Source: Pilaira anomala
Lineage: Eukaryota > Mucoromycota > Mucoromycetes > Mucorales > Mucoraceae
DNA length: 64,000 nt
Assembly: GCA_025716855.1 (NCBI GenBank)
Contig: JAIXMQ010000008.1
Span: 434,001-498,000, forward strand
Direction: 5' to 3'
Shown here: positions 1 to 64,000 of the stretch, one piece after another
How positions within the stretch are numbered: the first letter of the stretch is position 1
How the letters are laid out: each line of letters begins with the position of its first letter
Program-made: the position numbers and the translations under genes
The notes under the pieces: generated by a model
Database searches by the model: none
Seen by the model: the letters and a program-made list of their open reading frames with translations, nothing else
What the model was told of the DNA's origin: nothing

Positions 1-1426
1 GTCCTACTCGTCGCGGCGGTCTTGGGGTACTAGATCCTAGGAATCAATATCTTGCTTTGTCACTACGTTGGCTGCTCCCACTTCTTGAAGATACTCCTGC
101 TCAGACCTCACTAACACTGATGCTTCAGCTCCATATCAATAATCGTAACTCTTCTCTCTATCATCAAATTCCACTACTGTTCCCTCAAACCAGACAAGTC
201 GGTTTCTCAACTGAAAGATTGAACACTATTGACATGTTAAATGCTGCCATTGATTGTATTCCCAGGAACTTCGATGGTATCCACGTCACACCAGCTACTG
301 CTTTATCTCTTCCTCTCACCAGTTTCTTGACACCTAAAAAAAAGATACCGGCCAAAGTGATAAAATTATTAGGGACCCATTTATTTACATACGACCCAAG
401 TCAAAACTACATCTGTTGGCGGACCGTACCTGAATTTGACGTACAATGGGGTACCTCTCCAAGACTAATTTCTACAAGACTTTTGTCTGGTTCCCTAGTG
501 ATGTCTCCTTTCTTCCAGGTTCTCGGCAATCCTACGGTACCTATTCAATTTCCAGACCCTAATATTATTAGCTTTAAACCATTTGTTCAAGCTCTTAGCC
601 TCTCAGGCATGCCTGTACTATCGCTCCCATCCAAACAAGTCTCAAAACACTTTCGGAAAAATTATTACCAAGTAAACAACACCCTTCCATCCAGTTTAAC
701 ACAGATTCGGGCATCCTTCTGGAATACCTTTTGGTCTCTATCTCTTGTAGCTGTTCAACGGAACGTCGTCTTTCGGTTCCTCACAGGGTCAATCCCTAAT
801 AGAGCGTTCTTATTCCGAATCTTTCCTGAAAAATTTACCTCACCTTCATGTACAATATGTGGACTCGAAGTCGAAACCACCAAACACATGCTCTTTGATT
901 GCCCACCAAAGTCTTTTGTTTGGAAAAACATTATTTTCGAATTTTTATGGCCCACGGTGACTATCCCGGATATTATTACTGCTCTCTCGTCTATGAACTT
1001 TCACGACATTCGTTACGTTCAGAAATCGGGTTCTACAGCTCAAATGGTTGTATATATAACACTTGCCAATATTTGGAAAGGTCATTTCAGAAGCTCCTTT
1101 GACTCTACTCCTTTCCTCGGTTCTATTATTTTTCTTCAAACAAAAAAAGATATTGCTTCTCGGTTGGAAGAAGGGCTTATTCACTCAAGGCTATAATACT
1201 GTCCTGATTCCTCTCTTCATTTTGATCCTACTCTGACTCTTATTTTTCCCCCTTTTATTTAGTTTTCTTTTTCTTCTCATTCCTAGTTCACAAAAAACTT
1301 TTTTTTTTATTTCTTCACAAATTTACTTAATATTTTCAATTTAAATTGCGCCCGCCTCTTGACTAAGCCATTTCTTGGTCTACACGGAGCAAAAATAAAA
1401 ACAATTTAAAAAAAAAAAAAAAAAAT
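1..1426 (+). mobile_element. 3' end of a LINE element with A-tail
   Basis: The RT C-terminus is followed by about 210 bp of pyrimidine-rich 3' UTR and then by a run of about 17 A at 1409-1426, the expected 3' end of a target-primed retrotransposon. The element continues upstream of the window. No target-site duplication can be tested without the 5' end. Confidence 0.75.
3..1196 (+). CDS. LINE (non-LTR retrotransposon) reverse transcriptase, C-terminal part
   Basis: The frame is open from the window edge to a stop at 1194-1196, so the 5' part lies outside. It begins with a GGLGVLDP stretch and a following LRWLLPLL, a pattern typical of the region just after the RT fingers/palm in non-LTR reverse transcriptases. 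Near the C-terminus (around nt 850-930) is CTICGLEVETTKHMLFDC, a C-x2-C-x8-H-x4-C zinc-binding motif of the zf-RVT type seen at the end of LINE pol proteins. The endonuclease and catalytic YADD are not in the window. A T-rich 3' untranslated region and an A-tail follow. The first ATG is irrelevant because the protein is 5'-truncated by the window. Class is near certain; clade (Tad/L1-like) cannot be set. Confidence 0.85.
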   Translation, partial: PTRRGGLGVLDPRNQYLALSLRWLLPLLEDTPAQTSLTLMLQLHINNRNSSLYHQIPLLFPQTRQVGFSTERLNTIDMLNAAIDCIPRNFDGIHVTPATALSLPLTSFLTPKKKIPAKVIKLLGTHLFTYDPSQNYICWRTVPEFDVQWGTSPRLISTRLLSGSLVMSPFFQVLGNPTVPIQFPDPNIISFKPFVQALSLSGMPVLSLPSKQVSKHFRKNYYQVNNTLPSSLTQIRASFWNTFWSLSLVAVQRNVVFRFLTGSIPNRAFLFRIFPEKFTSPSCTICGLEVETTKHMLFDCPPKSFVWKNIIFEFLWPTVTIPDIITALSSMNFHDIRYVQKSGSTAQMVVYITLANIWKGHFRSSFDSTPFLGSIIFLQTKKDIASRLEEGLIHSRL

Positions 1427-1434
1427 TACGTAGC

Positions 1435-2073
1435 ATGGTTCTTTCACGTAAAAATCAGTTTAGTAACCTTTCGAACTCAGCTACTGCTGACAAGACAGGT
1501 CAACGTCCCTCCTCAACCCCATTCCAATGGTCAAAAGTGGTCTCAGGCCAGACAAGAACTACCAGGTCCTTTACACCTACTGTAGTTCAGACCTCTGTTC
1601 CAACAGAAGTTTCAGCTGACCCTGACAATGAACACATGTCGGAACCAAGTGAGATGGTAACTCGACAACTCGTACGTCCGTTTTTAAAGGGCATTGAGAA
1701 CAACAGTGTTCTGATCGACATTACCGATGTTGAAAATGTGGATTCCTTGTGTGCTGAATTGAGAGAATTTAATAAAGACTCCCTAGCTAATACAGGATAC
1801 GAAGATTATTTAGGTCATTTACCTCAGAGACGTAAATACCTTAATCGAACTTTTTTAGAGACCATGTGGTTAACTGGTAGTCCTGGACACCTAACCATCA
1901 CTACTGAAGGTCTAACATTGTCAGATAAGAAAACGTATATCAAAGGTTTTTCGAGTTTCCTTGGGGACTCACATATCACGCGACTCAGTTTAGAGCGCTT
2001 ACCTTTCCTTCCTACGAAACTATTGGAGCAAGATATGTGTCGTATTTGCACCATCTCTACTTATAAAACATAA
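1435..2073 (+). pseudogene. LINE ORF1 (gag-like) fragment
   Basis: A 212-residue ORF opens with ATG nine bases after the A-tail of the preceding LINE. It has a basic, Ser/Thr-rich N-terminus with a WSKVVSG motif, then segments such as VLIDITDVENVDSLC and ITRLSLERLPFLPTKLLEQ. These resemble the ORF1 proteins that precede RT in Mucoromycota LINEs: an RRM-like fold that asks which residues lie in a hydrophobic core, without sharp motifs. The expected CCHC knuckles are missing and the ORF stops early, after which AT-rich non-coding DNA follows. It is most likely the 5' end of a second LINE copy, truncated. Assignment rests on recall of the family, not on a catalytic motif. Confidence 0.5.
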
Positions 2074-2383
2074 GTAGATCAGGGATATTAATTAAACATT
2101 ATAATAAAAACCTATTATATATTCATAATAATATACATGTTTCACATTGTATATCATTATCAATATCTTGAACCTAAAGGAAATACTCTATATTTAGTTA
2201 TCCAACTTATCCAGGTTATCCAGGTTATCCTGGATTTTCTGAAACGTCACTAAATAAATTTTTATACAATATCATTGGCTCCCTTTTTTAAAAAGTAACT
2301 TTATTCACCACTATAATTATTTCAATAAACAGTGTTACATATTTCCTTCCAACCATTTTTTTATTAATATTTTTATTTTAACA
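2074..2383. other. AT-rich spacer
   Basis: No coding signal. A short tandem array of TTATCCAGG-like 9-mers lies near 2203-2235. The rest is A/T-rich sequence. Confidence 0.6.
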
Positions 2384-3466
2384 ATGGCACCTCAAAGAAG
2401 AAGAAAACCTACTCTTGAAGAAGTCGTTAGAACATTAACTGCTATACGTCCTGCTGTACCTACTCGTCCTGCAGGTTCATTGTTTGCATCTAACGTCCGT
2501 GTTACTAAATATGTTGTCAAACAAAAATCACCAAGAAAAAGAGTGAAGAATGTTGTTGACAACACAGCTGCTTCCAGTGGAGCATCTGTTTTCCAACCTT
2601 CCTCGTTAGATGATGTTAATGATAACAATGTCCCTTTCGAGGAAGTTCCTTCCACCTGGTCTGTTCAGTTACAAGACCTCGCAGAAAGGTACATCGTGTC
2701 TATTGGTGCACATGGAGAACCAAAATCCACTACAATTTCTCCTCCCACCAAGATGACTTGCTCTTGTACCGAACTGAAGGTCATAAAAAGTATTTATTTG
2801 TACTTCTATTGTGGTAAAAAAAAAAACTGGAGACTTTTACTTGGATGTATACACTAATTAATATTACAGGCTCTGGAAGTTTCGAAATTTCTTTTTGTCC
2901 TTGCAAGTCTTATGCTCAGACTTTGGTGGAAATGGGCTTCATGCCTACTTCTGTGACCCTTCCTGAGGTCGCAGTTCATTTTAGTCTATTGGAATTCTTT
3001 GCCATCCAGAGAGAAGTAGCTGGAATCTCTGGTCAAGCAATGGCCGAGATTTACAATAAAATGAATCATACCAAAGCAAGTAAATTATTTATTCAATATA
3101 TCTCAAAATTAACTTTTTACAAATTTATAAGAGACCACTTCAGGAAAAAATCTGCCAAAGTTTGCTTCTGATTTACTTCAGAATGCTCATTTTGGTAGAT
3201 GAGTATAGCAATGATACTTTCCCGGGTTATTGCGATGAGGAAGGCTGTGTTGCTTGTCCTGATGTAAGATTCTGATTTATCTTTAATATTAATCTAAATC
3301 TCTTATTTATTTATTTTTATAAAAGGATTCGGATGAGGGAAAATTGGACAGCAGAACAATTTCTGTTGATGGCTGTTACAGTCATAAGTCGGAATCAAAT
3401 TCGACTTTTGATCCGATGACTACCGACAGTATCGATAGAAAGATGAGTAGAACCAACAACAGCTAA
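2384..3466 (+). pseudogene. KDZ-family transposase, N-terminal remnant
   Basis: Several short exon-like frames line up with the N-terminal half of Kyakuja-Dileera-Zisupton (KDZ) transposases. They are a basic leader from the ATG at 2384; a cysteine cluster (TCSCTE near 2755, FCPCKSYAQTLVEMGFMPTS near 2895) of the CxC type followed by PEVAVHFSLLEFF; then a GCVACPD at 3247-3262; and after an intron TISVDGCYSHKSES near 3358, which matches the position of the first catalytic Asp (DGNF-like) of KDZ enzymes. The following 500-plus residues with the remaining acidic residues are absent. Frames shift between pieces, so this is a truncated copy. Class assignment is by family pattern from memory. Confidence 0.6.
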
Positions 3467-3547
3467 TGAAAAAACGTGCGCTTGTAAGCTTTTTTTTTTT
3501 TTTAAAAAAAAAAAAGAACTTTTTCTTATAGTTTTATTTGTTTAGTA

Positions 3548-4495
3548 AACTCTGCCCAAATTGTACTACTGCTAAACACAGTATATTTACCTTGTGATCC
3601 TGAAAATAGCGACCTATATGAAAACAAAATCGTGACTATGAAACAAATTTACTGCACAGTATTAAATTATTCTGATGACTTGAATACCAAAAACTTGAAT
3701 TCCTTTATAAAATGGTGCTCATATAAAAAGCTTGACTTTTTGCAAGTGGAAACAAAAAGAAAGATCGATGAAGTTGACGACAAAAAAACGACAAGGACAA
3801 GATCTCTATATGTGTTAAAAGATGACTATCTTGGTAAGGACCCTTCAAAATACCTAAATAAGTGGCCACTAAGATATAGCTTTGTAGATGACGTTGCTTA
3901 TAAGATTAACAACTATCTTCCATCATACCAAAATTATATAAAGAAACTTAAGGAGGAGGGCCATACAATTATAGGATATATTAGAAAGTCGCCTGGAAAA
4001 GAGCCTGATGATAGAAGACGCCAACTTTTAGAAGCTATGAGTTTAAATCTCAAAGAAAGATCGTTGGTAGATGTGGTTTTTGCTTCTCCTTGTTCTCAAG
4101 CTTCTGATCCAATGGAAAGTAGAGATAAAAAACAACATGCATTATTGGACCAGATTGGTGTTGCGGGAAGCACTCAAGGTGAAGCCTATCATGTATTTAC
4201 ATATTTAATAAACACTTAATCCTTACTTCTTGTAGACTTAATGAAATTTATAGCTTCAAAAAACAAAGTTTGTTTGGTCACTTTGGATTATGCCGGCCTC
4301 AGCACAAACTGTTTAGACTTGAAGGAATTCTTAAGGTAAAATAAAAAACAATAAAAAAAGAAAAAGGTAGCTTCTAATAATATTCTAATAGTAAAAAGAC
4401 TCAAATCAAAAAAATTATAGTTGATCTCTTTCCCTATACAAATGAAATGACTGTGTATGATTGTAACCAGCTATTAGAAGATCCTGTACGTTTAA
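3548..4495 (+). pseudogene. Putative resolvase-like (serine-recombinase-fold) protein
   Basis: The main exon is open from about 3603 to 4219 (about 200 residues). A short upstream frame with a CPNC pair (3553-3564) joins it by a one-base shift. Downstream, a piece at 4233-4334 reads VCLVTLDYAGLSTNCLDLKE and ends in a GT donor; another at 4388-4482 follows an AG acceptor. The motif TIIGYIRKSPGKE near residue 114 resembles the YIRKS catalytic-serine motif of large serine recombinases, and the LDYAGLSTN stretch sits where resolvases have LDRLSRN. The first 110 residues are unlike known HTH domains. I infer a divergent serine-recombinase fold; the expected arginine of the second motif is not conserved, so catalytic competence is doubtful. 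A Mucoromycota-specific unknown family is the alternative. Confidence 0.4.
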
Positions 4496-4733
4496 AGGTT
4501 TTCAATTGTAGAAAAGCTTTTTACCGAAGATCCAAGTAGTTTGCATGCAGTTAAATACTATAGTCAATAATACTTCTATACAATGTGATAATATCCCATA
4601 GTTCTTGATTCCTCCTTCAGACTAATACCTACTTTAACTATTGTTTTTCACACCATTCTGTTTCATCCAGTCCTACCTCTCAATTATGTGTAAATTATAA
4701 ACTAAAAAATAAACAGATTCATAAGTTAATGGG
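4496..4733. other. Spacer between resolvase-like ORF and MULE
   Basis: About 240 bp of AT-rich DNA with no recognised feature. Confidence 0.5.
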
Positions 4734-4760
4734 AATCTTTATTTGGACGGATTTTTTTTA
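4734..4760 (+). repeat. Left TIR of the MULE
   Basis: AATCTTTATTTGGACGGATT and following T-run; its reverse complement recurs at 8673-8699 with a 3-nt indel. Confidence 0.65.
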
Positions 4761-5103
4761 CTTCTTGAGCTTCAAACCATTATTTCTGTGGATTGAATTT
4801 TTGTAGGCTTAAACGATTAACCTCATAGAGGAACCACTTTATGCTCGATTTTTTTTATTATTCTACACCTTTCATTCCTCGAGTTACGTCCCTACGCGAT
4901 ATGCGACTCATTGTTTTATTCTTTATGTATTTAATAAAATTTCAATTTTACAAAAAAAAAAAAAAATACATTATTCATCTTTTGCTATTAACTAAACCAA
5001 TATAACAGTAGTAATTTTTTTTTATAATTCGAGTTACCAATCTTTGCTTTTAAACTGACACGATTTAACAATAGACTTATTATAATATTCTAATATCTTC
5101 AAT

Positions 5104-7564
5104 ATGATCAATCATGAGTCTGAAGATGTTATTTTCACAAGAATTATTGAGGGCTACTCTGCTGATATTTCAGAACTCGCTGATTTACCTCAAGCTTGCG
5201 AAGACCCTGAGGACTTCACTTCAGAAGTTGATAACGAAGTTGAATCCCAAAATAATGTAGAAACCTATATGACGCCAGTTCCCGTATTTGTTACATCTGT
5301 TAAGAGATACGAGTCATTTGATCTTGCATTTGGAGAAGTAAAAAGATACACAGATAGTTTGTGTATCAATGCAACTATTACCAGTTCGAATTGGGAGAAA
5401 AACGAAGGAGAAGAACGACAAAGAAAATACGGTATCATCCAATGCCATAAAAGTCGTGAATCTGCTAGCTCCGTTTATGCTGTAAAAGGAACACCTGGTT
5501 CTAGAAATGACCGCTCAGCTAGATGTTCATGTCCTTTCAAGTGGACCATTAATAGAAAACAGGCCAAGGATGAAAATGGCAAAAATAACCAATATTTTTT
5601 TATCAAGGCCATCAACAATCAACATAATCATGTACCCAACAAAAAAATATTTGTAGCACTCAGTAATCAACGCCAGTTGAGTATGGCTCAATTAAAGTAC
5701 ATGCAAGAGATGATGGAGTATGGTACCACACCTTCTGATATGGTAACTGCCCTTTCAGAGCGATATCCTGGCCAAGTCTTTGTTAACAAGACCATTTATC
5801 AAGCAAGGCTTCAAATCAAAAAAAAGATTTTGAACAATCGCACTCCTGTCCAATATCTGGTCGACAAGTTAGCTTCTACTAAGTGCTACCGTTACGAAAT
5901 GGATTTTGATAACGAGGGGAGATTAAACAAGCTGTTCTTTGCGCATGAATCATCCATTGAATTATACAACCGCTATCCAGATGTTCTTGTAATGGACAGT
6001 ACCTACAAGACAAATAAATTTGGTATGCCCTTATTGGAAATTGGCGGCATGACCAATTCCAATGCCACGTTTTTATTAGGATGTATTTTTTTGTCATCAG
6101 AAGAAAAGTATTCTTATGAGTGGGCATTGAAGCAAGTGGATAGATTTTGTTTTCAAAACAATACACCTAGTGTAATTGTTACTGATCGCGAAAATGCTCT
6201 AATCAACGCTATTGCCAAGGTCATTCCAGGATCAAAACACTTTCTCTGTCGCTGGCACATATCAAATAATGTTTTCACCCACATTAATGAATGCTTCAGA
6301 TCGCTCTCAAAAGATGATATGGAGATGATATTAAACGGCTGGAAAAACTTAGTCCAAGAATCCTTTACTTCTGAGGAGTTCAATGAAAATCTGGTAACTT
6401 TTAAAGCTATTTTACCTGCTTCAGGAAAAATTGCTTTCGAGCAATACCTTGAAAAAGAGTGGATCCCTCTTAAAGAAAAGTAAGTTTAAGGAATATGAAA
6501 TGAAGCTGTATTTTTACTAAAAAAATGTAAATTCTTATTGTTTTAAGGTTCGTAGAAGCTTGGACTAAAAAGTATAGGCACATCAACAGCACCTCCACAT
6601 CAAGAATCGAAGGAATGCACGCAACAGTAAGGAGGTATATCAAAGTTAGTACCAACGACATTGACATCGTAGTTGGTAGACTTGATAAAGCGATCACTGC
6701 TCAAGTCAACAGAATTAACCAAGAAAATGCTGATTCACAAGACAAATCTTTGAGCAGCATCAGCAACATTGCTTTTTTTTTACCTGTTATAAAAAAATAT
6801 CAACATTTGCTTTGACCAAGGTTTTTCGCCAATATGCTATGGCAAAGATGAGTGTTAAGTACCCTTCGGTCCAGAGGTTCTCTATTGGTGAGTGTAAAGA
6901 GAGCTTTAGCAGTAAAATGGGAATCCCATGTTCTCATGAAGTAAAATCAATGCTTCTTTCTAAAAAGCAATTGATGAAAGAAGACTTCGATAGTCAATGG
7001 TGGCTTTCCAAACCAGTTGAATCGGTCAACAACTGCTCCCAGCTAACCGATTCTATAATTTTTGAGTCTGATGAGATGTTTGCATCTCAAGAGGTTATTA
7101 ACGAGATGAGCACTCCTGCTTGTTCCTCGCAAGAAAATCAGATGCTCTCTCCTGAAGATCTTAATATCATCCAGCAAAGGTACGTAAAAATGGAAAAGAT
7201 AAACAGTTTGCTAGTAAATTTGAATAACATAATATGTTTAAATGCTAGATACAACAATGCTTTGCCGCATCGACAAGCTGCAATTCGTGCATTCTTCAAA
7301 AATCTCGCTAACAATGAGTTGCCTTATGAATTGAGCGATCCTAATGAAGCACGTAGAAAGGGAAGAAAAAGAAAAGCTGGACTGAGTACCTCAAATAGAA
7401 ATATTTCAAGTACTCAACGTGATTCATCTGCGTTTGAGTTAGTAATTGCTGAGCAGCAGGCTCGTATTACGAAATGTGGCAACTGTAAGGGAGCTGATCA
7501 TAACAGACGCAGTTGTCCGGTGAGCCAACAAGAGCTCTCACAAGAAAGTAGAGGTATGCTTTAA
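5104..7564 (+). CDS. MULE transposase with FAR1-like N-terminus and zinc knuckle
   Basis: Exon 1 (5104-6479) encodes an acidic leader, a FAR1/WRKY-GCM1-like region (SFDLAFGEVKRYTDSL, CSCPFKW, and HNHVPN with spaced Cys/His), and the MULE catalytic core. D298 lies in VLVMDSTYKTNKFGMPLL and D361 in VIVTDRENALINAI, followed by HFLCRWHI. A 68-bp intron (6480-6547) leads to exon 2 with SRIEGMHATVRRYI, which supplies the catalytic Glu. A SWIM-like GEC...GIPCSHEV follows, and a CCHC knuckle CGNCKGADHNRRSCP lies at about 7474-7518. One frameshift is needed at the A-run 6791-6798: with eight rather than seven A the frame continues as VIKKISTFALTKVF. The last codons can end at 7562-7564 or, more likely, splice at a GTATGC donor (7554) into the RTC4-like exon. 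Confidence 0.85.
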
Positions 7565-7631
7565 TCCCATAACAAATTTGATATTAAATAAATATTAATA
7601 AAATGATACGTATTACATGACTTTTTGACAG

Positions 7632-8629
7632 ATTTGCATTTGAATATGCCACAGAGAAAGCGACCTCGTGTTGAAAATTCTGTAAATGCATCTGTTCTTT
7701 GTACCAACGATAGCAATCTTGCTGTTGAAGACAATAACAATGGTGATGCATCCGTTATTGCTCGTACTACTATCACCAATGATGACGAACTATTGGATTG
7801 TCCTATCTGCAGAAAATTATTATTGTTTGATGAAAGATTTGAAGGCAACCTTGTCGAGTTAAACTTTTTGAGAGCAGCAATGATGGAAAGATACTCTGTT
7901 CTTGCCGATAAAAAGAAAGAGTTAGCCTCTGGGAAGGGAAAGCGAACAAATAAAAAGTTCAAAGAATTGATGGAAGGATTAGATGCAGAATTCTGCCGTC
8001 AACATGATTTGTTTGAGCTGAACGTTGTGTTAAAAAACAACGAGTGCCACGAGTTGGCTTTAAGATTACCAAGAGAGATAAAACTTAGTGTTTTGAAGAC
8101 TAGAATCATTTCTGTAATACAGGGTGAAGATTTTCAGCAGATGATCATTTCTGGAAATAGTTACTTTAGAGGAGCAGCAAAATCAATGTTTGATGAACTT
8201 CAAAATGAAGGATATGAAAAACGGTTTGCAGGAATGGCTTTCGCAAACAGTCATGCTGGGCTTTACTCTGTAAGTATGAATTATATTATTATAAAATGTA
8301 AAGGTGTCATCTAACATTTTTTGTAGCCCGGTTACTATGGTCATGATGGAGCAGAAGTAATCTTCCGAAGTGCAATGCAACACTTGACAAGAAACTTTCT
8401 TTTGACAACAGCTCCTTGGGCCGAAGAAGTAGCCCAAGAATCTAATTACCTGGTCTTTTTAAGACATACCATGTTACCCGAGATTGGATACCGTTTGATC
8501 CAGCAGGATATTCTGGATATGGGTTATGAAAGTAACGGTACAGAAACTATCATGGCAGAAAAATTAATGATGATCGCTGCCAACATCAGCTACAGTAAGG
8601 CTCATGTCAAAATAGATGAAGATAATTAA
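7632..8629 (+). CDS. RTC4-like domain protein, probable C-terminal part of the MULE transposase
   Basis: Two exons (7632-8270 and 8327-8629) are joined by a GTAAGT...TAG intron. The first contains a basic patch PQRKRPRV (likely nuclear localisation), then DCPICRKLLLFDE, a Cys pair in the place where RTC4 (restriction of telomere capping protein 4) proteins have CPxC. The second contains PGYYGHDGAEVIFRSAMQHL, then LRHTMLPEIGYRLIQQDIL and MAEKLMMIAA. This matches the RTC4 C-terminal domain signature: GYYG-x-G, a V/MLxPE stretch, LIxxDM/IL, and a closing helix. If translated alone it would begin at the ATG at 7646. The AG acceptor at 7630-7631 and frame G|AT make a fusion with the upstream transposase equally plausible. 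The domain's molecular function is unknown; in yeast it affects uncapped telomeres. Confidence 0.7.
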
Positions 8630-8672
8630 CATCTTAAAATAAAATAAAATTTATTACAAAAATTCAACTCAG

Positions 8673-8699
8673 AAAAAATCCGTCCAAATAGTAAAGATT
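8673..8699 (-). repeat. Right TIR of the MULE
   Basis: AAAAAATCCGTCCAAATA followed by GTAAAGATT; inverted copy of the 4734-4760 end with three extra bases. Confidence 0.65.
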
Positions 8700-8890
8700 T
8701 TTTTTTTTTTTGAGTGAGAACTTTGGCCGTATACCCATATCAGGGGGTCATTTTGAAAACCGGATAAATTCCACACCCTACCGGGCGTCAAATTTTTTGA
8801 CTGTTAGAGACAAGATATGCTTTTATTATTTGAACTTTTGAGAGTTTTAGGATAACCGTAACTGTAACTAAGTTAGAGCCTACTATATAA

Positions 8891-9253
8891 TAGTGGGTTT
8901 CATTTCTAGTCGTCCCACTTTTGGGACGAATTATTTTTTAATTTTGACCAATAAAATCGCTCTCCCATTTTAACTCAATTCATCCCACTTTTTTTGGGAC
9001 GACCGGTGGGAGGAATTCTTATCTTTTTTGTTTAAATTTTTATTTAACACTACTACATCACTTGAAATGACTAGAAGCCCCAAACAGCTTCTGAGAGAAA
9101 AGCTTGAATCTCGCTTACGTATAAAACTCAATAATTTATTTTATTTCTAAAAATGGGATAAATGGGTTTCATTTCTAATGAGTGGGGGAGTAATTTAATT
9201 GGCTGATGTTAAATTCATCCCAACAGTGGGACGATTAGAAATGAAACCCACTA
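8891..9253. mobile_element. MITE with 33-bp TIRs and TA flanks (Tc1/mariner type)
   Basis: The two ends are inverted copies (33 of 35 bases alike). Each reads TAGTGGGTTTCATTTCTA, then RTCGTCCCAC, from outside to inside. Counting the outer TA as target duplication gives the TA-TA signature of Tc1/mariner non-autonomous elements, total about 360 bp. The interior repeats pieces of the end: GTCCCACTTTTGGGAC palindromes near 8911-8927 and 8993-9003, and a further GGGTTTCATTTCTAA at 9164-9178. This suggests internal duplication of the terminus. No ORF is present. Confidence 0.75.
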
Positions 9254-10348
9254 ATATATTAGTACAGGGAAAAGTGGCATGACTTCTTTCAGTAGAATCA
9301 TATTTTCCAGGACATGTGTCAATTTCACAACTTCCGCACTTATTTACGCAATATATTCTTTTGCTTCTACCTCCACAGCTATCACTTTTACACAGGAAAC
9401 ATGTTTTCTTTTTTTTTTTTTGAGTTCCTGGATAAGTAGAACTTGGTACTTCAAGACCAGGAGTAGGTGCAATATAGCGAATACGATATATATGTGGTGG
9501 CATTGCTAACATTGTAGGTAGAGGTGCCAGTGCTGCAAAAAGTATTGCGCGATGGCCCAGGATTTTCGGTTCTTACTTCCTCTCGAATTGTGCTTGCATA
9601 AGTCAGATTCTGTGGTGTAGGTCTTCGAAGGCATTGTATGCCGCCTGCCGATTCAATTCTTAATTCATTTAGAGTGAGGCTTTTTATTTTTTGAACTCTT
9701 TATATGTTCAACATGACAGAGTCACCATATTTCTTCCTATCCTCCATCACATTAAAATAAGACTCTAAATGTCTTGCAGTCTTGTAATACACCTTTGATC
9801 GCTCATTACAAAATGTTGACCATAGCTTGGCAAATTCAACAAAATCAAGCTTTTGATCTTGTCCTTGAAATTTAATTAATGCCTTATTCACAGGGTCGGT
9901 AATTAAGGTCTGATATAAAGCTACTTCCTCGTTTGTGTGAACTGCAGTGACAGTAAGTTTAGTTCTTTGACACTGAGCTAAATTCTTGTACAAGTAATCA
10001 CCAACAGAATATTCCATAATTGGAAAATTGGCTGAAGGCAGAATACTTATCTGTAACAAGTTTTTGATTTCAAAATAGCTTTCTGTTGGCTCAGCATTAG
10101 ATACTGCTGAGCCAATATCAAATTCCCAAAAGTTTCTTTTGTTTGTTCAAATTCAAAAGCATTTCCAACACGGTTACAGAAATAGTTATCAACAGGAGTA
10201 TGACCCATTTTCATTTTCAAGGTATTTATGGATAGACTGAGCCATGGACTATAATGACCCTTATGAATCTTACCAAATCTGTTTTTAAATCCAACCTATT
10301 TTTTTTATAGTGGGATTAGTATAAAGTGTTTGATTCTTCAAAATCACC

Positions 10349-10349
<1 letters not shown>

Positions 10350-10400
<51 letters not shown>
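10350..10400. repeat. T34-A17 homopolymer block
   Basis: About 34 T followed directly by 17 A: the largest of many TnAn blocks in this window. It lies within the exonuclease-linked element. Confidence 0.9.
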
Positions 10401-10484
10401 TTGTTACTATATACAAACTTACATTAATATTATGGCGTAATCGGTAATCGGATAGTACCATATTTTTAAGTCTAGGCCAGCATT

Positions 10485-11446
10485 TTAGGATGCAAACTTA
10501 CGTACTAAGCTCATGTGAACAGAGCCTTCTGAACTCGTTCCTCTGGCGCATCTATACAGTTTTAAACCGTTTCTATCAATGCCAATCTCAGTGTATAAAG
10601 AAGATCCGCCTTTTAAGTCAGAGACATGACCCAGACGGATTTCTTCCAAAATTGCAGCAGCGTCTTTCCTGGCATCTTCATCGAAGAGGGTTCTCCCCGT
10701 TTTAACACAAATGGAGTCCCCATAGCTTTTAAAAAGCTCATCGACTATAGGATAGAGCTCCTCAGCAGGTAGGATGTATCTCTTAACCCTTTTGAAGATG
10801 TACTCAGAATCTGAAAGAAGCTTTGTATTCCAATCTGTGCCCACCGAAACCAGATATTCTTCCACTTTCTTCTTGTCATCTTGATCCACCACAAACAGAG
10901 CATCTCTAAAACGCCTCATAAAGTCTTTTGTCATACCATGCTTGAGAGAAATTTTTATCATTTGCATGACATGGAAAGCATCTTTCAAGATACGAGAGGG
11001 AACGGTAGTTTTGTCAGCAGCATTAACTTCATTACTGTCAGCAGGCTGATTGGCCTCAAGTTCTCTTCTACAAGTTTCTTCTTTGTCTCGAATATAATAA
11101 TTCTCAGATGCTGTTTTTAAGCATTTGTTGTTTATCAATGCAACAAATGGAACTTCATCAAATGATTTAAAAGTTCTTGTCTCATCAACAGTGGTGTAAT
11201 AGTCCACCAGCATACCTGGAATCTTGACACCAATAATTTTTACAACGCTCTTCTTTGCTTTGATAGCATCGTCAGAATCTATATCAGATAATTTTGAAAA
11301 GTCTTCAATATAACCATAAGCCGATGGCATCTGTCTGCTGGAGGTTGATTTAGTAAATACTGCTACAAATGTACCAATATTGACTTTTCCGTGGACAACA
11401 GCTTGATTTACGTTAGGAAGACAAATCAAAACATTCAAAATGTCTG
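10485..11446 (-). CDS. Transposon-associated protein, central open frame
   Basis: This is about 318 open residues. An AG acceptor (TATCAG) lies just upstream at 11447, so the frame is probably an internal exon rather than starting at a Met. Noted segments: VDYYTTVDETRTFKSF near the start; KDAFHVMQMIKISLKHG in the middle, with D and H in a position reminiscent of an RNase H-like active site; and YTEIGIDRNGLKLYRCARG and SSEGSVHMSL at the end. No stop breaks this portion. I recall similar blocks (DxFHVM..., GL-YRC-RG) in fungal transposon proteins, but cannot name the family; catalytic roles are inference. Confidence 0.6.
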
Positions 11447-11474
11447 ATAAATATGTTAAAAGTAAAACGTAAAG

Positions 11475-11610
11475 TTTGTTGAAAGTCTTAAAAAGAAAGA
11501 TGATATTTTATTAATGGAAAAAGAGGATGTATTTATACTAAATAAAAGAGTGGGAAAAAGAGTCTGGTCTTTTAACATATGGTTGACAGTCTTGGATCAT
11601 TATATTTTAT
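11475..11610. repeat. Dispersed repeat, copy A
   Basis: TTGAAAGTCTTAAAAAGAAA and the following ~110 bp (GTATTTATACTAAATAAAAG within) recur in the same orientation at 13547-13690 with moderate divergence. It sits between exons of the exonuclease-linked gene and resembles an LTR fragment, but no LTR ends were found. Confidence 0.55.
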
Positions 11611-11769
11611 ATGTTACACGTATGACTTGGTCAGGACGCGTTGTATTGCATGAAATCCAGATGAGGTTTGTGATACCGGGCTGTTAATTGTTCGTGAGAA
11701 ATTAAGGAGAATTAAATAATATTGTCAGGTAAGAGGTGGCAGCACCAGTTAAATAGTAATCAATAGTAG

Positions 11770-12122
11770 AAGATATATAGCTGGTATATATCAATGTCAA
11801 GAGAAATCCAAGCATCTATTGCTGCATACTTTATTTGCTCGCTTGTTGGGATAGGTGCTTCCCAGTTACCACATCGGATGATGGGAATCTTTGGAAGGTA
11901 TCTGGATAATACACGACCGCAAATTTGGTCTAAACGAAGACCACTTCTAATGATAATGCCTTTTTGGTAACAAATTGCGCCAATATCGAGCTTTCCAGAT
12001 GTCTCAGGAACTTTAATAGAGAAATGTCCCTTTAACCTAGTAAAATCGCCTGCAATATTTTTGCCGACTTTAACAATTTCTTCAGAGCCAATGACATCAG
12101 CAAGCTTTTTAGGGAAGGTAGA
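11770..12122 (-). pseudogene. WRN-type 3'-5' exonuclease (DEDDy) domain, lacking motif I
   Basis: The minus-strand frame contains KVGKNIAGDFTRLKGHFSI, the ExoII motif with its Asp; then KLDIGAICYQ, QICGRVLSRYLPK and WEAPIPTSEQIKYAAID. The last is the ExoIII motif Y-x3-D typical of WRN/RRP6-like exonucleases. The first motif (D-x-E) and its beta strands, which should precede by about 70 residues, are not present in the flanking DNA. The domain is therefore truncated and presumably inactive. Confidence 0.75.
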
Positions 12123-12454
12123 GGCATTGAAAGAGTGAACTCTGAATAGATATATAGATGCACATATATGGTTCTTTAGAATCTTACAGGTGAAACAGGT
12201 GAAGTAGTAACGAGGAATGAATCCAGAAAAGATTGATTCTCTATCTGCTGTTTTTTTCGGCCAGCTGTATGACCTTCTCGATTTTCTGTTCCTTCGGATC
12301 TTCCTCTCTTCTTGTTCCCATTTGGGTTCGTAGAGTTAGTGCTGCTCAGGTAAAGATCTTTTTTTTTTTTTTTTTTTTTTTTTGTTAAAGAGAAAAGAGC
12401 TTTTCGAGGGAAAGTTGAGCGTGAATTAAAAATGTGTATAAAAAAGGTTCGCAA

Positions 12455-12790
12455 CTGATCTAACCATTTTGGTTTATAGAAAATAGGAGCTTATGGTTGG
12501 TCTGTTATAGACTTTTTAAGAGATTTTATTGGATAGAATTTCCCCTGGCACAGGCTCACCGTCAAATTAAGTGCTTATTTTTGGAAAAATTAGGAACCAC
12601 TTTTGGAAAAATAGTGACGGGGTTTTGGAAAAATTACGTTCATTTTTGGAAATTAAGGTGGGAAACCCAGTACAGTATCTGGTTGTAAAAGGCGTTAATA
12701 TGAGCCTAAAATATTTATTATGAAAAAAAAAAGAGATATTTTGTAATTACTTAGAGACAGAAAAAGAGGAAAAAAAGAGTTGGTTAATAA
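12455..12790. other. Non-coding interval with TTTTTGGAAAAAT repeats
   Basis: No gene. Four near-palindromic TTTTTGGAAAAAT-like units occur between about 12580 and 12650, spaced 15-25 bp apart, in a comparatively G-rich patch. Confidence 0.5.
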
Positions 12791-12994
12791 GAGCATCTCT
12801 AATTCCTGATTATGTAATAAATGGGTTGGCCAAATGGGTTATCTAATGTCAGATATTCACCCTCGATTATCAGGTTTTAAATAACCGGACGTGAAATACT
12901 TTTATTTTCAAGATTTGATAGTCTAATTTCAAAATCCATTTGGGATGACTGCGTTATCTAATTTCAAATATTAGATAACCCATTAGAGATGCTC
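12791..12994. mobile_element. PIF/Harbinger-type MITE with TAA target duplication
   Basis: The ends are GAGCATCTCTAAT (12791-12803) and ATTAGAGATGCTC (12982-12994), a perfect 13-bp inverted repeat. TAA flanks both sides (12788-12790 and 12995-12997). Subterminal copies of GGGTTATCTAAT (inner left, near 12837-12848) and TTAGATAACCCA (right) extend the symmetry. Size about 204 bp; non-coding. A 3-bp TAA/TTA duplication is the hallmark of PIF/Harbinger (Tourist-like) MITEs. Confidence 0.8.
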
Positions 12995-13210
12995 TAAGGG
13001 TGTGTGCTCTACAACTTCTTCCTTCCAAGCCTGAACTTTAGGTATTTCTGTAATGAATTCGACTAGCTTTTTTGGGGTTTTAAGAACTTCAATTGAAGCA
13101 TGAATGGTTCGAAAAGCATAACATTGTAGTTTGTCAATTTTTCAAAGTATATGCACTTATCTATTGTGAAAAAAAGAACAATAGTTGAGCATGTGGACAA
13201 TGTGGCTTTA

Positions 13211-13296
13211 ACGAGAAAAGACTTGGGTAATTTTTATTATAAAATAAAACTGAAAAGAACTCTTCTAAACTAAAATAATAATCATCTTTCAAACTT
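13211..13296. repeat. Dispersed repeat, copy 1 (partner at 49044-49125)
   Basis: GAGAAAAGACTTGGGT, then ACTCTTCTAAACTAAAATAA and AATCATCTT, recur almost unchanged at 49044-49125. This is probably part of a retrotransposon LTR or MITE shared by the two accessory regions. Confidence 0.6.
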
Positions 13297-13546
13297 ACTT
13301 TTTTTTTTTAAAAAATCACTCTTTTCTTATCATCAACAGTTATGGGTTATTCCTATAAAAAAAGGATAACACTTGGTCACCGAGTAAAAAATGTTTATTG
13401 AATAATTTATTGAATAAACACTATACAATAATTGATGTATGTATGTTGTACAAAAAAAGAACAAGCTGTACAAGGATTCAATTTAATATGTCATCGATAT
13501 TGTGAGCTGCATCAATTATAAACATATTAATTAAGCCACCTTAGAT

Positions 13547-13690
13547 TTATTGAAAGTTTCAAAAAGAAAGATAAGGATTTTATTTATGAGAAAAAAGGGA
13601 ATATATTTATACTAAATAATAAAAGAGTGAAAAAGAGTTTGGGTCTTTGACAGTAGATTTGACAAGTTTGGATCAAGAAGTCATTTATGT
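13547..13690. repeat. Dispersed repeat, copy B (partner at 11475-11610)
   Basis: Contains ATTGAAAGTTTCAAAAAGAA and TATTTATACTAAATAATAAA, aligning with copy A with small indels over about 130 bp. Confidence 0.55.
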
Positions 13691-15481
13691 GTGTAATACA
13701 TAAATTTTTGAGTCGATAAATTTAAGCTTTTGAGGAAAAGAATAAATATAACAGTTCCTCCACACGACGCTACCCCACGAAACAATACAACGTATACCTA
13801 TTGTGCGTTGCAGAAAGTTCGAGTATTGAATGCGCTGAAAAAAATGAGGCGCCGCGCGTTAGTTGTGGCATCGTTGTATTGAAAGCAACGCTTCTCTGTA
13901 GTTCCTAAGAAGTAACACTCCTGTAAAAAGACCAGACTACACTCAAGATAAGCTGAAAGCAAAAACCATAAAACCCATTGTGTTAAAATATATAAAGCAA
14001 CCCTTTGAAAGTAAACATCTTTCATAAATAAACCAACTTTATTTAAATATAAGTTACATCAAATATCATTCAGCCTTGAAAGAGAAACATCCTTAAAGGA
14101 ATATTTCTTTTCTTAAAATAACTGAAGCACAACAATAATAAGCCATTTCACAGAACTATTATCTTTTATCTGTTCTTCTTCTTCTTACTATGCATATAAT
14201 AATTTAGTCTAATCAAACCCAATTGATTTGGTGCTCACGTAAACTTTAATCATTTGTGAATTTCCAATTGAGCTTTTTGTCTATTTTTTTTTTCCAACTC
14301 GAACGCTGCGATAAATTAAAGAAGACATTCAATGGCTCTCATTGCGAATAAACTTTGATGACTGTACAGAAGACGATTCGATTAGGAATAAAAGGACAAC
14401 TATATGATATGTATACTGCTACTTTTTCTTGAACCTAAGATTAACTTGCATGTGGTTGATATTACATGCATGTATCTATATTGGGAATATATTTTCTGTC
14501 TTTGCTTCAAATTCTGTAAGTGATGTATAGTTACAGAAAAATAAGTTACTTCATAAGCTTAGCGATATTAAAAAAGAATATGCGTGGTGTAAAGCAATTG
14601 TCACCAATAAAAAAAATGCTTTGAATAGTGTGAGTCATATAGCACAGTAGCTGCTGCTAAAAGTTCCCCTGTCTCTATATTGACGGCAGCTATTAAAGAT
14701 TTTATGCAATACGTCTACTAATACTTGCATATCTTGGTGCATTTTATACGCAAGTTTCTTTAAACGCATTTATAATTGAGAAAAACAGAAGTGTTTTTTT
14801 TTTGTATGACTATGGATGTACCTTGCTACACAATACACTCTACAAACTGAGGTAGATGTCATGATTCGTTCCTTTCTATTTGCAGCTCAGAAAGACATCA
14901 CCGAATGAACTAAAACCGTTATTACTAATCTAAAAAGTTACCAAGTTATATGGTTTGCTTAATGAAATAGGTTTTATATCTTTGTTAAGATGTTCACTAA
15001 ACACAACGAGTAACAAAAAGAAGGAACTCAACTAAGTTTACTTTAAGAGGTTAAAGTTTTTTTTTTTCTTAAAATTTTAAACGACAGCTTTTGCGTTGTT
15101 ACTCAATCTCTTTTTTTTTTTTTTTTTGGAATATCAATAATTTAACGAATTATAAATTGCATGAATGTATTGATGGAATAAAACTTTTTTTTATTACTAT
15201 GTACATGCATAATTCTAAAAAATAAATACGATATAAAAGTATTTATACTATACGATATAGCAAGTAGCTTTACTTTTCTTGGACTTCCTTATCTATTTTT
15301 TTCTGAATCCTTTAAGTTTTACCATTACAGGTACAAATTGAACTCGGTGGTCAGACAGTCACGGCCCAATCTCACTATTTTTTTAAATGATGGAAAAAAA
15401 AGAGTTTTATTATTTATTTTTGCCCCCAAAATCCCCTCTAGTTTTTTTTTTTTTCCTTCTCTTTCTATTGTTTAATATTTA

Positions 15482-16935
15482 ATGTCTCTTTTAAAAACTG
15501 TCTCTACAAGAGTAGCACACTCTTATGCTCGTACTTTTGCAGCTGCCGTAAGTGTATATAGATTTAAGTTTTATTTTTCTTTTGAGTGCCCATGTCAGTT
15601 GTTTTTAACATAATATCTATTCAGTCTCAACAACAAATTCGTACCCATGCCACCACTGTATCAGATAACTCAAAGTCGTCTAGACTTGAAGAACTTCGAA
15701 ACAAGTTGAAAACAGAAGAAGGCAATTTGGAAGAATTTGTAAGCACCGGGTTTGAAAAGATGACCCATACAGAAGCCTTGGAGTTAAGAGAGACAGTAGT
15801 TCCTGGCACCAAAGTAAAGACAACTAAATTGTAAGTTGATAGATTTGAATTTCAATATGTGACTTAAATAATTAAATATATGTGTGTATATCTTTGAAAA
15901 GGAAGCAACCTCGTTTACCTGAATGGTTAAAGACTGAAATCCCCACAGGAAAAAACTTTGGTAAAATCAAGAAAGATTTGCGTGGTTTAAAACTTCATAC
16001 AGTATGTGAAGAAGCTCGTTGTCCTAATATTGGAGATTGTTGGGGTGGAGGAGAACATCAAACGGCTACAGCTACAATCATGTTGATGGGCGATGAGTGT
16101 ACAAGAGGATGTCGTTTCTGTTCTGTAAAGACCAACAGAGCACCTAAAGCTTTAGATCCTCATGAACCTGAACATACTGCGGAAGCAATTAGTCGTTGGG
16201 GTTTAGATTATGTTGTATTAACTAGTGTTGATCGTGATGATCTTGCTGATGGTGGATCTAACCATTTTGCTGAGACCATTCGTAAAATCAAACAAAAGTA
16301 AGTAGTATATACATTATATATATTTTTAAAAGCGAGTAATATTAAATTTTTTATTATTATTATTATTCTTTAGAGCACCTCAAATGTTGGTAGAATGTTT
16401 AACTGGTGATTTCGGTGGAAATCTTGAAGGTGTAGCAACTGTTGCAGTATCCGGATTAGATGTTTATGCTCATAATATTGAAACAGTTGAGGCTTTAACA
16501 CCTTTTGTTCGTGATCGCCGTGCTGGTTTCCGTCAATCACTTCGTGTTCTTCAACATGTTAAGGAAGTCAATCCTGATATGATTACCAAGACATCTATTA
16601 TGTTAGGATGTGGTGAAACAGACGAAGAAGTACAACAAACACTGGAGGAACTTCGAAAGATTGATGTTGATTGTGTCACTTTAGGACAATACATGAGACC
16701 CACAAAGAGACATATGAAGGTACATGAATATGTTACTCCCGAAAAGTTCAAGCATTGGGAAACAAAGGGTATGGAAATGGGATTCAAATATGTTGCAAGT
16801 GGTCCTTTAGTCAGATCTAGTTATAAGGCTGGTGAATTCTATATTGGTAATATCTTGAAGGGACGTAAGGGACTACCTCTTTCTACTTTACCAGAATCAA
16901 CAAGAGCTACTACTATTGCTGATAAAACTTTATAA
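15482..16935 (+). CDS. LIP5: Lipoyl synthase, mitochondrial (LipA/LIP5)
   Basis: This radical SAM enzyme inserts two sulfurs into octanoyl groups on lipoate-dependent proteins (PDH and KGDH E2, GcvH) in mitochondria. Four exons (15482-15547, 15625-15830, 15902-16297, 16374-16935) sum to 1,230 nt, giving 409 residues with all junctions in frame. Residues 1-30 are basic, Ser/Ala-rich and lack acidic residues, as in a mitochondrial presequence. The auxiliary cluster cysteines are C126, C131 and C137 ([12 protein letters not shown]); the radical SAM cluster cysteines are C157, C161 and C164 (CTRGCRFC). A C-terminal [10 protein letters not shown] supplies the conserved RSS serine motif. Length matches the family. 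The alternative ATG at 15590 lies inside intron 1 and would lose the presequence. Confidence 0.97.
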
Positions 16936-17240
16936 TTTTTTTCTTTCTTTCTTTCTTTTTCCGTTCATATATAATATAATCTTTTTTTTTTCTACTAGAT
17001 AACTATAAACTTTCTTTTTTGTACATTAAAATAAATAAGGAAAAAAAAAACATTATCATATTTTCTAATTAATAAGCCTCCCCACCAAATTGTCAGTTAA
17101 AATTATACTAAAACAATTCTATATATGATGACATACGGAGGGAAAAAAAATAATGAAACAAATGTAGCACAACTCAAGATATAAAATAGATTAAAAAACG
17201 CCACATTGGTTTCTCTCTTTCTTCTTTCTTATTAAAAAAA
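16936..17240. other. Intergenic, LIP5 to LACTB2-like
   Basis: About 300 bp of T-rich 3' flank (CTTT repeats at 16941-16958) and a short promoter for the next gene; no other feature seen. Confidence 0.7.
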
Positions 17241-18332
17241 ATGTCATTTCTTCATACAACATCTACAAGAGACGATCTCCCTGCTTTACCCAATTTTTCT
17301 CAATTATCAGATAGAGTGTGGCGTGTGTTGGGACTGAATCCAGGAAAATTTACGTTACAAGGTATATATAGATGATAATAGCAAAAATAGGAACCCCAGA
17401 GAGAACTAACTTATTACTCAGGTACAAATACATATCTTGTTGGTACTGGGCATCGTAAAGTCTTAATTGACTGTGGAGATGGTCAACCAGGTTATGTACC
17501 TCTTTTAATCGAATCATTAAAATCCATTCATCCAGAAGCTTATATCTCTGATATTCTTATCAGTCATTGCCATATTGACCATTGGGGAGGACTCGATCAA
17601 ATCATGTCATCTGATGAACTCAGCCATCATCGTCAAAAACCACAACAAGAGATCAAAATACATAAATTTCCAGTCTTGGATGAACTAGCGCTTTATAAGT
17701 ACACAGATCCAATTCCTCAGTACATTACAATCACTGCCTTACTAGACAATCAGTTATTAGAAATCGATAAAGATACGCATATCCGAGTCGTACATACGCC
17801 AGGTCACGCAAAAGATCATTGTGCATTTCTATTAGAAGAAGAAGATACAGTATTCACAGCAGATTGTATCCTAGGACATGGCTCAGTTGCATTTGAAGAC
17901 CTTACGGAATACATTGGCGGGTTAAATCGAATTAAAGCATTAAGTCCAGTTAAATTATATCCTGGACATGGAGAAGTAGTAAATAATGGGATGGAAAAAG
18001 TTGAACAATATTTATCTATACGTATGACAAAAGAAAATCAAATTCTAAGTATTATGAAACAAGATTTTTCTGTTTATTGGACGCCTATAGAATTAGTGGA
18101 ACAAACAAGTTCTGCTTCTAAAGGATATAGTGAGCAGCTCATGGCGGTTGTAGTCCGTACGATTGGGTTACATTTAATCAAGTTATATGTGGATGGAAAA
18201 GTAGAACTTGTTAACTACGAAAAGTTTATAAATGCAACTGGGTTAAATCCATATGATGCTAGTAACGTATTTTCTGTTGTAAATCAAAGATGGAAATGTA
18301 CAGATTTTTATATAAATAGTAGTAAATTATAA
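17241..18332 (+). CDS. Metallo-beta-lactamase fold endoribonuclease, LACTB2-like
   Basis: Two exons (17241-17361, 17422-18332; 60-bp intron) give 1,032 nt and 343 residues. The zinc site HxHxDH is at H89-H94 in ISHCHIDHWGG. Further ligands are in VVHTPGHAKDHCAF and VFTADCILGHGS, and YPGHGEVV gives the last His. A C-terminal winged-helix-like segment follows (YSEQLMAVVVRTIGLHLIKLY), typical of LACTB2/glyoxalase-II-like proteins. Animal LACTB2 is a mitochondrial single-strand endoribonuclease; here there is no obvious presequence, so location is open. Family length about 290-340. It is encoded just downstream of lipoyl synthase on the same strand, with no sign of functional linkage. Confidence 0.9.
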
Positions 18333-18518
18333 ACCCCATAAATAAATTAAATAGACGTAATTCATTACCGAAGTAAATAAGCATGTGAAAGAGTGTATGC
18401 AATCATCATAACTGTTTTTTGTGTTTCAATAAAAAGCACAGTCACCTGAAAAGAGCCAAAAAAAAAATACCTATAAAGAATAATTGATATTTCTCATTGC
18501 AAAAAAAAAAAAAAAGCA

Positions 18519-19956
18519 ATGGAAAAAGAAAAGAATAATCGTACACCAAGTATAGCTGCAAAAAGATTTTTAGCTAGAAATCAACCAAAACCACTTTCGA
18601 CTTCACGTTCAACGACATCCTTACCAGACTTGGTTAATTATGCCATTACATCTGCAACTGCAAGTCTTTCAAAAAGACAGGTAGTTGACTTATCAACTAC
18701 TATGCGTCGTGGACACTCTCAACAAGCAACTCAAGTATCTGTCAAAATTTCAGAACAACCGAAAAAACAAACGTAAAAATAAAAGTAACAAAAAAAAATA
18801 ATAGTTTTCAAAAGACAAAAGAAAAGTTCAACATATATCCCCCTTCTTTTTTTTTTTTTTTTTTATCTGTAATAGAGTTTCAAAAAGAAGACATTCATTT
18901 AGTAGTTTTCTTAATGCAAGGTACGGTAAAACTGCTCTAGTAGACGAAGAAACCCGCGATAATTCAGGTATTACAACACCTACCAATATCAATTTTGCAA
19001 GTCCCATGGTAATGATGGCGGGTAGTCAGGGACGAAAACCTATACAAGGAAAAAAGGGTCATAGACCAAGATCATACTCTGAGTAAGTTGAAAAAGAACT
19101 GTAAAGAAGCTTTTTTTTTAAAAAAAAATGTATTTACTTTTTTTTTTAGAGTCTCTTTTAATCTACCACAAGTAGAAAGAGCGCCACCTGTAGCTATTAC
19201 GAATAAGACGCCATCATATGAGTATTATGGCTTTGTCATGTATTTGGCCTCCTTTGTTATATTAGGTAATTTTGCCGTTTTGATAGATAACAACTTTTTT
19301 TTTTAATAACAGATTTTTTTTTTCTTTTAGGCATTTATATGATATGGGCCTATGTACCTGATGAGATTTTGCATAGACTTGGAATTACATATTATCCAAA
19401 TAGGTAAAAAAAAAAAAATTCAAGTTTAACATTTTTTTTTTTGAAAAAAAAAAAGTATATATTGATTTTAAAAACCTCAAGATATTGGGCATTAGCTGTT
19501 CCAGTATGGTTAATGACGATTATTTGGTTCATCTTTTTTTCTTTTATGAGTCTTAATTTATTACATACATCACCATTCTATTCGTACCACTGCATTACAG
19601 GTACAAAACCTTATATAGGAAGATAACAAAAAAAAAAAAAAAAAAAGCGGCTAATGTTTATTTATGAATGTTTAGATGAGCATGCTAACTTGATGTGTAT
19701 CGAAAATGAAATGGTTCATGATAGACCATCTGATTGGATACCTGAACTTCATGATATACCAATTGGTCTTGTCAATGCTATTCTTTATCAAACCGATTAT
19801 GTTATACCAGCTAGCAAAGGAAACAAAAAGAACAAGTCAACAACACATATAATTGATACTGACTCAGTTATTGATAGTGCTGATGAAATGAGTGAAGCAG
19901 ATGCTTTAGCATTAACTAGGAAAAGCAATCAAAGAAAAAAAAAAAGAATATTATAA
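18519..19956 (+). CDS. GPI19: PIG-P / Gpi19-like subunit of GPI-GlcNAc transferase
   Basis: PIG-P is a small membrane subunit of the ER complex that transfers GlcNAc to phosphatidylinositol, the first step of GPI-anchor synthesis. Six exons (18519-18772, 18876-19082, 19150-19265, 19331-19403, 19482-19600, 19676-19956) total 1,050 nt, 349 residues, all in phase. The PIG-P domain begins near residue 177 with YEYYGFVMYLASFVIL (TM1), continues YMIWAYVPDEILHRLGITYY (conserved loop) and YWALAVPVWLMTIIWFIFF (TM2), and ends with the family's PELHDIPIGLVNAILYQ. The N-terminal ~175 residues are Ser/Thr/Arg-rich and low-complexity; yeast and human proteins (about 130-160 aa) lack them. The C-terminus is a basic KKKR tail. 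Confidence 0.93.
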
Positions 19957-20736
19957 AAGTAAATAAATAAATATATATATATATATAATAGAACCAGGGT
20001 TGTGGGAGAGAGAGAGAGAACATGATTGCATAAACATGATCTATCATAATATAATATAAATTATGTACATAATGTCTGGGGACACACACGCGAAATAGCG
20101 AAAAAACGGGTGCAACACAGGATTACTGAAACTTCGATAAGATAATGATTTTTAAGGGAAGAACATGTGTGAGAAAATGTATCTAATAAAGACTGCAAGT
20201 AAAAGATTCAAAAAGATATTCCGTGAAAATAAAAAAAAAATATCTTGTCTTATCTTCATCTCTTTTGGTTCCAATCATATTCATTCGATTATGTTTTATT
20301 TAAAAAAAGATTAAAAGATCTTTTAGATTGATAAAATCGATACTGTTATTACGATCTTTATTGAAAAAAAAAAAAAAAAGGCACTAAAAAAATAAATAAT
20401 AATAAAAAAGAATAACAAGTGATGACATTACAAAAGGTTCGATATATATAATACGCATCTTTTTTATTTTTTTTTTATTTATGTGCAAGTCATTTATAAT
20501 TCCTTTTTGGAAATTAAACGATGCTTGTACTACCCTGCACGCTATTAAGATAAGAAATTTACCGGATAATTTTGATAAGACTTTTGGTAAAAAAAAAAAA
20601 AAAACTTTATTCTATACCAATTGTTACCATTTATAGTATAATGATAGGAGAGATATAACAAAATCATATAAATACAACAACTATTTTAACTCTTCTTCTT
20701 CTCTCTTATTTTAATTAATTAATTTAAAACTTAAAT
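19957..20736. other. Intergenic region upstream of glutamine synthetase
   Basis: Contains an AT microsatellite (19969-19987), GA repeats (20008-20020), several A-runs and the GATA-type sites listed separately. A TATAAATA-like element lies near 20668-20674, about 65 bp upstream of the GLN1 ATG. Confidence 0.6.
20135..20579. promoter_or_regulatory. Cluster of GATAAG motifs upstream of glutamine synthetase
   Basis: HGATAAG occurs at 20135-20141, 20548-20554 and 20573-20579, and in reverse at 20249-20255. AreA/NIT2 GATA factors bind this motif to regulate nitrogen genes including glutamine synthetase in fungi. Binding here is inference; short AT-rich motifs arise by chance. Confidence 0.4.
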
Positions 20737-21807
20737 ATGGCTGTCGTTTCCAATAACTCTCTTCTTCAAAAGTATCTTGATCTCGATCAAAAGAAAAAGG
20801 TTCAAGTTGAATATGTTTGGATTGATGCCAAAAACAACTTGAGAAGTAAGACAAGAACTGTTGATTTTGTTCCCAAGTCAGCCAAGGAATTACCTGAATG
20901 GAACTTTGATGGTTCATCTACTGGACAAGCTGAAGGTCATGATTCTGATATCTTGATTCAACCTGTTGCCCTTTACTCTGATCCTTTCCGTCGTGGTGAT
21001 AACAAGTTTGTCATTTGTGAAACTTATAACCCAGATGGTACACCTCATTCTACCAACTACCGTTATGAATGTAAGAAAATCATGGAAGCTCATGCATCTG
21101 AAAAGCCTTGGTTTGGTATCGAACAAGAATATATGCTTATTGATCCTGAGACCTCCAAACCTTATGGTTGGCCCAAGCATGGTTTCCCTGAAGCTCAAGG
21201 TAAATACTACTGTGGTGTAGGTGCTGGTAAGGTCTTTGGTCGTGATATTGTTGAAGCTCATTATCGTGCTTGTTTATTTGCCGGTATCAATATTTCTGGT
21301 GTTAATGCTGAAGTCGCTCCTGGTCAATGGGAATACCAAGTAGGTCCCTGTCTTGGTATTGATATGGGTGATGAACTTTGGGCTTCTCGTTACCTCTTGG
21401 AACGTGTCTCTGAAGATTTCGGTATCATTGTCACTATTCATCCTAAGCCTGTCACTGGTGATTGGAATGGTGCTGGTTGTCATACCAACTTCTCTACTGA
21501 AGAAATGCGTCAAGAAGGTGGTATTGCTGCTATTGAACGTTCTATTAAGAAGTTAAGTCTTCGTCATGCTGAACATATTGCTGTTTATGGTGAAGATAAT
21601 GATCTTCGTTTAACTGGTAGACACGAAACTGGTCACATCAATGATTTCAGCTCTGGTGTCGCTAACCGTGGCGCTTCTATTCGTATTCCTCGTCACGTAG
21701 GTAAGGAAGGAAAGGGTTATTATGAAGATCGTCGTCCTGCTTCCAACATTGACCCTTACAGAGTCACTCATATCATTATTGAATCTACTTTCATGCCTGA
21801 TAACTAA
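20737..21807 (+). CDS. GLN1: Glutamine synthetase (eukaryotic type II)
   Basis: It makes glutamine from glutamate, ammonia and ATP in the cytosol as a decamer. Single exon, 356 residues, the usual length (355-360). The beta-grasp domain has LPEWNFDGSSTGQAEG. The active-site/ATP region has WFGIEQEYMLID (metal-binding Glu), GRDIVEAHYRACLFAG, EVAPGQWEYQVGP, and NGAGCHTNFS; the C-terminal signature is near RHETGHINDFSSG and PASNIDPYRVT. Codon use is strongly biased (GGT, CGT, ACC, AAG), as expected of a highly expressed gene. GATA-like sites upstream fit nitrogen control. Confidence 0.98.
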   Translation: MAVVSNNSLLQKYLDLDQKKKVQVEYVWIDAKNNLRSKTRTVDFVPKSAKELPEWNFDGSSTGQAEGHDSDILIQPVALYSDPFRRGDNKFVICETYNPDGTPHSTNYRYECKKIMEAHASEKPWFGIEQEYMLIDPETSKPYGWPKHGFPEAQGKYYCGVGAGKVFGRDIVEAHYRACLFAGINISGVNAEVAPGQWEYQVGPCLGIDMGDELWASRYLLERVSEDFGIIVTIHPKPVTGDWNGAGCHTNFSTEEMRQEGGIAAIERSIKKLSLRHAEHIAVYGEDNDLRLTGRHETGHINDFSSGVANRGASIRIPRHVGKEGKGYYEDRRPASNIDPYRVTHIIIESTFMPDN

Positions 21808-22560
21808 ATTTCACCCTTATCTTCTTCCGCTCTCCCCTTTTTTTTGATTATTATATATCTTTCTCTCTCTCTCTCTCTCTCTTTGTACATTATTTAACTC
21901 TAATTTTTATTTAATTATATAAAAATACCTCTTTTAAAAAAAATATAATTTGACTTGCATGTGATTTTAGATATTTTATTTTGTAATCATGGTAACACTA
22001 ATATCTGGGGTAAAACTAGATCACTACTGGTTGCATCTAGGTATGAAAAAAATTAAGACCAAGAAGTTTATGATAAATATAATTCCGTACATCTATCTTC
22101 AATGTACATATAAGTACATGATAAAGGAGTATTTTTTTAAGGCGGTAATAAAATATTTTATTTAAACTTTTAAGCGCATAATGTAGATATAATAAGCTTT
22201 TTTTTTCAGTTACCAGAACTGATGTTATCAACGGTCAAAACTTTAACCTTTTTTTTTTTTTTTTTTTTTTTTTTACGTAATATGCTATTGTAATGTCTAA
22301 TTTTAATAACGTTTTACAATAACTGTTTATCAAAAAAAATCGATTTTTCCAAATCTGGTAGGCAGTACCTAGAAATTGGATCTAACAATACGATCCATAA
22401 GAAAAATTATAAAAACTTATAAAGCTTTACATCTCAAATCAGTCAAGGGAGCTTACACTAAGTGAATTATCGACCAGTTTTTATTTTCATCTTTCGATAA
22501 AATCTTTCATTTAAAACGATAGTGTATACCTGGTTTCGTGCTTGCATTGTGTAGCATAGT
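21808..22560. other. Non-coding interval downstream of GLN1
   Basis: CT microsatellite at 21862-21880 and a 24-base T-run at 22251-22274. No coding signal on either strand. Confidence 0.6.
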
Positions 22561-22562
22561 TG

Positions 22563-22740
22563 TCTATAAATAGGAATTGTCCAGTTTTGTGGTCAGCTGT
22601 CGATCTATCGCACATTCCAAGAGCACTTGATATCTCAATATAACAGACATTCATCAACAAACTAACAATTTAGAATGAAAGCTTTTTTTTTATATATATA
22701 TTATTCGTCTTCTTCATCAGAATTTGTAGCGCCATCACTT
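22563..22740 (+). promoter_or_regulatory. Promoter-like segment without a full gene
   Basis: CTATAAATAGG at 22564-22574, then about 100 bp of leader ending in CAACAAACTAACAATTTAG and ATG at 22675. The frame after ATG runs only about 22 codons through an AT microsatellite and stops. It looks like a real TATA promoter and 5' UTR whose gene is lost or was replaced. On the opposite strand a basic/acidic tail (SDGATNSDEEDE then stop at 22704) is a possible last exon of a decayed gene. Confidence 0.35.
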
Positions 22741-23212
22741 TCTGTTGTGTAGTTTTTTTTCTGTCTTCTACGTTTCCTCGTTTTCTACCTTTTTTTTTCA
22801 CATGAATTACAGTGAATTTATATCAAATAATTTTTCAAGAAGAATTGAGTACCTGCAACATGTTCTCGCTGAAAAATAAAAAAGCGGCTAAATTAGAACA
22901 AGATGCTTGTTAAGTTGATGATACAATATCAATGCTATGTTTCATTTCTCGAAACCTTAAAGCCTTCTTCAATGCAGTCTATATGTCATTAATACGGACA
23001 GACATGCTTTCCAAGTTTATGCAACCCAATATCTCAGTATATTACTAAGTTATTTATGCAAGCTATTTTTATTATTTACCTAACTTTATCAAAGGCACCC
23101 AAAAAGGATATTTTATATCGCAGCGTACTAATAAAATCGTTAACATTGAATCGTTAACATTAACAATTTTAATAGCAGCGTACAAATCAAACAGGCTTCG
23201 TTTATTCATTTG

Positions 23213-23700
23213 ATTTATTCATAATCTCTACTAGTTTATCCACCCTCTCTTTATATTCATCGGCATTTAGAACATGCCACTTTCATACTCTTGTATGTCT
23301 CTAACATAGTACACTCCCATCTCTCCTTCTCTATTCTCATTTGTTTTTTATGAAGCTCTTTTTCCCACTCCAATTTCTCCTTCTATATTCTTATTCGCTT
23401 TTCATGGATCTTTTTTTTTCACTCCAAGCTCTCCTTTTCCACTTTATTTTGCTTTGCCAACATCTCAATTGTTGCCTCAAAAATAGTATCAAAAACAGAG
23501 GGACCTTGCGGCGTTGATTTTTTTTTATGCCCTTGTTGACGATGTTTGGGAGGGAGAGACACCACTAGAAACAATTTCATCGCTACCACTACCTTGTTTA
23601 TCTTTTCTTTGGCGGGAAGAGCGACGGAAAACGATATCCTCTAAATGTTCATCATCACTTTCTCTTTCAGGGCAATCTTTAACTGCAGCAGCTGTATCAG
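23213..23700 (-). pseudogene. C-terminal remnant of a coiled-coil SANT/NAM-type transposon helper
   Basis: The minus-strand translation shows a charged, serine-rich linker (DEHLEDIVFRRSSRQRKDKQ), then a coiled coil (IFEATIEMLAKQNKVEKESL, KELHKKQMRIEKERWE) and, after a one-base shift, a tail DEYKERVDKLVEIMNKSNE ending at 23213. At least two in-frame stops interrupt it, one of them a TGG-to-TGA type change in the coiled coil. It abuts the left end of the Harbinger element. This layout matches C-termini of Myb/SANT-like helper proteins of Harbinger elements. Confidence 0.5.
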
Positions 23701-23921
23701 AAATTCTACGTTTATTCCCAACGGTTGGAGTAAATCGACTAAATTTTAAACTACTCCGATTTTTTTTTAGGTTTTAACTCACCCAACGGTTGGATTAAAA
23801 AAAAAAGTTAAAATAAGATTCTAGAAAAAAAATTGATTACCTCTAGAAAAAAATAAATTTTGCCTAATTTCAGTAACCAAAATCTTGTTATTTTTTTTTA
23901 ATAATATTCTTACCTCAAAAA

Positions 23922-25254
23922 ATGTCTATTCAACCTGAAACCACAGTTGTCATTGTTCAACCTGAAACCGCAGTTGTCATCGTTCAACCTGAAACCACAG
24001 TTGCTACTATCACTACCAAAGGTAAAGGTAAAGCTAAAGCTAAAGCTCCTCGTGGAAAAAACTGGATAGCCGACGAAGACATTCAATTGTGTAAGCCCTG
24101 GATCCACTTCTCTAAGGATCCAGGTACTGGAGATGACCAAGATCTCAAAAAGTTTTGGGTAGAATCTTGGAGGATTATAAAAAGTATAAGCTGACCACTT
24201 TCGAAGAACGTATCTCCTGGGAAAATCTTTATGGTCGCTTTAAGAAGATCATTCAAAAACAAGTATCCGGGTATTGTGGTCGATTTTCCCAAGCGAAAAA
24301 AAAAACCATCAAGGGTGGAGCCAATCCCATCATGGAAACGGTAATATCTTTGTATACAATCATAATTATTAAAGGTTACTGATATTTTTTCTAAAATAAA
24401 AATAACATCCTAGGGCGAGCATTCCCAACGGTTGGAGTAAACTTTGGGTTAAAATACGACTGTTTCTGAAGTTTTAAATTAAAACAGCCTAAAAAACTCA
24501 TGTGTCAGCCAACGGTTGAGATTAGCTTGAAACTTTTATTTTAATTTATTTCTACCGGAAAGATTAAATAATGTGTAAATTTACACTTTTTTTAATCTTT
24601 TTTCTGGGAAATTTTATTTTAACTTTTTCTTAATCCAACCGTTGGGTGAGTTAAAAGCTAAAAAAAAAATCGGTTAAAATTTAGTCGATTTACTCCAACC
24701 GTTGGGAATGCTCTAAGGAATTGTATTTTATTCGATTCAAACAACACTTAGACTTGAGGCATTGTTGGGAAGTTCTTTCTGACAGCCCTAAATGAATCGA
24801 ACGTTTAGAAGAGGAAGAAGAGAAGTTGAGAATAAAAGCTGCTTCAAAGACAGTTTTAGATGAAGACAGTGAAGGCTCTGTTGAACAGCCTGCTTATGAC
24901 TCACGTCCGCTTGGATGTAAAGCAAGTAAGAAGCAGATGAAACGTAAGCCAACTGTCGATGATTGTATTGAAGAGACGAGCAAGCGTTTGAAGGAGGTAG
25001 GAGAAGACAGAAAAAAGATCTTGAAGCTTATGAGTGATGTTCTCGAGCATCAGAAAAGGGCTTTGGATTTCGAAGTAATGTCGAAGGATTTGTCTATGTA
25101 CGTTGATGATCCCACGGTTTACAGCTTCTTTAAGCAAGCCAAGGAGGAGACGATGATCCGACATGATAAAATAATAGAAGATGCGGTATCGAAAGAAGTA
25201 GAAATTGAAGTAGTAGAAGAAGTCGAAACTGAAGATATTAAATCAAATAAATAA
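23922..25254 (+). pseudogene. Harbinger helper: SANT/Myb-like and NAM-associated protein, split by a MITE
   Basis: Helper proteins of this type bind the transposon ends and assist nuclear import of the transposase. The N-terminus holds three QPETTVVIV-like repeats (residues 3-30), a basic KGKGKAKAKAPRGK patch, and the SANT-like start NWIADEDIQLCKPW with FSKDPGTGDDQ. A one-base shift near 24160 is needed to continue into DYKKYKLTTFEERISWENLY and GRFKKIIQKQVSGYCGRFSQ. A 300-bp Harbinger derivative then interrupts the gene at 24416-24715. The rest resumes with HLDLRHCWEVLSDSPK and, after a TGA at 24791-24793, SRPLGCKASKKQMKRK and a coiled C-terminal half to 25254, the NAM-associated domain pattern. 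Confidence 0.8.
24416..24715. mobile_element. Deletion-derivative MITE of the same Harbinger, nested in the helper gene
   Basis: Ends GAGCATTCCCAACGGTTGGA and its inverse TCCAACCGTTGGGAATGCTC. The first ~140 bp match the reverse complement of the right end of the surrounding element (26829 back to about 26690), and the last ~140 bp match its left end (23714-23850) in reverse. So it is a full-length-ended internal deletion product inserted in the opposite orientation. Expected TAA duplication is present on the right (TAA after 24715) but reads GGC on the left, so one copy has mutated. Confidence 0.8.
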
Positions 25255-25299
25255 ATATATATATATATATATATATATCTTAAAAAAAAAGTAAATTTA

Positions 25300-26656
25300 T
25301 TGAAGGTTTTCATAACCGTGTCTACCCACAAGTGTACAACTAAATCATTCTGAAGACGTTGATGCATTGATCGATCCAGAATTTCGGCATATCGTTGCTT
25401 AAATGCGTTAAAGCTATCTGAATCACCCAATGTATCAGAAGGAGTAGTAGTAGTAGTGGAGGTGGTGGTGGGTGCGCCATCGTATTCATGGTCCAAGTCT
25501 TGGTCTCTTTCATCCTCGACAATCATGTTGTGGAGGATGATACAAGTCTTCATGATTGCTTGCATATCACCCTCATTTCACATTCTTGCAGGATTTTTGA
25601 TCATGGCAAATCGTGCCTGTAACACACCAAACGCACGTTCCACATCCTTTCGCACAGATTCCTGTGCCTTCGCAAAGACCTAAAAGATTCAAAAATTTAA
25701 TACTGTCTCCCGTTAAAATTTGTTTAATATAATATACCTTCTTCATTTCACTCTGTGGCTCAGAGATGGTCTTGACGAACGTAGAGAAAGCAGGATAAAT
25801 ACCATCTGCGAGGTAGTAGCCCTTGTTACGGTTGATAATAAACTCAACTTCGGGTGTCCTACCATTCATCAAGTCATCGAATACATGAGAACGGTCCAAG
25901 ACATTAATATCATTTAATGCCCCGGGAAGACCGAAGAAAGCATGCCATATCCACAGATCATATGAGGCTACTGCTTCAAGGATAACAGTCGACATCTTTT
26001 CCTTACCAGTATACTGACCGTGCCAAGCCTTTGGGCAGTTCTTCCATACCCAATGCATACAATCTATAGAACCAAGTATTCCGGGAAAACCTCTACTCTC
26101 TCCCTCTTTCAACAGGCGTTCCACATCTTGCTCGTTTGGTGTACGCAAGTACTCGTCCTCGTAAATCTCAACAATTGTGTGGCAGAATCGTTTGAGACAC
26201 TCCATTGCTGTAGATTCTCCAACGCGAATATACTCGTCAACGCAATCAGAAGAGATTCCGTATGCAAGTTGACGGATAGCTGCTGTAATCTTCTACAAAG
26301 GAGAAAGCCCGAGCTTTTGAGCAGCATCTCTTCTTTGGCGGAAATAAGGATTCTTGCTTTTTACGTCTTCGACGATGCGTAAGAACAATGAGCGTCTCAT
26401 TCTGAATCGTCTTCGGAATTGCTTGTCGGTATAAACGGGACTTGCGGAAAAGTAATCGTTATAAAGACGACGGTGTCCCTGGAGGTGGCCCCCTGTCAAT
26501 ATAACGACGACCTACGGTAGACCCACCTCTGATCTTTTTTTTTTTTTTTTTTTTTTTGCTATCGAGAGTATCTTTAATAATCTCTGCTACAATTTCCATT
26601 TCAATCTCGACTAAAGCAATTTCGTCTTGCAACAGTCGTAAAAGGTCAAACTCCAT
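25300..26656 (-). pseudogene. Harbinger DDE transposase (HARBI1/DDE_Tnp_4 type), inactivated
   Basis: Minus-strand pieces in order: an acidic N-terminus from ATG 26656; then, after a shift, GHRRLYNDYFSASPVY and FRRRFRMRRSLFLRIVED; ITAAIRQLAYG; ILGSIDCMHWVWKNCP (first Asp); LPGALNDINVLDRS (second Asp); YYLADGIYPAFSTF; an intron (about 25683-25739); then ESVRKDVERAFGVLQARF (Glu region) and MKTCIILHNMIVEDE. Defects: one frameshift near 26480, a TAG in place of a residue before KITAAI (about 26294), and a TGA in ARM-stop-NEG (about 25580). The last two fit CAG-to-TAG and TGG-to-TGA changes. The 3' end runs into an AT microsatellite, so the native stop is unclear. Confidence 0.85.
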
Positions 26657-26829
26657 GGCAGTAAATACTTTTTTTGTTTAATTTTTAAAATAGAAATAAA
26701 TTAAAATAAAAGTTTTTAAGTTAATCTCAACCGTTGGCTGACACATGAATTTTTTCGGCTGCTTTAATTTAAAACTTCAGAAACAGTCGTATTTTAACCC
26801 AAAATTTACTCCAACCGTTGGGAATGCTC

Positions 26830-28551
26830 CGAGATTAAATTAACTTTTTAGGTGTAGATTGAGTTGACATATTGTAACTGAGTATTTTAACCTAAAAAAA
26901 AAATATGTATAAGTATACAAAAGAGTGCCAGAAAAATATTGATCTTATATAATTATGATTTAATAAACCGGAAATAACTACGATGAAGACCACTCACAAG
27001 GGAAAAGGTTTTAAGGTTTAGCAAAAAAAAAAAAATATATATATATTTAAAAGTTAAAAACACCATAATTATTTTTTTTTTACCAGTATTATTTTTTTTG
27101 ATGAAATTCAGTTTTTCTTTTTTTAAATAAAAAAAAATATTTCGCGATTATAAAGTATATTAAGAATAATGTTTATAAAAATAATACTTCAAAAACTTTC
27201 TATATGAAATGAATGTAAAGTGCTAATGATAGATAGTAAGCAGGAATTCGAAGAAAAAATAGGTCAAAACTTCGTAGTACATTTTCTTGTGTATTTCTCA
27301 AACTAATTTCATTTGTTCTCTATTTATATTTAAGCGGACAAACCGACGTCTTCATTCTCGGATACTAATATCACTATGATCGAAATATAAAAATATTGCC
27401 TTTAACTTTATTCAAAAGTAAATAAAGATAATACGTAGTAAGTTAATAAAAGGTAATTAAATTGTGTATAGTCATCATAGCGTAGCTATTTTCACACCTA
27501 ATATCATCATTTAATTGAAGTTCATCATTTATTAGCTGATGATTTACCATCAGAGAGGATCCGCGTAAATACTAGATGCACTTAACCAAACCAAGTTAGA
27601 TTCCTTTGTGTTAACGTGAAACGTAAACAAACTAGAACAGAATGGCGTTTTTTGTAAAGTTATTATACGTCATTTGCTGCGTTCCAAAACATATATCCAC
27701 TTATGTCAGTCATTTGTAATTCTATATATATTTTAAGAGAATTAAAATGAGGATGGCATAGAAAATGAACAAAAATGGGCTAAAAATAATTGTTTATTTG
27801 TTTGTTGTACATTGTTTAGCAAAAGGGTCCACGCACTATCTGAGGTATTAAAATTACTTACTCACAGCAATTCCATGGTCGTGGCGGTAGAGTGTAATGT
27901 CATTAAGGTTTCTGAACTTAGAACAGTCAAAGAGATATAAATATAGTTCAAGTAGCGAAGATTTTGTTTATTAAAGTTCTTGATGGTTTCTGTGTAAATT
28001 ATGTTTTAAAGTTATTTTACTTTAGATGAGCATCGATCATTCGGCTCCCAAATGAAGAGTGTTTTTTTATGTGCTTTTTTTGAAACGAAGAGTAATAATA
28101 TTTTTTTTTTTTTTTTTTGTAGACGAAGAGTAATAATATAATTGATTTCTATAAACAAGATCTTCGGACTTTTATTAAGAGAAAAGGTATTATTATACCT
28201 TGAAAAAAAAATTAAAAAAAAAGAGAAAATGCAAACTTTTCTTTTTCCTATAATTGTTCACACAGGACCGAGTGAACAGTTAAATCCGTAACACATATAA
28301 CTCAAGAACTAATAAAATTTTATAATAGGAATATATAATTTTTTTCTTTTCATGTAAGTTTTTCAAATCTCTTTGCGTAGCATTTTAAATGATATATTCC
28401 TGCTATTTTAAGCTAACAGCATTTATTTTAAAAATTGATAGCATCGATCATTCGAGTATACATATTCGATCAAACCGCCTATTCAGGATATACGGCATTG
28501 TTTTACGCCAACAATTTCTTAATACAATTCGCAAAATGTGGCACTTTCAAT

Positions 28552-28593
<42 letters not shown>

Positions 28594-31380
28594 TATTTTT
28601 TAAAAAAGGATTAATTCGAATACTGAGAAGACAAAAGTGTTTTCTATAGCAAAGTATTCTTTTTTTTTTCTTTTTTTGCAAAATGATAACAATCTTCATT
28701 CAGTTTTTAATCGGCAAGTACCCAGGCCTATATGTTTATTTCTAAAAGGAGTATCAAGATATTCAGAACAATTTTTTCATGGTAAGCTATTAAAAGAACT
28801 TTCTGATTAAATAACATCTATCTACATGTAATGGCTTTAGCTCCAAAGCTTATTTCTTGTCATTACGACAACAAAATGATAATCCTATCGAACTCACTAC
28901 CTCCATGCAATTTTTTTCATTTTTCATAATTATTATGTTGCCATAGTGGATATTTAGGTGAAAAATTTTTTATGGAATGTATGGTAAGGATAACAAAAAA
29001 TCCAACGTTTTTTTTAGGCCCCAGAAGCAAATATTAAACATTGACAGCTGGTTGTACGGCTAAAGGTCGCTGATGTACTGAAAAGCACTTAAATTTCAAT
29101 ATGGCTGCCAGAATTTTTTTGAAAGAATTGATGTAACATAGCCTAAACCAATAATGGGGGGTTACTTACCAAAAAAAAAATATTATCACAAGCTTTGAAA
29201 ATAATTTCTTTGTGTACGCAGCTATGAGAATCGTATGTTTTTGTAGAGTTGAAAAATGTGTACGGATACGATTCGAGTTTGTGGAAAAGCTATATATTAA
29301 ATAAAATTCGGATAAAACTTAACCAATAGATGTAAATGCATATTTTTTTTTAAAAAAAAATGACACAGAAAGAGATTCTAGTAGTTTACAAGTTTTTGGG
29401 GTTGCTTTCATTTTATAGTAAATTCAATTCAGAATTGAATATTAAAGGGAGATTGTTATCTTTTAAAAGTGACAATTCCACCTTTTTTTTTTCTTTTAGA
29501 AAATATTCAACATATTTTTACTCAATTATATCTAATCAATGTCAAGAAAACAATTTATTTCTCCTTAAAAGTTGAGATACAAGCACTTGTATTAGATATT
29601 TAGTTTATAATTGCATGAATTTAACTTTTTTTTTTTAAAAAAAAATTTATTAAGCTATTATTCTCTAAGTACCAAGAGATTGAAGTTTGTTTCTTTTGTT
29701 AGAATTATTCGCTTGGAGATGGAATCGAAAAGGTTGAACGATTATATATACACAAAGTATAATTGGTGTACACGAGTTAGATATATTTCTCCTTTTTTAA
29801 TACTTCGAAAACAGAAGGGTAATTTATTGGTTCACAAATATAAAAGGGCAATACCGAATACTTTTTATTTGTGTGAGGGATATTGAACACAGAAAAAAAC
29901 AAAGATGAGACTTATCTCGGGTGATAAAAAAACAAGATCTTTTTGTGTTTACACATGTATCAGCTTTTTTCATAATAAGAAAGCAAAAAAGACCAATTTT
30001 TTTTTTTACTATCTATGAAATGTAATGGAAAGGAAAGACTGAAGAGTATCTTATTTTTCAAGTTATATCTTTTTTTTTGAATATATTTATCCATTAATTT
30101 TTTTTTTGAATTTTTTTTTTAAAAAAAAATTTAAAGATAGAAGTCGATTTCGCACTTATAAAAGTTGTATTAACTTGAAAGTAAAACTTATCAACTTCAA
30201 TTATCAGTTGCTATAATCCTGCTTCAGAACAGATATATAAAAAAAAAAGGAAAAAAAAAATTGAAACGTAATTTGTTTTTTTCTTTTTTATTAAAATTTA
30301 GATTTATTTGGGGCAACAAAATAATACATGAGGCCTTAATTAATAGAGAAAGCAAATGGTAAGTGAAGAATGGGCTTGGGTGGTAAAATAGAAAGTATTC
30401 ATACTTTCAAAATTTGCCTTTTTTTTTATTTTTTATATTGTTTTGAAACTCTTAGTTTTTTTTTTTTTTTTTTTTTTTTTTTTATTATAATTTTTTGATG
30501 TTTATTACACAAGTTGTAAGCTGTTATTTTCTATTTATTATTAAATATACAAGCAATTGTATTTTGATTCAAGTATTGTTCTACTCTAAAAAAGCAACAA
30601 CCAGATTACAAGTTATTTTCTTTTCTTGAGCTACAAAATCATTTTTTACTTGCAATTAGTTCGTTGAAATAAATAAAAATTCCGTAGTCAATAAACTCGA
30701 CATATTAACCTGACCCAAAAATGCTGAGAAATAGATCGATAATCGTAAGATGTGAAGTTTTCCTTCACCATTCTTGCGTGTTACTAGAAAAAAAGAGGGA
30801 TAAGAAAAAAAGTGGGATTAAACTTATTTTTTTTTTTTAAATTACAAAAGCTGTAGTTAAAGATGGCTTTCATTATCGTTTGAACCAATATAAAACTTGT
30901 GTAAGTTGATAAAAAAGATAATCTAAATAAAAACTAGATTAAGTCTTAAGGTAAACAACTCCAGTTGAAAAGTGAAAGTAAAATATATATAACAACAAAA
31001 TGCTCTCTCATTGTTTCTCGTTACTTTATAATTATCAATGTTACATTGTTGTTGACAAATAAACATAATTTTTTACGCCTCTTAAGGAAGAGAAATAGGG
31101 GGTTAGAAGCCAAAACGAATTAAAAAAGATCTTTAAAAAAAAAATTAAAAAAAAAATTAAAAAAAAATTAAAAAATATGGTTATCAAATAAAAAAAGTAT
31201 AATAAATTGTTATTCATAATTAACACAAAGGGAATAAAGAAGGGTATTTGCAAGCATGGAATAGAACTGGAAGCAGTTAAAAGTTACTTGATTTAAATTA
31301 ACAAAAAAGAAAAAATCATATGGAGCAATAAAGAACATAAAAAAAAAAAAAAAGGGATCCTATAAAAGAAATGATGAAAA
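26830..31380. other. 4.5-kb gene-free, very AT-rich interval
   Basis: No ORF has convincing composition or motifs; the longest frames (for example 29611-29886) are Lys/Phe/Asn-rich without homology that I recognise. It contains several TnAn palindromes (28552-28591, 29343-29360, 29629-29645, 30111-30130) and T-runs up to about 30 bases (30456-30483). I found no inverted-repeat element in it. Confidence 0.5.
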
Positions 31381-31399
31381 AAAAAAACAAACAAAGATG

Positions 31400-32096
31400 T
31401 TAAATGTAGTTTCTCTTCAATCTTAAAGAGCAAACTTTGTCCACCGCTTGATGTCTTTTGAACGCATCACTTCGTGCAAATGGCTTTCCACAAGAACACA
31501 TATAATTCTTTATACCAGAATGCAATAGATTATGTCGTTTCAGGTCATGAGGACGAGCAAAAGCCCAAGGGCAACCAGGCCAAACACACTTAAAAGGACG
31601 CTCGTTTGTATGGGTCCTTTGATGTGATTTGAGATTATAAGGCCGTGTGAACTTTCTAGAACATGTAGGGCAGATCAACTGTGAGGGCAAAATTCTTCGA
31701 CTCGTATTTCTCTTGCGTTTAGGTTGTAATTGTTTTTTATACGACTTGAAAGAAGAAACTGGGACAATTGTACTACTATTACTATGTTGGTGGAGTGTTA
31801 CGTTTTGTGTGAGATTATAATGTTTACGGCTCATCTGGTTGGTTCTCGTTTGTTGTTGTTGCTGACCTTGTTGTTGGTAATACTGATGGTGGTATTGTTG
31901 GTGATGATTTGGTATGTTTTGCGAGCTACTGGCCATATTACTGAGAGAATAATGATGCTGCATGAACTCGTATTGAGCTTGATGTTGATTTTGTTCCGAG
32001 TATCCTGACCGATGTTGGTAGTGTTGGTATTGTTGGTATTGGTATTGGTGTTGGTGTTGGTTTTTCCGTTGGTTTTGTTGATGATATAATTGCTGC

Positions 32097-32130
<34 letters not shown>

Positions 32131-32683
32131 CAAAGTTCTGCCGATAAACAGTTTCTGTAGCAGAGGAGTCTATCATATAGTATAACGCGGCATTATGGGA
32201 GTTAAAAGAAGAGTCAAACCCATCAAACGAAGGAGACGCCATCATGTCAATACTAGTATCAGATTGAGTACTTGTAGGGGAAGAAGGTGTGCTACCAAGC
32301 ATGGTATTGTAGTCAGAGAAGTTTTGGACCTCGTCTTTTTCTTCAAGCAAAGTTTTTAATAAATCTCCAGGAGGATTGTTATCAGCAAAAGATTTGTTAT
32401 AGCCATTAGAAGTGGAGTCATAATGTTCTCCCCCAAGTGGAAAGTGTTCAGAAGATCGCCAAGATATATCAGAAACAGAAGAAGAAGAGAATTGACATAG
32501 CTCCTGGTTATATTGCAATGTGGCACCATTCGTATTACTGGTGCAAATACAATCATGTTGCTCTAAGTGATAACCAGTATCCTTAAGTTGACAGCATTCA
32601 TTAGGCATACTAAAGATAAATAAATGTTAGCTATTACATGCAGCTCTGACGAAAATTAAATCATACCAATGGTGGTGATTCAT
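31400..32683 (-). CDS. C2H2 zinc-finger protein with polyglutamine tract
   Basis: Probable transcription factor. Splicing a 17-nt first exon (32683-32667) to 32609-31400 across a 57-bp GT-AG intron gives 1,227 nt and 408 residues starting MNHHHCMPNE. Three fingers lie at the C-terminus: [11 protein letters not shown]...H-x3-[20 protein letters not shown]...H; and an atypical third, [16 protein letters not shown], where the last zinc ligand is Cys (DKVC) rather than His. The middle is Gln/His/Asn/Tyr-rich with runs of Q at about residues 165-180. [10 protein letters not shown] stretch precedes it. Finger order resembles stress/cell-wall-type fungal regulators, but I cannot assign an ortholog. 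An ATG at 32608 gives a shorter alternative start. Confidence 0.85.
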
Positions 32684-35415
32684 TTCAGGAATATTGACAG
32701 AAAATCGGGGGGTGTTTTTTTTTTAAAAAAAAAATCAAGAAAAAAAGAAATAAAAAAAAAAAAAAAGATAAAGAAAACTAGATTTTTTTTTTTTCGCAGT
32801 CTTTTTTATATGAGTTTTACTTGCTCATAGCGAAAAAAATTGCTTAATTCGGACTGGAATTATCGGGCGACTCTACTTGTAATAACGTGTTCATGGTTAC
32901 AAGATCCAAAATGGCGCTTTTCGTTGGGCTGAAGCGTTTCGACGTGACTTGATTCAACTGCATAAATTCACCCTCTTTCGAGTCTATTGTAATTTGCATA
33001 CAATAACTTTTATATATATATATATATACATCATATCTTTAATCCAGGCAATGTAACTTGTTGTACGAAGAGAGCGGCTTTTAATTGATTGCGTTAAGCT
33101 TAAATGGGTTAAAGGAAAAGAGTGGAAAACTAAGTTTCCTTATATATACATAAAGACTTTTCTGGTAGATCAATCTATTCTAGCGTGAGCAAGAACAGAA
33201 CTGTGTTCTCTAGAATTCTTTACCGGAGTTATACTCTTGATATAATTTGGCAATTAAGATCTACGTGGTATTTCTATATATGATATGCGTATTCTAAGTT
33301 CTATTGTTACCAATAAATCTCAACAAGTTTTTGTTTTAGTCGCATAGACACGCCTGTTTTTATAGTATGTATTGTTATATTTATATTTTTTTAACTACTA
33401 AAATAATAGATTCGCACTTTCGATGCGTTGTTTAATTTTCGTTTTTGACCCCCCAAAAAGTGGTTTAAATGTGATTGTATTTTTTCTATTCCGTTAAGTC
33501 GTAACAAACTCTCGAAAAAATATTTACAGTACAATAAAGGCTGTATATGCCCAGTTTCAATATATTTTATTGATCAATTACCCTTTAAACTTTACTTATG
33601 ATACAGGCAATGCAAAAAAAAAGGGGGAGGGGAGGGGGTTTCAATCTTTAAACGCCAAAAATAATTCTGCGTGCTATCAAAATCTTAAAGTTATGAATCC
33701 ACCCAATCGGTTTTCTGTGTCCTGATGATGTAGGTATCTCAATTTGTCTCAATTACTTTATAATGTTTCACTTCAAATATTGTACCCCATAAGGTTATAC
33801 AAGTTCACTAAGTATCTTTGATAAAGACGGTATTCATAATAACTAAATACTATTGTTATAAAAAGAAAAGATATTCGGATTATATATTGTAGTTCCTATT
33901 GAGTAATAGATTACTGAAAAAGATAAATGTATGTGTATATATGTCTAATGATTAAACTTCTATTACACTGTCGCACTGACAAAGATTTACTAGTGCCATA
34001 ACTTTCTTTATTGTTATACATGAGTCTAATGACTATTAAAAGCTAACTTTTTTATTTGTACTTTTTTTTTTTTTTATTATTGCCCAACTAGCAAAGCATA
34101 TTTACAGAAATCTATTATAAAAATCTATTTTAAAAAAAAGAGGTTAATTTGATCCAAATGTATGACAATTCCCAATTCGTAATACGGGCCGATTCTAATT
34201 TAAACGTGATAAAACAATAGATCACCGAAAGAATTCAAATAGAAGTTAGCAGGTCAACAGTCATGTTCCAAGCATATCAAAAACAGTACATTTTTGTCAA
34301 TTTTTTTTAAAATTTATCATTATATGTTCTTTTTAACATCATGCATGCTTAATTTATACATTCGGTCCATTCGCCCTTAGGTTCCCGTTAGTCGGTGTAA
34401 ATGTAATGTTTTTTATAAAGCACGTATTGCCCAGAAATGGGTTTTGTGCACCGGGGAGACATACAAGCACGACCCTTAAGGATAATGTCCTTGAAGCTTT
34501 TTGTGTAATGTTTCGCAAAGTCTAGAAATCTTGGTTTCACCACAACAAGCAAGCGTTTTTTCCGTTGTAGGCAACTGACCGCGTACTCTTTCTTAATATG
34601 ACACTTTTAAACATTGAGGCGTGTAGTTACATTTTCTTTTACAAATAAGGTGCACAAATGTATATTTGTATAAATGTATTTTACTTTTTATTCTTCCATG
34701 TGGAAATGCATAAAATTACGCTAGTACATCTTGGGAAGTAATCACTAAAATACTCTCTTTGTTAAAATGATCCATCCTGTCAGCAGACTATATAAGAAAT
34801 GTCATCATGAACCGGCGCCCGTGTTATTTGAGATCAGAATTTTTTTTTTAACTTTAAAATTTTATATATTATCAAAAATGGCAGCATTCAACTAAAAACG
34901 ACAGTACACGATACATATACAATGGCTAAAGATTATGTATATTGCCCAAGATTAACAATTTTTGTAACTGAATCAAGCTTTTAAATATCATATATGCAAA
35001 GAACTTTTTCAAGTACAAGAAAACCTGGCCTATGAAATCATAAAATTTTAAACTGAACAAAGAAAAATCGACTAGTTCTAATGATAGGTAACATATGCTG
35101 TCAAATTGCTAGAATCTTAAATGACATACGCACTAAAGAATCCTTGATCTCAAATCTATCAAAATATTATGTGTTTATTCATCAAGGTATTTGATTAATT
35201 TATCTAGTAAAAAGTAAATAAAATAAGGTAAATGGTTAAACTCTATGAGGTGGCTTGGTCTGTTTTCTTTTTTAGTTTCCTCCATTAAACAACCGCTTTC
35301 CACCCCTCGGACTGTTTAATTTTAATGATAAAGCAAAAATTCTTGCAGTTTTAATAAATTATTTGCTTCCCTATTCTTTTTTTTTCTTCATTACATTTAT
35401 TTTCTTTTGTGAAAG
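32684..35415. other. Gene-poor interval upstream of RRN3
   Basis: No supported gene except a short coding-like remnant at 34388-34605. A TA microsatellite lies at 33011-33027 and a G-rich run (GGGGGAGGGGAGGGGG) at 33624-33639. Confidence 0.5.
34388..34605 (-). pseudogene. Short coding-like fragment of unknown origin
   Basis: About 70 open minus-strand codons end in TAA at 34388. The peptide is basic, with KPRFLDFAKHYTKSFKDIIL and ACMSPRCTKPISGQYVLYKK, and the patch is clearly less AT-rich than its surroundings. No start codon in good context and no neighbours; probably a relic of a transposon or lost gene. Confidence 0.25.
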
Positions 35416-38085
35416 ATGCCAGTCCGATCACCTACTATGAATACAGCTGTAGATCAAACCATGATGCAGACACAAGAGTTACCTGGAATGAAGAGCAATA
35501 ACATACCTGTATTAGAAGAAGCAGAAGAAACAAACGAAAATGTCAGTAAAGAAAAGTTGACAAATATGAAGCTTATGATGAAGACTTTTGTCTTGGGTGC
35601 ACTTCGAGAAAAAGAACAGGTAAACTATTTTATTTCTTGTTAAAAGAAGAATATTTTTTTTTTCTTTTTACTAGTTTTATTGTGGTTCAACTTTGTTTTG
35701 GCACTTTTTTTTTTTTTTTTTTTTGGCATATTTTTTTTATTATTCGATTCTGTAACGATCAGAAAAACAAAAAACAAAAAAAACCAACTACTGCGGCATG
35801 TCCCCGTATTTTTTGAAATACGTTCGGGTAATTGCCTATTTAGCTTTTAACGGGTCCGAAAAGTATAATATTATTGTTTCCATATTTATTTTCCCATCTT
35901 GCTGATAAAAGAAAAAAGAAAAAGAAAAAAAAAAAAAGGGGAGGTTCCAAGAAAGAAAGAAAATGATAGAAATCGTTTATATGGGAAAGAAATATGTTAC
36001 ATTGTTAGTAGTTGGAAAAAAAGAATTCTTTATTATTAAAGTTTTTTTTTATAAAAAAAACAAAGCAAAAACCATTTTGAATATCAATTAAAAGAATAGT
36101 CTATGGCTCTGACAGTTTTCTCCTTTAAACTATGACTTATTCTTTTTTTTTAAAAAAAAAAATCTCTTTTTTCTTTTATTTTTTCCTTTCTTTTCTTTTT
36201 TGTATGAAGCAATGATTGATCTAACCTGCTTCTTTATAATTATTATTAGGGTAATCATTCTCGTTATAATGAATTGGTAGAGATTTTATCTAAAGATCCA
36301 TCCAGTCCTGATGCACCTTCTACTTTGAAGTTATTTACTTGGATTGTGGTTTTATCACAATGTGTTTCTCTTTTGGATAAGTCTTGTGCAACTTTGGTTG
36401 AAGCAGCTTTACAAATCGATTGGAGTTTCCGTAATAGAGCCTTTGTCAATGCATATATCGATTTCCTTGAAAATCTCGTTTCTGCACATGCTTTCTATGT
36501 CGTACCTATTCTCAATTCTCTTGCTCAAGGATTCAGATACCGTAAGTGAAATTTATTAAAGAGGATTTTTTGTATTTTATATTTACCCTTTTTTTTTTTT
36601 ATATATGTAAAAGGTCTTCATGTTCCTGAAGGTACTACAGTTACTCGTAGTAAATCTTATGAACGCTGTCATGAAGCACTTCAATGTATTCTTCAATTAA
36701 TTCCAACCGGTACCAACTCACTCTTTGTCAGTCTTGTTCGATTCATGCCTCATAAACGTTTCAATACAGCAGAACAAGCAGCTTACATCAAGAACATTCT
36801 TTACGTTTCCGAATATGTTCCCGTTTTACGTAAGCAAATTTTGGGTATTGTGATTGACCAAATGGTTCAAATTGATGCACAAATTCAAATCGAACTTGAT
36901 GAAATGGACGAAGATATCGAATTTGATGTATACGATATGAACTTTGATAACGATTATGATTCTGAAGACAGCGATGAAGAAATTGAAGAAGATGAAGACG
37001 ATATTGAAGACGATGTCAGTGTAGATTCTCAAGCATCTCATGAAGATACTGACCGTAAAGACTCTATTAATCAAATCAAGTATATGGTGCGTAAATTAGA
37101 TGCGATGATGCATTTATCTTTTCAATACTTTTCTAAATGCTCTCAACAAGCTACAGTAGAAGTTCAGAATGAAATCTTTTATGCATTGGTAGATATCTTT
37201 GATCGTGCGGTTCTCAAGACTTTAAAATCACGTTATACACAGTTCTTGTTGTTTTATTTCTGTTCATTAAATGTGAATGTTTATAGTGAACACTTTTTAG
37301 AACATTTGATTCAACATATTACAGATCCTATGAAGCCTAATGTGACACGTGTGGCAGCCGCAGCTTATATCTCATCTTATGTAGCCAGAGCCAAGTTTTT
37401 AGAACCTAGTACAATTCAACGTGTGATCTTGACATTATCTGTTTGGTGTGATTCATACTTGGAACAATATGAACCTAGTTTAAAGAGTTTAGATTGTACA
37501 AGACATGATGTCTTTTATGCAGTGATTCAAGCCACAATGTATATCTTTTGTTTCCGCTGGAGAGATCTTGTGGTTGATAACGAACTTGAATTAGAAGAAG
37601 ATATGGAAGAAGATATGTTTGCAGAAGAACATCGTCACTTGACACAACCTCAAACAGGGTTTGGTAATGGAGCAACGCGTACATGGTGTGTAGGTCTTCG
37701 TAATTTGCCTCGATTGGTGATGAGTAAATTTAACCCACTCAAGTTATGTGCACCTGCTGTTGTGCGTCAGTTTGCAAAATTGGCTCGCAATACACACTTT
37801 ATGTATGTATACCCTGTATTGGAAAAGAATCGAGAAATCTTTGTGCCAGGATTAGGTGGTTCGAATTTGTTACAAACTGTACAAACCTTTTTCCCTTTTG
37901 ATCCTTATAAATTAGAAGGAAGTCGTGTCTTTGTTGATAATATCTACTTTGAATGGATTTCTGAAGAAGATGAAGAAGACGATGATACTGATGAAGAAGA
38001 CGATGATAGTGAAGAAGAAGAAGATGTGGCTTCAGGTATGATGGCCATGAGTATCAGTCCAAGTCCTACTCATTACTTGCATTAA
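35416..38085 (+). CDS. RRN3: RNA polymerase I-specific initiation factor RRN3 (TIF-IA)
   Basis: RRN3 binds Pol I and recruits it to the rDNA core-factor complex in the nucleolus. Three exons (35416-35619, 36250-36541, 36614-38085) sum to 1,968 nt and 655 residues; yeast and human proteins are about 627 and 651. Recognisable regions: LKLFTWIVVLSQCVSLLD; YERCHEALQCILQLIP; FNTAEQAAYIKNILYVSEYV; the acidic loop of Asp/Glu near residues 265-285, as in orthologs; CSLNVNVYSEHFLEHLI; RVAAAAYISSYVARAKFL; VFYAVIQATMYIFCFRWRDL; and FNPLKLCAPAVVRQFAKLA. A second acidic tract ends the protein. Intron 1 is 630 bp, far longer than other introns here. Confidence 0.96.
35620..36249 (+). other. Unusually long intron 1 of RRN3
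   Basis: Bounded by GTAAAC and TTATTAG. It holds a T-run at 35707-35724, a purine-rich GGGGAGGTTCC patch near 35938, and a TnAn block near 36144-36162. No ORF or RNA gene is recognised. Confidence 0.7.
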
Positions 38086-38281
38086 AGAAAAAATCAACAA
38101 CAAAAAAAAAACAAAAACAAAAACAAATTCATATATCATGTTCCATAGCTCTTCTTACCCTTTTCATCTCTCAACTTCCCCCTTCCATTATATACATATA
38201 TAAGAAAAAGAAAAAGAAAAACTCTTTTTTTTGCATTAATTTTTATATGTGTAATAGATATTTCAATAATAAAAAAACAAT

Positions 38282-39220
38282 TTATAAATAATTTTCAGTC
38301 ATTTCTTTACTTTGTCTCCAACCTATAGATTGTGGGTTCAAAACGAAAACAATGACCAGTATAATCATGAGAATGATAGTAAAGATACCAAAAGCAATAC
38401 GGGAGCGTCTACGCCAAACCCTATCAATTCTCCTACTAGCCGAAGTTTGTTGATCTGCATAACCCGAACAATAAAAAGCACCAAATAACCATAAAGGAGG
38501 GAACAAGAACCCAAATAAAAAGCAAAGAAATGATCGACGACAGCCATATTTTTTTGTTGTAGTAGTAGTAGTAACTGCACCTGATTCTTCATCCACTTGC
38601 TTTTCATCCGGATCCATGGAAGAGTGTGTTGAACTTGTGTCGTCCGTTGCTTCCTTACGTAACTGTTTTGCCTTTTCAGAAATATGTCGTTTCCAACGTG
38701 CAGCATGACCACCTGCTTCTTCTGATGGATCTTGGGTTGTTGTGGTTTTGGAAGAAGCCAAGATAGGTTGTGCACGCATCTTTTTTAATAACTCTAATCT
38801 TTCAATCAAGGCATTTTCGTCTTTAGGACCCCAACAGGCTCGATTGTTGTTGGGTTCAGATGATAGGTTAGGAAGGGTAGGTGAGACAACTGCAGTGGAG
38901 GTTTCGGTGATGGTACTGATTCGATCAGAACTTTCTCTTAAGGGGGGTGATTTGATATGATAATTACCATCGTCAATTAGACGATCAAGCTTTCTTTGAT
39001 GATGATATTTTTCATATTCCTCTTGTTCTTCTTGGCTTAAATTATGAACGAAGGCGCCAAATGAATACTGAGGATCAAAAAAGGCGTCCCAGCGTTGTCT
39101 TTGAATATGAGCGTCTAATTCTGGTTTTTGTAGACCTTGTGGGTAATGTTGTGTTATGCCTTCAATTAAATCCATACTACTTCGAGTAGTATAACTCTTG
39201 AGTTGTTTATCTTTATCCAT
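38282..39220 (-). CDS. Uncharacterised protein with two C-terminal transmembrane segments
   Basis: 312 residues from the ATG at 39220 (MDKDKQLKSY); the open frame extends upstream but that part is only Phe/Lys homopolymer translation. The first ~200 residues are hydrophilic, with conserved-looking SFGAFVHNLSQEEQEEYEKY and a Ser/Thr-rich linker. A poly-Thr run (TTTTTT) precedes RRSFLCFLFGFLFPPLWLFG (TM1, about residues 228-247). YADQQTSASRRIDRVWRRRS leads to TM2 IAFGIFTIILMIILVIVFVL. The PPLW-containing hairpin is seen in fungal serine-rich membrane proteins of unknown function. Convergent with RRN3; 196 bp separates the stop codons. Confidence 0.8.
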   Translation of the reverse strand: MDKDKQLKSYTTRSSMDLIEGITQHYPQGLQKPELDAHIQRQRWDAFFDPQYSFGAFVHNLSQEEQEEYEKYHHQRKLDRLIDDGNYHIKSPPLRESSDRISTITETSTAVVSPTLPNLSSEPNNNRACWGPKDENALIERLELLKKMRAQPILASSKTTTTQDPSEEAGGHAARWKRHISEKAKQLRKEATDDTSSTHSSMDPDEKQVDEESGAVTTTTTTKKYGCRRSFLCFLFGFLFPPLWLFGAFYCSGYADQQTSASRRIDRVWRRRSRIAFGIFTIILMIILVIVFVLNPQSIGWRQSKEMTENYL

Positions 39221-39397
39221 GATTGTAAACACTGCGGAGGAAAAAAAGAAAAAAGAGAAAAAAAAAAATGTTTTTACGTTTTTAAACGGAAATATATTCA
39301 ATATTGTTTGTTTAATGTTTATTCTAAAATAAAAATGAATATTTTTATTTGTTTAAAAATTTATATATGTACAAGAATGGGGAGAGTTTATAGAAAT

Positions 39398-40447
39398 TTA
39401 AGCGTTTTGCTTATAATGAACTTCAGGAAGTTCACGAAGACGAGTAGCAGCTTGTTCAGGAGTTAAATCACGTTGAGGTTCACCCAACATTTCGAAACCA
39501 ACAAGGAACTTACGCACAGTAGCACTTCTTAAGAGAGGAGGATAATAATGAAGATGAAGATGAGCAACATCGGTCTCATCATTCAAAGGCTTTTGATGAA
39601 TACCCATAGAGTAAGGGAAACTCGTTTGGAATAAGTTATCATAACGACAGGTAATACGACGAATGGCATCAGCAAGATCTGTTTGTTGTTTATCATCCAT
39701 TTCAGGTAAAGAGCCGATATGAACCTTGGGTAAAACCATGACTTCAAATGGCCAGACAGCCCAGAAGGGTACAACGACCAAAAAGGTATCATTTTCAAAC
39801 ACGGTACGCTTACGTTCAGGATCGTTCAATTCACGTTGAGCATAGTCACACAATAAACACTTTCCATCATGCTTTTCCTTGTACTCTTGCATTGTAATTA
39901 ATTCTTTACCAGGTTCCTCAGGTACACTCTCTGTACACCACATTTGTCCATGAGGATGTGGATTAGAACAACCCATAGCAGCTCCCTTGTTTTCAAAGAT
40001 TTGTACATGGTTTACATATTCCTTTTCCTTCATTTCCAAATAACTTGAAGTCCAGATCTCTACTACCTTTTTAATATCTTCAACAGGCATTTCAGCTAAA
40101 GTCAAGTCATGACGAGGAGAGAAACAAATGACATGACATTCACCACGCACACCTTCTACCTTGATCAAGTCATCGTCATTAGCTTCTAAAATAGGTTGAT
40201 CAGCTTTGACAGCAGCAAAATCGTTGGGGAAACGGAAAGTGGACTCATACTTTGGGTTATCTTCACCACTTGCACGATGATTACCGGGGCAGAGGTAACA
40301 CTTGGGATCATATTCTGGACGTTGTTCCATATCTGCTCCTTCTTGTTGTCCTTGCCAAGGTCTTTGTGTACGATGAGGAGAGCAAAGTACCCATGACTTG
40401 GTAAGTGGGTTATAACGACGATGAGAATTATTACTGAAATCAAACAT
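39398..40447 (-). CDS. GAL7: Galactose-1-phosphate uridylyltransferase
   Basis: Leloir-pathway enzyme converting UDP-glucose and Gal-1-P to UDP-galactose and Glc-1-P. Single exon, 349 residues, family-typical length. The N-terminal RRYNPLTKSWVLCSPHR is diagnostic; CYLCPG (C50, C53) is a zinc site. The catalytic HPHG is in GCSNPHPHGQMW with the nucleophile H166. A second zinc-site Cys pair, KCLLCDYAQRE, and the C-terminal AHLHLHYYPPLLRS also fit. The ATG at 40447 is preceded by GA-rich leader. It is tandem with the two-TM gene; no other Leloir gene is seen in the window. Confidence 0.97.
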   Translation of the reverse strand: MFDFSNNSHRRYNPLTKSWVLCSPHRTQRPWQGQQEGADMEQRPEYDPKCYLCPGNHRASGEDNPKYESTFRFPNDFAAVKADQPILEANDDDLIKVEGVRGECHVICFSPRHDLTLAEMPVEDIKKVVEIWTSSYLEMKEKEYVNHVQIFENKGAAMGCSNPHPHGQMWCTESVPEEPGKELITMQEYKEKHDGKCLLCDYAQRELNDPERKRTVFENDTFLVVVPFWAVWPFEVMVLPKVHIGSLPEMDDKQQTDLADAIRRITCRYDNLFQTSFPYSMGIHQKPLNDETDVAHLHLHYYPPLLRSATVRKFLVGFEMLGEPQRDLTPEQAATRLRELPEVHYKQNA

Positions 40448-41251
40448 AATTTATGGGATAAATAAAGAGAGAGAGAGAAAAGTAATTATTATAAAAAAGG
40501 TCTTTATATGAAAAAAAAAAGTCTGAATAGAAACACCGCGGAATAGGCTCGATTACCTAATCCATTGAGTTTTAACTTATCGGGTGAGGAAAAACAAATG
40601 GCTTATGTAAACTGAAAGGAATTTCTCTTTTAGGAATAACCAGTTCTTTTTTTTTTTTAATTGAATGGCGGTAATCTGCTGGAAAAAAAAAGGGTGTACA
40701 TATTTTTGTGATACAAAAAAAAAAGAAAACCCTTACCAATAGTTAAACAAAAATACTTGTATTTATAGATTAAACACATGAAGATATATCAAATAAACAA
40801 AGATTGTTTACAAGAAAAAAAAAAAGGATTTAAGCTTTTTACTTCTTTATATAACATCTATTTTAGAAGTTTAAGTCAACAAGATATAATGTATCAAAAA
40901 CGTCATTTTCGAATAGAAAATTAGTTCTTTAAGAACATTAGTTTTAGCAGATATGTTACCGACTAAATTGCCTTTTACGTAATACGTAATCCCCCCTCTG
41001 GAACCAAAATGTTAACTATACAAGATATCAAGATTCTTTCTTCCTTCTGACATTTAAAGACTGTATGAACAAATGGTAGATTTCTCTTTTATACACAGTA
41101 AAGTGAGGACATGTCACACCAAACTTTTATTAAATGTTTATCCTCGGTAAATGTGATTTATTTTGTAAAGACATTTTTTTTTTTACCTGGGGCTTCACTT
41201 TTTAAATTTATTTACAAAAAAAAAAAAAGTGTGTATTATGTACGTAATTAA

Positions 41252-41289
<38 letters not shown>
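40448..41289. other. Intergenic region upstream of GAL7
   Basis: A/T-rich with A-runs, including 27 A near 41260-41286 beside the 3' end of the next gene. No gene seen. Confidence 0.6.
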
Positions 41290-41290
<1 letters not shown>

Positions 41291-44017
41291 TAAATATTAT
41301 AACCAGTCTCTGATAGTAATTTGACCATTTCTACATTGTAATAATATTAAATTAAAAACAGAACAAAAAAAAATATTTTTTTTTTAATTTATTACCTTGC
41401 CATTCTATACCACTTGAAGCACCCCATAATGTCGATTGTTGATCTATGATTGCTTCATCATTTTTATTTTGACTTGGTTTATCTTCGTCACCCGCAATTA
41501 CTTTTGATAGCATTGCCAAGAAGGGTAGTAACGATTTCTATTAAGATGCAGCAATTATATAAGCCATCTTTTTTCTTTTTACTATTGATTTTTTTTTCTT
41601 TTTTTACCTCTGTAATGTAATCCTCTAAACATTTATGTCTTTTTTGAAATCTTTCAGATAAACTTTTTGATTCTGCTATTAGATTAGCATCTATATTTTT
41701 ATAATTTAAGAATAGAAGCATTTGTGTTTGACCTAAACAATAAGCTTTAAAAAAGAAAGAAAGAGTTAAAGTTGAAACAGTTTTTTTTTTATATTATCAT
41801 TGAGCCGCAACACACTTACTTGAAAGAGACCAAAAGCATAAGAGACCACTTGGTTCCATGGTATCAAATAAATCTACGGCGATCTTTAAAATCTGCTGAC
41901 ATTCATCTGGCATTTTCACATTGGAAGTATTGCCAGTTCCCATGGAAATAAAGGGTCGTTTCGATAACAAATAAACCGCGCAATAAGCCAACCTTAATCT
42001 CCCCGCGCCACCATTTAATTTCGTTTCCAAAGCAAAATCAATTTCTTTTTTAGAGATAAGAGATAATTCAGTATCTGATAGATTCAAATGATTTGGTAAA
42101 GCATGTTTCCAATCCAACAACATTTGTTCTAGATTTCTCGAGATGTTTTCTAATCCAAGTCCCTTTTCGGACATCATGCGTGCTCTTGGAGAACAAAGCG
42201 CTCTCAAGATGTCACCTAAAATACAAGCAAGTTTCACAAGATGTATAAATTGTGCATATTTTGTATCTTGTGGGTTGGGATAATCTACATCACAATCTGC
42301 ATCGGATATAGTTAAAGGTCTATAATTTTATATATATATATATATATATAACTGATTAAGTATGATAATTTGACAGCAGCAAACACTAAAAAACTTTCAT
42401 GTTACCTTCCTAAAGAAGCACATACGACACGATCGATTACATAAGCTGACCACCATAATCTCTTTCGGGATTCTGTATCCTTTTTAGGTATTGCCTCATG
42501 TTGTGTATTTGCTCTATGAAGACCTAAATCTTGAGCCTTTTTTTTTTGATAGATGACATAAGCAACCATGATATCTACTTTTTCTTTTCTTTTTAGTTAC
42601 CATTTTAACTGCGATACTGGTAGTAATCCAATCTGTACTTTCCAATCCCCACTTGGAAGCATTAGCAGCATTTAATAACAAGACTTGTATTGTTTCTATT
42701 TTGGGTTCAAGAAAATCCAAGTCGAAATTGGAGTCGAGTTGTTTTTCAATATCGTGAAATAAGCTGGCACGATCCACGTTGTATTTTTTGACTATGGTAT
42801 CATCCTCTTTTAATAATCTACAAGTAGCACGACATACGATCATGATAATTGCTATAAAGGTAGGACTGTATGTCTTTTGTTTATAGTTTTCATAAAATTG
42901 TTCTTCATCAAGTATAGGTAAAATCGTATTGAATCGATCAAAGTACCTATAATGTTAAAGATTTATATCAGTTATTATATATATACATTATGTAGATGAT
43001 ACTTTACATGCTTACTAAATAATCAGTTAATTCTTTGGGTGGTAAGTTCCATTCAGGATCATATTTTCTACCAAACCCAAATTTATCTAACCTGTCTCCA
43101 TTAAACCCAGCAATCATCAAATCATCTTCATGTCCTTCTAATGGTCTAGGAAGTACTTCAGTTGCATCAGGACGAATAGATGAATTATCTTTAGGAAATA
43201 ATCGACTCAACAAGTAGATGCCAGAAGAACTTCCTACATACGAAAAAGGTTCATCTTTCGTACTAGAATTAGGAGCACAAGTCAATTGTTGCTGTTGTTC
43301 ATTTGCTACTGGACTATTCTCTCGTGGTTGTTGTGGTTGTACTTTATCTTCTTCATCTTTTGTATCTGAACCACTTGCATTTGAGTAATCAATGGAATCC
43401 GAATCGGCGTTGAATTTTTCGGCGCTCTTGCTTAAAGAATCTGCTGGTTCGGTAGGTAAAGTTCCGTTATTTGCAATATTCATCAATAGTTTCTCCATTC
43501 GCTTTAATCGACTCTCTAATCCTTCTACGTATCCTTTAGGAGGACCCCGTTTTTTGGCTGCCTGTTTTTGTTTTTTTTTTTCAATTGGCATTTTTTTTTT
43601 TTGTTTGGCTATCGTTCTTATTCAAATACTCACTTCTTTAAATGTACATTGTTTACTATAACTTCGACAAGAGGTACAAGAATTTTGTGGATATGCACTA
43701 TCATAATCGCATCTTTTTTTTTTTTTTTGTAAAAAGGAAAAAGGTTTAGTTTCTCGTATGTGTATGTTGCTGTTGTTGTCTATTACCTTATCTTTTTTCG
43801 TCTACAAAGGTCACCTAAATGAACAAAGAATGAATATATAAAAAAAACCCCTCATGTATTTTTTTTTTTTTTTGAAAAAAAAAAAAAGAAAAAATAGTTT
43901 ACAAGCTCTATCTTTTTTAGTTCGTTTCGTTTTTAAAGTAGAATTTGGCGGTATAGGTGGTGGTGGTGGTGGTGGTTGTGAAGGTTGATATAAACTTTGG
44001 TACAAGGGCTGGTCCAT
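41290..44017 (-). CDS. Zn2Cys6 fungal-specific transcription factor
   Basis: About ten exons, read on the minus strand. The start is MDQPLYQSLY at 44017 with a proline run. The binuclear zinc cluster is split by two introns: RTKKDRAC / DLCRRRKKIR / CDYDSAYPQNSC-TSC-RSYSKQC, with all six cysteines present. KKRGPPKGYVEGLESRLKRM is the linker/coiled coil. The Fungal_trans domain follows: YFDRFNTILPILDEEQFYEN (42946 on), AQDLGLHR (42536), RKRLWWSAYVIDRVVCASLG, RPLTISDADCDVDYP (42319), and LRLAYCAVYLLSKRPFISM. Final exons reach KLLSETGYNI and TAA at 41290. Main exons are 43561-43008, 42946-42601, 42536-42406 and 42319-41820; smaller ones are approximate. Target genes are unknown; adjacency to GAL7 is not evidence of galactose control. 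Confidence 0.88.
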
Positions 44018-45451
44018 TTTTTTTTTAAAGGTACAAAAAAACAACAAATAAAATTATATACATATTTTTTTTTTGAATTTTTTTATTCATTTTTTTGGGC
44101 CAATTGAAATGAACCAATCTTTTACGGTAAACAAAAATAGTTGTCTTTTCCTTGATTTATGACTTTATCTCTCCGCACAAACATACACACTCTCTCTCTT
44201 TATATATATATATATATATATCAGGCTGTAATAAAAGAATGTAATCTGATCTAGGAAAAACTTGATATGAATCGTAGATCGCGTGTGTGTACGTGTTTAT
44301 GCATTGAGTTTCAAAAATAGAAGCGAAAATTTATAACAATAGTTTACAAAGGACTTGCAGTGTAACGCACGTTAAATCAGTGTGTGTGTGCACACTCCCT
44401 TTTTTTTTTGGGTTCATGGTACCTTGTATACATATAATAGACTAATTTATGCGGTATGGTATCACGTATCATGGGGTTATTTCTAACAAGTCTTGTGGAT
44501 TAAAATTATGTCTTTTTTTTTTGCATAAAAACTTGACGTTTATTTTTTATAGTCCAGTGTATTTAGAAGAAACAACTTGAATACAAGACTATATATTTAC
44601 GCCCATTTTATTTTTAGTTGTCTGTACATATCTTTTTCCAAATCATCAAGGACGCTACAATTTACTTGAAAAATAGAAAGGAAATATTAATCATGTGAAA
44701 TACATAAAGATGTTTGTATAGCAATAACTTGTTATAAAAATCATGTTTCAAACAAGACAATTATTAAACTCTCTTGTGTATGTGTACTACATAATTACCA
44801 AGAAGCTTTGAATTAGTTAGCAATTACAAACACTATTTTTTTTTGTGACGTAACCATAAGTAGAATCGTGAAACAGCCAAGCCCATACTATATATTCTCT
44901 TAAATACTAATTATAAGAGAGAGAAAGGTAAAGCATTAATAATTAAGTTTTGTAACTTCGATGGACAATAATAACAGAAGAACTGGCTGGTCTAGACTGT
45001 CTATACTTTTGAATTATGCGTGTTAAATAGATCCGTATTTATAGCAAATAATGGGTTTCAACTTTTTTAAAGTTAAAATGATCACTTTTTTTTTTTATAT
45101 ATAAACATATATAAATAAAAAAGAATCTGTGCATAATTGTATATGATGTTGAGAAATGTAATTTTATACTACTGCTGCTGCTGCTGCTGCTGATACCACA
45201 CATATACTAAAATATCAGAAAAAAAAAAGATCAGATTACTCTCTCTCTCTCTCAGTTTTTGGGGATGCTTTCAAATTACATATGTTAAATTCTATATTAG
45301 ATACCATGATTGTGTAAATCGTTCCAAGTACAGAAAAAGGAAATAAATTTTAATTCCGGATTATTATAAAAAAAAAAAAAAATCGCCCTGAAAGAAATAA
45401 AAATTCTTTTTCTTTCTCTTTTTTCTTTCTATCTTGAATGTAAATAAACAA
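44018..45451. other. Intergenic region with microsatellites
   Basis: TA repeats (44201-44221), TG-rich stretches (44283-44295, 44381-44390), a CTG repeat of seven units (45172-45192) and a CT repeat (45239-45254). No gene seen. Confidence 0.6.
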
Positions 45452-46565
45452 ATGGATTATAGATATTTTGAACCAACCTACTATCCTCGTCATACAGCGT
45501 ATCAACCACAGTATGTACCTCCGAATCGACCCACCAGTGATTATTTACCTCAATTATCACGGTCTTCATCTACCGGAACACATTATTATAACCAAGTAAG
45601 TTTTTATATATACTTATAAAACTTTTTTTTTTTTTAAAAAAAAAAAAAAACTAACATAAAGATTAAAATAGGATTATTATACACCAGTAACAAGTCGTAG
45701 AAGACGAAACAAGATTGATCGATTTGTGTATGAAGATGAAGATGGTGAGCCTATGAACGATCTAGAGGTGATTGCAAAAAAGAATGCAGCAAAAAACGAA
45801 CGACAAAGTAAAATAGTATACCCTGACAAAATCAAAGAAAATTATTACACACCAGCTGCTGCAGCAGAAACAATGGATGATTCAGAAGTAGTATATCCTA
45901 ATACAACTTCTTCAGTTTCATCTTTTGATTCTACTCTGGTGGGCTCAGAATCATCCACCACAAACCATCCTCATAATAAGAAAGCTAGTACTGAACCATC
46001 CGAACAACCAACAAACGACGGAAAGGAATCGTCAGAAGAAGTCATAACAACAGTAGAACCAGCTGCTACGAATAAAAAAAAGAAACGGTCATTATTTAGT
46101 TGTTTATTTAAAAAAATAGTTTCAGCACCGCCGATACCGTCACCTCATCATTCACCATTATTACCTCCTTTACCAACACCTAGCTTTAGTACACCACCTA
46201 CACCGGTCTTATCACCTGATAATAATCAACAACAACAACAGCAAGCAGGAGGAGTCAATTCAGTATCATCTTCTACTACTTCGTCCCCATTTGAAGAAAT
46301 ATCATCATCCGATGGAACTTGGGTATTTTCATATCCTACATTAGTTCCCGTGACTCCAACGGTTTGGATTCAATTTGATTTGGAAAATCAAAAAAGGATA
46401 GCGGATCATGTGAGATCCAAGTTACCTGTTGTACAATTTATGGATTCTCATATTGGGGCTGGCACTGTTCTTTGTACTGTCAGTTTATTACAAAAAGCTT
46501 GTTTTATTCCATTCGGAAATCAATTTACTCGACTTGAACTAAGTTATATCCCTCCGCGTTGTTAA
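45452..46565 (+). CDS. Uncharacterised proline/serine-rich protein
   Basis: Two exons (45452-45595, 45672-46565) give 1,038 nt, 345 residues. The N-terminus is Tyr/Pro-rich (MDYRYFEPTYYPRHTAYQPQ). SRRRRNKIDRFVYEDEDGEP follows, then a long Ser/Thr/Glu-rich disordered region, KKKKRSLFSCLFKKIVSAPP (basic-cysteine patch, possibly palmitoylated), a proline-rich stretch and a short Q-run. The last ~80 residues look folded: VWIQFDLENQKRIADHVRSK, MDSHIGAGTVLCTVSLLQKA, FTRLELSYIPPRC. I do not recognise the family. The 3' end of this gene is duplicated 3.9 kb downstream. Confidence 0.75.
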
Positions 46566-46696
46566 AAGGTTAAACGTTTCCCCTCTCTTTGTAAATATAT
46601 AATTTAATAAAAAAAAATTATTTTTTCTCTCTTTCGCCTTTTGTATCTATGGTAAATCGATACTTGTTGGAACAAGTATTTACTTACTTTGGACTT
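46436..46696 (+). repeat. Direct repeat, copy 1 (gene 3' end + intergenic + start of PQ-loop gene)
   Basis: From ATTTATGGATTCTCATATTG to GTATTTACTTACTTTGGACT. It includes the intact 3' end of the 45452-46565 gene and a truncated copy of exon 1 of the PQ-loop gene (ATGGTAAATCGATACTTGTT). About 90% identical to 50327-50609. Confidence 0.9.
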
Positions 46697-47579
46697 CATA
46701 AAGAACTGAAGGCTTTACTCCTTCTATAATTTTTGGATCTCTTAGGAGGAGATGGCAAATCATCATCTCCCATACCACCAATAATTATTATCATCCATGT
46801 TGTTGTTACACCCATAGAGTTTTATGCATTTCTGAGGATTCCATGTTGTCTTTTCTCTCTCAAGCTTTCATCAAGTCATTTTAAGGCTATTTCAGTGGAA
46901 TCACCTTCTTGTTCTCTAGGACTACACTGGTCGCATTTCTCGTTCGACGTGTGTCACCTTTAGTTGCTCTAACTGTTTTACCTTTTCTGAGCTTGTAGAT
47001 ACAGCGCCTACGAATTTTTATTGATTAAATACATAAAAAAACGTGACTTTTTCCGAAGATGTTAAGAGGTTTTGCTTGTCGAAAAAAGTTCAAGGGTTGC
47101 TAATAAAGAGATCCGCCCTAATCATTTTTCGATTCTTGTTCGGTGATATCGTAAATACTAGAGGTGCTATCATATCAAGACTTTGTTAGATTTTGATAGT
47201 CCAAGTACGTTAAAAGATATACGATGTATAAAATATAGTTTGCGTGAGCACCAATTCTTGTTGTATAAGTAGGACTACTAAGAAGTTTATTAAAGGAATC
47301 GATTTTACAATTTAAAAGAGAAATAAAGATTAATATTATAAAAGGGATCAAATAGGTATTGATAAATCTTTTAAGATTAATATGTAAAGTAAATTGACTG
47401 ATTTTTATTGTTGTAAGAACTATTTTTGGGTTTTATATATTTTTTTAAAAGCGGGAAAAAAAAAAAGGAAAATTCTCTTCATTGGATAATCCACAAAAAA
47501 ACAGAATTTGTAGTAGTGTAACAACTTCCAAGGTAAGCTACATACACGACATCAAGGCAACAAAATATTAAAAAGAAAC

Positions 47580-47650
47580 TCTCCGACTGGGAATTGAACC
47601 CAGGTCTCCCGCGTGACAGGCGGGGATACTCACCACTATACTATCGAAGA
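47580..47650 (-). tRNA. tRNA-Asp (GUC)
   Basis: The minus strand folds as a 71-nt cloverleaf. Acceptor stem TCTTCGA/TCGGAGA; D-loop ATAGTATAGTGGTGAGTAT; anticodon arm CCCGCCTGTCACGCGGG with GTC as the anticodon; T-arm CTGGGTTCAATTCCCAG. Box A (TAGTATAGTGG) and box B (GGTTCAATTCC) are intact. No intron. A T-rich stretch follows for Pol III termination (TTTCTTTTTAA on the minus strand). Confidence 0.95.
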
Positions 47651-48599
47651 TTGGATATATTATTAAAACCCAAACATATTATTTAACCTAAAAATATTCA
47701 ATAGATCACGTGACAATCACGTGAGTTTCGTGGATTTCATTGCGCTATTTTAAACTTTCATCTTTTTTATTATTCCTGCAATGCAATAATTAGCAAAGCA
47801 AGCATATGTAGTTCTTTATTTATTGAAGACAGATCATTTTTGTCAAGTTTGATCATACACAACATTAAAAGTAGTTTCAAAAAAGAGTCATTAAACATCA
47901 CCCACCTGGATTTCCTAATCCAACCTTTCATTTTCACTTTAACCACTTTTTTTTTTTTGAAGATTTTTGCTAACACTCTTATTACACTTCTAATAGATTT
48001 GGATCCTCCTTCTAATGATGAAGAAGGCGATGCATTGGATTAACTATTAATCCACAGCTATTTTATTATTATCCTACAATTATTAATTAAAAATAATGAA
48101 ACAGTAAAAAAAGATTGTCTATCTGCCTCTTCTATAAAAAGAAGGACTACTATATAACTAATTAAAGATCTCTCTAACTATCATACAATAAAAAACTGCA
48201 TAAAATTATATGGTAAACTCAACGATATCTAGCGTAGCCTTACCATTGTGTGATGAGATAATTGTACTTAAAAAAAAATATTTTCAAATTTCTTGAAAAA
48301 AAGGAGTGTGTTAAAGTTGTTTAAAAACGAAAAGTGGGTGGCATATTTTTCCATCCTCTCCAACAATTATTAAAAACACTAAGTACTTACTTTACAGTCA
48401 TGAGAGTTAACTATCTTTTTTTTTTTATGAGTTAATAACAGATTGAGGGCTGATTGTCACTAGAGTTTGCATTAACCACTACTCATTTGACTGCTATTTG
48501 ACTTCTTTATTATTTTTTTTCACACGCCAAAACAGGGTTTTCACTATTATTTAGCCACTATATTAAAAAAAAAGGGGGAAAATGTGTCTTTATCGGGTC

Positions 48600-49020
48600 G
48601 ACACAAAGACGTAAAACCTGACTTTAGCGTGTATGTGAACGGGCTGTCACGTTGGTTTGTGGTGTTAGTTTCTGAGCTCAAACCGCCCCCGAAGGCCATC
48701 GAACTCTTGAAAATGACAGAATCAAATTAGGTAAAGAAATGAAAAAAAGAAGATAAATGAACTATTAGAAGTCGGTATTACTGATCCTTTGGTTTGCGGT
48801 ATAATATTGGTCATTTTGAACATTTGAATATGTTCAAAATGAAACTTTCTGGACCAAGTGTGTACATTAAAGTAGTCAAGTTATTTGTTGATGATTTATT
48901 ATTATTAACTGATGAACTATTATTGTATGTGCTATCCCTAAATATGACAAAAGCTAATGAGCAAAAGATGATAAATAACCATCATCTATCTAATTGTCCG
49001 GATTTCCGCAGGCAGGAGAA
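48600..49020 (+). pseudogene. Degraded fragment of a Mucoromycota multicopy hypothetical protein
   Basis: Frames in succession read DFSVYVNGLSRWFVVLVSEL and KPPPKAIELLKM, then RIKLGKEM and ELLEVGITDPLVCGI, then FKMKLSGPSVYIKVVKLFVD. Stops and shifts separate them. The order (a 'VVSELKPP' block, 'KLGKEMK', 'V-DP-VCG', 'M-L-GPS-Y') recalls an abundant unnamed protein family in Mucorales accessory regions. Function unknown. This is from memory of the family and not checked. Confidence 0.4.
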
Positions 49021-49043
49021 CCTGTGGACAATCAGTAATTAAT

Positions 49044-49125
49044 GAGAAAAGACTTAGGGTTGATTTATTAGATAAAATAAAACTGAAAGAACTCTTCTAA
49101 ACTAAAATAATAATCATCTTTTATA
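49044..49125. repeat. Dispersed repeat, copy 2 (partner at 13211-13296)
   Basis: GAGAAAAGACTTAGGGT and ACTCTTCTAAACTAAAATAA with AATCATCTT; the same order as copy 1. Confidence 0.6.
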
Positions 49126-49917
49126 TCTTGAATATCCTGATGAGTTGTGTTTGAATAAGGACCATCTTTTTGATGGGTTTAAATGAATCTATACCCAACT
49201 CTTCTGCTTTTGAATAAGTACGTTCTACTCTTTCGAATTGACCATAAATAATCGTGGATCCTATCTACCCGATTGGATAACAACATATCTGGTTCCTGAC
49301 TAAAGATCACCTTGTAATTATTTACATGGTTGTTATTAGTCTGGATTCCGTTGTTACAGATTTCATTGGTAAATGCGCATACTTTTAAATTGACAAGAAC
49401 TATTTTTCTATCATACGACCTGATCAACCTTATTCTTAGATTGATATCATGTTTTCCCAGTTTCGGGATAGAATTGACAGTTGCTGGGATAATCTTTATT
49501 CCAACAATGTTATTCTTTTTTATTTATTTTGTAAACAGGTTGTATAATACTACTATTTAATATTAATAGATTATAATGTATTTTTGCCAGTAATAGCCGT
49601 TCTTACCCCAACACAAGGTAGCTAAGCTTGTATCGAGACTATTACCGGTAAATATCTCTTATTTTCTATTAATATGAATTGAGTATTTACTTTATTTGTA
49701 TTGTTTTATTTTCAATTATATTTTATTATTTGATCTTGGTTTTTTACCATTGATCTTATTTTACGTCAATTTGTATATGCATTTGAATATAGAATATTTC
49801 CTTAGGTTCAAGATATTGATAATAATATACAATGTTAAACATGTATATTATTATGAAGATATATCAGGTTTTTATTATAATGTTTAGTTTATAACCCTGA
49901 TCTACTTATATTTATAA

Positions 49918-50215
49918 GTAGAGATGACGCAAATACGACAGAACCAAGTTCCAGTGCCAGTGCCAGTCTTCAAGTGAATTCGTATGACCCCTTTCTAGCC
50001 GCCACATTGGCAAGATGAGAGCAACCAGAAATGGCAGTCCTCCATCACAGCATTATTATGTACTCAAATAAAACAATATATTATTAGTAAACATTCAACG
50101 ACTTCATAATCCTATAAAAATTGAGGGTATCTTTTTTTTTTTTTTTTAGAAGCTGCAAAGGAAGAGCAGCAGCGCTGTTAGCCAGACCAGGGCCCTTTGA
50201 GACCTCTAGCGTTAC
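49918..50215 (+). pseudogene. Ser-rich coding-like fragment, possible retroelement relic
   Basis: An open stretch near 49920-50028 reads ANTTEPSSSASASLQVNSYD then FLAATLAR before TGA, with EQPEMAVLHHS after it; a further EAAKEEQQR lies near 50150. The local GC is higher than its surroundings. It could be a relic of a gag-like protein; no diagnostic motif is present. Confidence 0.25.
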
Positions 50216-50326
50216 CACGTTGACCATAGACTAGATTAGTTTACGGTTTCGTTGAATAGTCCGCTCTAAATTGATATTTAATAAAAAGAGAAGAACTAGG
50301 TCAATGTTTTTGGGGAAAATCAGTCG

Positions 50327-50609
50327 ATTTATGGATTCTCATATATTGGAGCTGGTACTGTTGTTTATACTGTCAGTTTATTACAAAAAGCTTGTTTTAT
50401 TCCATTTGGAAATCAATTTACTCGACTTGAATTAAGTTATATATCCCTCCACGTTGTTAAAAGGTTAAATGTTTCCCCTCTCTCTGTAAATATAATTTAA
50501 TTATAAAAAAAAAATTATTTTATAAATTCTTCTTTTTTTTTTTCTCTCGCCTTTTGTATCTATGGTAAATCGATACTTGTTGGAACAAGTATTTAGTTAC
50601 TTTGGACTT
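50327..50609 (+). repeat. Direct repeat, copy 2 (damaged gene 3' end + promoter and start of PQ-loop gene)
   Basis: Same order as copy 1, with a 2-bp insertion (ATATATTGG for ATATTGG) that breaks the reading frame of the upstream-gene fragment and about 20 bp of indel in the T-rich spacer. The PQ-loop start ATGGTAAATCG (50562) is intact here. Confidence 0.9.
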
Positions 50610-51599
50610 GTATTTTGGTCTTTACAACTAGCACCTCAAGGTACAAGAAAAAAAAAAAAAAAAAAAAAAACTTTATTTAAATAAAAAAAAGAAAGCATGG
50701 AAAACGTATAGAAGAGGAACTTCAACTGGCGTCTCTGTTTGGACCATGTTTATTTGGTCTTTGGCAGGACTATTTATGGGAGTATACAATATAGGACTTA
50801 ATGTTGCCATTGCACTTTGGATCCAACCTCAGATCTTTACGTTCATTGCATGTATTTGTTTATTACAAGAGTTTAGGTACCAACATCATTGGTCTATTCT
50901 CAAGACAACCATAGGATTTATTTTAACTTGTCTTATATTGGGTGGGTTAGAAGTTGGATTCCTCTTTGCCTATAAAGTAAAAAAAGAAAAAGAAAAGTAA
51001 TTTGATTTTGTTGATTTTTCTCAATTATTTTGACACATTTTTTTATTACTTAAGCGTGCAGAATTAGATGGAAATGAAGGTGGATCAAGATTATTTGGTA
51101 TTTTACCCGTTATTTTTGTTTTGGGAGGCTTTTTACCTCAATATTATGAAATCTACTGTAAGTAAAAATGAATATAACATGTAAAAAAAAAAAAAAGAGA
51201 GACTCAATATTATTTAAACTAGGCGATAAAAGAGTGATCGGAATATCTCATTTATTTTTGGCTATGGATTGTTCCGGGTCCGTTTTTTCCATATTGGCAC
51301 TCGGTAAAAAAAATATAGCAATTTTATATGATATACAAAAAAAACTAAACATATATAAAAAAAAAAAAATAGTATATAGTGACTCGATGGATACTTTAAA
51401 TTTAGTAAACTATATAGCTATTGCGTGCCTCGATTTAGGTATATTAGGACTTTATTACATTTTAGAATGGTATCAAATTAGATATCGTTCAGATGTTCAT
51501 AACACCAAATCTTCATCTTTAGAGGCATCAACCAAGACCACATCTTATAGCCCAGAAGACAAAAAAATTTCCATTGACCTAATAGACTCCCTACCGTAA
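50562..51599 (+). CDS. PQ-loop repeat membrane protein (SLC66-like)
   Basis: Five exons (50562-50640, 50696-50976, 51055-51157, 51222-51302, 51373-51599) total 771 nt, 256 residues, all in phase. The first PQ-loop is FWSLQLAPQAWKTYRRGTST followed by GVSVWTMFIWSLAGLFMGVY; the second is VLGGFLPQYYEIYCDKRVIG then SHLFLAMDCSGSVFSILAL. Multiple hydrophobic helices fit the seven-TM PQ-loop (SWEET/SLC66) fold. Relatives export cationic amino acids or cystine from vacuole/lysosome; substrate here unknown. The last exon overlaps the antisense gene at 51478-51599. The end, SYSPEDKKISIDLIDSLP, is hydrophilic. Confidence 0.9.
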
Positions 51600-51922
51600 C
51601 TATCATGATTGTATAAACCACAAGTTCTGCAAAAAAGAAGGCTACATAATAATACCAAGTACCACCTAAAAAAAAATATAATATTAAATAAATAAAAAAA
51701 AATTGTCTGTTTTTTTTTTGTTTATTTACTTGTGATGAACTCGGTTAAAAGGACTCGAGTTACTTTTACACTGGTAGATCCAACTAGACCAAAAATACAA
51801 AATCTCCAAAACCAAATAAGATAGTACTTGTAATCTTTTACTTCAGAGTCAAATCGAACACTTCGAAATTGTCCTTGTTGTTCAATATCATCTGATAATA
51901 ACCGCGTATTTTCTGGTTCCAT
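51478..51922 (-). CDS. Small DUF6787-like membrane protein, antisense-overlapping
   Basis: Two exons (51922-51730 and 51665-51478) joined across a 64-bp GT-AG intron make 381 nt, 126 residues, exactly in frame. Sequence features: MEPENTRLLSDDIEQQ (hydrophilic N-terminus), YYLIWFWRFCIFGLVGSTSV (TM with GS), VTRVLLTEFIT, GTWYYYVAFFFAELVVYTIM (TM), VGSLLGQWKFF and KMWSWLMP. The G-S-T-S-V-K...GTWYY...GSLLG-x3-FF...KMW order agrees with DUF6787-type proteins. The last 122 nt lie antisense to the final exon of the PQ-loop gene, so both genes are coding over that stretch. A function is not known. Confidence 0.7.
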
Positions 51923-52026
51923 CTGATAAAAAAAAAAAAAGGAGGCGGGGATTTAATTATTAAAAAAAGTGAAAAAGAGAGAAAAGAAAGTCTTTTTGTT
52001 TTTTGTTATTTTTCTTTCCTTTTTAT

Positions 52027-52669
52027 ATGTTGTCTGATTCATTACGTAAGAAAGCGAGAAAAAGAGAGAGAGAGAGAGAAAAAAAAGTATTTAATTTAAA
52101 CTTTTTATTATTATTAGGTCAATTAATTGGGTTTATATTAGGTAAGATAACAATGATAAAACATAGAATACGATATTTAAAATAAAAAGTTGCTATTTGT
52201 TGGGGCTCAACGAATCCATTAATTAAGCTTGGAAGTGAAGGACTCGATAAAGTTTCTGAGAAATACCCAGATGGTGGAATAAAGAAATGGTTAGCCGAAC
52301 TGAAATACCTTTTTACAAAGTGGCAAGTAAGTAATAAGAAAGACAGACTGAGAGAAATAAGCTAATAACACCTTTTTTTCTAGTACGTTTTACCTTTATT
52401 GCTTAACCTAAGTGGATCCGTGGTTTATTATTATACTTTAGGAACTTCAGACATGTCACTTGCAGTTCCCATTACCAATTCACTTACATTTATCTTTTCT
52501 TTATTAACTGGTCTATGTCTTGGAGAGAAGATTGGAGGCAAAGGTAAAGTATACATATAAAACTTATAAATAAAAATTCTAATAGCATACACACACACGG
52601 AAAGATGCTTGGTTAGGAATGGGATTGGTTGTAACAGGTGTAGCCATTTGTGTCAGCGGCGGAAAATAA
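52027..52669 (+). CDS. TMEM234-like small membrane protein
   Basis: Five exons including two microexons (52027-52045 of 19 nt, 52118-52141 of 24 nt, then 52190-52326, 52384-52543, 52605-52669) sum to 405 nt, 134 residues, in frame throughout. The start reads MLSDSLRQLIGFILVAICWG; STNPLIKLGSEGL is the conserved motif of TMEM234/DMT-like proteins. A cytosolic loop leads to LPLLLNLSGSVVYYYTLGTS, SLAVPITNSLTFIFSLLTGL and LGMGLVVTGVAICVSGGK. Four helices, half the size of drug/metabolite transporters. Function is unknown. Confidence 0.88.
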
Positions 52670-52745
52670 ATAAATAAACGTCAACAGTTTAGAAAAACTT
52701 TTTTTTATTATTTACTCTTTTTTTTTTTTTTTTTTTCTATATTCA

Positions 52746-54115
52746 ATGAGCATCACAGACGATGAGTTTCGAGCTAAACTAGAGAAACACTTTTCACTCT
52801 ATCGACTTAACTTACGTTCACCTATTGCTTCTAAAGTGGTACCTGACCATTGGTACCGAATCGATGTTTTACTTGTAAACGAATTAGGTTTATTTCGACG
52901 TGCAGATATTGAACCTCACGGGCAAGTGATTCTTTCATGTGATTTACTTGTACCTGAAACCAACGCGATGACACCACTTTCTCCTGATACAAATTGGAAA
53001 TTAGAGATACGTCCCGCACCTGCTTTTGAACAAGGTAAATTATCGAAAGAAAGACAAAGTGTACCTGGTTTTGTTGGTTCAGGGAAAGGTACATTTGAGT
53101 ATCGTATTCAACAAGTGACAGCCACTGGAAAACAAATGGGCGGAAAAAGGTTCTTACGTATTCAACCTACTGAATTGATTGATTTTCCTCAACAAAAGCA
53201 AGATGTTCAATTAGATACCATTTTACCGCTTGTGATTGGTCCTATTGAGATCGACCTCCAACAAGAAGAAAAAACACAAGAGGATACAGATTTACCGCTT
53301 GAATTATGGAAAGATCAAACGATGGAGATGGTTTACGATGGGTATCGTGTATTTGATACCTCTATCTCACCGCCTGTAAATATCGCGATTCATGAAATGT
53401 GGGATTCAGGTATTCCTGGAAAGATTTGGGATTCGGCTTTAGTCATGTTGGATGTGATGAAAAGAATTATTGAATTTCATCCAGAGTATATTGATAAAAA
53501 ACATACATTGGATTTGAGTGCTGGGTAAAAAGAAATAAATTTCTTAAAAAAAAAAAAAAAAAAAATAACGCATCCATTATTAAAAAAAAAAAGGGGACAT
53601 CTTTTTATAGAACAGGACTTTTAGGTCTCTATGTAGCTAGTATGATGGCATCACCTTCATCAAGCATCAAACAAGGACAGATTACCATCACCGAATTAGA
53701 CGAAGCGGTTGATTTAATCGATCAAAATTTACGCACAAACCAGTTCCTTCAAGATCATCCATGCCTGTTACAAACCCGAAATTTATTATGGGGAGATAGT
53801 GAGCAAGCGAAATCATGTGGAAAGGCAGATTTGATCATGGCATCTGATGTTTTGTATGAAGTACAGTTCTTTGAAGATTTAGTCAAGGCCTTTGTGGATC
53901 TCAGTCATGAGGAGACGCGTATTTATATTGGATATAAAAGACGTGGATTGACAGAGAAGGAAGAAGAGTACTTTTGGTCGCTTTGTAAACAACATTTTGA
54001 GATCAAGTTGTTGGAATTAAATGGAGATCAAGATATAGATGATGCTTTAGTGCCTCCCATGACTTTAGAGACAAGTGTTCAATTATATCGTTTAAAACGT
54101 TTTTTAAATAAATAA
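52746..54115 (+). CDS. METTL21-type protein methyltransferase
   Basis: Two exons (52746-53524, 53611-54115) give 1,284 nt and 427 residues. The Rossmann SAM site is HTLDLSAGTGLLGLYVAS at residues ~254-271 (E/DLGxGxG-like). LTxTE-like TITELDEAVDLIDQN, then LLWGDSE and the family DxxY motif MASDVLYEVQFFEDL follow. These place it in the Methyltransf_16 group (METTL21/EFM lysine methyltransferases). Most relatives are 200-330 residues; here the first ~220 form an additional N-terminal domain, with HWYRIDVLLVNELGLFRRAD and GFVGSGKGTFEYRIQQ, of unknown role. Substrate cannot be told from sequence. Confidence 0.87.
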
Positions 54116-54234
54116 TTTGATCTACATATTCTCTCTCTCCTTTTTTGATTTCATACCATAACTATCTCTATGTATATATAAAGAAAAGCTGATGTTGATC
54201 TCTTTCTTCTTTTTTTTTTTTTTTTTATATCATC

Positions 54235-54742
54235 ATGTTTTATGTCAAGGGAAAATCACATCTCTTGTATTTATTACCTACAAATCAAGAAGAAGCACAA
54301 GTAGAAGAAAGTCAACCTTTAAAGATCTCTAGTAACACATTTTCCTCTGCTATTCTTCATTCACTCTTACGATACTTTGATTTACTTCCTACTTTTTTAA
54401 TGATTGCATCCTCCATGTCTCTTCTCGCTTATTTGTATACACTTTTACTCATCCCAGCTGTATTTACAGCGACTCTACCCAAGAAAAATACGACGGATCT
54501 ATATAATGGAACTGAAGTGCCTATTGATATTGGATGTCCGTTTTTAACGCCTCGAACTGAAGCCGCTACAAATGTACATGATTTAAGACCGGATGATATC
54601 AAATTAGTGATTGGGTTAGGTGATAGTGTAATGGCTGGGTTTGCTGCGAAAGGAATTCAAGATGAAACTTTTTTCACTATCAAGAATTTATATGAAAATC
54701 GTGGGATTTCTTTTGCTATGGGTGGTGTAAAGTATTAATACA

Positions 54743-54790
<48 letters not shown>

Positions 54791-55888
54791 AACTAATGGA
54801 TAATGTATGTTTTATAGGATCCAGATGCAATGACTATGCCTAATATCTTGAATTATTATTCTCATGATTTATATGGTGCTTCTAAAGGAGATCATATTAT
54901 CAGTATTTGTTTTGGTAAATGAAATATATAAATATATATTTTTAAAAATTAACAAATGTTAAAACTATTATGTAGGAAACCAAATTTGTCCTAAAGGTCA
55001 ATACCGACCCAAGATCGATGTACTAAATGCAGCACAATCCGGTGCAAGAAGTCTCAACCTGTTCCATCAACTCGACTATATTGAAGACGAACTTGAAGAG
55101 CTTTATGAATCCGGTCTGGCCTCACCTACCGACTGGAAACTTTTGACGTTCTTTATTGGATCCAACGATATCTGTCATTCATGTACGGAGATCACGTCGT
55201 TACCACCTGCGTTCAGTGTGAATGCACTTGCAGCCGTTGAAAGAATTCGAACGTCCATGTCCAACGTACTTGTACAGATTGTAGGTATGATGCGCGTTCA
55301 AGATATCGTGATACAGAGTTCAAATTATGTAGCGTATTGTCAACCGATCAAGGGGAGCTCGTTTATAGGCCATGATCATGAATGTGAGTGCTCTCATTCG
55401 GATACCAATCGAACTATCATGTCGGATGTCTTTCCTCATTATAATACGGCGTTAGAAGGGATTGCAGAGCATTATAAAAGTATCAGTGATGAAACTCAAT
55501 CGACTTTTGCTGTGGTGTATCAACCTCTTTTAGTGGATATCATGAGTTTCCCTATTGAAGCGATTAGGTAAAATGTATATAAAAATTGAGTAGTAAAGAT
55601 GTCATAATTTATTTACTGTTTCCTGTTTTGTACATAGTAATATTGATTGCTTTCATCCTTCTGCTTTAGCACATGCTTGGTTATCTAAAATGTATTGGTA
55701 AAGATCACATATCTCATATAAAAAGATTTTATTGTCATTTATCTAATCATGGATCTCTTTTTATTTATAAATATAATAATAGGAATATGATGTTTATGTC
55801 TCCAGAAGAAAAATCCAAGGTACTTACATTTAATGAAGAAGCACCTATCTATTGTCCAACAGAGACAGATCGATTCAGGACTTTATAA
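54235..55888 (+). CDS. Membrane-anchored GDSL phospholipase B (PLB1-like)
   Basis: Five exons (54235-54726, 54818-54914, 54976-55567, 55638-55697, 55783-55888) give 1,347 nt and 448 residues. A single N-terminal hydrophobic segment at residues ~52-78 (FLMIASSMSLLAYLYTLLLI) without a cleavage-type signal suggests a type II membrane protein. Catalytic blocks: VIGLGDSVMAGF (nucleophile S131), NAAQSGA (Gly block), FIGSNDICHSC (Asn block), and NIDCFHPSALAHAW (Asp-x2-His). Cysteines flank several blocks, as in animal phospholipase B. The SGNH fold hydrolyses acyl esters of phospholipids. Intron 1 contains a (TG)n microsatellite. Confidence 0.9.
54743..54778 (+). repeat. TG microsatellite in an intron
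   Basis: About 17 TG dinucleotides in intron 1 of the phospholipase gene. Confidence 0.9.
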
Positions 55889-56184
55889 ATAATAAAAGTA
55901 ATTGGTTTATATTTCGGCGTTAACTCCTTTGAACCAATGCAAGCGTTTTAAATATCCGATTTTCTTTTGAGTTTGTATAACTTGTAACGAATTAAAGCTT
56001 AAAGCTCTTTTTTTTTTTTCTAAACAATGATTAGTAAATATGAGTCAGGGATAAAATGTCATCCACTTGTGTTACTAAAAAAAAAAAAACCCTTGAAGTT
56101 TTTTTTTTTTTTTTTTTTTTCCATTCTTTTTCCTTTTTCTCATAAACTTTTTTTTTTGTCTACTCCTTTTTTAAGAAAAAAAAA

Positions 56185-57829
56185 ATGTCAAACTGGACTC
56201 CTCAAGACTGGAAATCTAAACCTATCGTACAAGACGTCATTTATGAAGACCAAGCTCATGTTGATCGTGTGCTGAATAAATTAAATCGATTACCACCTAT
56301 GGTATCTGCTTCTGAAGTAGATAACTTACGTAAACAATTGAAACAAGCTGCTTTAGGTGAATCTTTCTTATTACAAGGCGGTGATTGTGCTGAATTATTT
56401 GATTATTGTTCTCAAGTAAGTGCTAAAGAAAGAGAGGGAGAGAGAAAGTGAGGTACTAAGATTTTTTTTTTTTTTTAAAAAAAAAAGGATCCTATTGAGG
56501 CAAAATTAAAAGTTCTGTTACAAATGTCACTTGTATTGACTTGGGGTGCTCGTACACCTGTTGTTCGTATTGCGCGTATGGCAGGTCAGTATGCAAAACC
56601 TCGTTCAAGTCCTATGGAGATGCACGAAGGAAAAGAGATTCATTCATTCAGGTAAAAAAAAAAAAAAAAAGGTGACAATGACAAGGTGACTGAAAAGCTT
56701 TTTTTTTTTTTTTTATATAGAGGTGATAATGTAAATGGTTACGAGCCTACTGATCGTAAACCTGACCCAGAGCGTTTATTAGGGTAAAAAAGAAAAAAAA
56801 AAAATTAGACTAAGAGATTCCTTTTAACAGACCTTTTTTTTTTTAGTGCTTATTTTCATTCAGCCGCAACTTTAAATTATGTACGTACATTACTTGATTC
56901 TGGGTTTGCAGATTTACATGAACCAAGTAAATGGAATTTAAGCCACGTGCGATCAGAAAACGTCAAACGCGAATATGAAAAGATTGTACAACAATTAACA
57001 GATTCACTTGATTTCATGAAGACAATTGGTGCCGATAATGGAAACTCCAACGCATTAAATTCGGTTGACTTTTTCGTTTCACATGAAGCACTTTTATTAG
57101 ACTATGAAGCATCTTTAACACGTCTCTTAACATCACCTACTTCAAATGAAAAGAAATGGTATAACACTGGATCTCATTTCTTGTGGATTGGTGATCGTAC
57201 ACGTCAACCGGATGGAGCTCATGTAGAATACATGAGAGGTATTGAGAATCCAATTGGTATCAAAGTAGGTCCTACTACTGTACCTGAAGATCTTATTTTC
57301 CTTTTAAATACTGTAAACCCTAACAAGGAAATCGGTAAAGTCACTTTAATTACTCGATTTGGTGCTGATAAAGTCGAAAAGTTCTTGCCACAACATATTG
57401 AAGCTGTACGTCAATCGGGTCATATTCCTGTTTGGGTTTGTGATCCTATGCATGGCAATACAAAGACAGCTGCTTCTGGTAACTTGAAGACTCGTCATTT
57501 TATTGACATCATTCAAGAATTATCACAGACTTTCCGTGTTCATAAAGAATGTTCAAGTAAATTAAATGGTGTTCATTTTGAATTAACTGGTGATTCTGTT
57601 ACAGGTAATATATATATGTATATTTATAACAGGATACATTTTTCTAATCGCATTTTTTGACTTAGAATGTATTGGTGGATCTATGGATTTAAGAGATACT
57701 GACTTAAGTACTAACTATCAAACTCACTGTGATCCTCGCTTAAATTATGAACAATCACTTGATGTTGCTTTCTTAATAGCTAAATACTATGAAAATGAAA
57801 GAAAAAACAAAGACTTTCCCAATTTATAG
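56185..57829 (+). CDS. Class II (plant/bacterial-type) DAHP synthase
   Basis: First step of the shikimate pathway: PEP plus erythrose-4-phosphate to DAHP. Five exons (56185-56415, 56488-56651, 56721-56783, 56847-57604, 57666-57829) total 1,380 nt, 459 residues. Class II hallmarks: WTPQDWKSKPIVQ at the N-terminus, SFLLQGGDCAELFDYCS, VVRIARMAGQYAKPRSSPME, HFLWIGDRTRQPDGAHVEYM, NPIGIKVGPTT, VWVCDPMHGNT, and GIHFELTGDSVTECIGGS-like LNGVHFELTGDSVTECIGGS. No plastid or mitochondrial leader. It is distinct from the yeast Aro3/Aro4 (class I) type. Confidence 0.96.
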
Positions 57830-58424
57830 ACATAATTTTTTAATAAAAGTTTTTTCCTGCTCCTTCATAGTAAATACACCTATTCAACTGTTATTTTTTT
57901 TTTTTTTTTTTTTTTACTTCTTTTCAGGATAAACATCTTTACTATAAATCCTAAAGTGGGAAACCAAAAAAAGGCTCTGTCGAATTATCATCAATGTAGC
58001 AAATATCAGTATCTTGCATGTCGTCAATTCGCTTTACAAGTCTTTTGCTATACATAGGACACATTTACTAAAGAACGTATGTATACAAGCTACTGCTTGT
58101 TCTCGAGTTACTTTGATATTATTGTTCATGATGAAAGAAATGATGTAATATTGAAAGTTTTTTTTTTTTTTGTATGAAACAACCAATCAATTATCGTAAC
58201 TTTATCTGCACGACATCAAACGCGATATTTAGTTACCACTAGAAGATCTTAATACGGTCAATGAATCATTAAGGGTGTGACTATAATTGCAAAGAGGAGA
58301 CTTTGTTTTTTTTTTCTGTTAAATGGGAAAAATTTAAAGTTACATTTTTTTTATTTCTCTCTTTCTTAAACTTGTAAAATAAACAACCTTTTTTTTTTTT
58401 TTAATAATAATAAAAAATTAGAGT
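57830..58424. other. Intergenic, DAHP synthase to ITPK
   Basis: T-runs at 57893-57915 and 58158-58171; nothing else recognised. Confidence 0.65.
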
Positions 58425-59086
58425 ATGGGCCATGAGATAAAAACAGTTGGTTTAATTTTTACTCGAAAGAAAATAGAGCGTTCAGGTTTTATTGGACTAG
58501 AAGATTATGCAATGTAACAAAGTGTATATATATATATTTTGTATAAATGACATTAACTAAAAACTTTTTTTTCTTCTTTTATACAGTAAAAGAGATATTC
58601 GAATTATTCATATTGACCTCTCCATACCTATCGAACAACAAGGCCGATTAGACTTGATTGTACACAAGATGACTGATCTTGTTGCAAAAATAGAGCGAGG
58701 TGATACGGAAGCTAAAATACTTTTTGACCGTTTTACCGTAAGTTTTTTTTTTTTTTATTTATTGTTGTTACCTCATATTAATTGTTGTATAAAGAAATAT
58801 CGTCAAGCCAATCCACATGTTATTATTATTGATGAATGGATAAATATAGAAAAAGTATTGGATAGAATGTTGTTATACCATCATACACAAGTCTGTGCCA
58901 AAGACACAATAGGTAATTTAAAAAAGTTTTTTTTTTTTTTTTTTTTTTGTGGGAACTGAACTGGTATCTCTTAATCTATTTTAGATCAACAACCATTGTT
59001 TTATGTACCAAAGAGTATAGCTTTGGATAGTATAAAGGATTGGAATGATAAGATAGACATTGCATTCCCGGTAAGTAATAAAAGAG

Positions 59087-59129
<43 letters not shown>

Positions 59130-59911
59130 ATTTATCTTTTTTTTTAAAGGTAATGTGTAAACGTAGAACAGCTTGTTCTTCTACAGAAGCACACCAAATG
59201 ACATTAATACCATCACCAAAATGTATGACACAAGTTGGAAAATATATCAAGAATGATTCGGTCATGTTACAAGAATTCATTCAACACGATGGGGTGATTG
59301 TGAAAGTATATGTGGCTGATGGAAGGATAAGTGCATCTACTCGACCCTCATTTAAGAATCTCGATCATAGTGGAGGTAAAAATAGAAAAGATAAAGAGAG
59401 AGGGGGGATATACTAACAAAAAAAAAAAAAATCCTTTATTTTGATAGATGTAGTTCATTTCGATAGCCAAACTTTACCCAAGAGTTTTGAAACGAATATA
59501 ACACTTTCAGATGACCTCGATAAAGTATTTCTTGTTTCTGATCCAAGTCATATCCATAAACATAAAGAAGCATTAATGGATAACAACAAATTACAAAAGA
59601 TTGCAGACAGTTTACATCGTCAGCTGGTAAAAAAAAAAAAAAATGATTTTATTATTATATATGGGAATATTAGATTAAATTTAAGCTTTTTCCTTTAAAG
59701 GGTCTGACATTTTTTGGCTTTGACGTTTTATTACAATCCAAAACAAACGCGTATTATGTTGTCGATGTCAATTATTTCCCAAGTAAGTTTAATTTAACTT
59801 TTGTGTGTGTGCGTATTTACTTATTCTTTCCTTTTAGGCTTTAAAGCAGTAGATAATTTCCATTCAATGTTTGTGGATATTTTGGAAAAGAGATTATATA
59901 TACAAAAATAA
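58425..59911 (+). CDS. Inositol-tetrakisphosphate 1-kinase (ITPK1)-like ATP-grasp kinase
   Basis: Eight exons (58425-58513, 58587-58737, 58795-58912, 58985-59070, 59150-59375, 59448-59626, 59701-59782, 59838-59911) sum to 1,005 nt, 334 residues, fully in phase. Start: MGHEIKTVGLIFTRKKIERS. Family features are LDLIVHKMTDLVAKI, the substrate/ATP loop CSSTEAHQMTLIPS, the ATP-grasp core MLQEFIQHDGVIVKVYVADG, ASTRPSFKNLD, LTFFGFDVLLQSKT and YYVVDVNYFPSFKAVDNF (metal-binding Asp/Asn). Enzymes of this family phosphorylate inositol polyphosphates and feed inositol-pyrophosphate synthesis. One intron has TA/TG repeats at 59091-59128. Confidence 0.92.
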
Positions 59912-60077
59912 AGATATCAAAACTGTAACATTTTCTTTTAAAAGAAAGAGCAAACATTTTTTAAAAGAAAGTATTTTTTTTTTAAAAACAAAGAAGGAAC
60001 AAATTTTTATTTAAATATTTCTTTGAAGAAAAAAAAAAAAGTGTTAAAAAGAAACGATGATCAAGCTAAGTAAAAAC

Positions 60078-61203
60078 TTAGTTGGCAGCAGCTCTACGGC
60101 GATCACGCTCTTCAGTGATGGAGAGCTTGATACCCTTACCCTTAGGGAGAGAGACCCAAGGCTTGGTACCTTGACCGATGGTGAAGACGTTGGAGATACG
60201 AGTAGCGAAGACACGGTCAAGAGAATCCTTGACATGAACGATTTCGAAACCACCAATGTGACGTTCACGGTGAACGAGTTGACCAACACGACCAATATTA
60301 CGACCACCAGTGATCATGACAACATTACCAACTTCGAACTTGACGAAATCGACAATCTTGTTTTCTTCGAGGTTGAAACGAATGGTATCGTTGACCTTGA
60401 TGAGAGGATCGGGGTAACGAATGGTACGACCATCGTGGGTGGTGATATAAGGAATACCCTTAGATCCAACAAGGACCTTCTTGACCTTACAGAGCTTGTA
60501 CTTGGCCTCCTCATCGGTGATACGGTGGATAGCGAAACGACCCTTGACATCATAGACAAGACGGAAGTTTTCACCAGTCTTCTCAATAGAGATGACATCC
60601 ATGAAACCAGCGGGGAAAGTAGAGTCGGTACGGACCTTACCGTCAACCTTGACCAAACGTTGCATGAGGATAGAGGTGACTTCACGACCGTTAAGAGCGT
60701 ACTTCAAACGGTTACGGATGAAGACAATCAAAGGGAGACACTCACGGGTCTTATGGGGACCGGAAGAGGGCTTAGGAGCATAAGCACCTATTTGAACAAG
60801 TTAGTTATCTTTTTTTTTCTTTAATTGCAATGCTTTTCTAAATCAAAAAACTGATTCCTTTTTTTTTTCTAAATTGCATATTTTTGTTGATCGTATTTTC
60901 TTTCAACCATGTATTTTCGTCACAGCGTATGTATACAATTATTTATAAAAGAAAAAAAAAAGTATTCAACCAGTTTTTTAAACTAGAAAGCAGTTTCCCC
61001 TTTTTGTTTATTCGTGCTTACCTAAAAGTTTGTCAAGCATCCAATGCTTGGGAGCTGCGAGACGCTTCATATGTTTCTTAGGACCACGACCCTATATTTA
61101 ACTCATTAGTATACCATCCATCTATCCATTGTAGTATGCATCCATCCATTTCGGAATGGATATCATATCTTTTTTTTGTTAAATATTATATAGTCCATAC
61201 CAT
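60078..61203 (-). CDS. RPS4: 40S ribosomal protein eS4
   Basis: Three exons: 61203-61201 (the ATG alone), 61091-61022 and 60787-60078; 783 nt, 260 residues, close to the usual 261-263. Sequence: [20 protein letters not shown], then [39 protein letters not shown] (S4 domain), [39 protein letters not shown], and a KOW region [20 protein letters not shown]. The C-terminus is [17 protein letters not shown]. The ATG-only first exon is supported by the GTATGG donor directly after it and by the expected MGRGPKKH start. Codon use is strongly biased, as expected for a ribosomal protein gene. Confidence 0.97.
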
Positions 61204-61264
61204 TGTGAGATAGTTATGAAAAAGGAGGATTCAATAAGCTTAGAGCATTCGTTTCCTGTTTATT

Positions 61265-61301
<37 letters not shown>

Positions 61302-61860
61302 GGATGGTCCGGATGGAGTTTAAAGTGGCTGATTTTTCTTTGCGCGCAACCTTTTTTTTTTTTTTTTTTTTTTTTTTGTTTATGGTATGTGACTTGGGAA
61401 AAGAGTTTTCTTTTGACAGTTTTCAATGGTTACATGACTAACTCTTCTATCATTCAGGGTTAGGTCATTGGTATATCTTCATGTTGAACTCTAGTTTTTT
61501 TTAACTCTGTACATTCTAATTGAGTTTCTGTTTTTCGCTCATATCCATTAAACGCAATTGAATTGAAAGGCAAGAAAGACTTTATCTTATATGTGTTTAC
61601 CTCTCTCTTTATCATACTCTTTCATACTTGGGTATATATGTACTTGATACCATGAAAGCTTCCTTTGCATAGTTCATTTAAATAAATTCTCATTAAGTAG
61701 CGAGTAATTTTTTTATTGTTACATATTGAACTACATATTTCATCTTTTTTTTTATATTGACTAGAAGAGTTAAAGGTATCTTTACAAATAGATGGGTGTA
61801 GGGGGCAATTAATTCCATTCTATAAATATCATGATCATAACCTACTCGATTAGATCGTTA
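61204..61860. other. Intergenic region upstream of eS4
   Basis: Two long T-runs (61269-61299, 61351-61377). CATCCATC repeats at 61118-61150 lie within the eS4 first intron. No gene seen. Confidence 0.6.
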
Positions 61861-62000
61861 CAGTACCCGCTCTATTTAAGGTCGTTTGATTTAAGCTGAA
61901 AATTTTGGTCGTATTTAATTTCCTCAGAAGGCCATGATACGATTTAAGACCACAAAAGTTTGAAATTTTTTTCAGCCTTAAATATGTAGAGCGGGTACAG
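61861..62000. mobile_element. 140-bp mariner-type MITE
   Basis: Left end CAGTACCCGCTCTATTTAAG; right end reads inversely CTGTACCCGCTCTACATATT. Thirteen of the first 14 bases match, with a 3-nt indel further in. TA lies on both sides (61859-61860 and 62001-62002), the Tc1/mariner target duplication. The interior contains imperfect inverted segments (TTTAAGCTGAAAATTTTGGT and its inverse). Non-coding. Confidence 0.75.
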
Positions 62001-62111
62001 TAGTAGTCAATTATATTTCCTTTTCAGCTATTATATCTCACTTATAGTCATACATACCATATCCTATAAACCCATAAACAACAGAGGGCTATGTACCTAT
62101 TCTTTTTGTAA

Positions 62112-62990
62112 TTAAAACAATTTAACATCTGTTGTATGTAGCTCTAAAGTAGACACCTTAAACAAATAAGTTTCTGCAGTAAAATTCGGGCATTTTACTT
62201 CAAATACCTACTAGGAAATCAAAAACTGTAAAGCCAACTTTTGCACTGAATTTGATATCAGGCGTTAAAGTATTATCCTCAATTAAATACGTGGGTCTGG
62301 TAATTGACATAAACGGGATGAGTTAACATAATAATAAGCTTACCATATCCAATGCTGCAATATATATATACCCAGATTGGTACTTCTCCAAAATATTACC
62401 AAACATTAATTTACTTATATAAGACTATTATAAAAACTTACAAATGTATTGTTGGATATAGCTGTTGATGATTCAGACAGATCATCAGGGAAGAAAGACT
62501 CATTCTCCAAATAAAATCTTGAAAAAAGATTTGACAGAAGAGCACCAATAGAACAAATTTCTATGTTCTTGACGATGTCTTATATATAGATAAACATCTC
62601 CCCATATGACCGAGAAAAACAGTCCTCTTGGATCTCGCGATAAGGTCTGCTTTTTACCTAGCTATGCTATACTCTGCCGTAGAGTGAAACGACTCTTGTA
62701 ATGCAATTTGCTGACCTGCTTTCGATTGTTAATATTGAAAATCAAGGATTTACTGAGTGAACCTAACAAAAAAAAAAAAAAATCAGTTACAATAGGTAGA
62801 GCTATATCATCATCTTCTAAAAAGTTACATATATTTTAAACTGATTAGGTCCACCACTCATGTGAATCGTAAGATATCCTTCTTGGACACCTTCACAAAC
62901 ATCAACAGGGACCATAAAAGGTACAGCTAAACCAAAAAGACGATTAGGATAAGCTATAGCAGCACTTCTATTTTCATTAATAAAGAAAGC
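62112..62990 (-). pseudogene. Multi-exon gene of unknown function, probably decayed
   Basis: Minus-strand exon-like pieces with GT-AG borders: 62990-62831 (SAAIAYPNRLFGLAVPFMVP, then VCEGVQEGYLTIHMSGGPNQ); 62760-62710 (SLSKSLIFNINNRKQ); 62655-62590 (SRDPRGLFFSVIWGDVYLYI); 62585-62445 (EICSIGALLSNLFSRFYLEN and SFFPDDLSESSTAISNNTF); about 62382-62343 (SGYIYIAALDM); 62313-62230 (RPTYLIEDNTLTPDIKFSAK); and 62208-62112 (FEVKCPNFTAETYLFKVSTL...TTDVKLF, TAA at 62112). A one-base shift or tiny intron is needed near 62588. There is no clear start. Amphipathic beta-rich composition suggests a folded domain; no family recognised. Confidence 0.4.
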
Positions 62991-63000
62991 CTTAAATAAA

Positions 63001-63310
63001 CAACCATATAATCATATCAACTAAATAATCAAATCACGAAGATATTTTTTTCCAGGAGTACGATCAATACCTAAGTACATTTCATATAGTTATCATAAAC
63101 CACTTGATTCGCCGATTCCTTACACAAAAAAAAAAAGAAGTCCGCTTCTACTACCGTTAACAAAAGACAAAATTGTCTTCTTCAACTTGATGAATAACAT
63201 TGAGAAAAAATAATCTAGGTAACAAAAACATTACGAAATAATAAACCAAGTAGCAAAAAAAAAAAAAAAAAAAAAAAAAACCAGACCTCAACAAAAAACC
63301 AGACAATAAT
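63001..63310. other. A-rich spacer
   Basis: Contains an A26 run near 63255-63281 and degenerate units of the 18-bp repeat; no gene seen. Confidence 0.5.
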
Positions 63311-63382
63311 AATATACCAGGCAACAGTAATAAACTAGGTGACAACAATAAACTTAGTAACAGCAATAAACCAGGTAACAAC
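63311..63382 (+). repeat. 18-bp tandem repeat
   Basis: Four contiguous units of AATAAACCAGGTAACAAC-type sequence (63311, 63329, 63347, 63365), with degenerate units upstream from about 63205. In one frame each unit encodes NKPGNN-like hexapeptides; whether it is translated is unknown. Confidence 0.75.
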
Positions 63383-63616
63383 AACACGGTATACACAAAG
63401 AAAACTCTTCCTGATACTGATATAAATTTACATTTAAAAGGAACTGAAACAACAATACGATAAAAAAAAACATTCTTTTTTTTTTTTTTTTTACTTTAAC
63501 AAAACAAAAACGAACAAACTTGAAATAGTTAGTTAAAATATATAACAAACACGGTATAGAATAAAAACTTAACCTTTTAAAATTACTTTTTTTTTTTTTT
63601 AGACACTTTTCCAGAT

Positions 63617-64000
63617 ATGTCATCAGTTGAAGAAATAGAAAACATGTACCAGGCACTTCACAAGAAAATGATCGATGAAGTTGGTAGCCGAAAAGCTATT
63701 AAGGGAGCGAAAAATTGGTATGAAAAAACTTTCAACACGGATGCTGGAATTGCCTCAAATCGAAGAAATCAAAAATTCCAAAAAAATTACAAAGTAGCAG
63801 ATTTCAGGCCTTTACTCGAGAAAGTAAAAAATGCCCCTAATCGACTTCCAGAGTATATGGAGGAGGAAGATGATATGACCAACTTGATCAATCTTAGCAG
63901 AATTGCGACTGATCGAGCCAACCTGGAAACAATTATAAAATCATCTTTATTTGGTCTCTACTCTCTCTGCCATGATATCTCTGAAAGGTATGACAGTAAT
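63617..64000 (+). CDS. Hypothetical protein, N-terminal part (runs off the window)
   Basis: An ATG at 63617 opens 128 codons without a stop to the window end. The sequence is charged and helical: MSSVEEIENMYQALHKKMID, then KGAKNWYEKTFNTDAGIASN, DFRPLLEKVKNAPNRLPEYM, DDMTNLINLSRIATDRANLE and SLFGLYSLCHDISERYDSN. A TTTTTTAG acceptor at 63592-63602 suggests an upstream exon could exist. Composition is better balanced than the flanking DNA, supporting real coding. I do not recognise the family; it may be one of the Mucoromycota accessory-region proteins. Confidence 0.55.
   Translation, partial: MSSVEEIENMYQALHKKMIDEVGSRKAIKGAKNWYEKTFNTDAGIASNRRNQKFQKNYKVADFRPLLEKVKNAPNRLPEYMEEEDDMTNLINLSRIATDRANLETIIKSSLFGLYSLCHDISERYDSN

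Follow-up and report, generated by a model that had tools for sequence, protein, structure and literature searches.

In Pilaira anomala, a MULE gene is predicted from its splice signals to join a transposase (PF10551), ending in a CCHC knuckle, across an intron at 7554-7631 to an RTC4-like module (PF14474). That this fused anatomy is correct and that the RTC4 module serves the element is, in our judgement, highly probable. The gene lies in a window of 64,000 nt, by which we mean the whole stretch of DNA analysed (GCA_025716855.1, JAIXMQ010000008.1, positions 434,001-498,000 of the forward strand); comparisons covered 34.25 Mb of genome in 225 contigs, where the window copy is designated C204. 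The transposase-RTC4 fusion had been put forward in an original prediction and, as an observation, is confirmed at these coordinates by splice signals, reading frame, profile matches and other copies. Of the accompanying interpretation, two points are supported, namely that the fusion lies within a MULE bounded by TIRs and that a host-type gene was captured; the suggested role in binding DNA ends or protecting excision sites is conjectural. The positions of the copies gave no support to targeting to telomeres.

The window copy (4731..8702, + strand) was aligned with C163, C211, C1, C29, C147 and C43; it starts from GGGAATCTTTATTTGGAC and its right limit is approximate. The outermost part of its left TIR (4731..4760, +) is a motif common to both ends of C163, C211, C1 and C29, and the right TIR (about 8666..8702, -) is eroded. 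Inverted repeats enclosing both parts had been placed at 4734 and 8673; the enclosure stands, with the left end corrected to 4731 (GGGAATC) and the right repeat to the limits just given. A terminal-motif search did not find the exact motif at the right end of this copy, and no target duplication is present around this copy. Just upstream, at 3506-4219 (+), is a 237-aa stop-to-stop frame containing GYIRKSPGKEPDDRRRQLLEAM, which we take to resemble the start of a serine recombinase; no Pfam family scored over its cut-off in this frame. The sole Rfam match in the window at the gathering threshold is a tRNA gene at 47579-47650 (-).

Five exons, with limits derived from an eight-copy alignment, are predicted on the + strand of the window copy. 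Exon 1 (5104..6479) encodes the N-terminal part of the transposase and the MULE domain (5983-6270; 100.1 bits for 5104-6483 against a gathering cut-off of 27.6). It is followed by predicted intron 1 (6480..6547, GTAAGT..AAG, beginning with GT in seven of eight aligned copies), exon 2 (6548..7179), predicted intron 2 (7180..7248, GTACGT..TAG) and exon 3 (7249..7553), at the end of which a knuckle of the form C-x2-C-x4-H-x4-C was recognized by eye (7475-7516). Predicted intron 3 (7554..7631, phase 1) forms the junction between transposase and RTC4 parts. Exon 4 (7632..8269) holds a basic stretch, MPQRKRPRV (7646-7672), then CPIC (7799-7810) and CRQH (7994-8005), and RTC4 homology begins within it. 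Predicted intron 4 (8270..8326, phase 0) lies immediately 5' of PGYYG, in the position and phase of an intron in the host RTC4 paralog at C170, and exon 5 (8327..8629) contains the main PF14474 match (8327-8626, residues 1-77, 32.8 bits, gathering cut-off 23.7) and the stop codon. Introns 1, 2 and 4 are additional to the single intron originally described. Also absent from that description was a frame break in exon 2, where the window copy differs in length by one base from the other copies in a homopolymer run near 6790. This difference, which may be a real change or an assembly error, breaks the frame, and as it stands the window copy could not make the fused protein.

At the junction itself, the GTATGC donor at 7554, the 78-bp intron and its TTGACAG end at 7631 are present as first described, the splicing being predicted, and the phase-1 junction G|AT gives D-LHLNMPQRKRPRV, followed by the CPIC pair and the RTC4 match. 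A failure of the RTC4 profile to match was one outcome that would have spoken against the prediction; instead the profile scored over its cut-off both in the window copy and in the protein of C163. Spliced in silico, the latter carries the MULE domain at residues 293-388 (97.9 bits, 5.1e-28) and RTC4 at residues 946-1064 (38.1 bits, 2e-9). The intact copies C163, C211 and C1 each have a single frame of 1082 aa in five predicted exons. Intron 3 retains GT..AG and its phase in six of the seven copies covering the junction (lengths of 78, 76, 76, 76, 77 and 77 bp), although these seven are not independent, C163, C211 and C1 being near-identical; in the remaining copy, C43, the intron is 91 bp with no GT at the aligned donor. 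As judged from these alignments, the conservation of intron 3 exceeds chance.

An alternative is that the element makes two proteins, a transposase that stops shortly after entering intron 3 and, from its own ATG at 7646, an RTC4-like protein comparable to the second gene of some plant MULEs. The unspliced frame does stop a few codons into intron 3, exon 4 has an in-frame ATG five codons from its start with the basic stretch next to it, and both forms could arise through intron retention. Against this, the two parts are only a 78-bp intron apart, the splice signals and phase have survived length changes of 1-2 bp in the six copies, and the broken copy C29 has ACG in place of the ATG at 7646 in an RTC4 frame that is otherwise open. 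We consider separate proteins improbable and prefer a single spliced product.

We then turn to the distribution of the RTC4 part across the genome. DNA of exons 2-3 has matches at no fewer than eight places and is matched over its full length in seven (C204, C163, C1, C211, C147, C29 and C43), with C161 matching 373 of 1005 bases. In all seven copies that reach the 3' end of the transposase the RTC4 part follows in the same order and orientation, as expected if both domains belong to the family, and transposase copies lacking it, which would have counted against the fusion, number none of the seven. The RTC4 part was not found at C161 and C182, which have transposase sequence that does not extend to the transposase 3' end. 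Pieces of transposase with no RTC4 part and no match to exons 2-3 occur at C182, C173, C13, C189 and C153, besides shorter ones. Across the genome the MULE-domain profile has 24 matches and the RTC4 profile nine, the latter comprising the seven copies of the RTC4-bearing MULE family and two host genes; other MULE families in the genome, such as that at C143 with an 813-aa open frame, gave no RTC4 profile match. Partial arrangements were also observed: RTC4 pieces after a piece of transposase at C188 (L029), a left subterminal piece adjoining an exon 5 piece at C154 (L073), and an RTC4 part at C164 (L072) with no transposase seen upstream within the stretch examined. From their sequence, we interpret these three as fragments of family members or as copies derived by deletion. 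Further matches at C133, C179 and C122 are known as hits only.

Evidence for mobility came from the element termini. C163 (4338 bp), C211 (4343 bp), C1 (4316 bp) and C29 (4299 bp) have GGGAATCTTTATTTGGAC at both ends in inverted orientation and TIR matches of 147-197 bp at 97-99% identity. Each TIR contains three to five TTTGGACTGATTTTT-type motifs, which are possibly sites for the transposase. Exact 9-bp target duplications flank C163, C211 and C1 (TTTAAGGAT, AAGGATAAA and ATTTGTAAA), and that of C29 is imperfect (7/9); at C147 no TIR was found by the terminal-motif search. The family thus combines the features expected of a MULE, namely the PF10551 domain, TIRs and a target duplication within 8-10 bp (9 bp here). 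Candidate acidic residues of the catalytic DDE triad were recognized by eye. Flanks of 1 kb on each side showed no similarity at E <= 1e-5 in any pair among C163, C211, C1 and C29, and the occurrence of copies at unrelated sites rules out an artefact of two adjacent host genes. C1 is identical to C163 over exons and introns and C211 differs from C163 at three positions, a near-identity which suggests recent movement of these copies. Others are broken, among them C161: the frame is interrupted in C29, C147 and C43, with stops in addition in C147, and C43 also runs into a contig end. A host-type domain within an open frame could also be expected of an immobile, domesticated RTC4 gene of the host that had gained a transposase. 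That explanation is extremely improbable: TIRs and target duplications mark several copies, which sit at unrelated sites, three of them near-identical and others decayed, and separate host RTC4 genes exist at C193 and C170.

Comparison of the window (5100-8650) with L011 and L009 revealed a mosaic structure of the C163 copy (L011), which matches the window copy at 97-100% identity over about 5850-6400 and 6750-7350 and matches C29 (L009) at 95-99% identity elsewhere, the RTC4 part included. The mosaic structure of the intact copies looks as if two subfamilies had recombined or undergone gene conversion.

Substitution patterns point to purifying selection on both halves of the fused frame. For the window copy versus C163, the RTC4 part differs at 70 of 184 synonymous and 68 of 707 non-synonymous sites (dN/dS 0.19, Fisher p 3e-18), with a dN/dS of 0.20 in the transposase. 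Values for the RTC4 part and transposase, respectively, were 0.20 and 0.15 for window versus C29, 0.20 and 0.17 for window versus C147, 0.22 and 0.11 for window versus C43, 0.23 and 0.11 for C163 versus C43, and 0.25 and 0.16 for C163 versus C147. The pairs are not independent, due to shared copies, skipped stop codons, few lineages and gene conversion among copies. C163 and C29 are too close in the RTC4 part for their dN/dS of 0.30 (p 0.04) to be very informative. In the diverged pairs the RTC4 part was as constrained as the transposase or less so, and a dN/dS of about 0.2 indicates that this part has been selected together with the element. These values bear on whether the RTC4 part could be a captured passenger fragment with no function for the element, as fragments of host genes are described as common in MULEs in PMC6446971. 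The low dN/dS of the RTC4 part (0.19-0.25, Fisher p of 6e-16 to 3e-19 in five diverged pairs) largely contradicts such a passenger, the frame is open in the three youngest copies, and zinc-type and core residues are retained; we therefore rejected this explanation as very improbable.

The origin of the module was examined by comparison with host RTC4 proteins. Among 22 host sequences from Mucorales, 53 alignment columns are at least 90% conserved, and C163 and the window copy each keep 31 of these; 22 host-conserved columns are lost in the element rows, and C163 agrees with the host majority at 29 of the 184 remaining columns. As in the Mucorales host proteins (PF14474), the element has the motifs CPxC, CxxH, PGYYG..G and PExGxRLI, and its intron 5' of PGYYG has the position and phase (0) seen in C170, with no intron there in C193. 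Unlike the host proteins, it is set on a long separate branch, and the identity between its exons and the C193 row is about 16-29%. The proposal that a host gene had been captured is supported by these retained motifs and residues and by the shared intron position, the latter suggesting that an RTC4-type gene was captured at the DNA level, introns included. In a tree using 20 of the 23 proteins recovered with a host query, a very long, fully supported branch separates the element rows from all 22 Mucorales host rows, although the root was drawn at the midpoint and age and speed are inseparable. Early capture, rapid evolution or a distant donor may each account for the length of the branch. Because the element branches outside these 22 host rows, its acquisition of a host-type RTC4 gene appears, from these sequences, not to be recent, and recent capture from the genome's own two host loci was rejected on the same ground.

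The two separate host RTC4-type genes are at L015 2688-4127 (-) and L016 2749-3521 (+), C193 being the one lacking and C170 the one having the intron before PGYYG; RTC4 records of Helicostylum and Thamnidium likewise split into two groups. Identity of the C193 protein reaches 94% with one record; with Thamnidium elegans it is 69% and with Helicostylum pulchrum 67%, values that would place the fungus within the Mucorales close to these two genera. The predicted fold of the host RTC4 is largely helical (pLDDT 88), and its comparison with the PDB gave no clear relative.

Searches of annotated proteins with the RTC4 part of the element, from which distant relatives would escape, gave no match at E <= 1e-3 among 2711 candidates (residues 770-1082) and none at E <= 0.1 among 2144 candidates (RTC4 part alone), the latter search not recovering even the host RTC4 proteins. 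As a host RTC4 query recovers 23 Mucorales proteins, close relatives of the element's module are absent from the annotated proteins searched. Gene prediction often masks transposons. Exon 4 and exon 1 were also scanned against viral contigs, where no relative was confirmed.

We propose that the final exons of the transposase gene in a MULE family come from a captured RTC4-type gene of the host, and that one spliced mRNA would yield a transposase-RTC4 protein of 1082 aa. In the RTC4 module, a probable CxxC/CxxH metal site would come first, with helices and the RTC4 domain after it. An accessory module that binds DNA or protein is suggested by its place at the C terminus, by the basic stretch past the junction and by the cysteines and histidine that it has kept. 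Such a module may let the transposase touch DNA ends or a nuclear partner of the host during excision, donor-site repair or target choice, and a transcript still containing intron 3 would encode a transposase lacking RTC4, a possible switch. Handling of DNA ends and their repair is our tentative working choice for the module, a natural guess since yeast Rtc4, described as of unclear function in PMC6162548, is genetically linked to telomere maintenance. More doubtful still is the specific idea that the transposase adopted an RTC4-type factor to manage the ends that it creates, by shielding the transposon ends or donor break or by steering their repair.

Obligate subtelomeric targeting is spoken against by four copies lying at least 445 kb (C1), 316 kb (C204), 131 kb (C147) and 102 kb (C163) from a contig end. 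C211, C29, C43 and C161 are within 22 kb of a contig end, and these ends may be assembly breaks. Three tandem units of TTAGGG were not found in the genome, so that contig ends are not callable as telomeres and the distances are lower bounds.

Several known MULEs provide points of comparison. MULE-Mucorales, as given in Table 1 of PMC6446971, has a 10-bp target duplication, a 40-bp TIR, a SWIM finger and no other motif. Our element resembles MULEs including this family in its MULE transposase domain, long TIRs, 9-bp duplication and C-terminal zinc knuckle, but departs from the tabulated values in that its duplication is 9 bp and its TIRs are longer, and it has an in-frame RTC4-like module. The same table contains MULEs with SET or ovarian-tumour domains, which likewise have a host-type domain aboard, albeit a different one, and does not name RTC4. 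Plant VANDAL and Kaonashi MULEs captured a host-derived ULP1 domain that is conserved as a separate gene, according to PMC13317346. Capture and conservation of a host-derived domain by a MULE are common to both systems, whereas the domain described here is RTC4, fungal and within the transposase frame. A literature search found neither RTC4 and a transposase together nor a MULE with RTC4, and the word RTC4 is absent from the main text of a study that screened 1237 fungal genomes for host-TE fusions. The rust Puccinia novopanici is reported in PMC9370660 to have 45 RTC4 proteins versus 15 in P. sorghi, and, speculatively, this set might be another case of RTC4 on mobile DNA.

Capture of host domains by MULEs has precedents; RTC4 as the captured domain appears to be new. 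RTC4 also joins the host functions recruited by MULEs, here within the transposase chain itself. Kept under purifying selection and fused to a transposase, RTC4, a fungal protein family, would gain a testable biochemical setting in excision, break repair and integration. If the role in end handling were true, RTC4 would be a module for handling DNA ends, and transposition could serve to reveal what it does at the molecular level.
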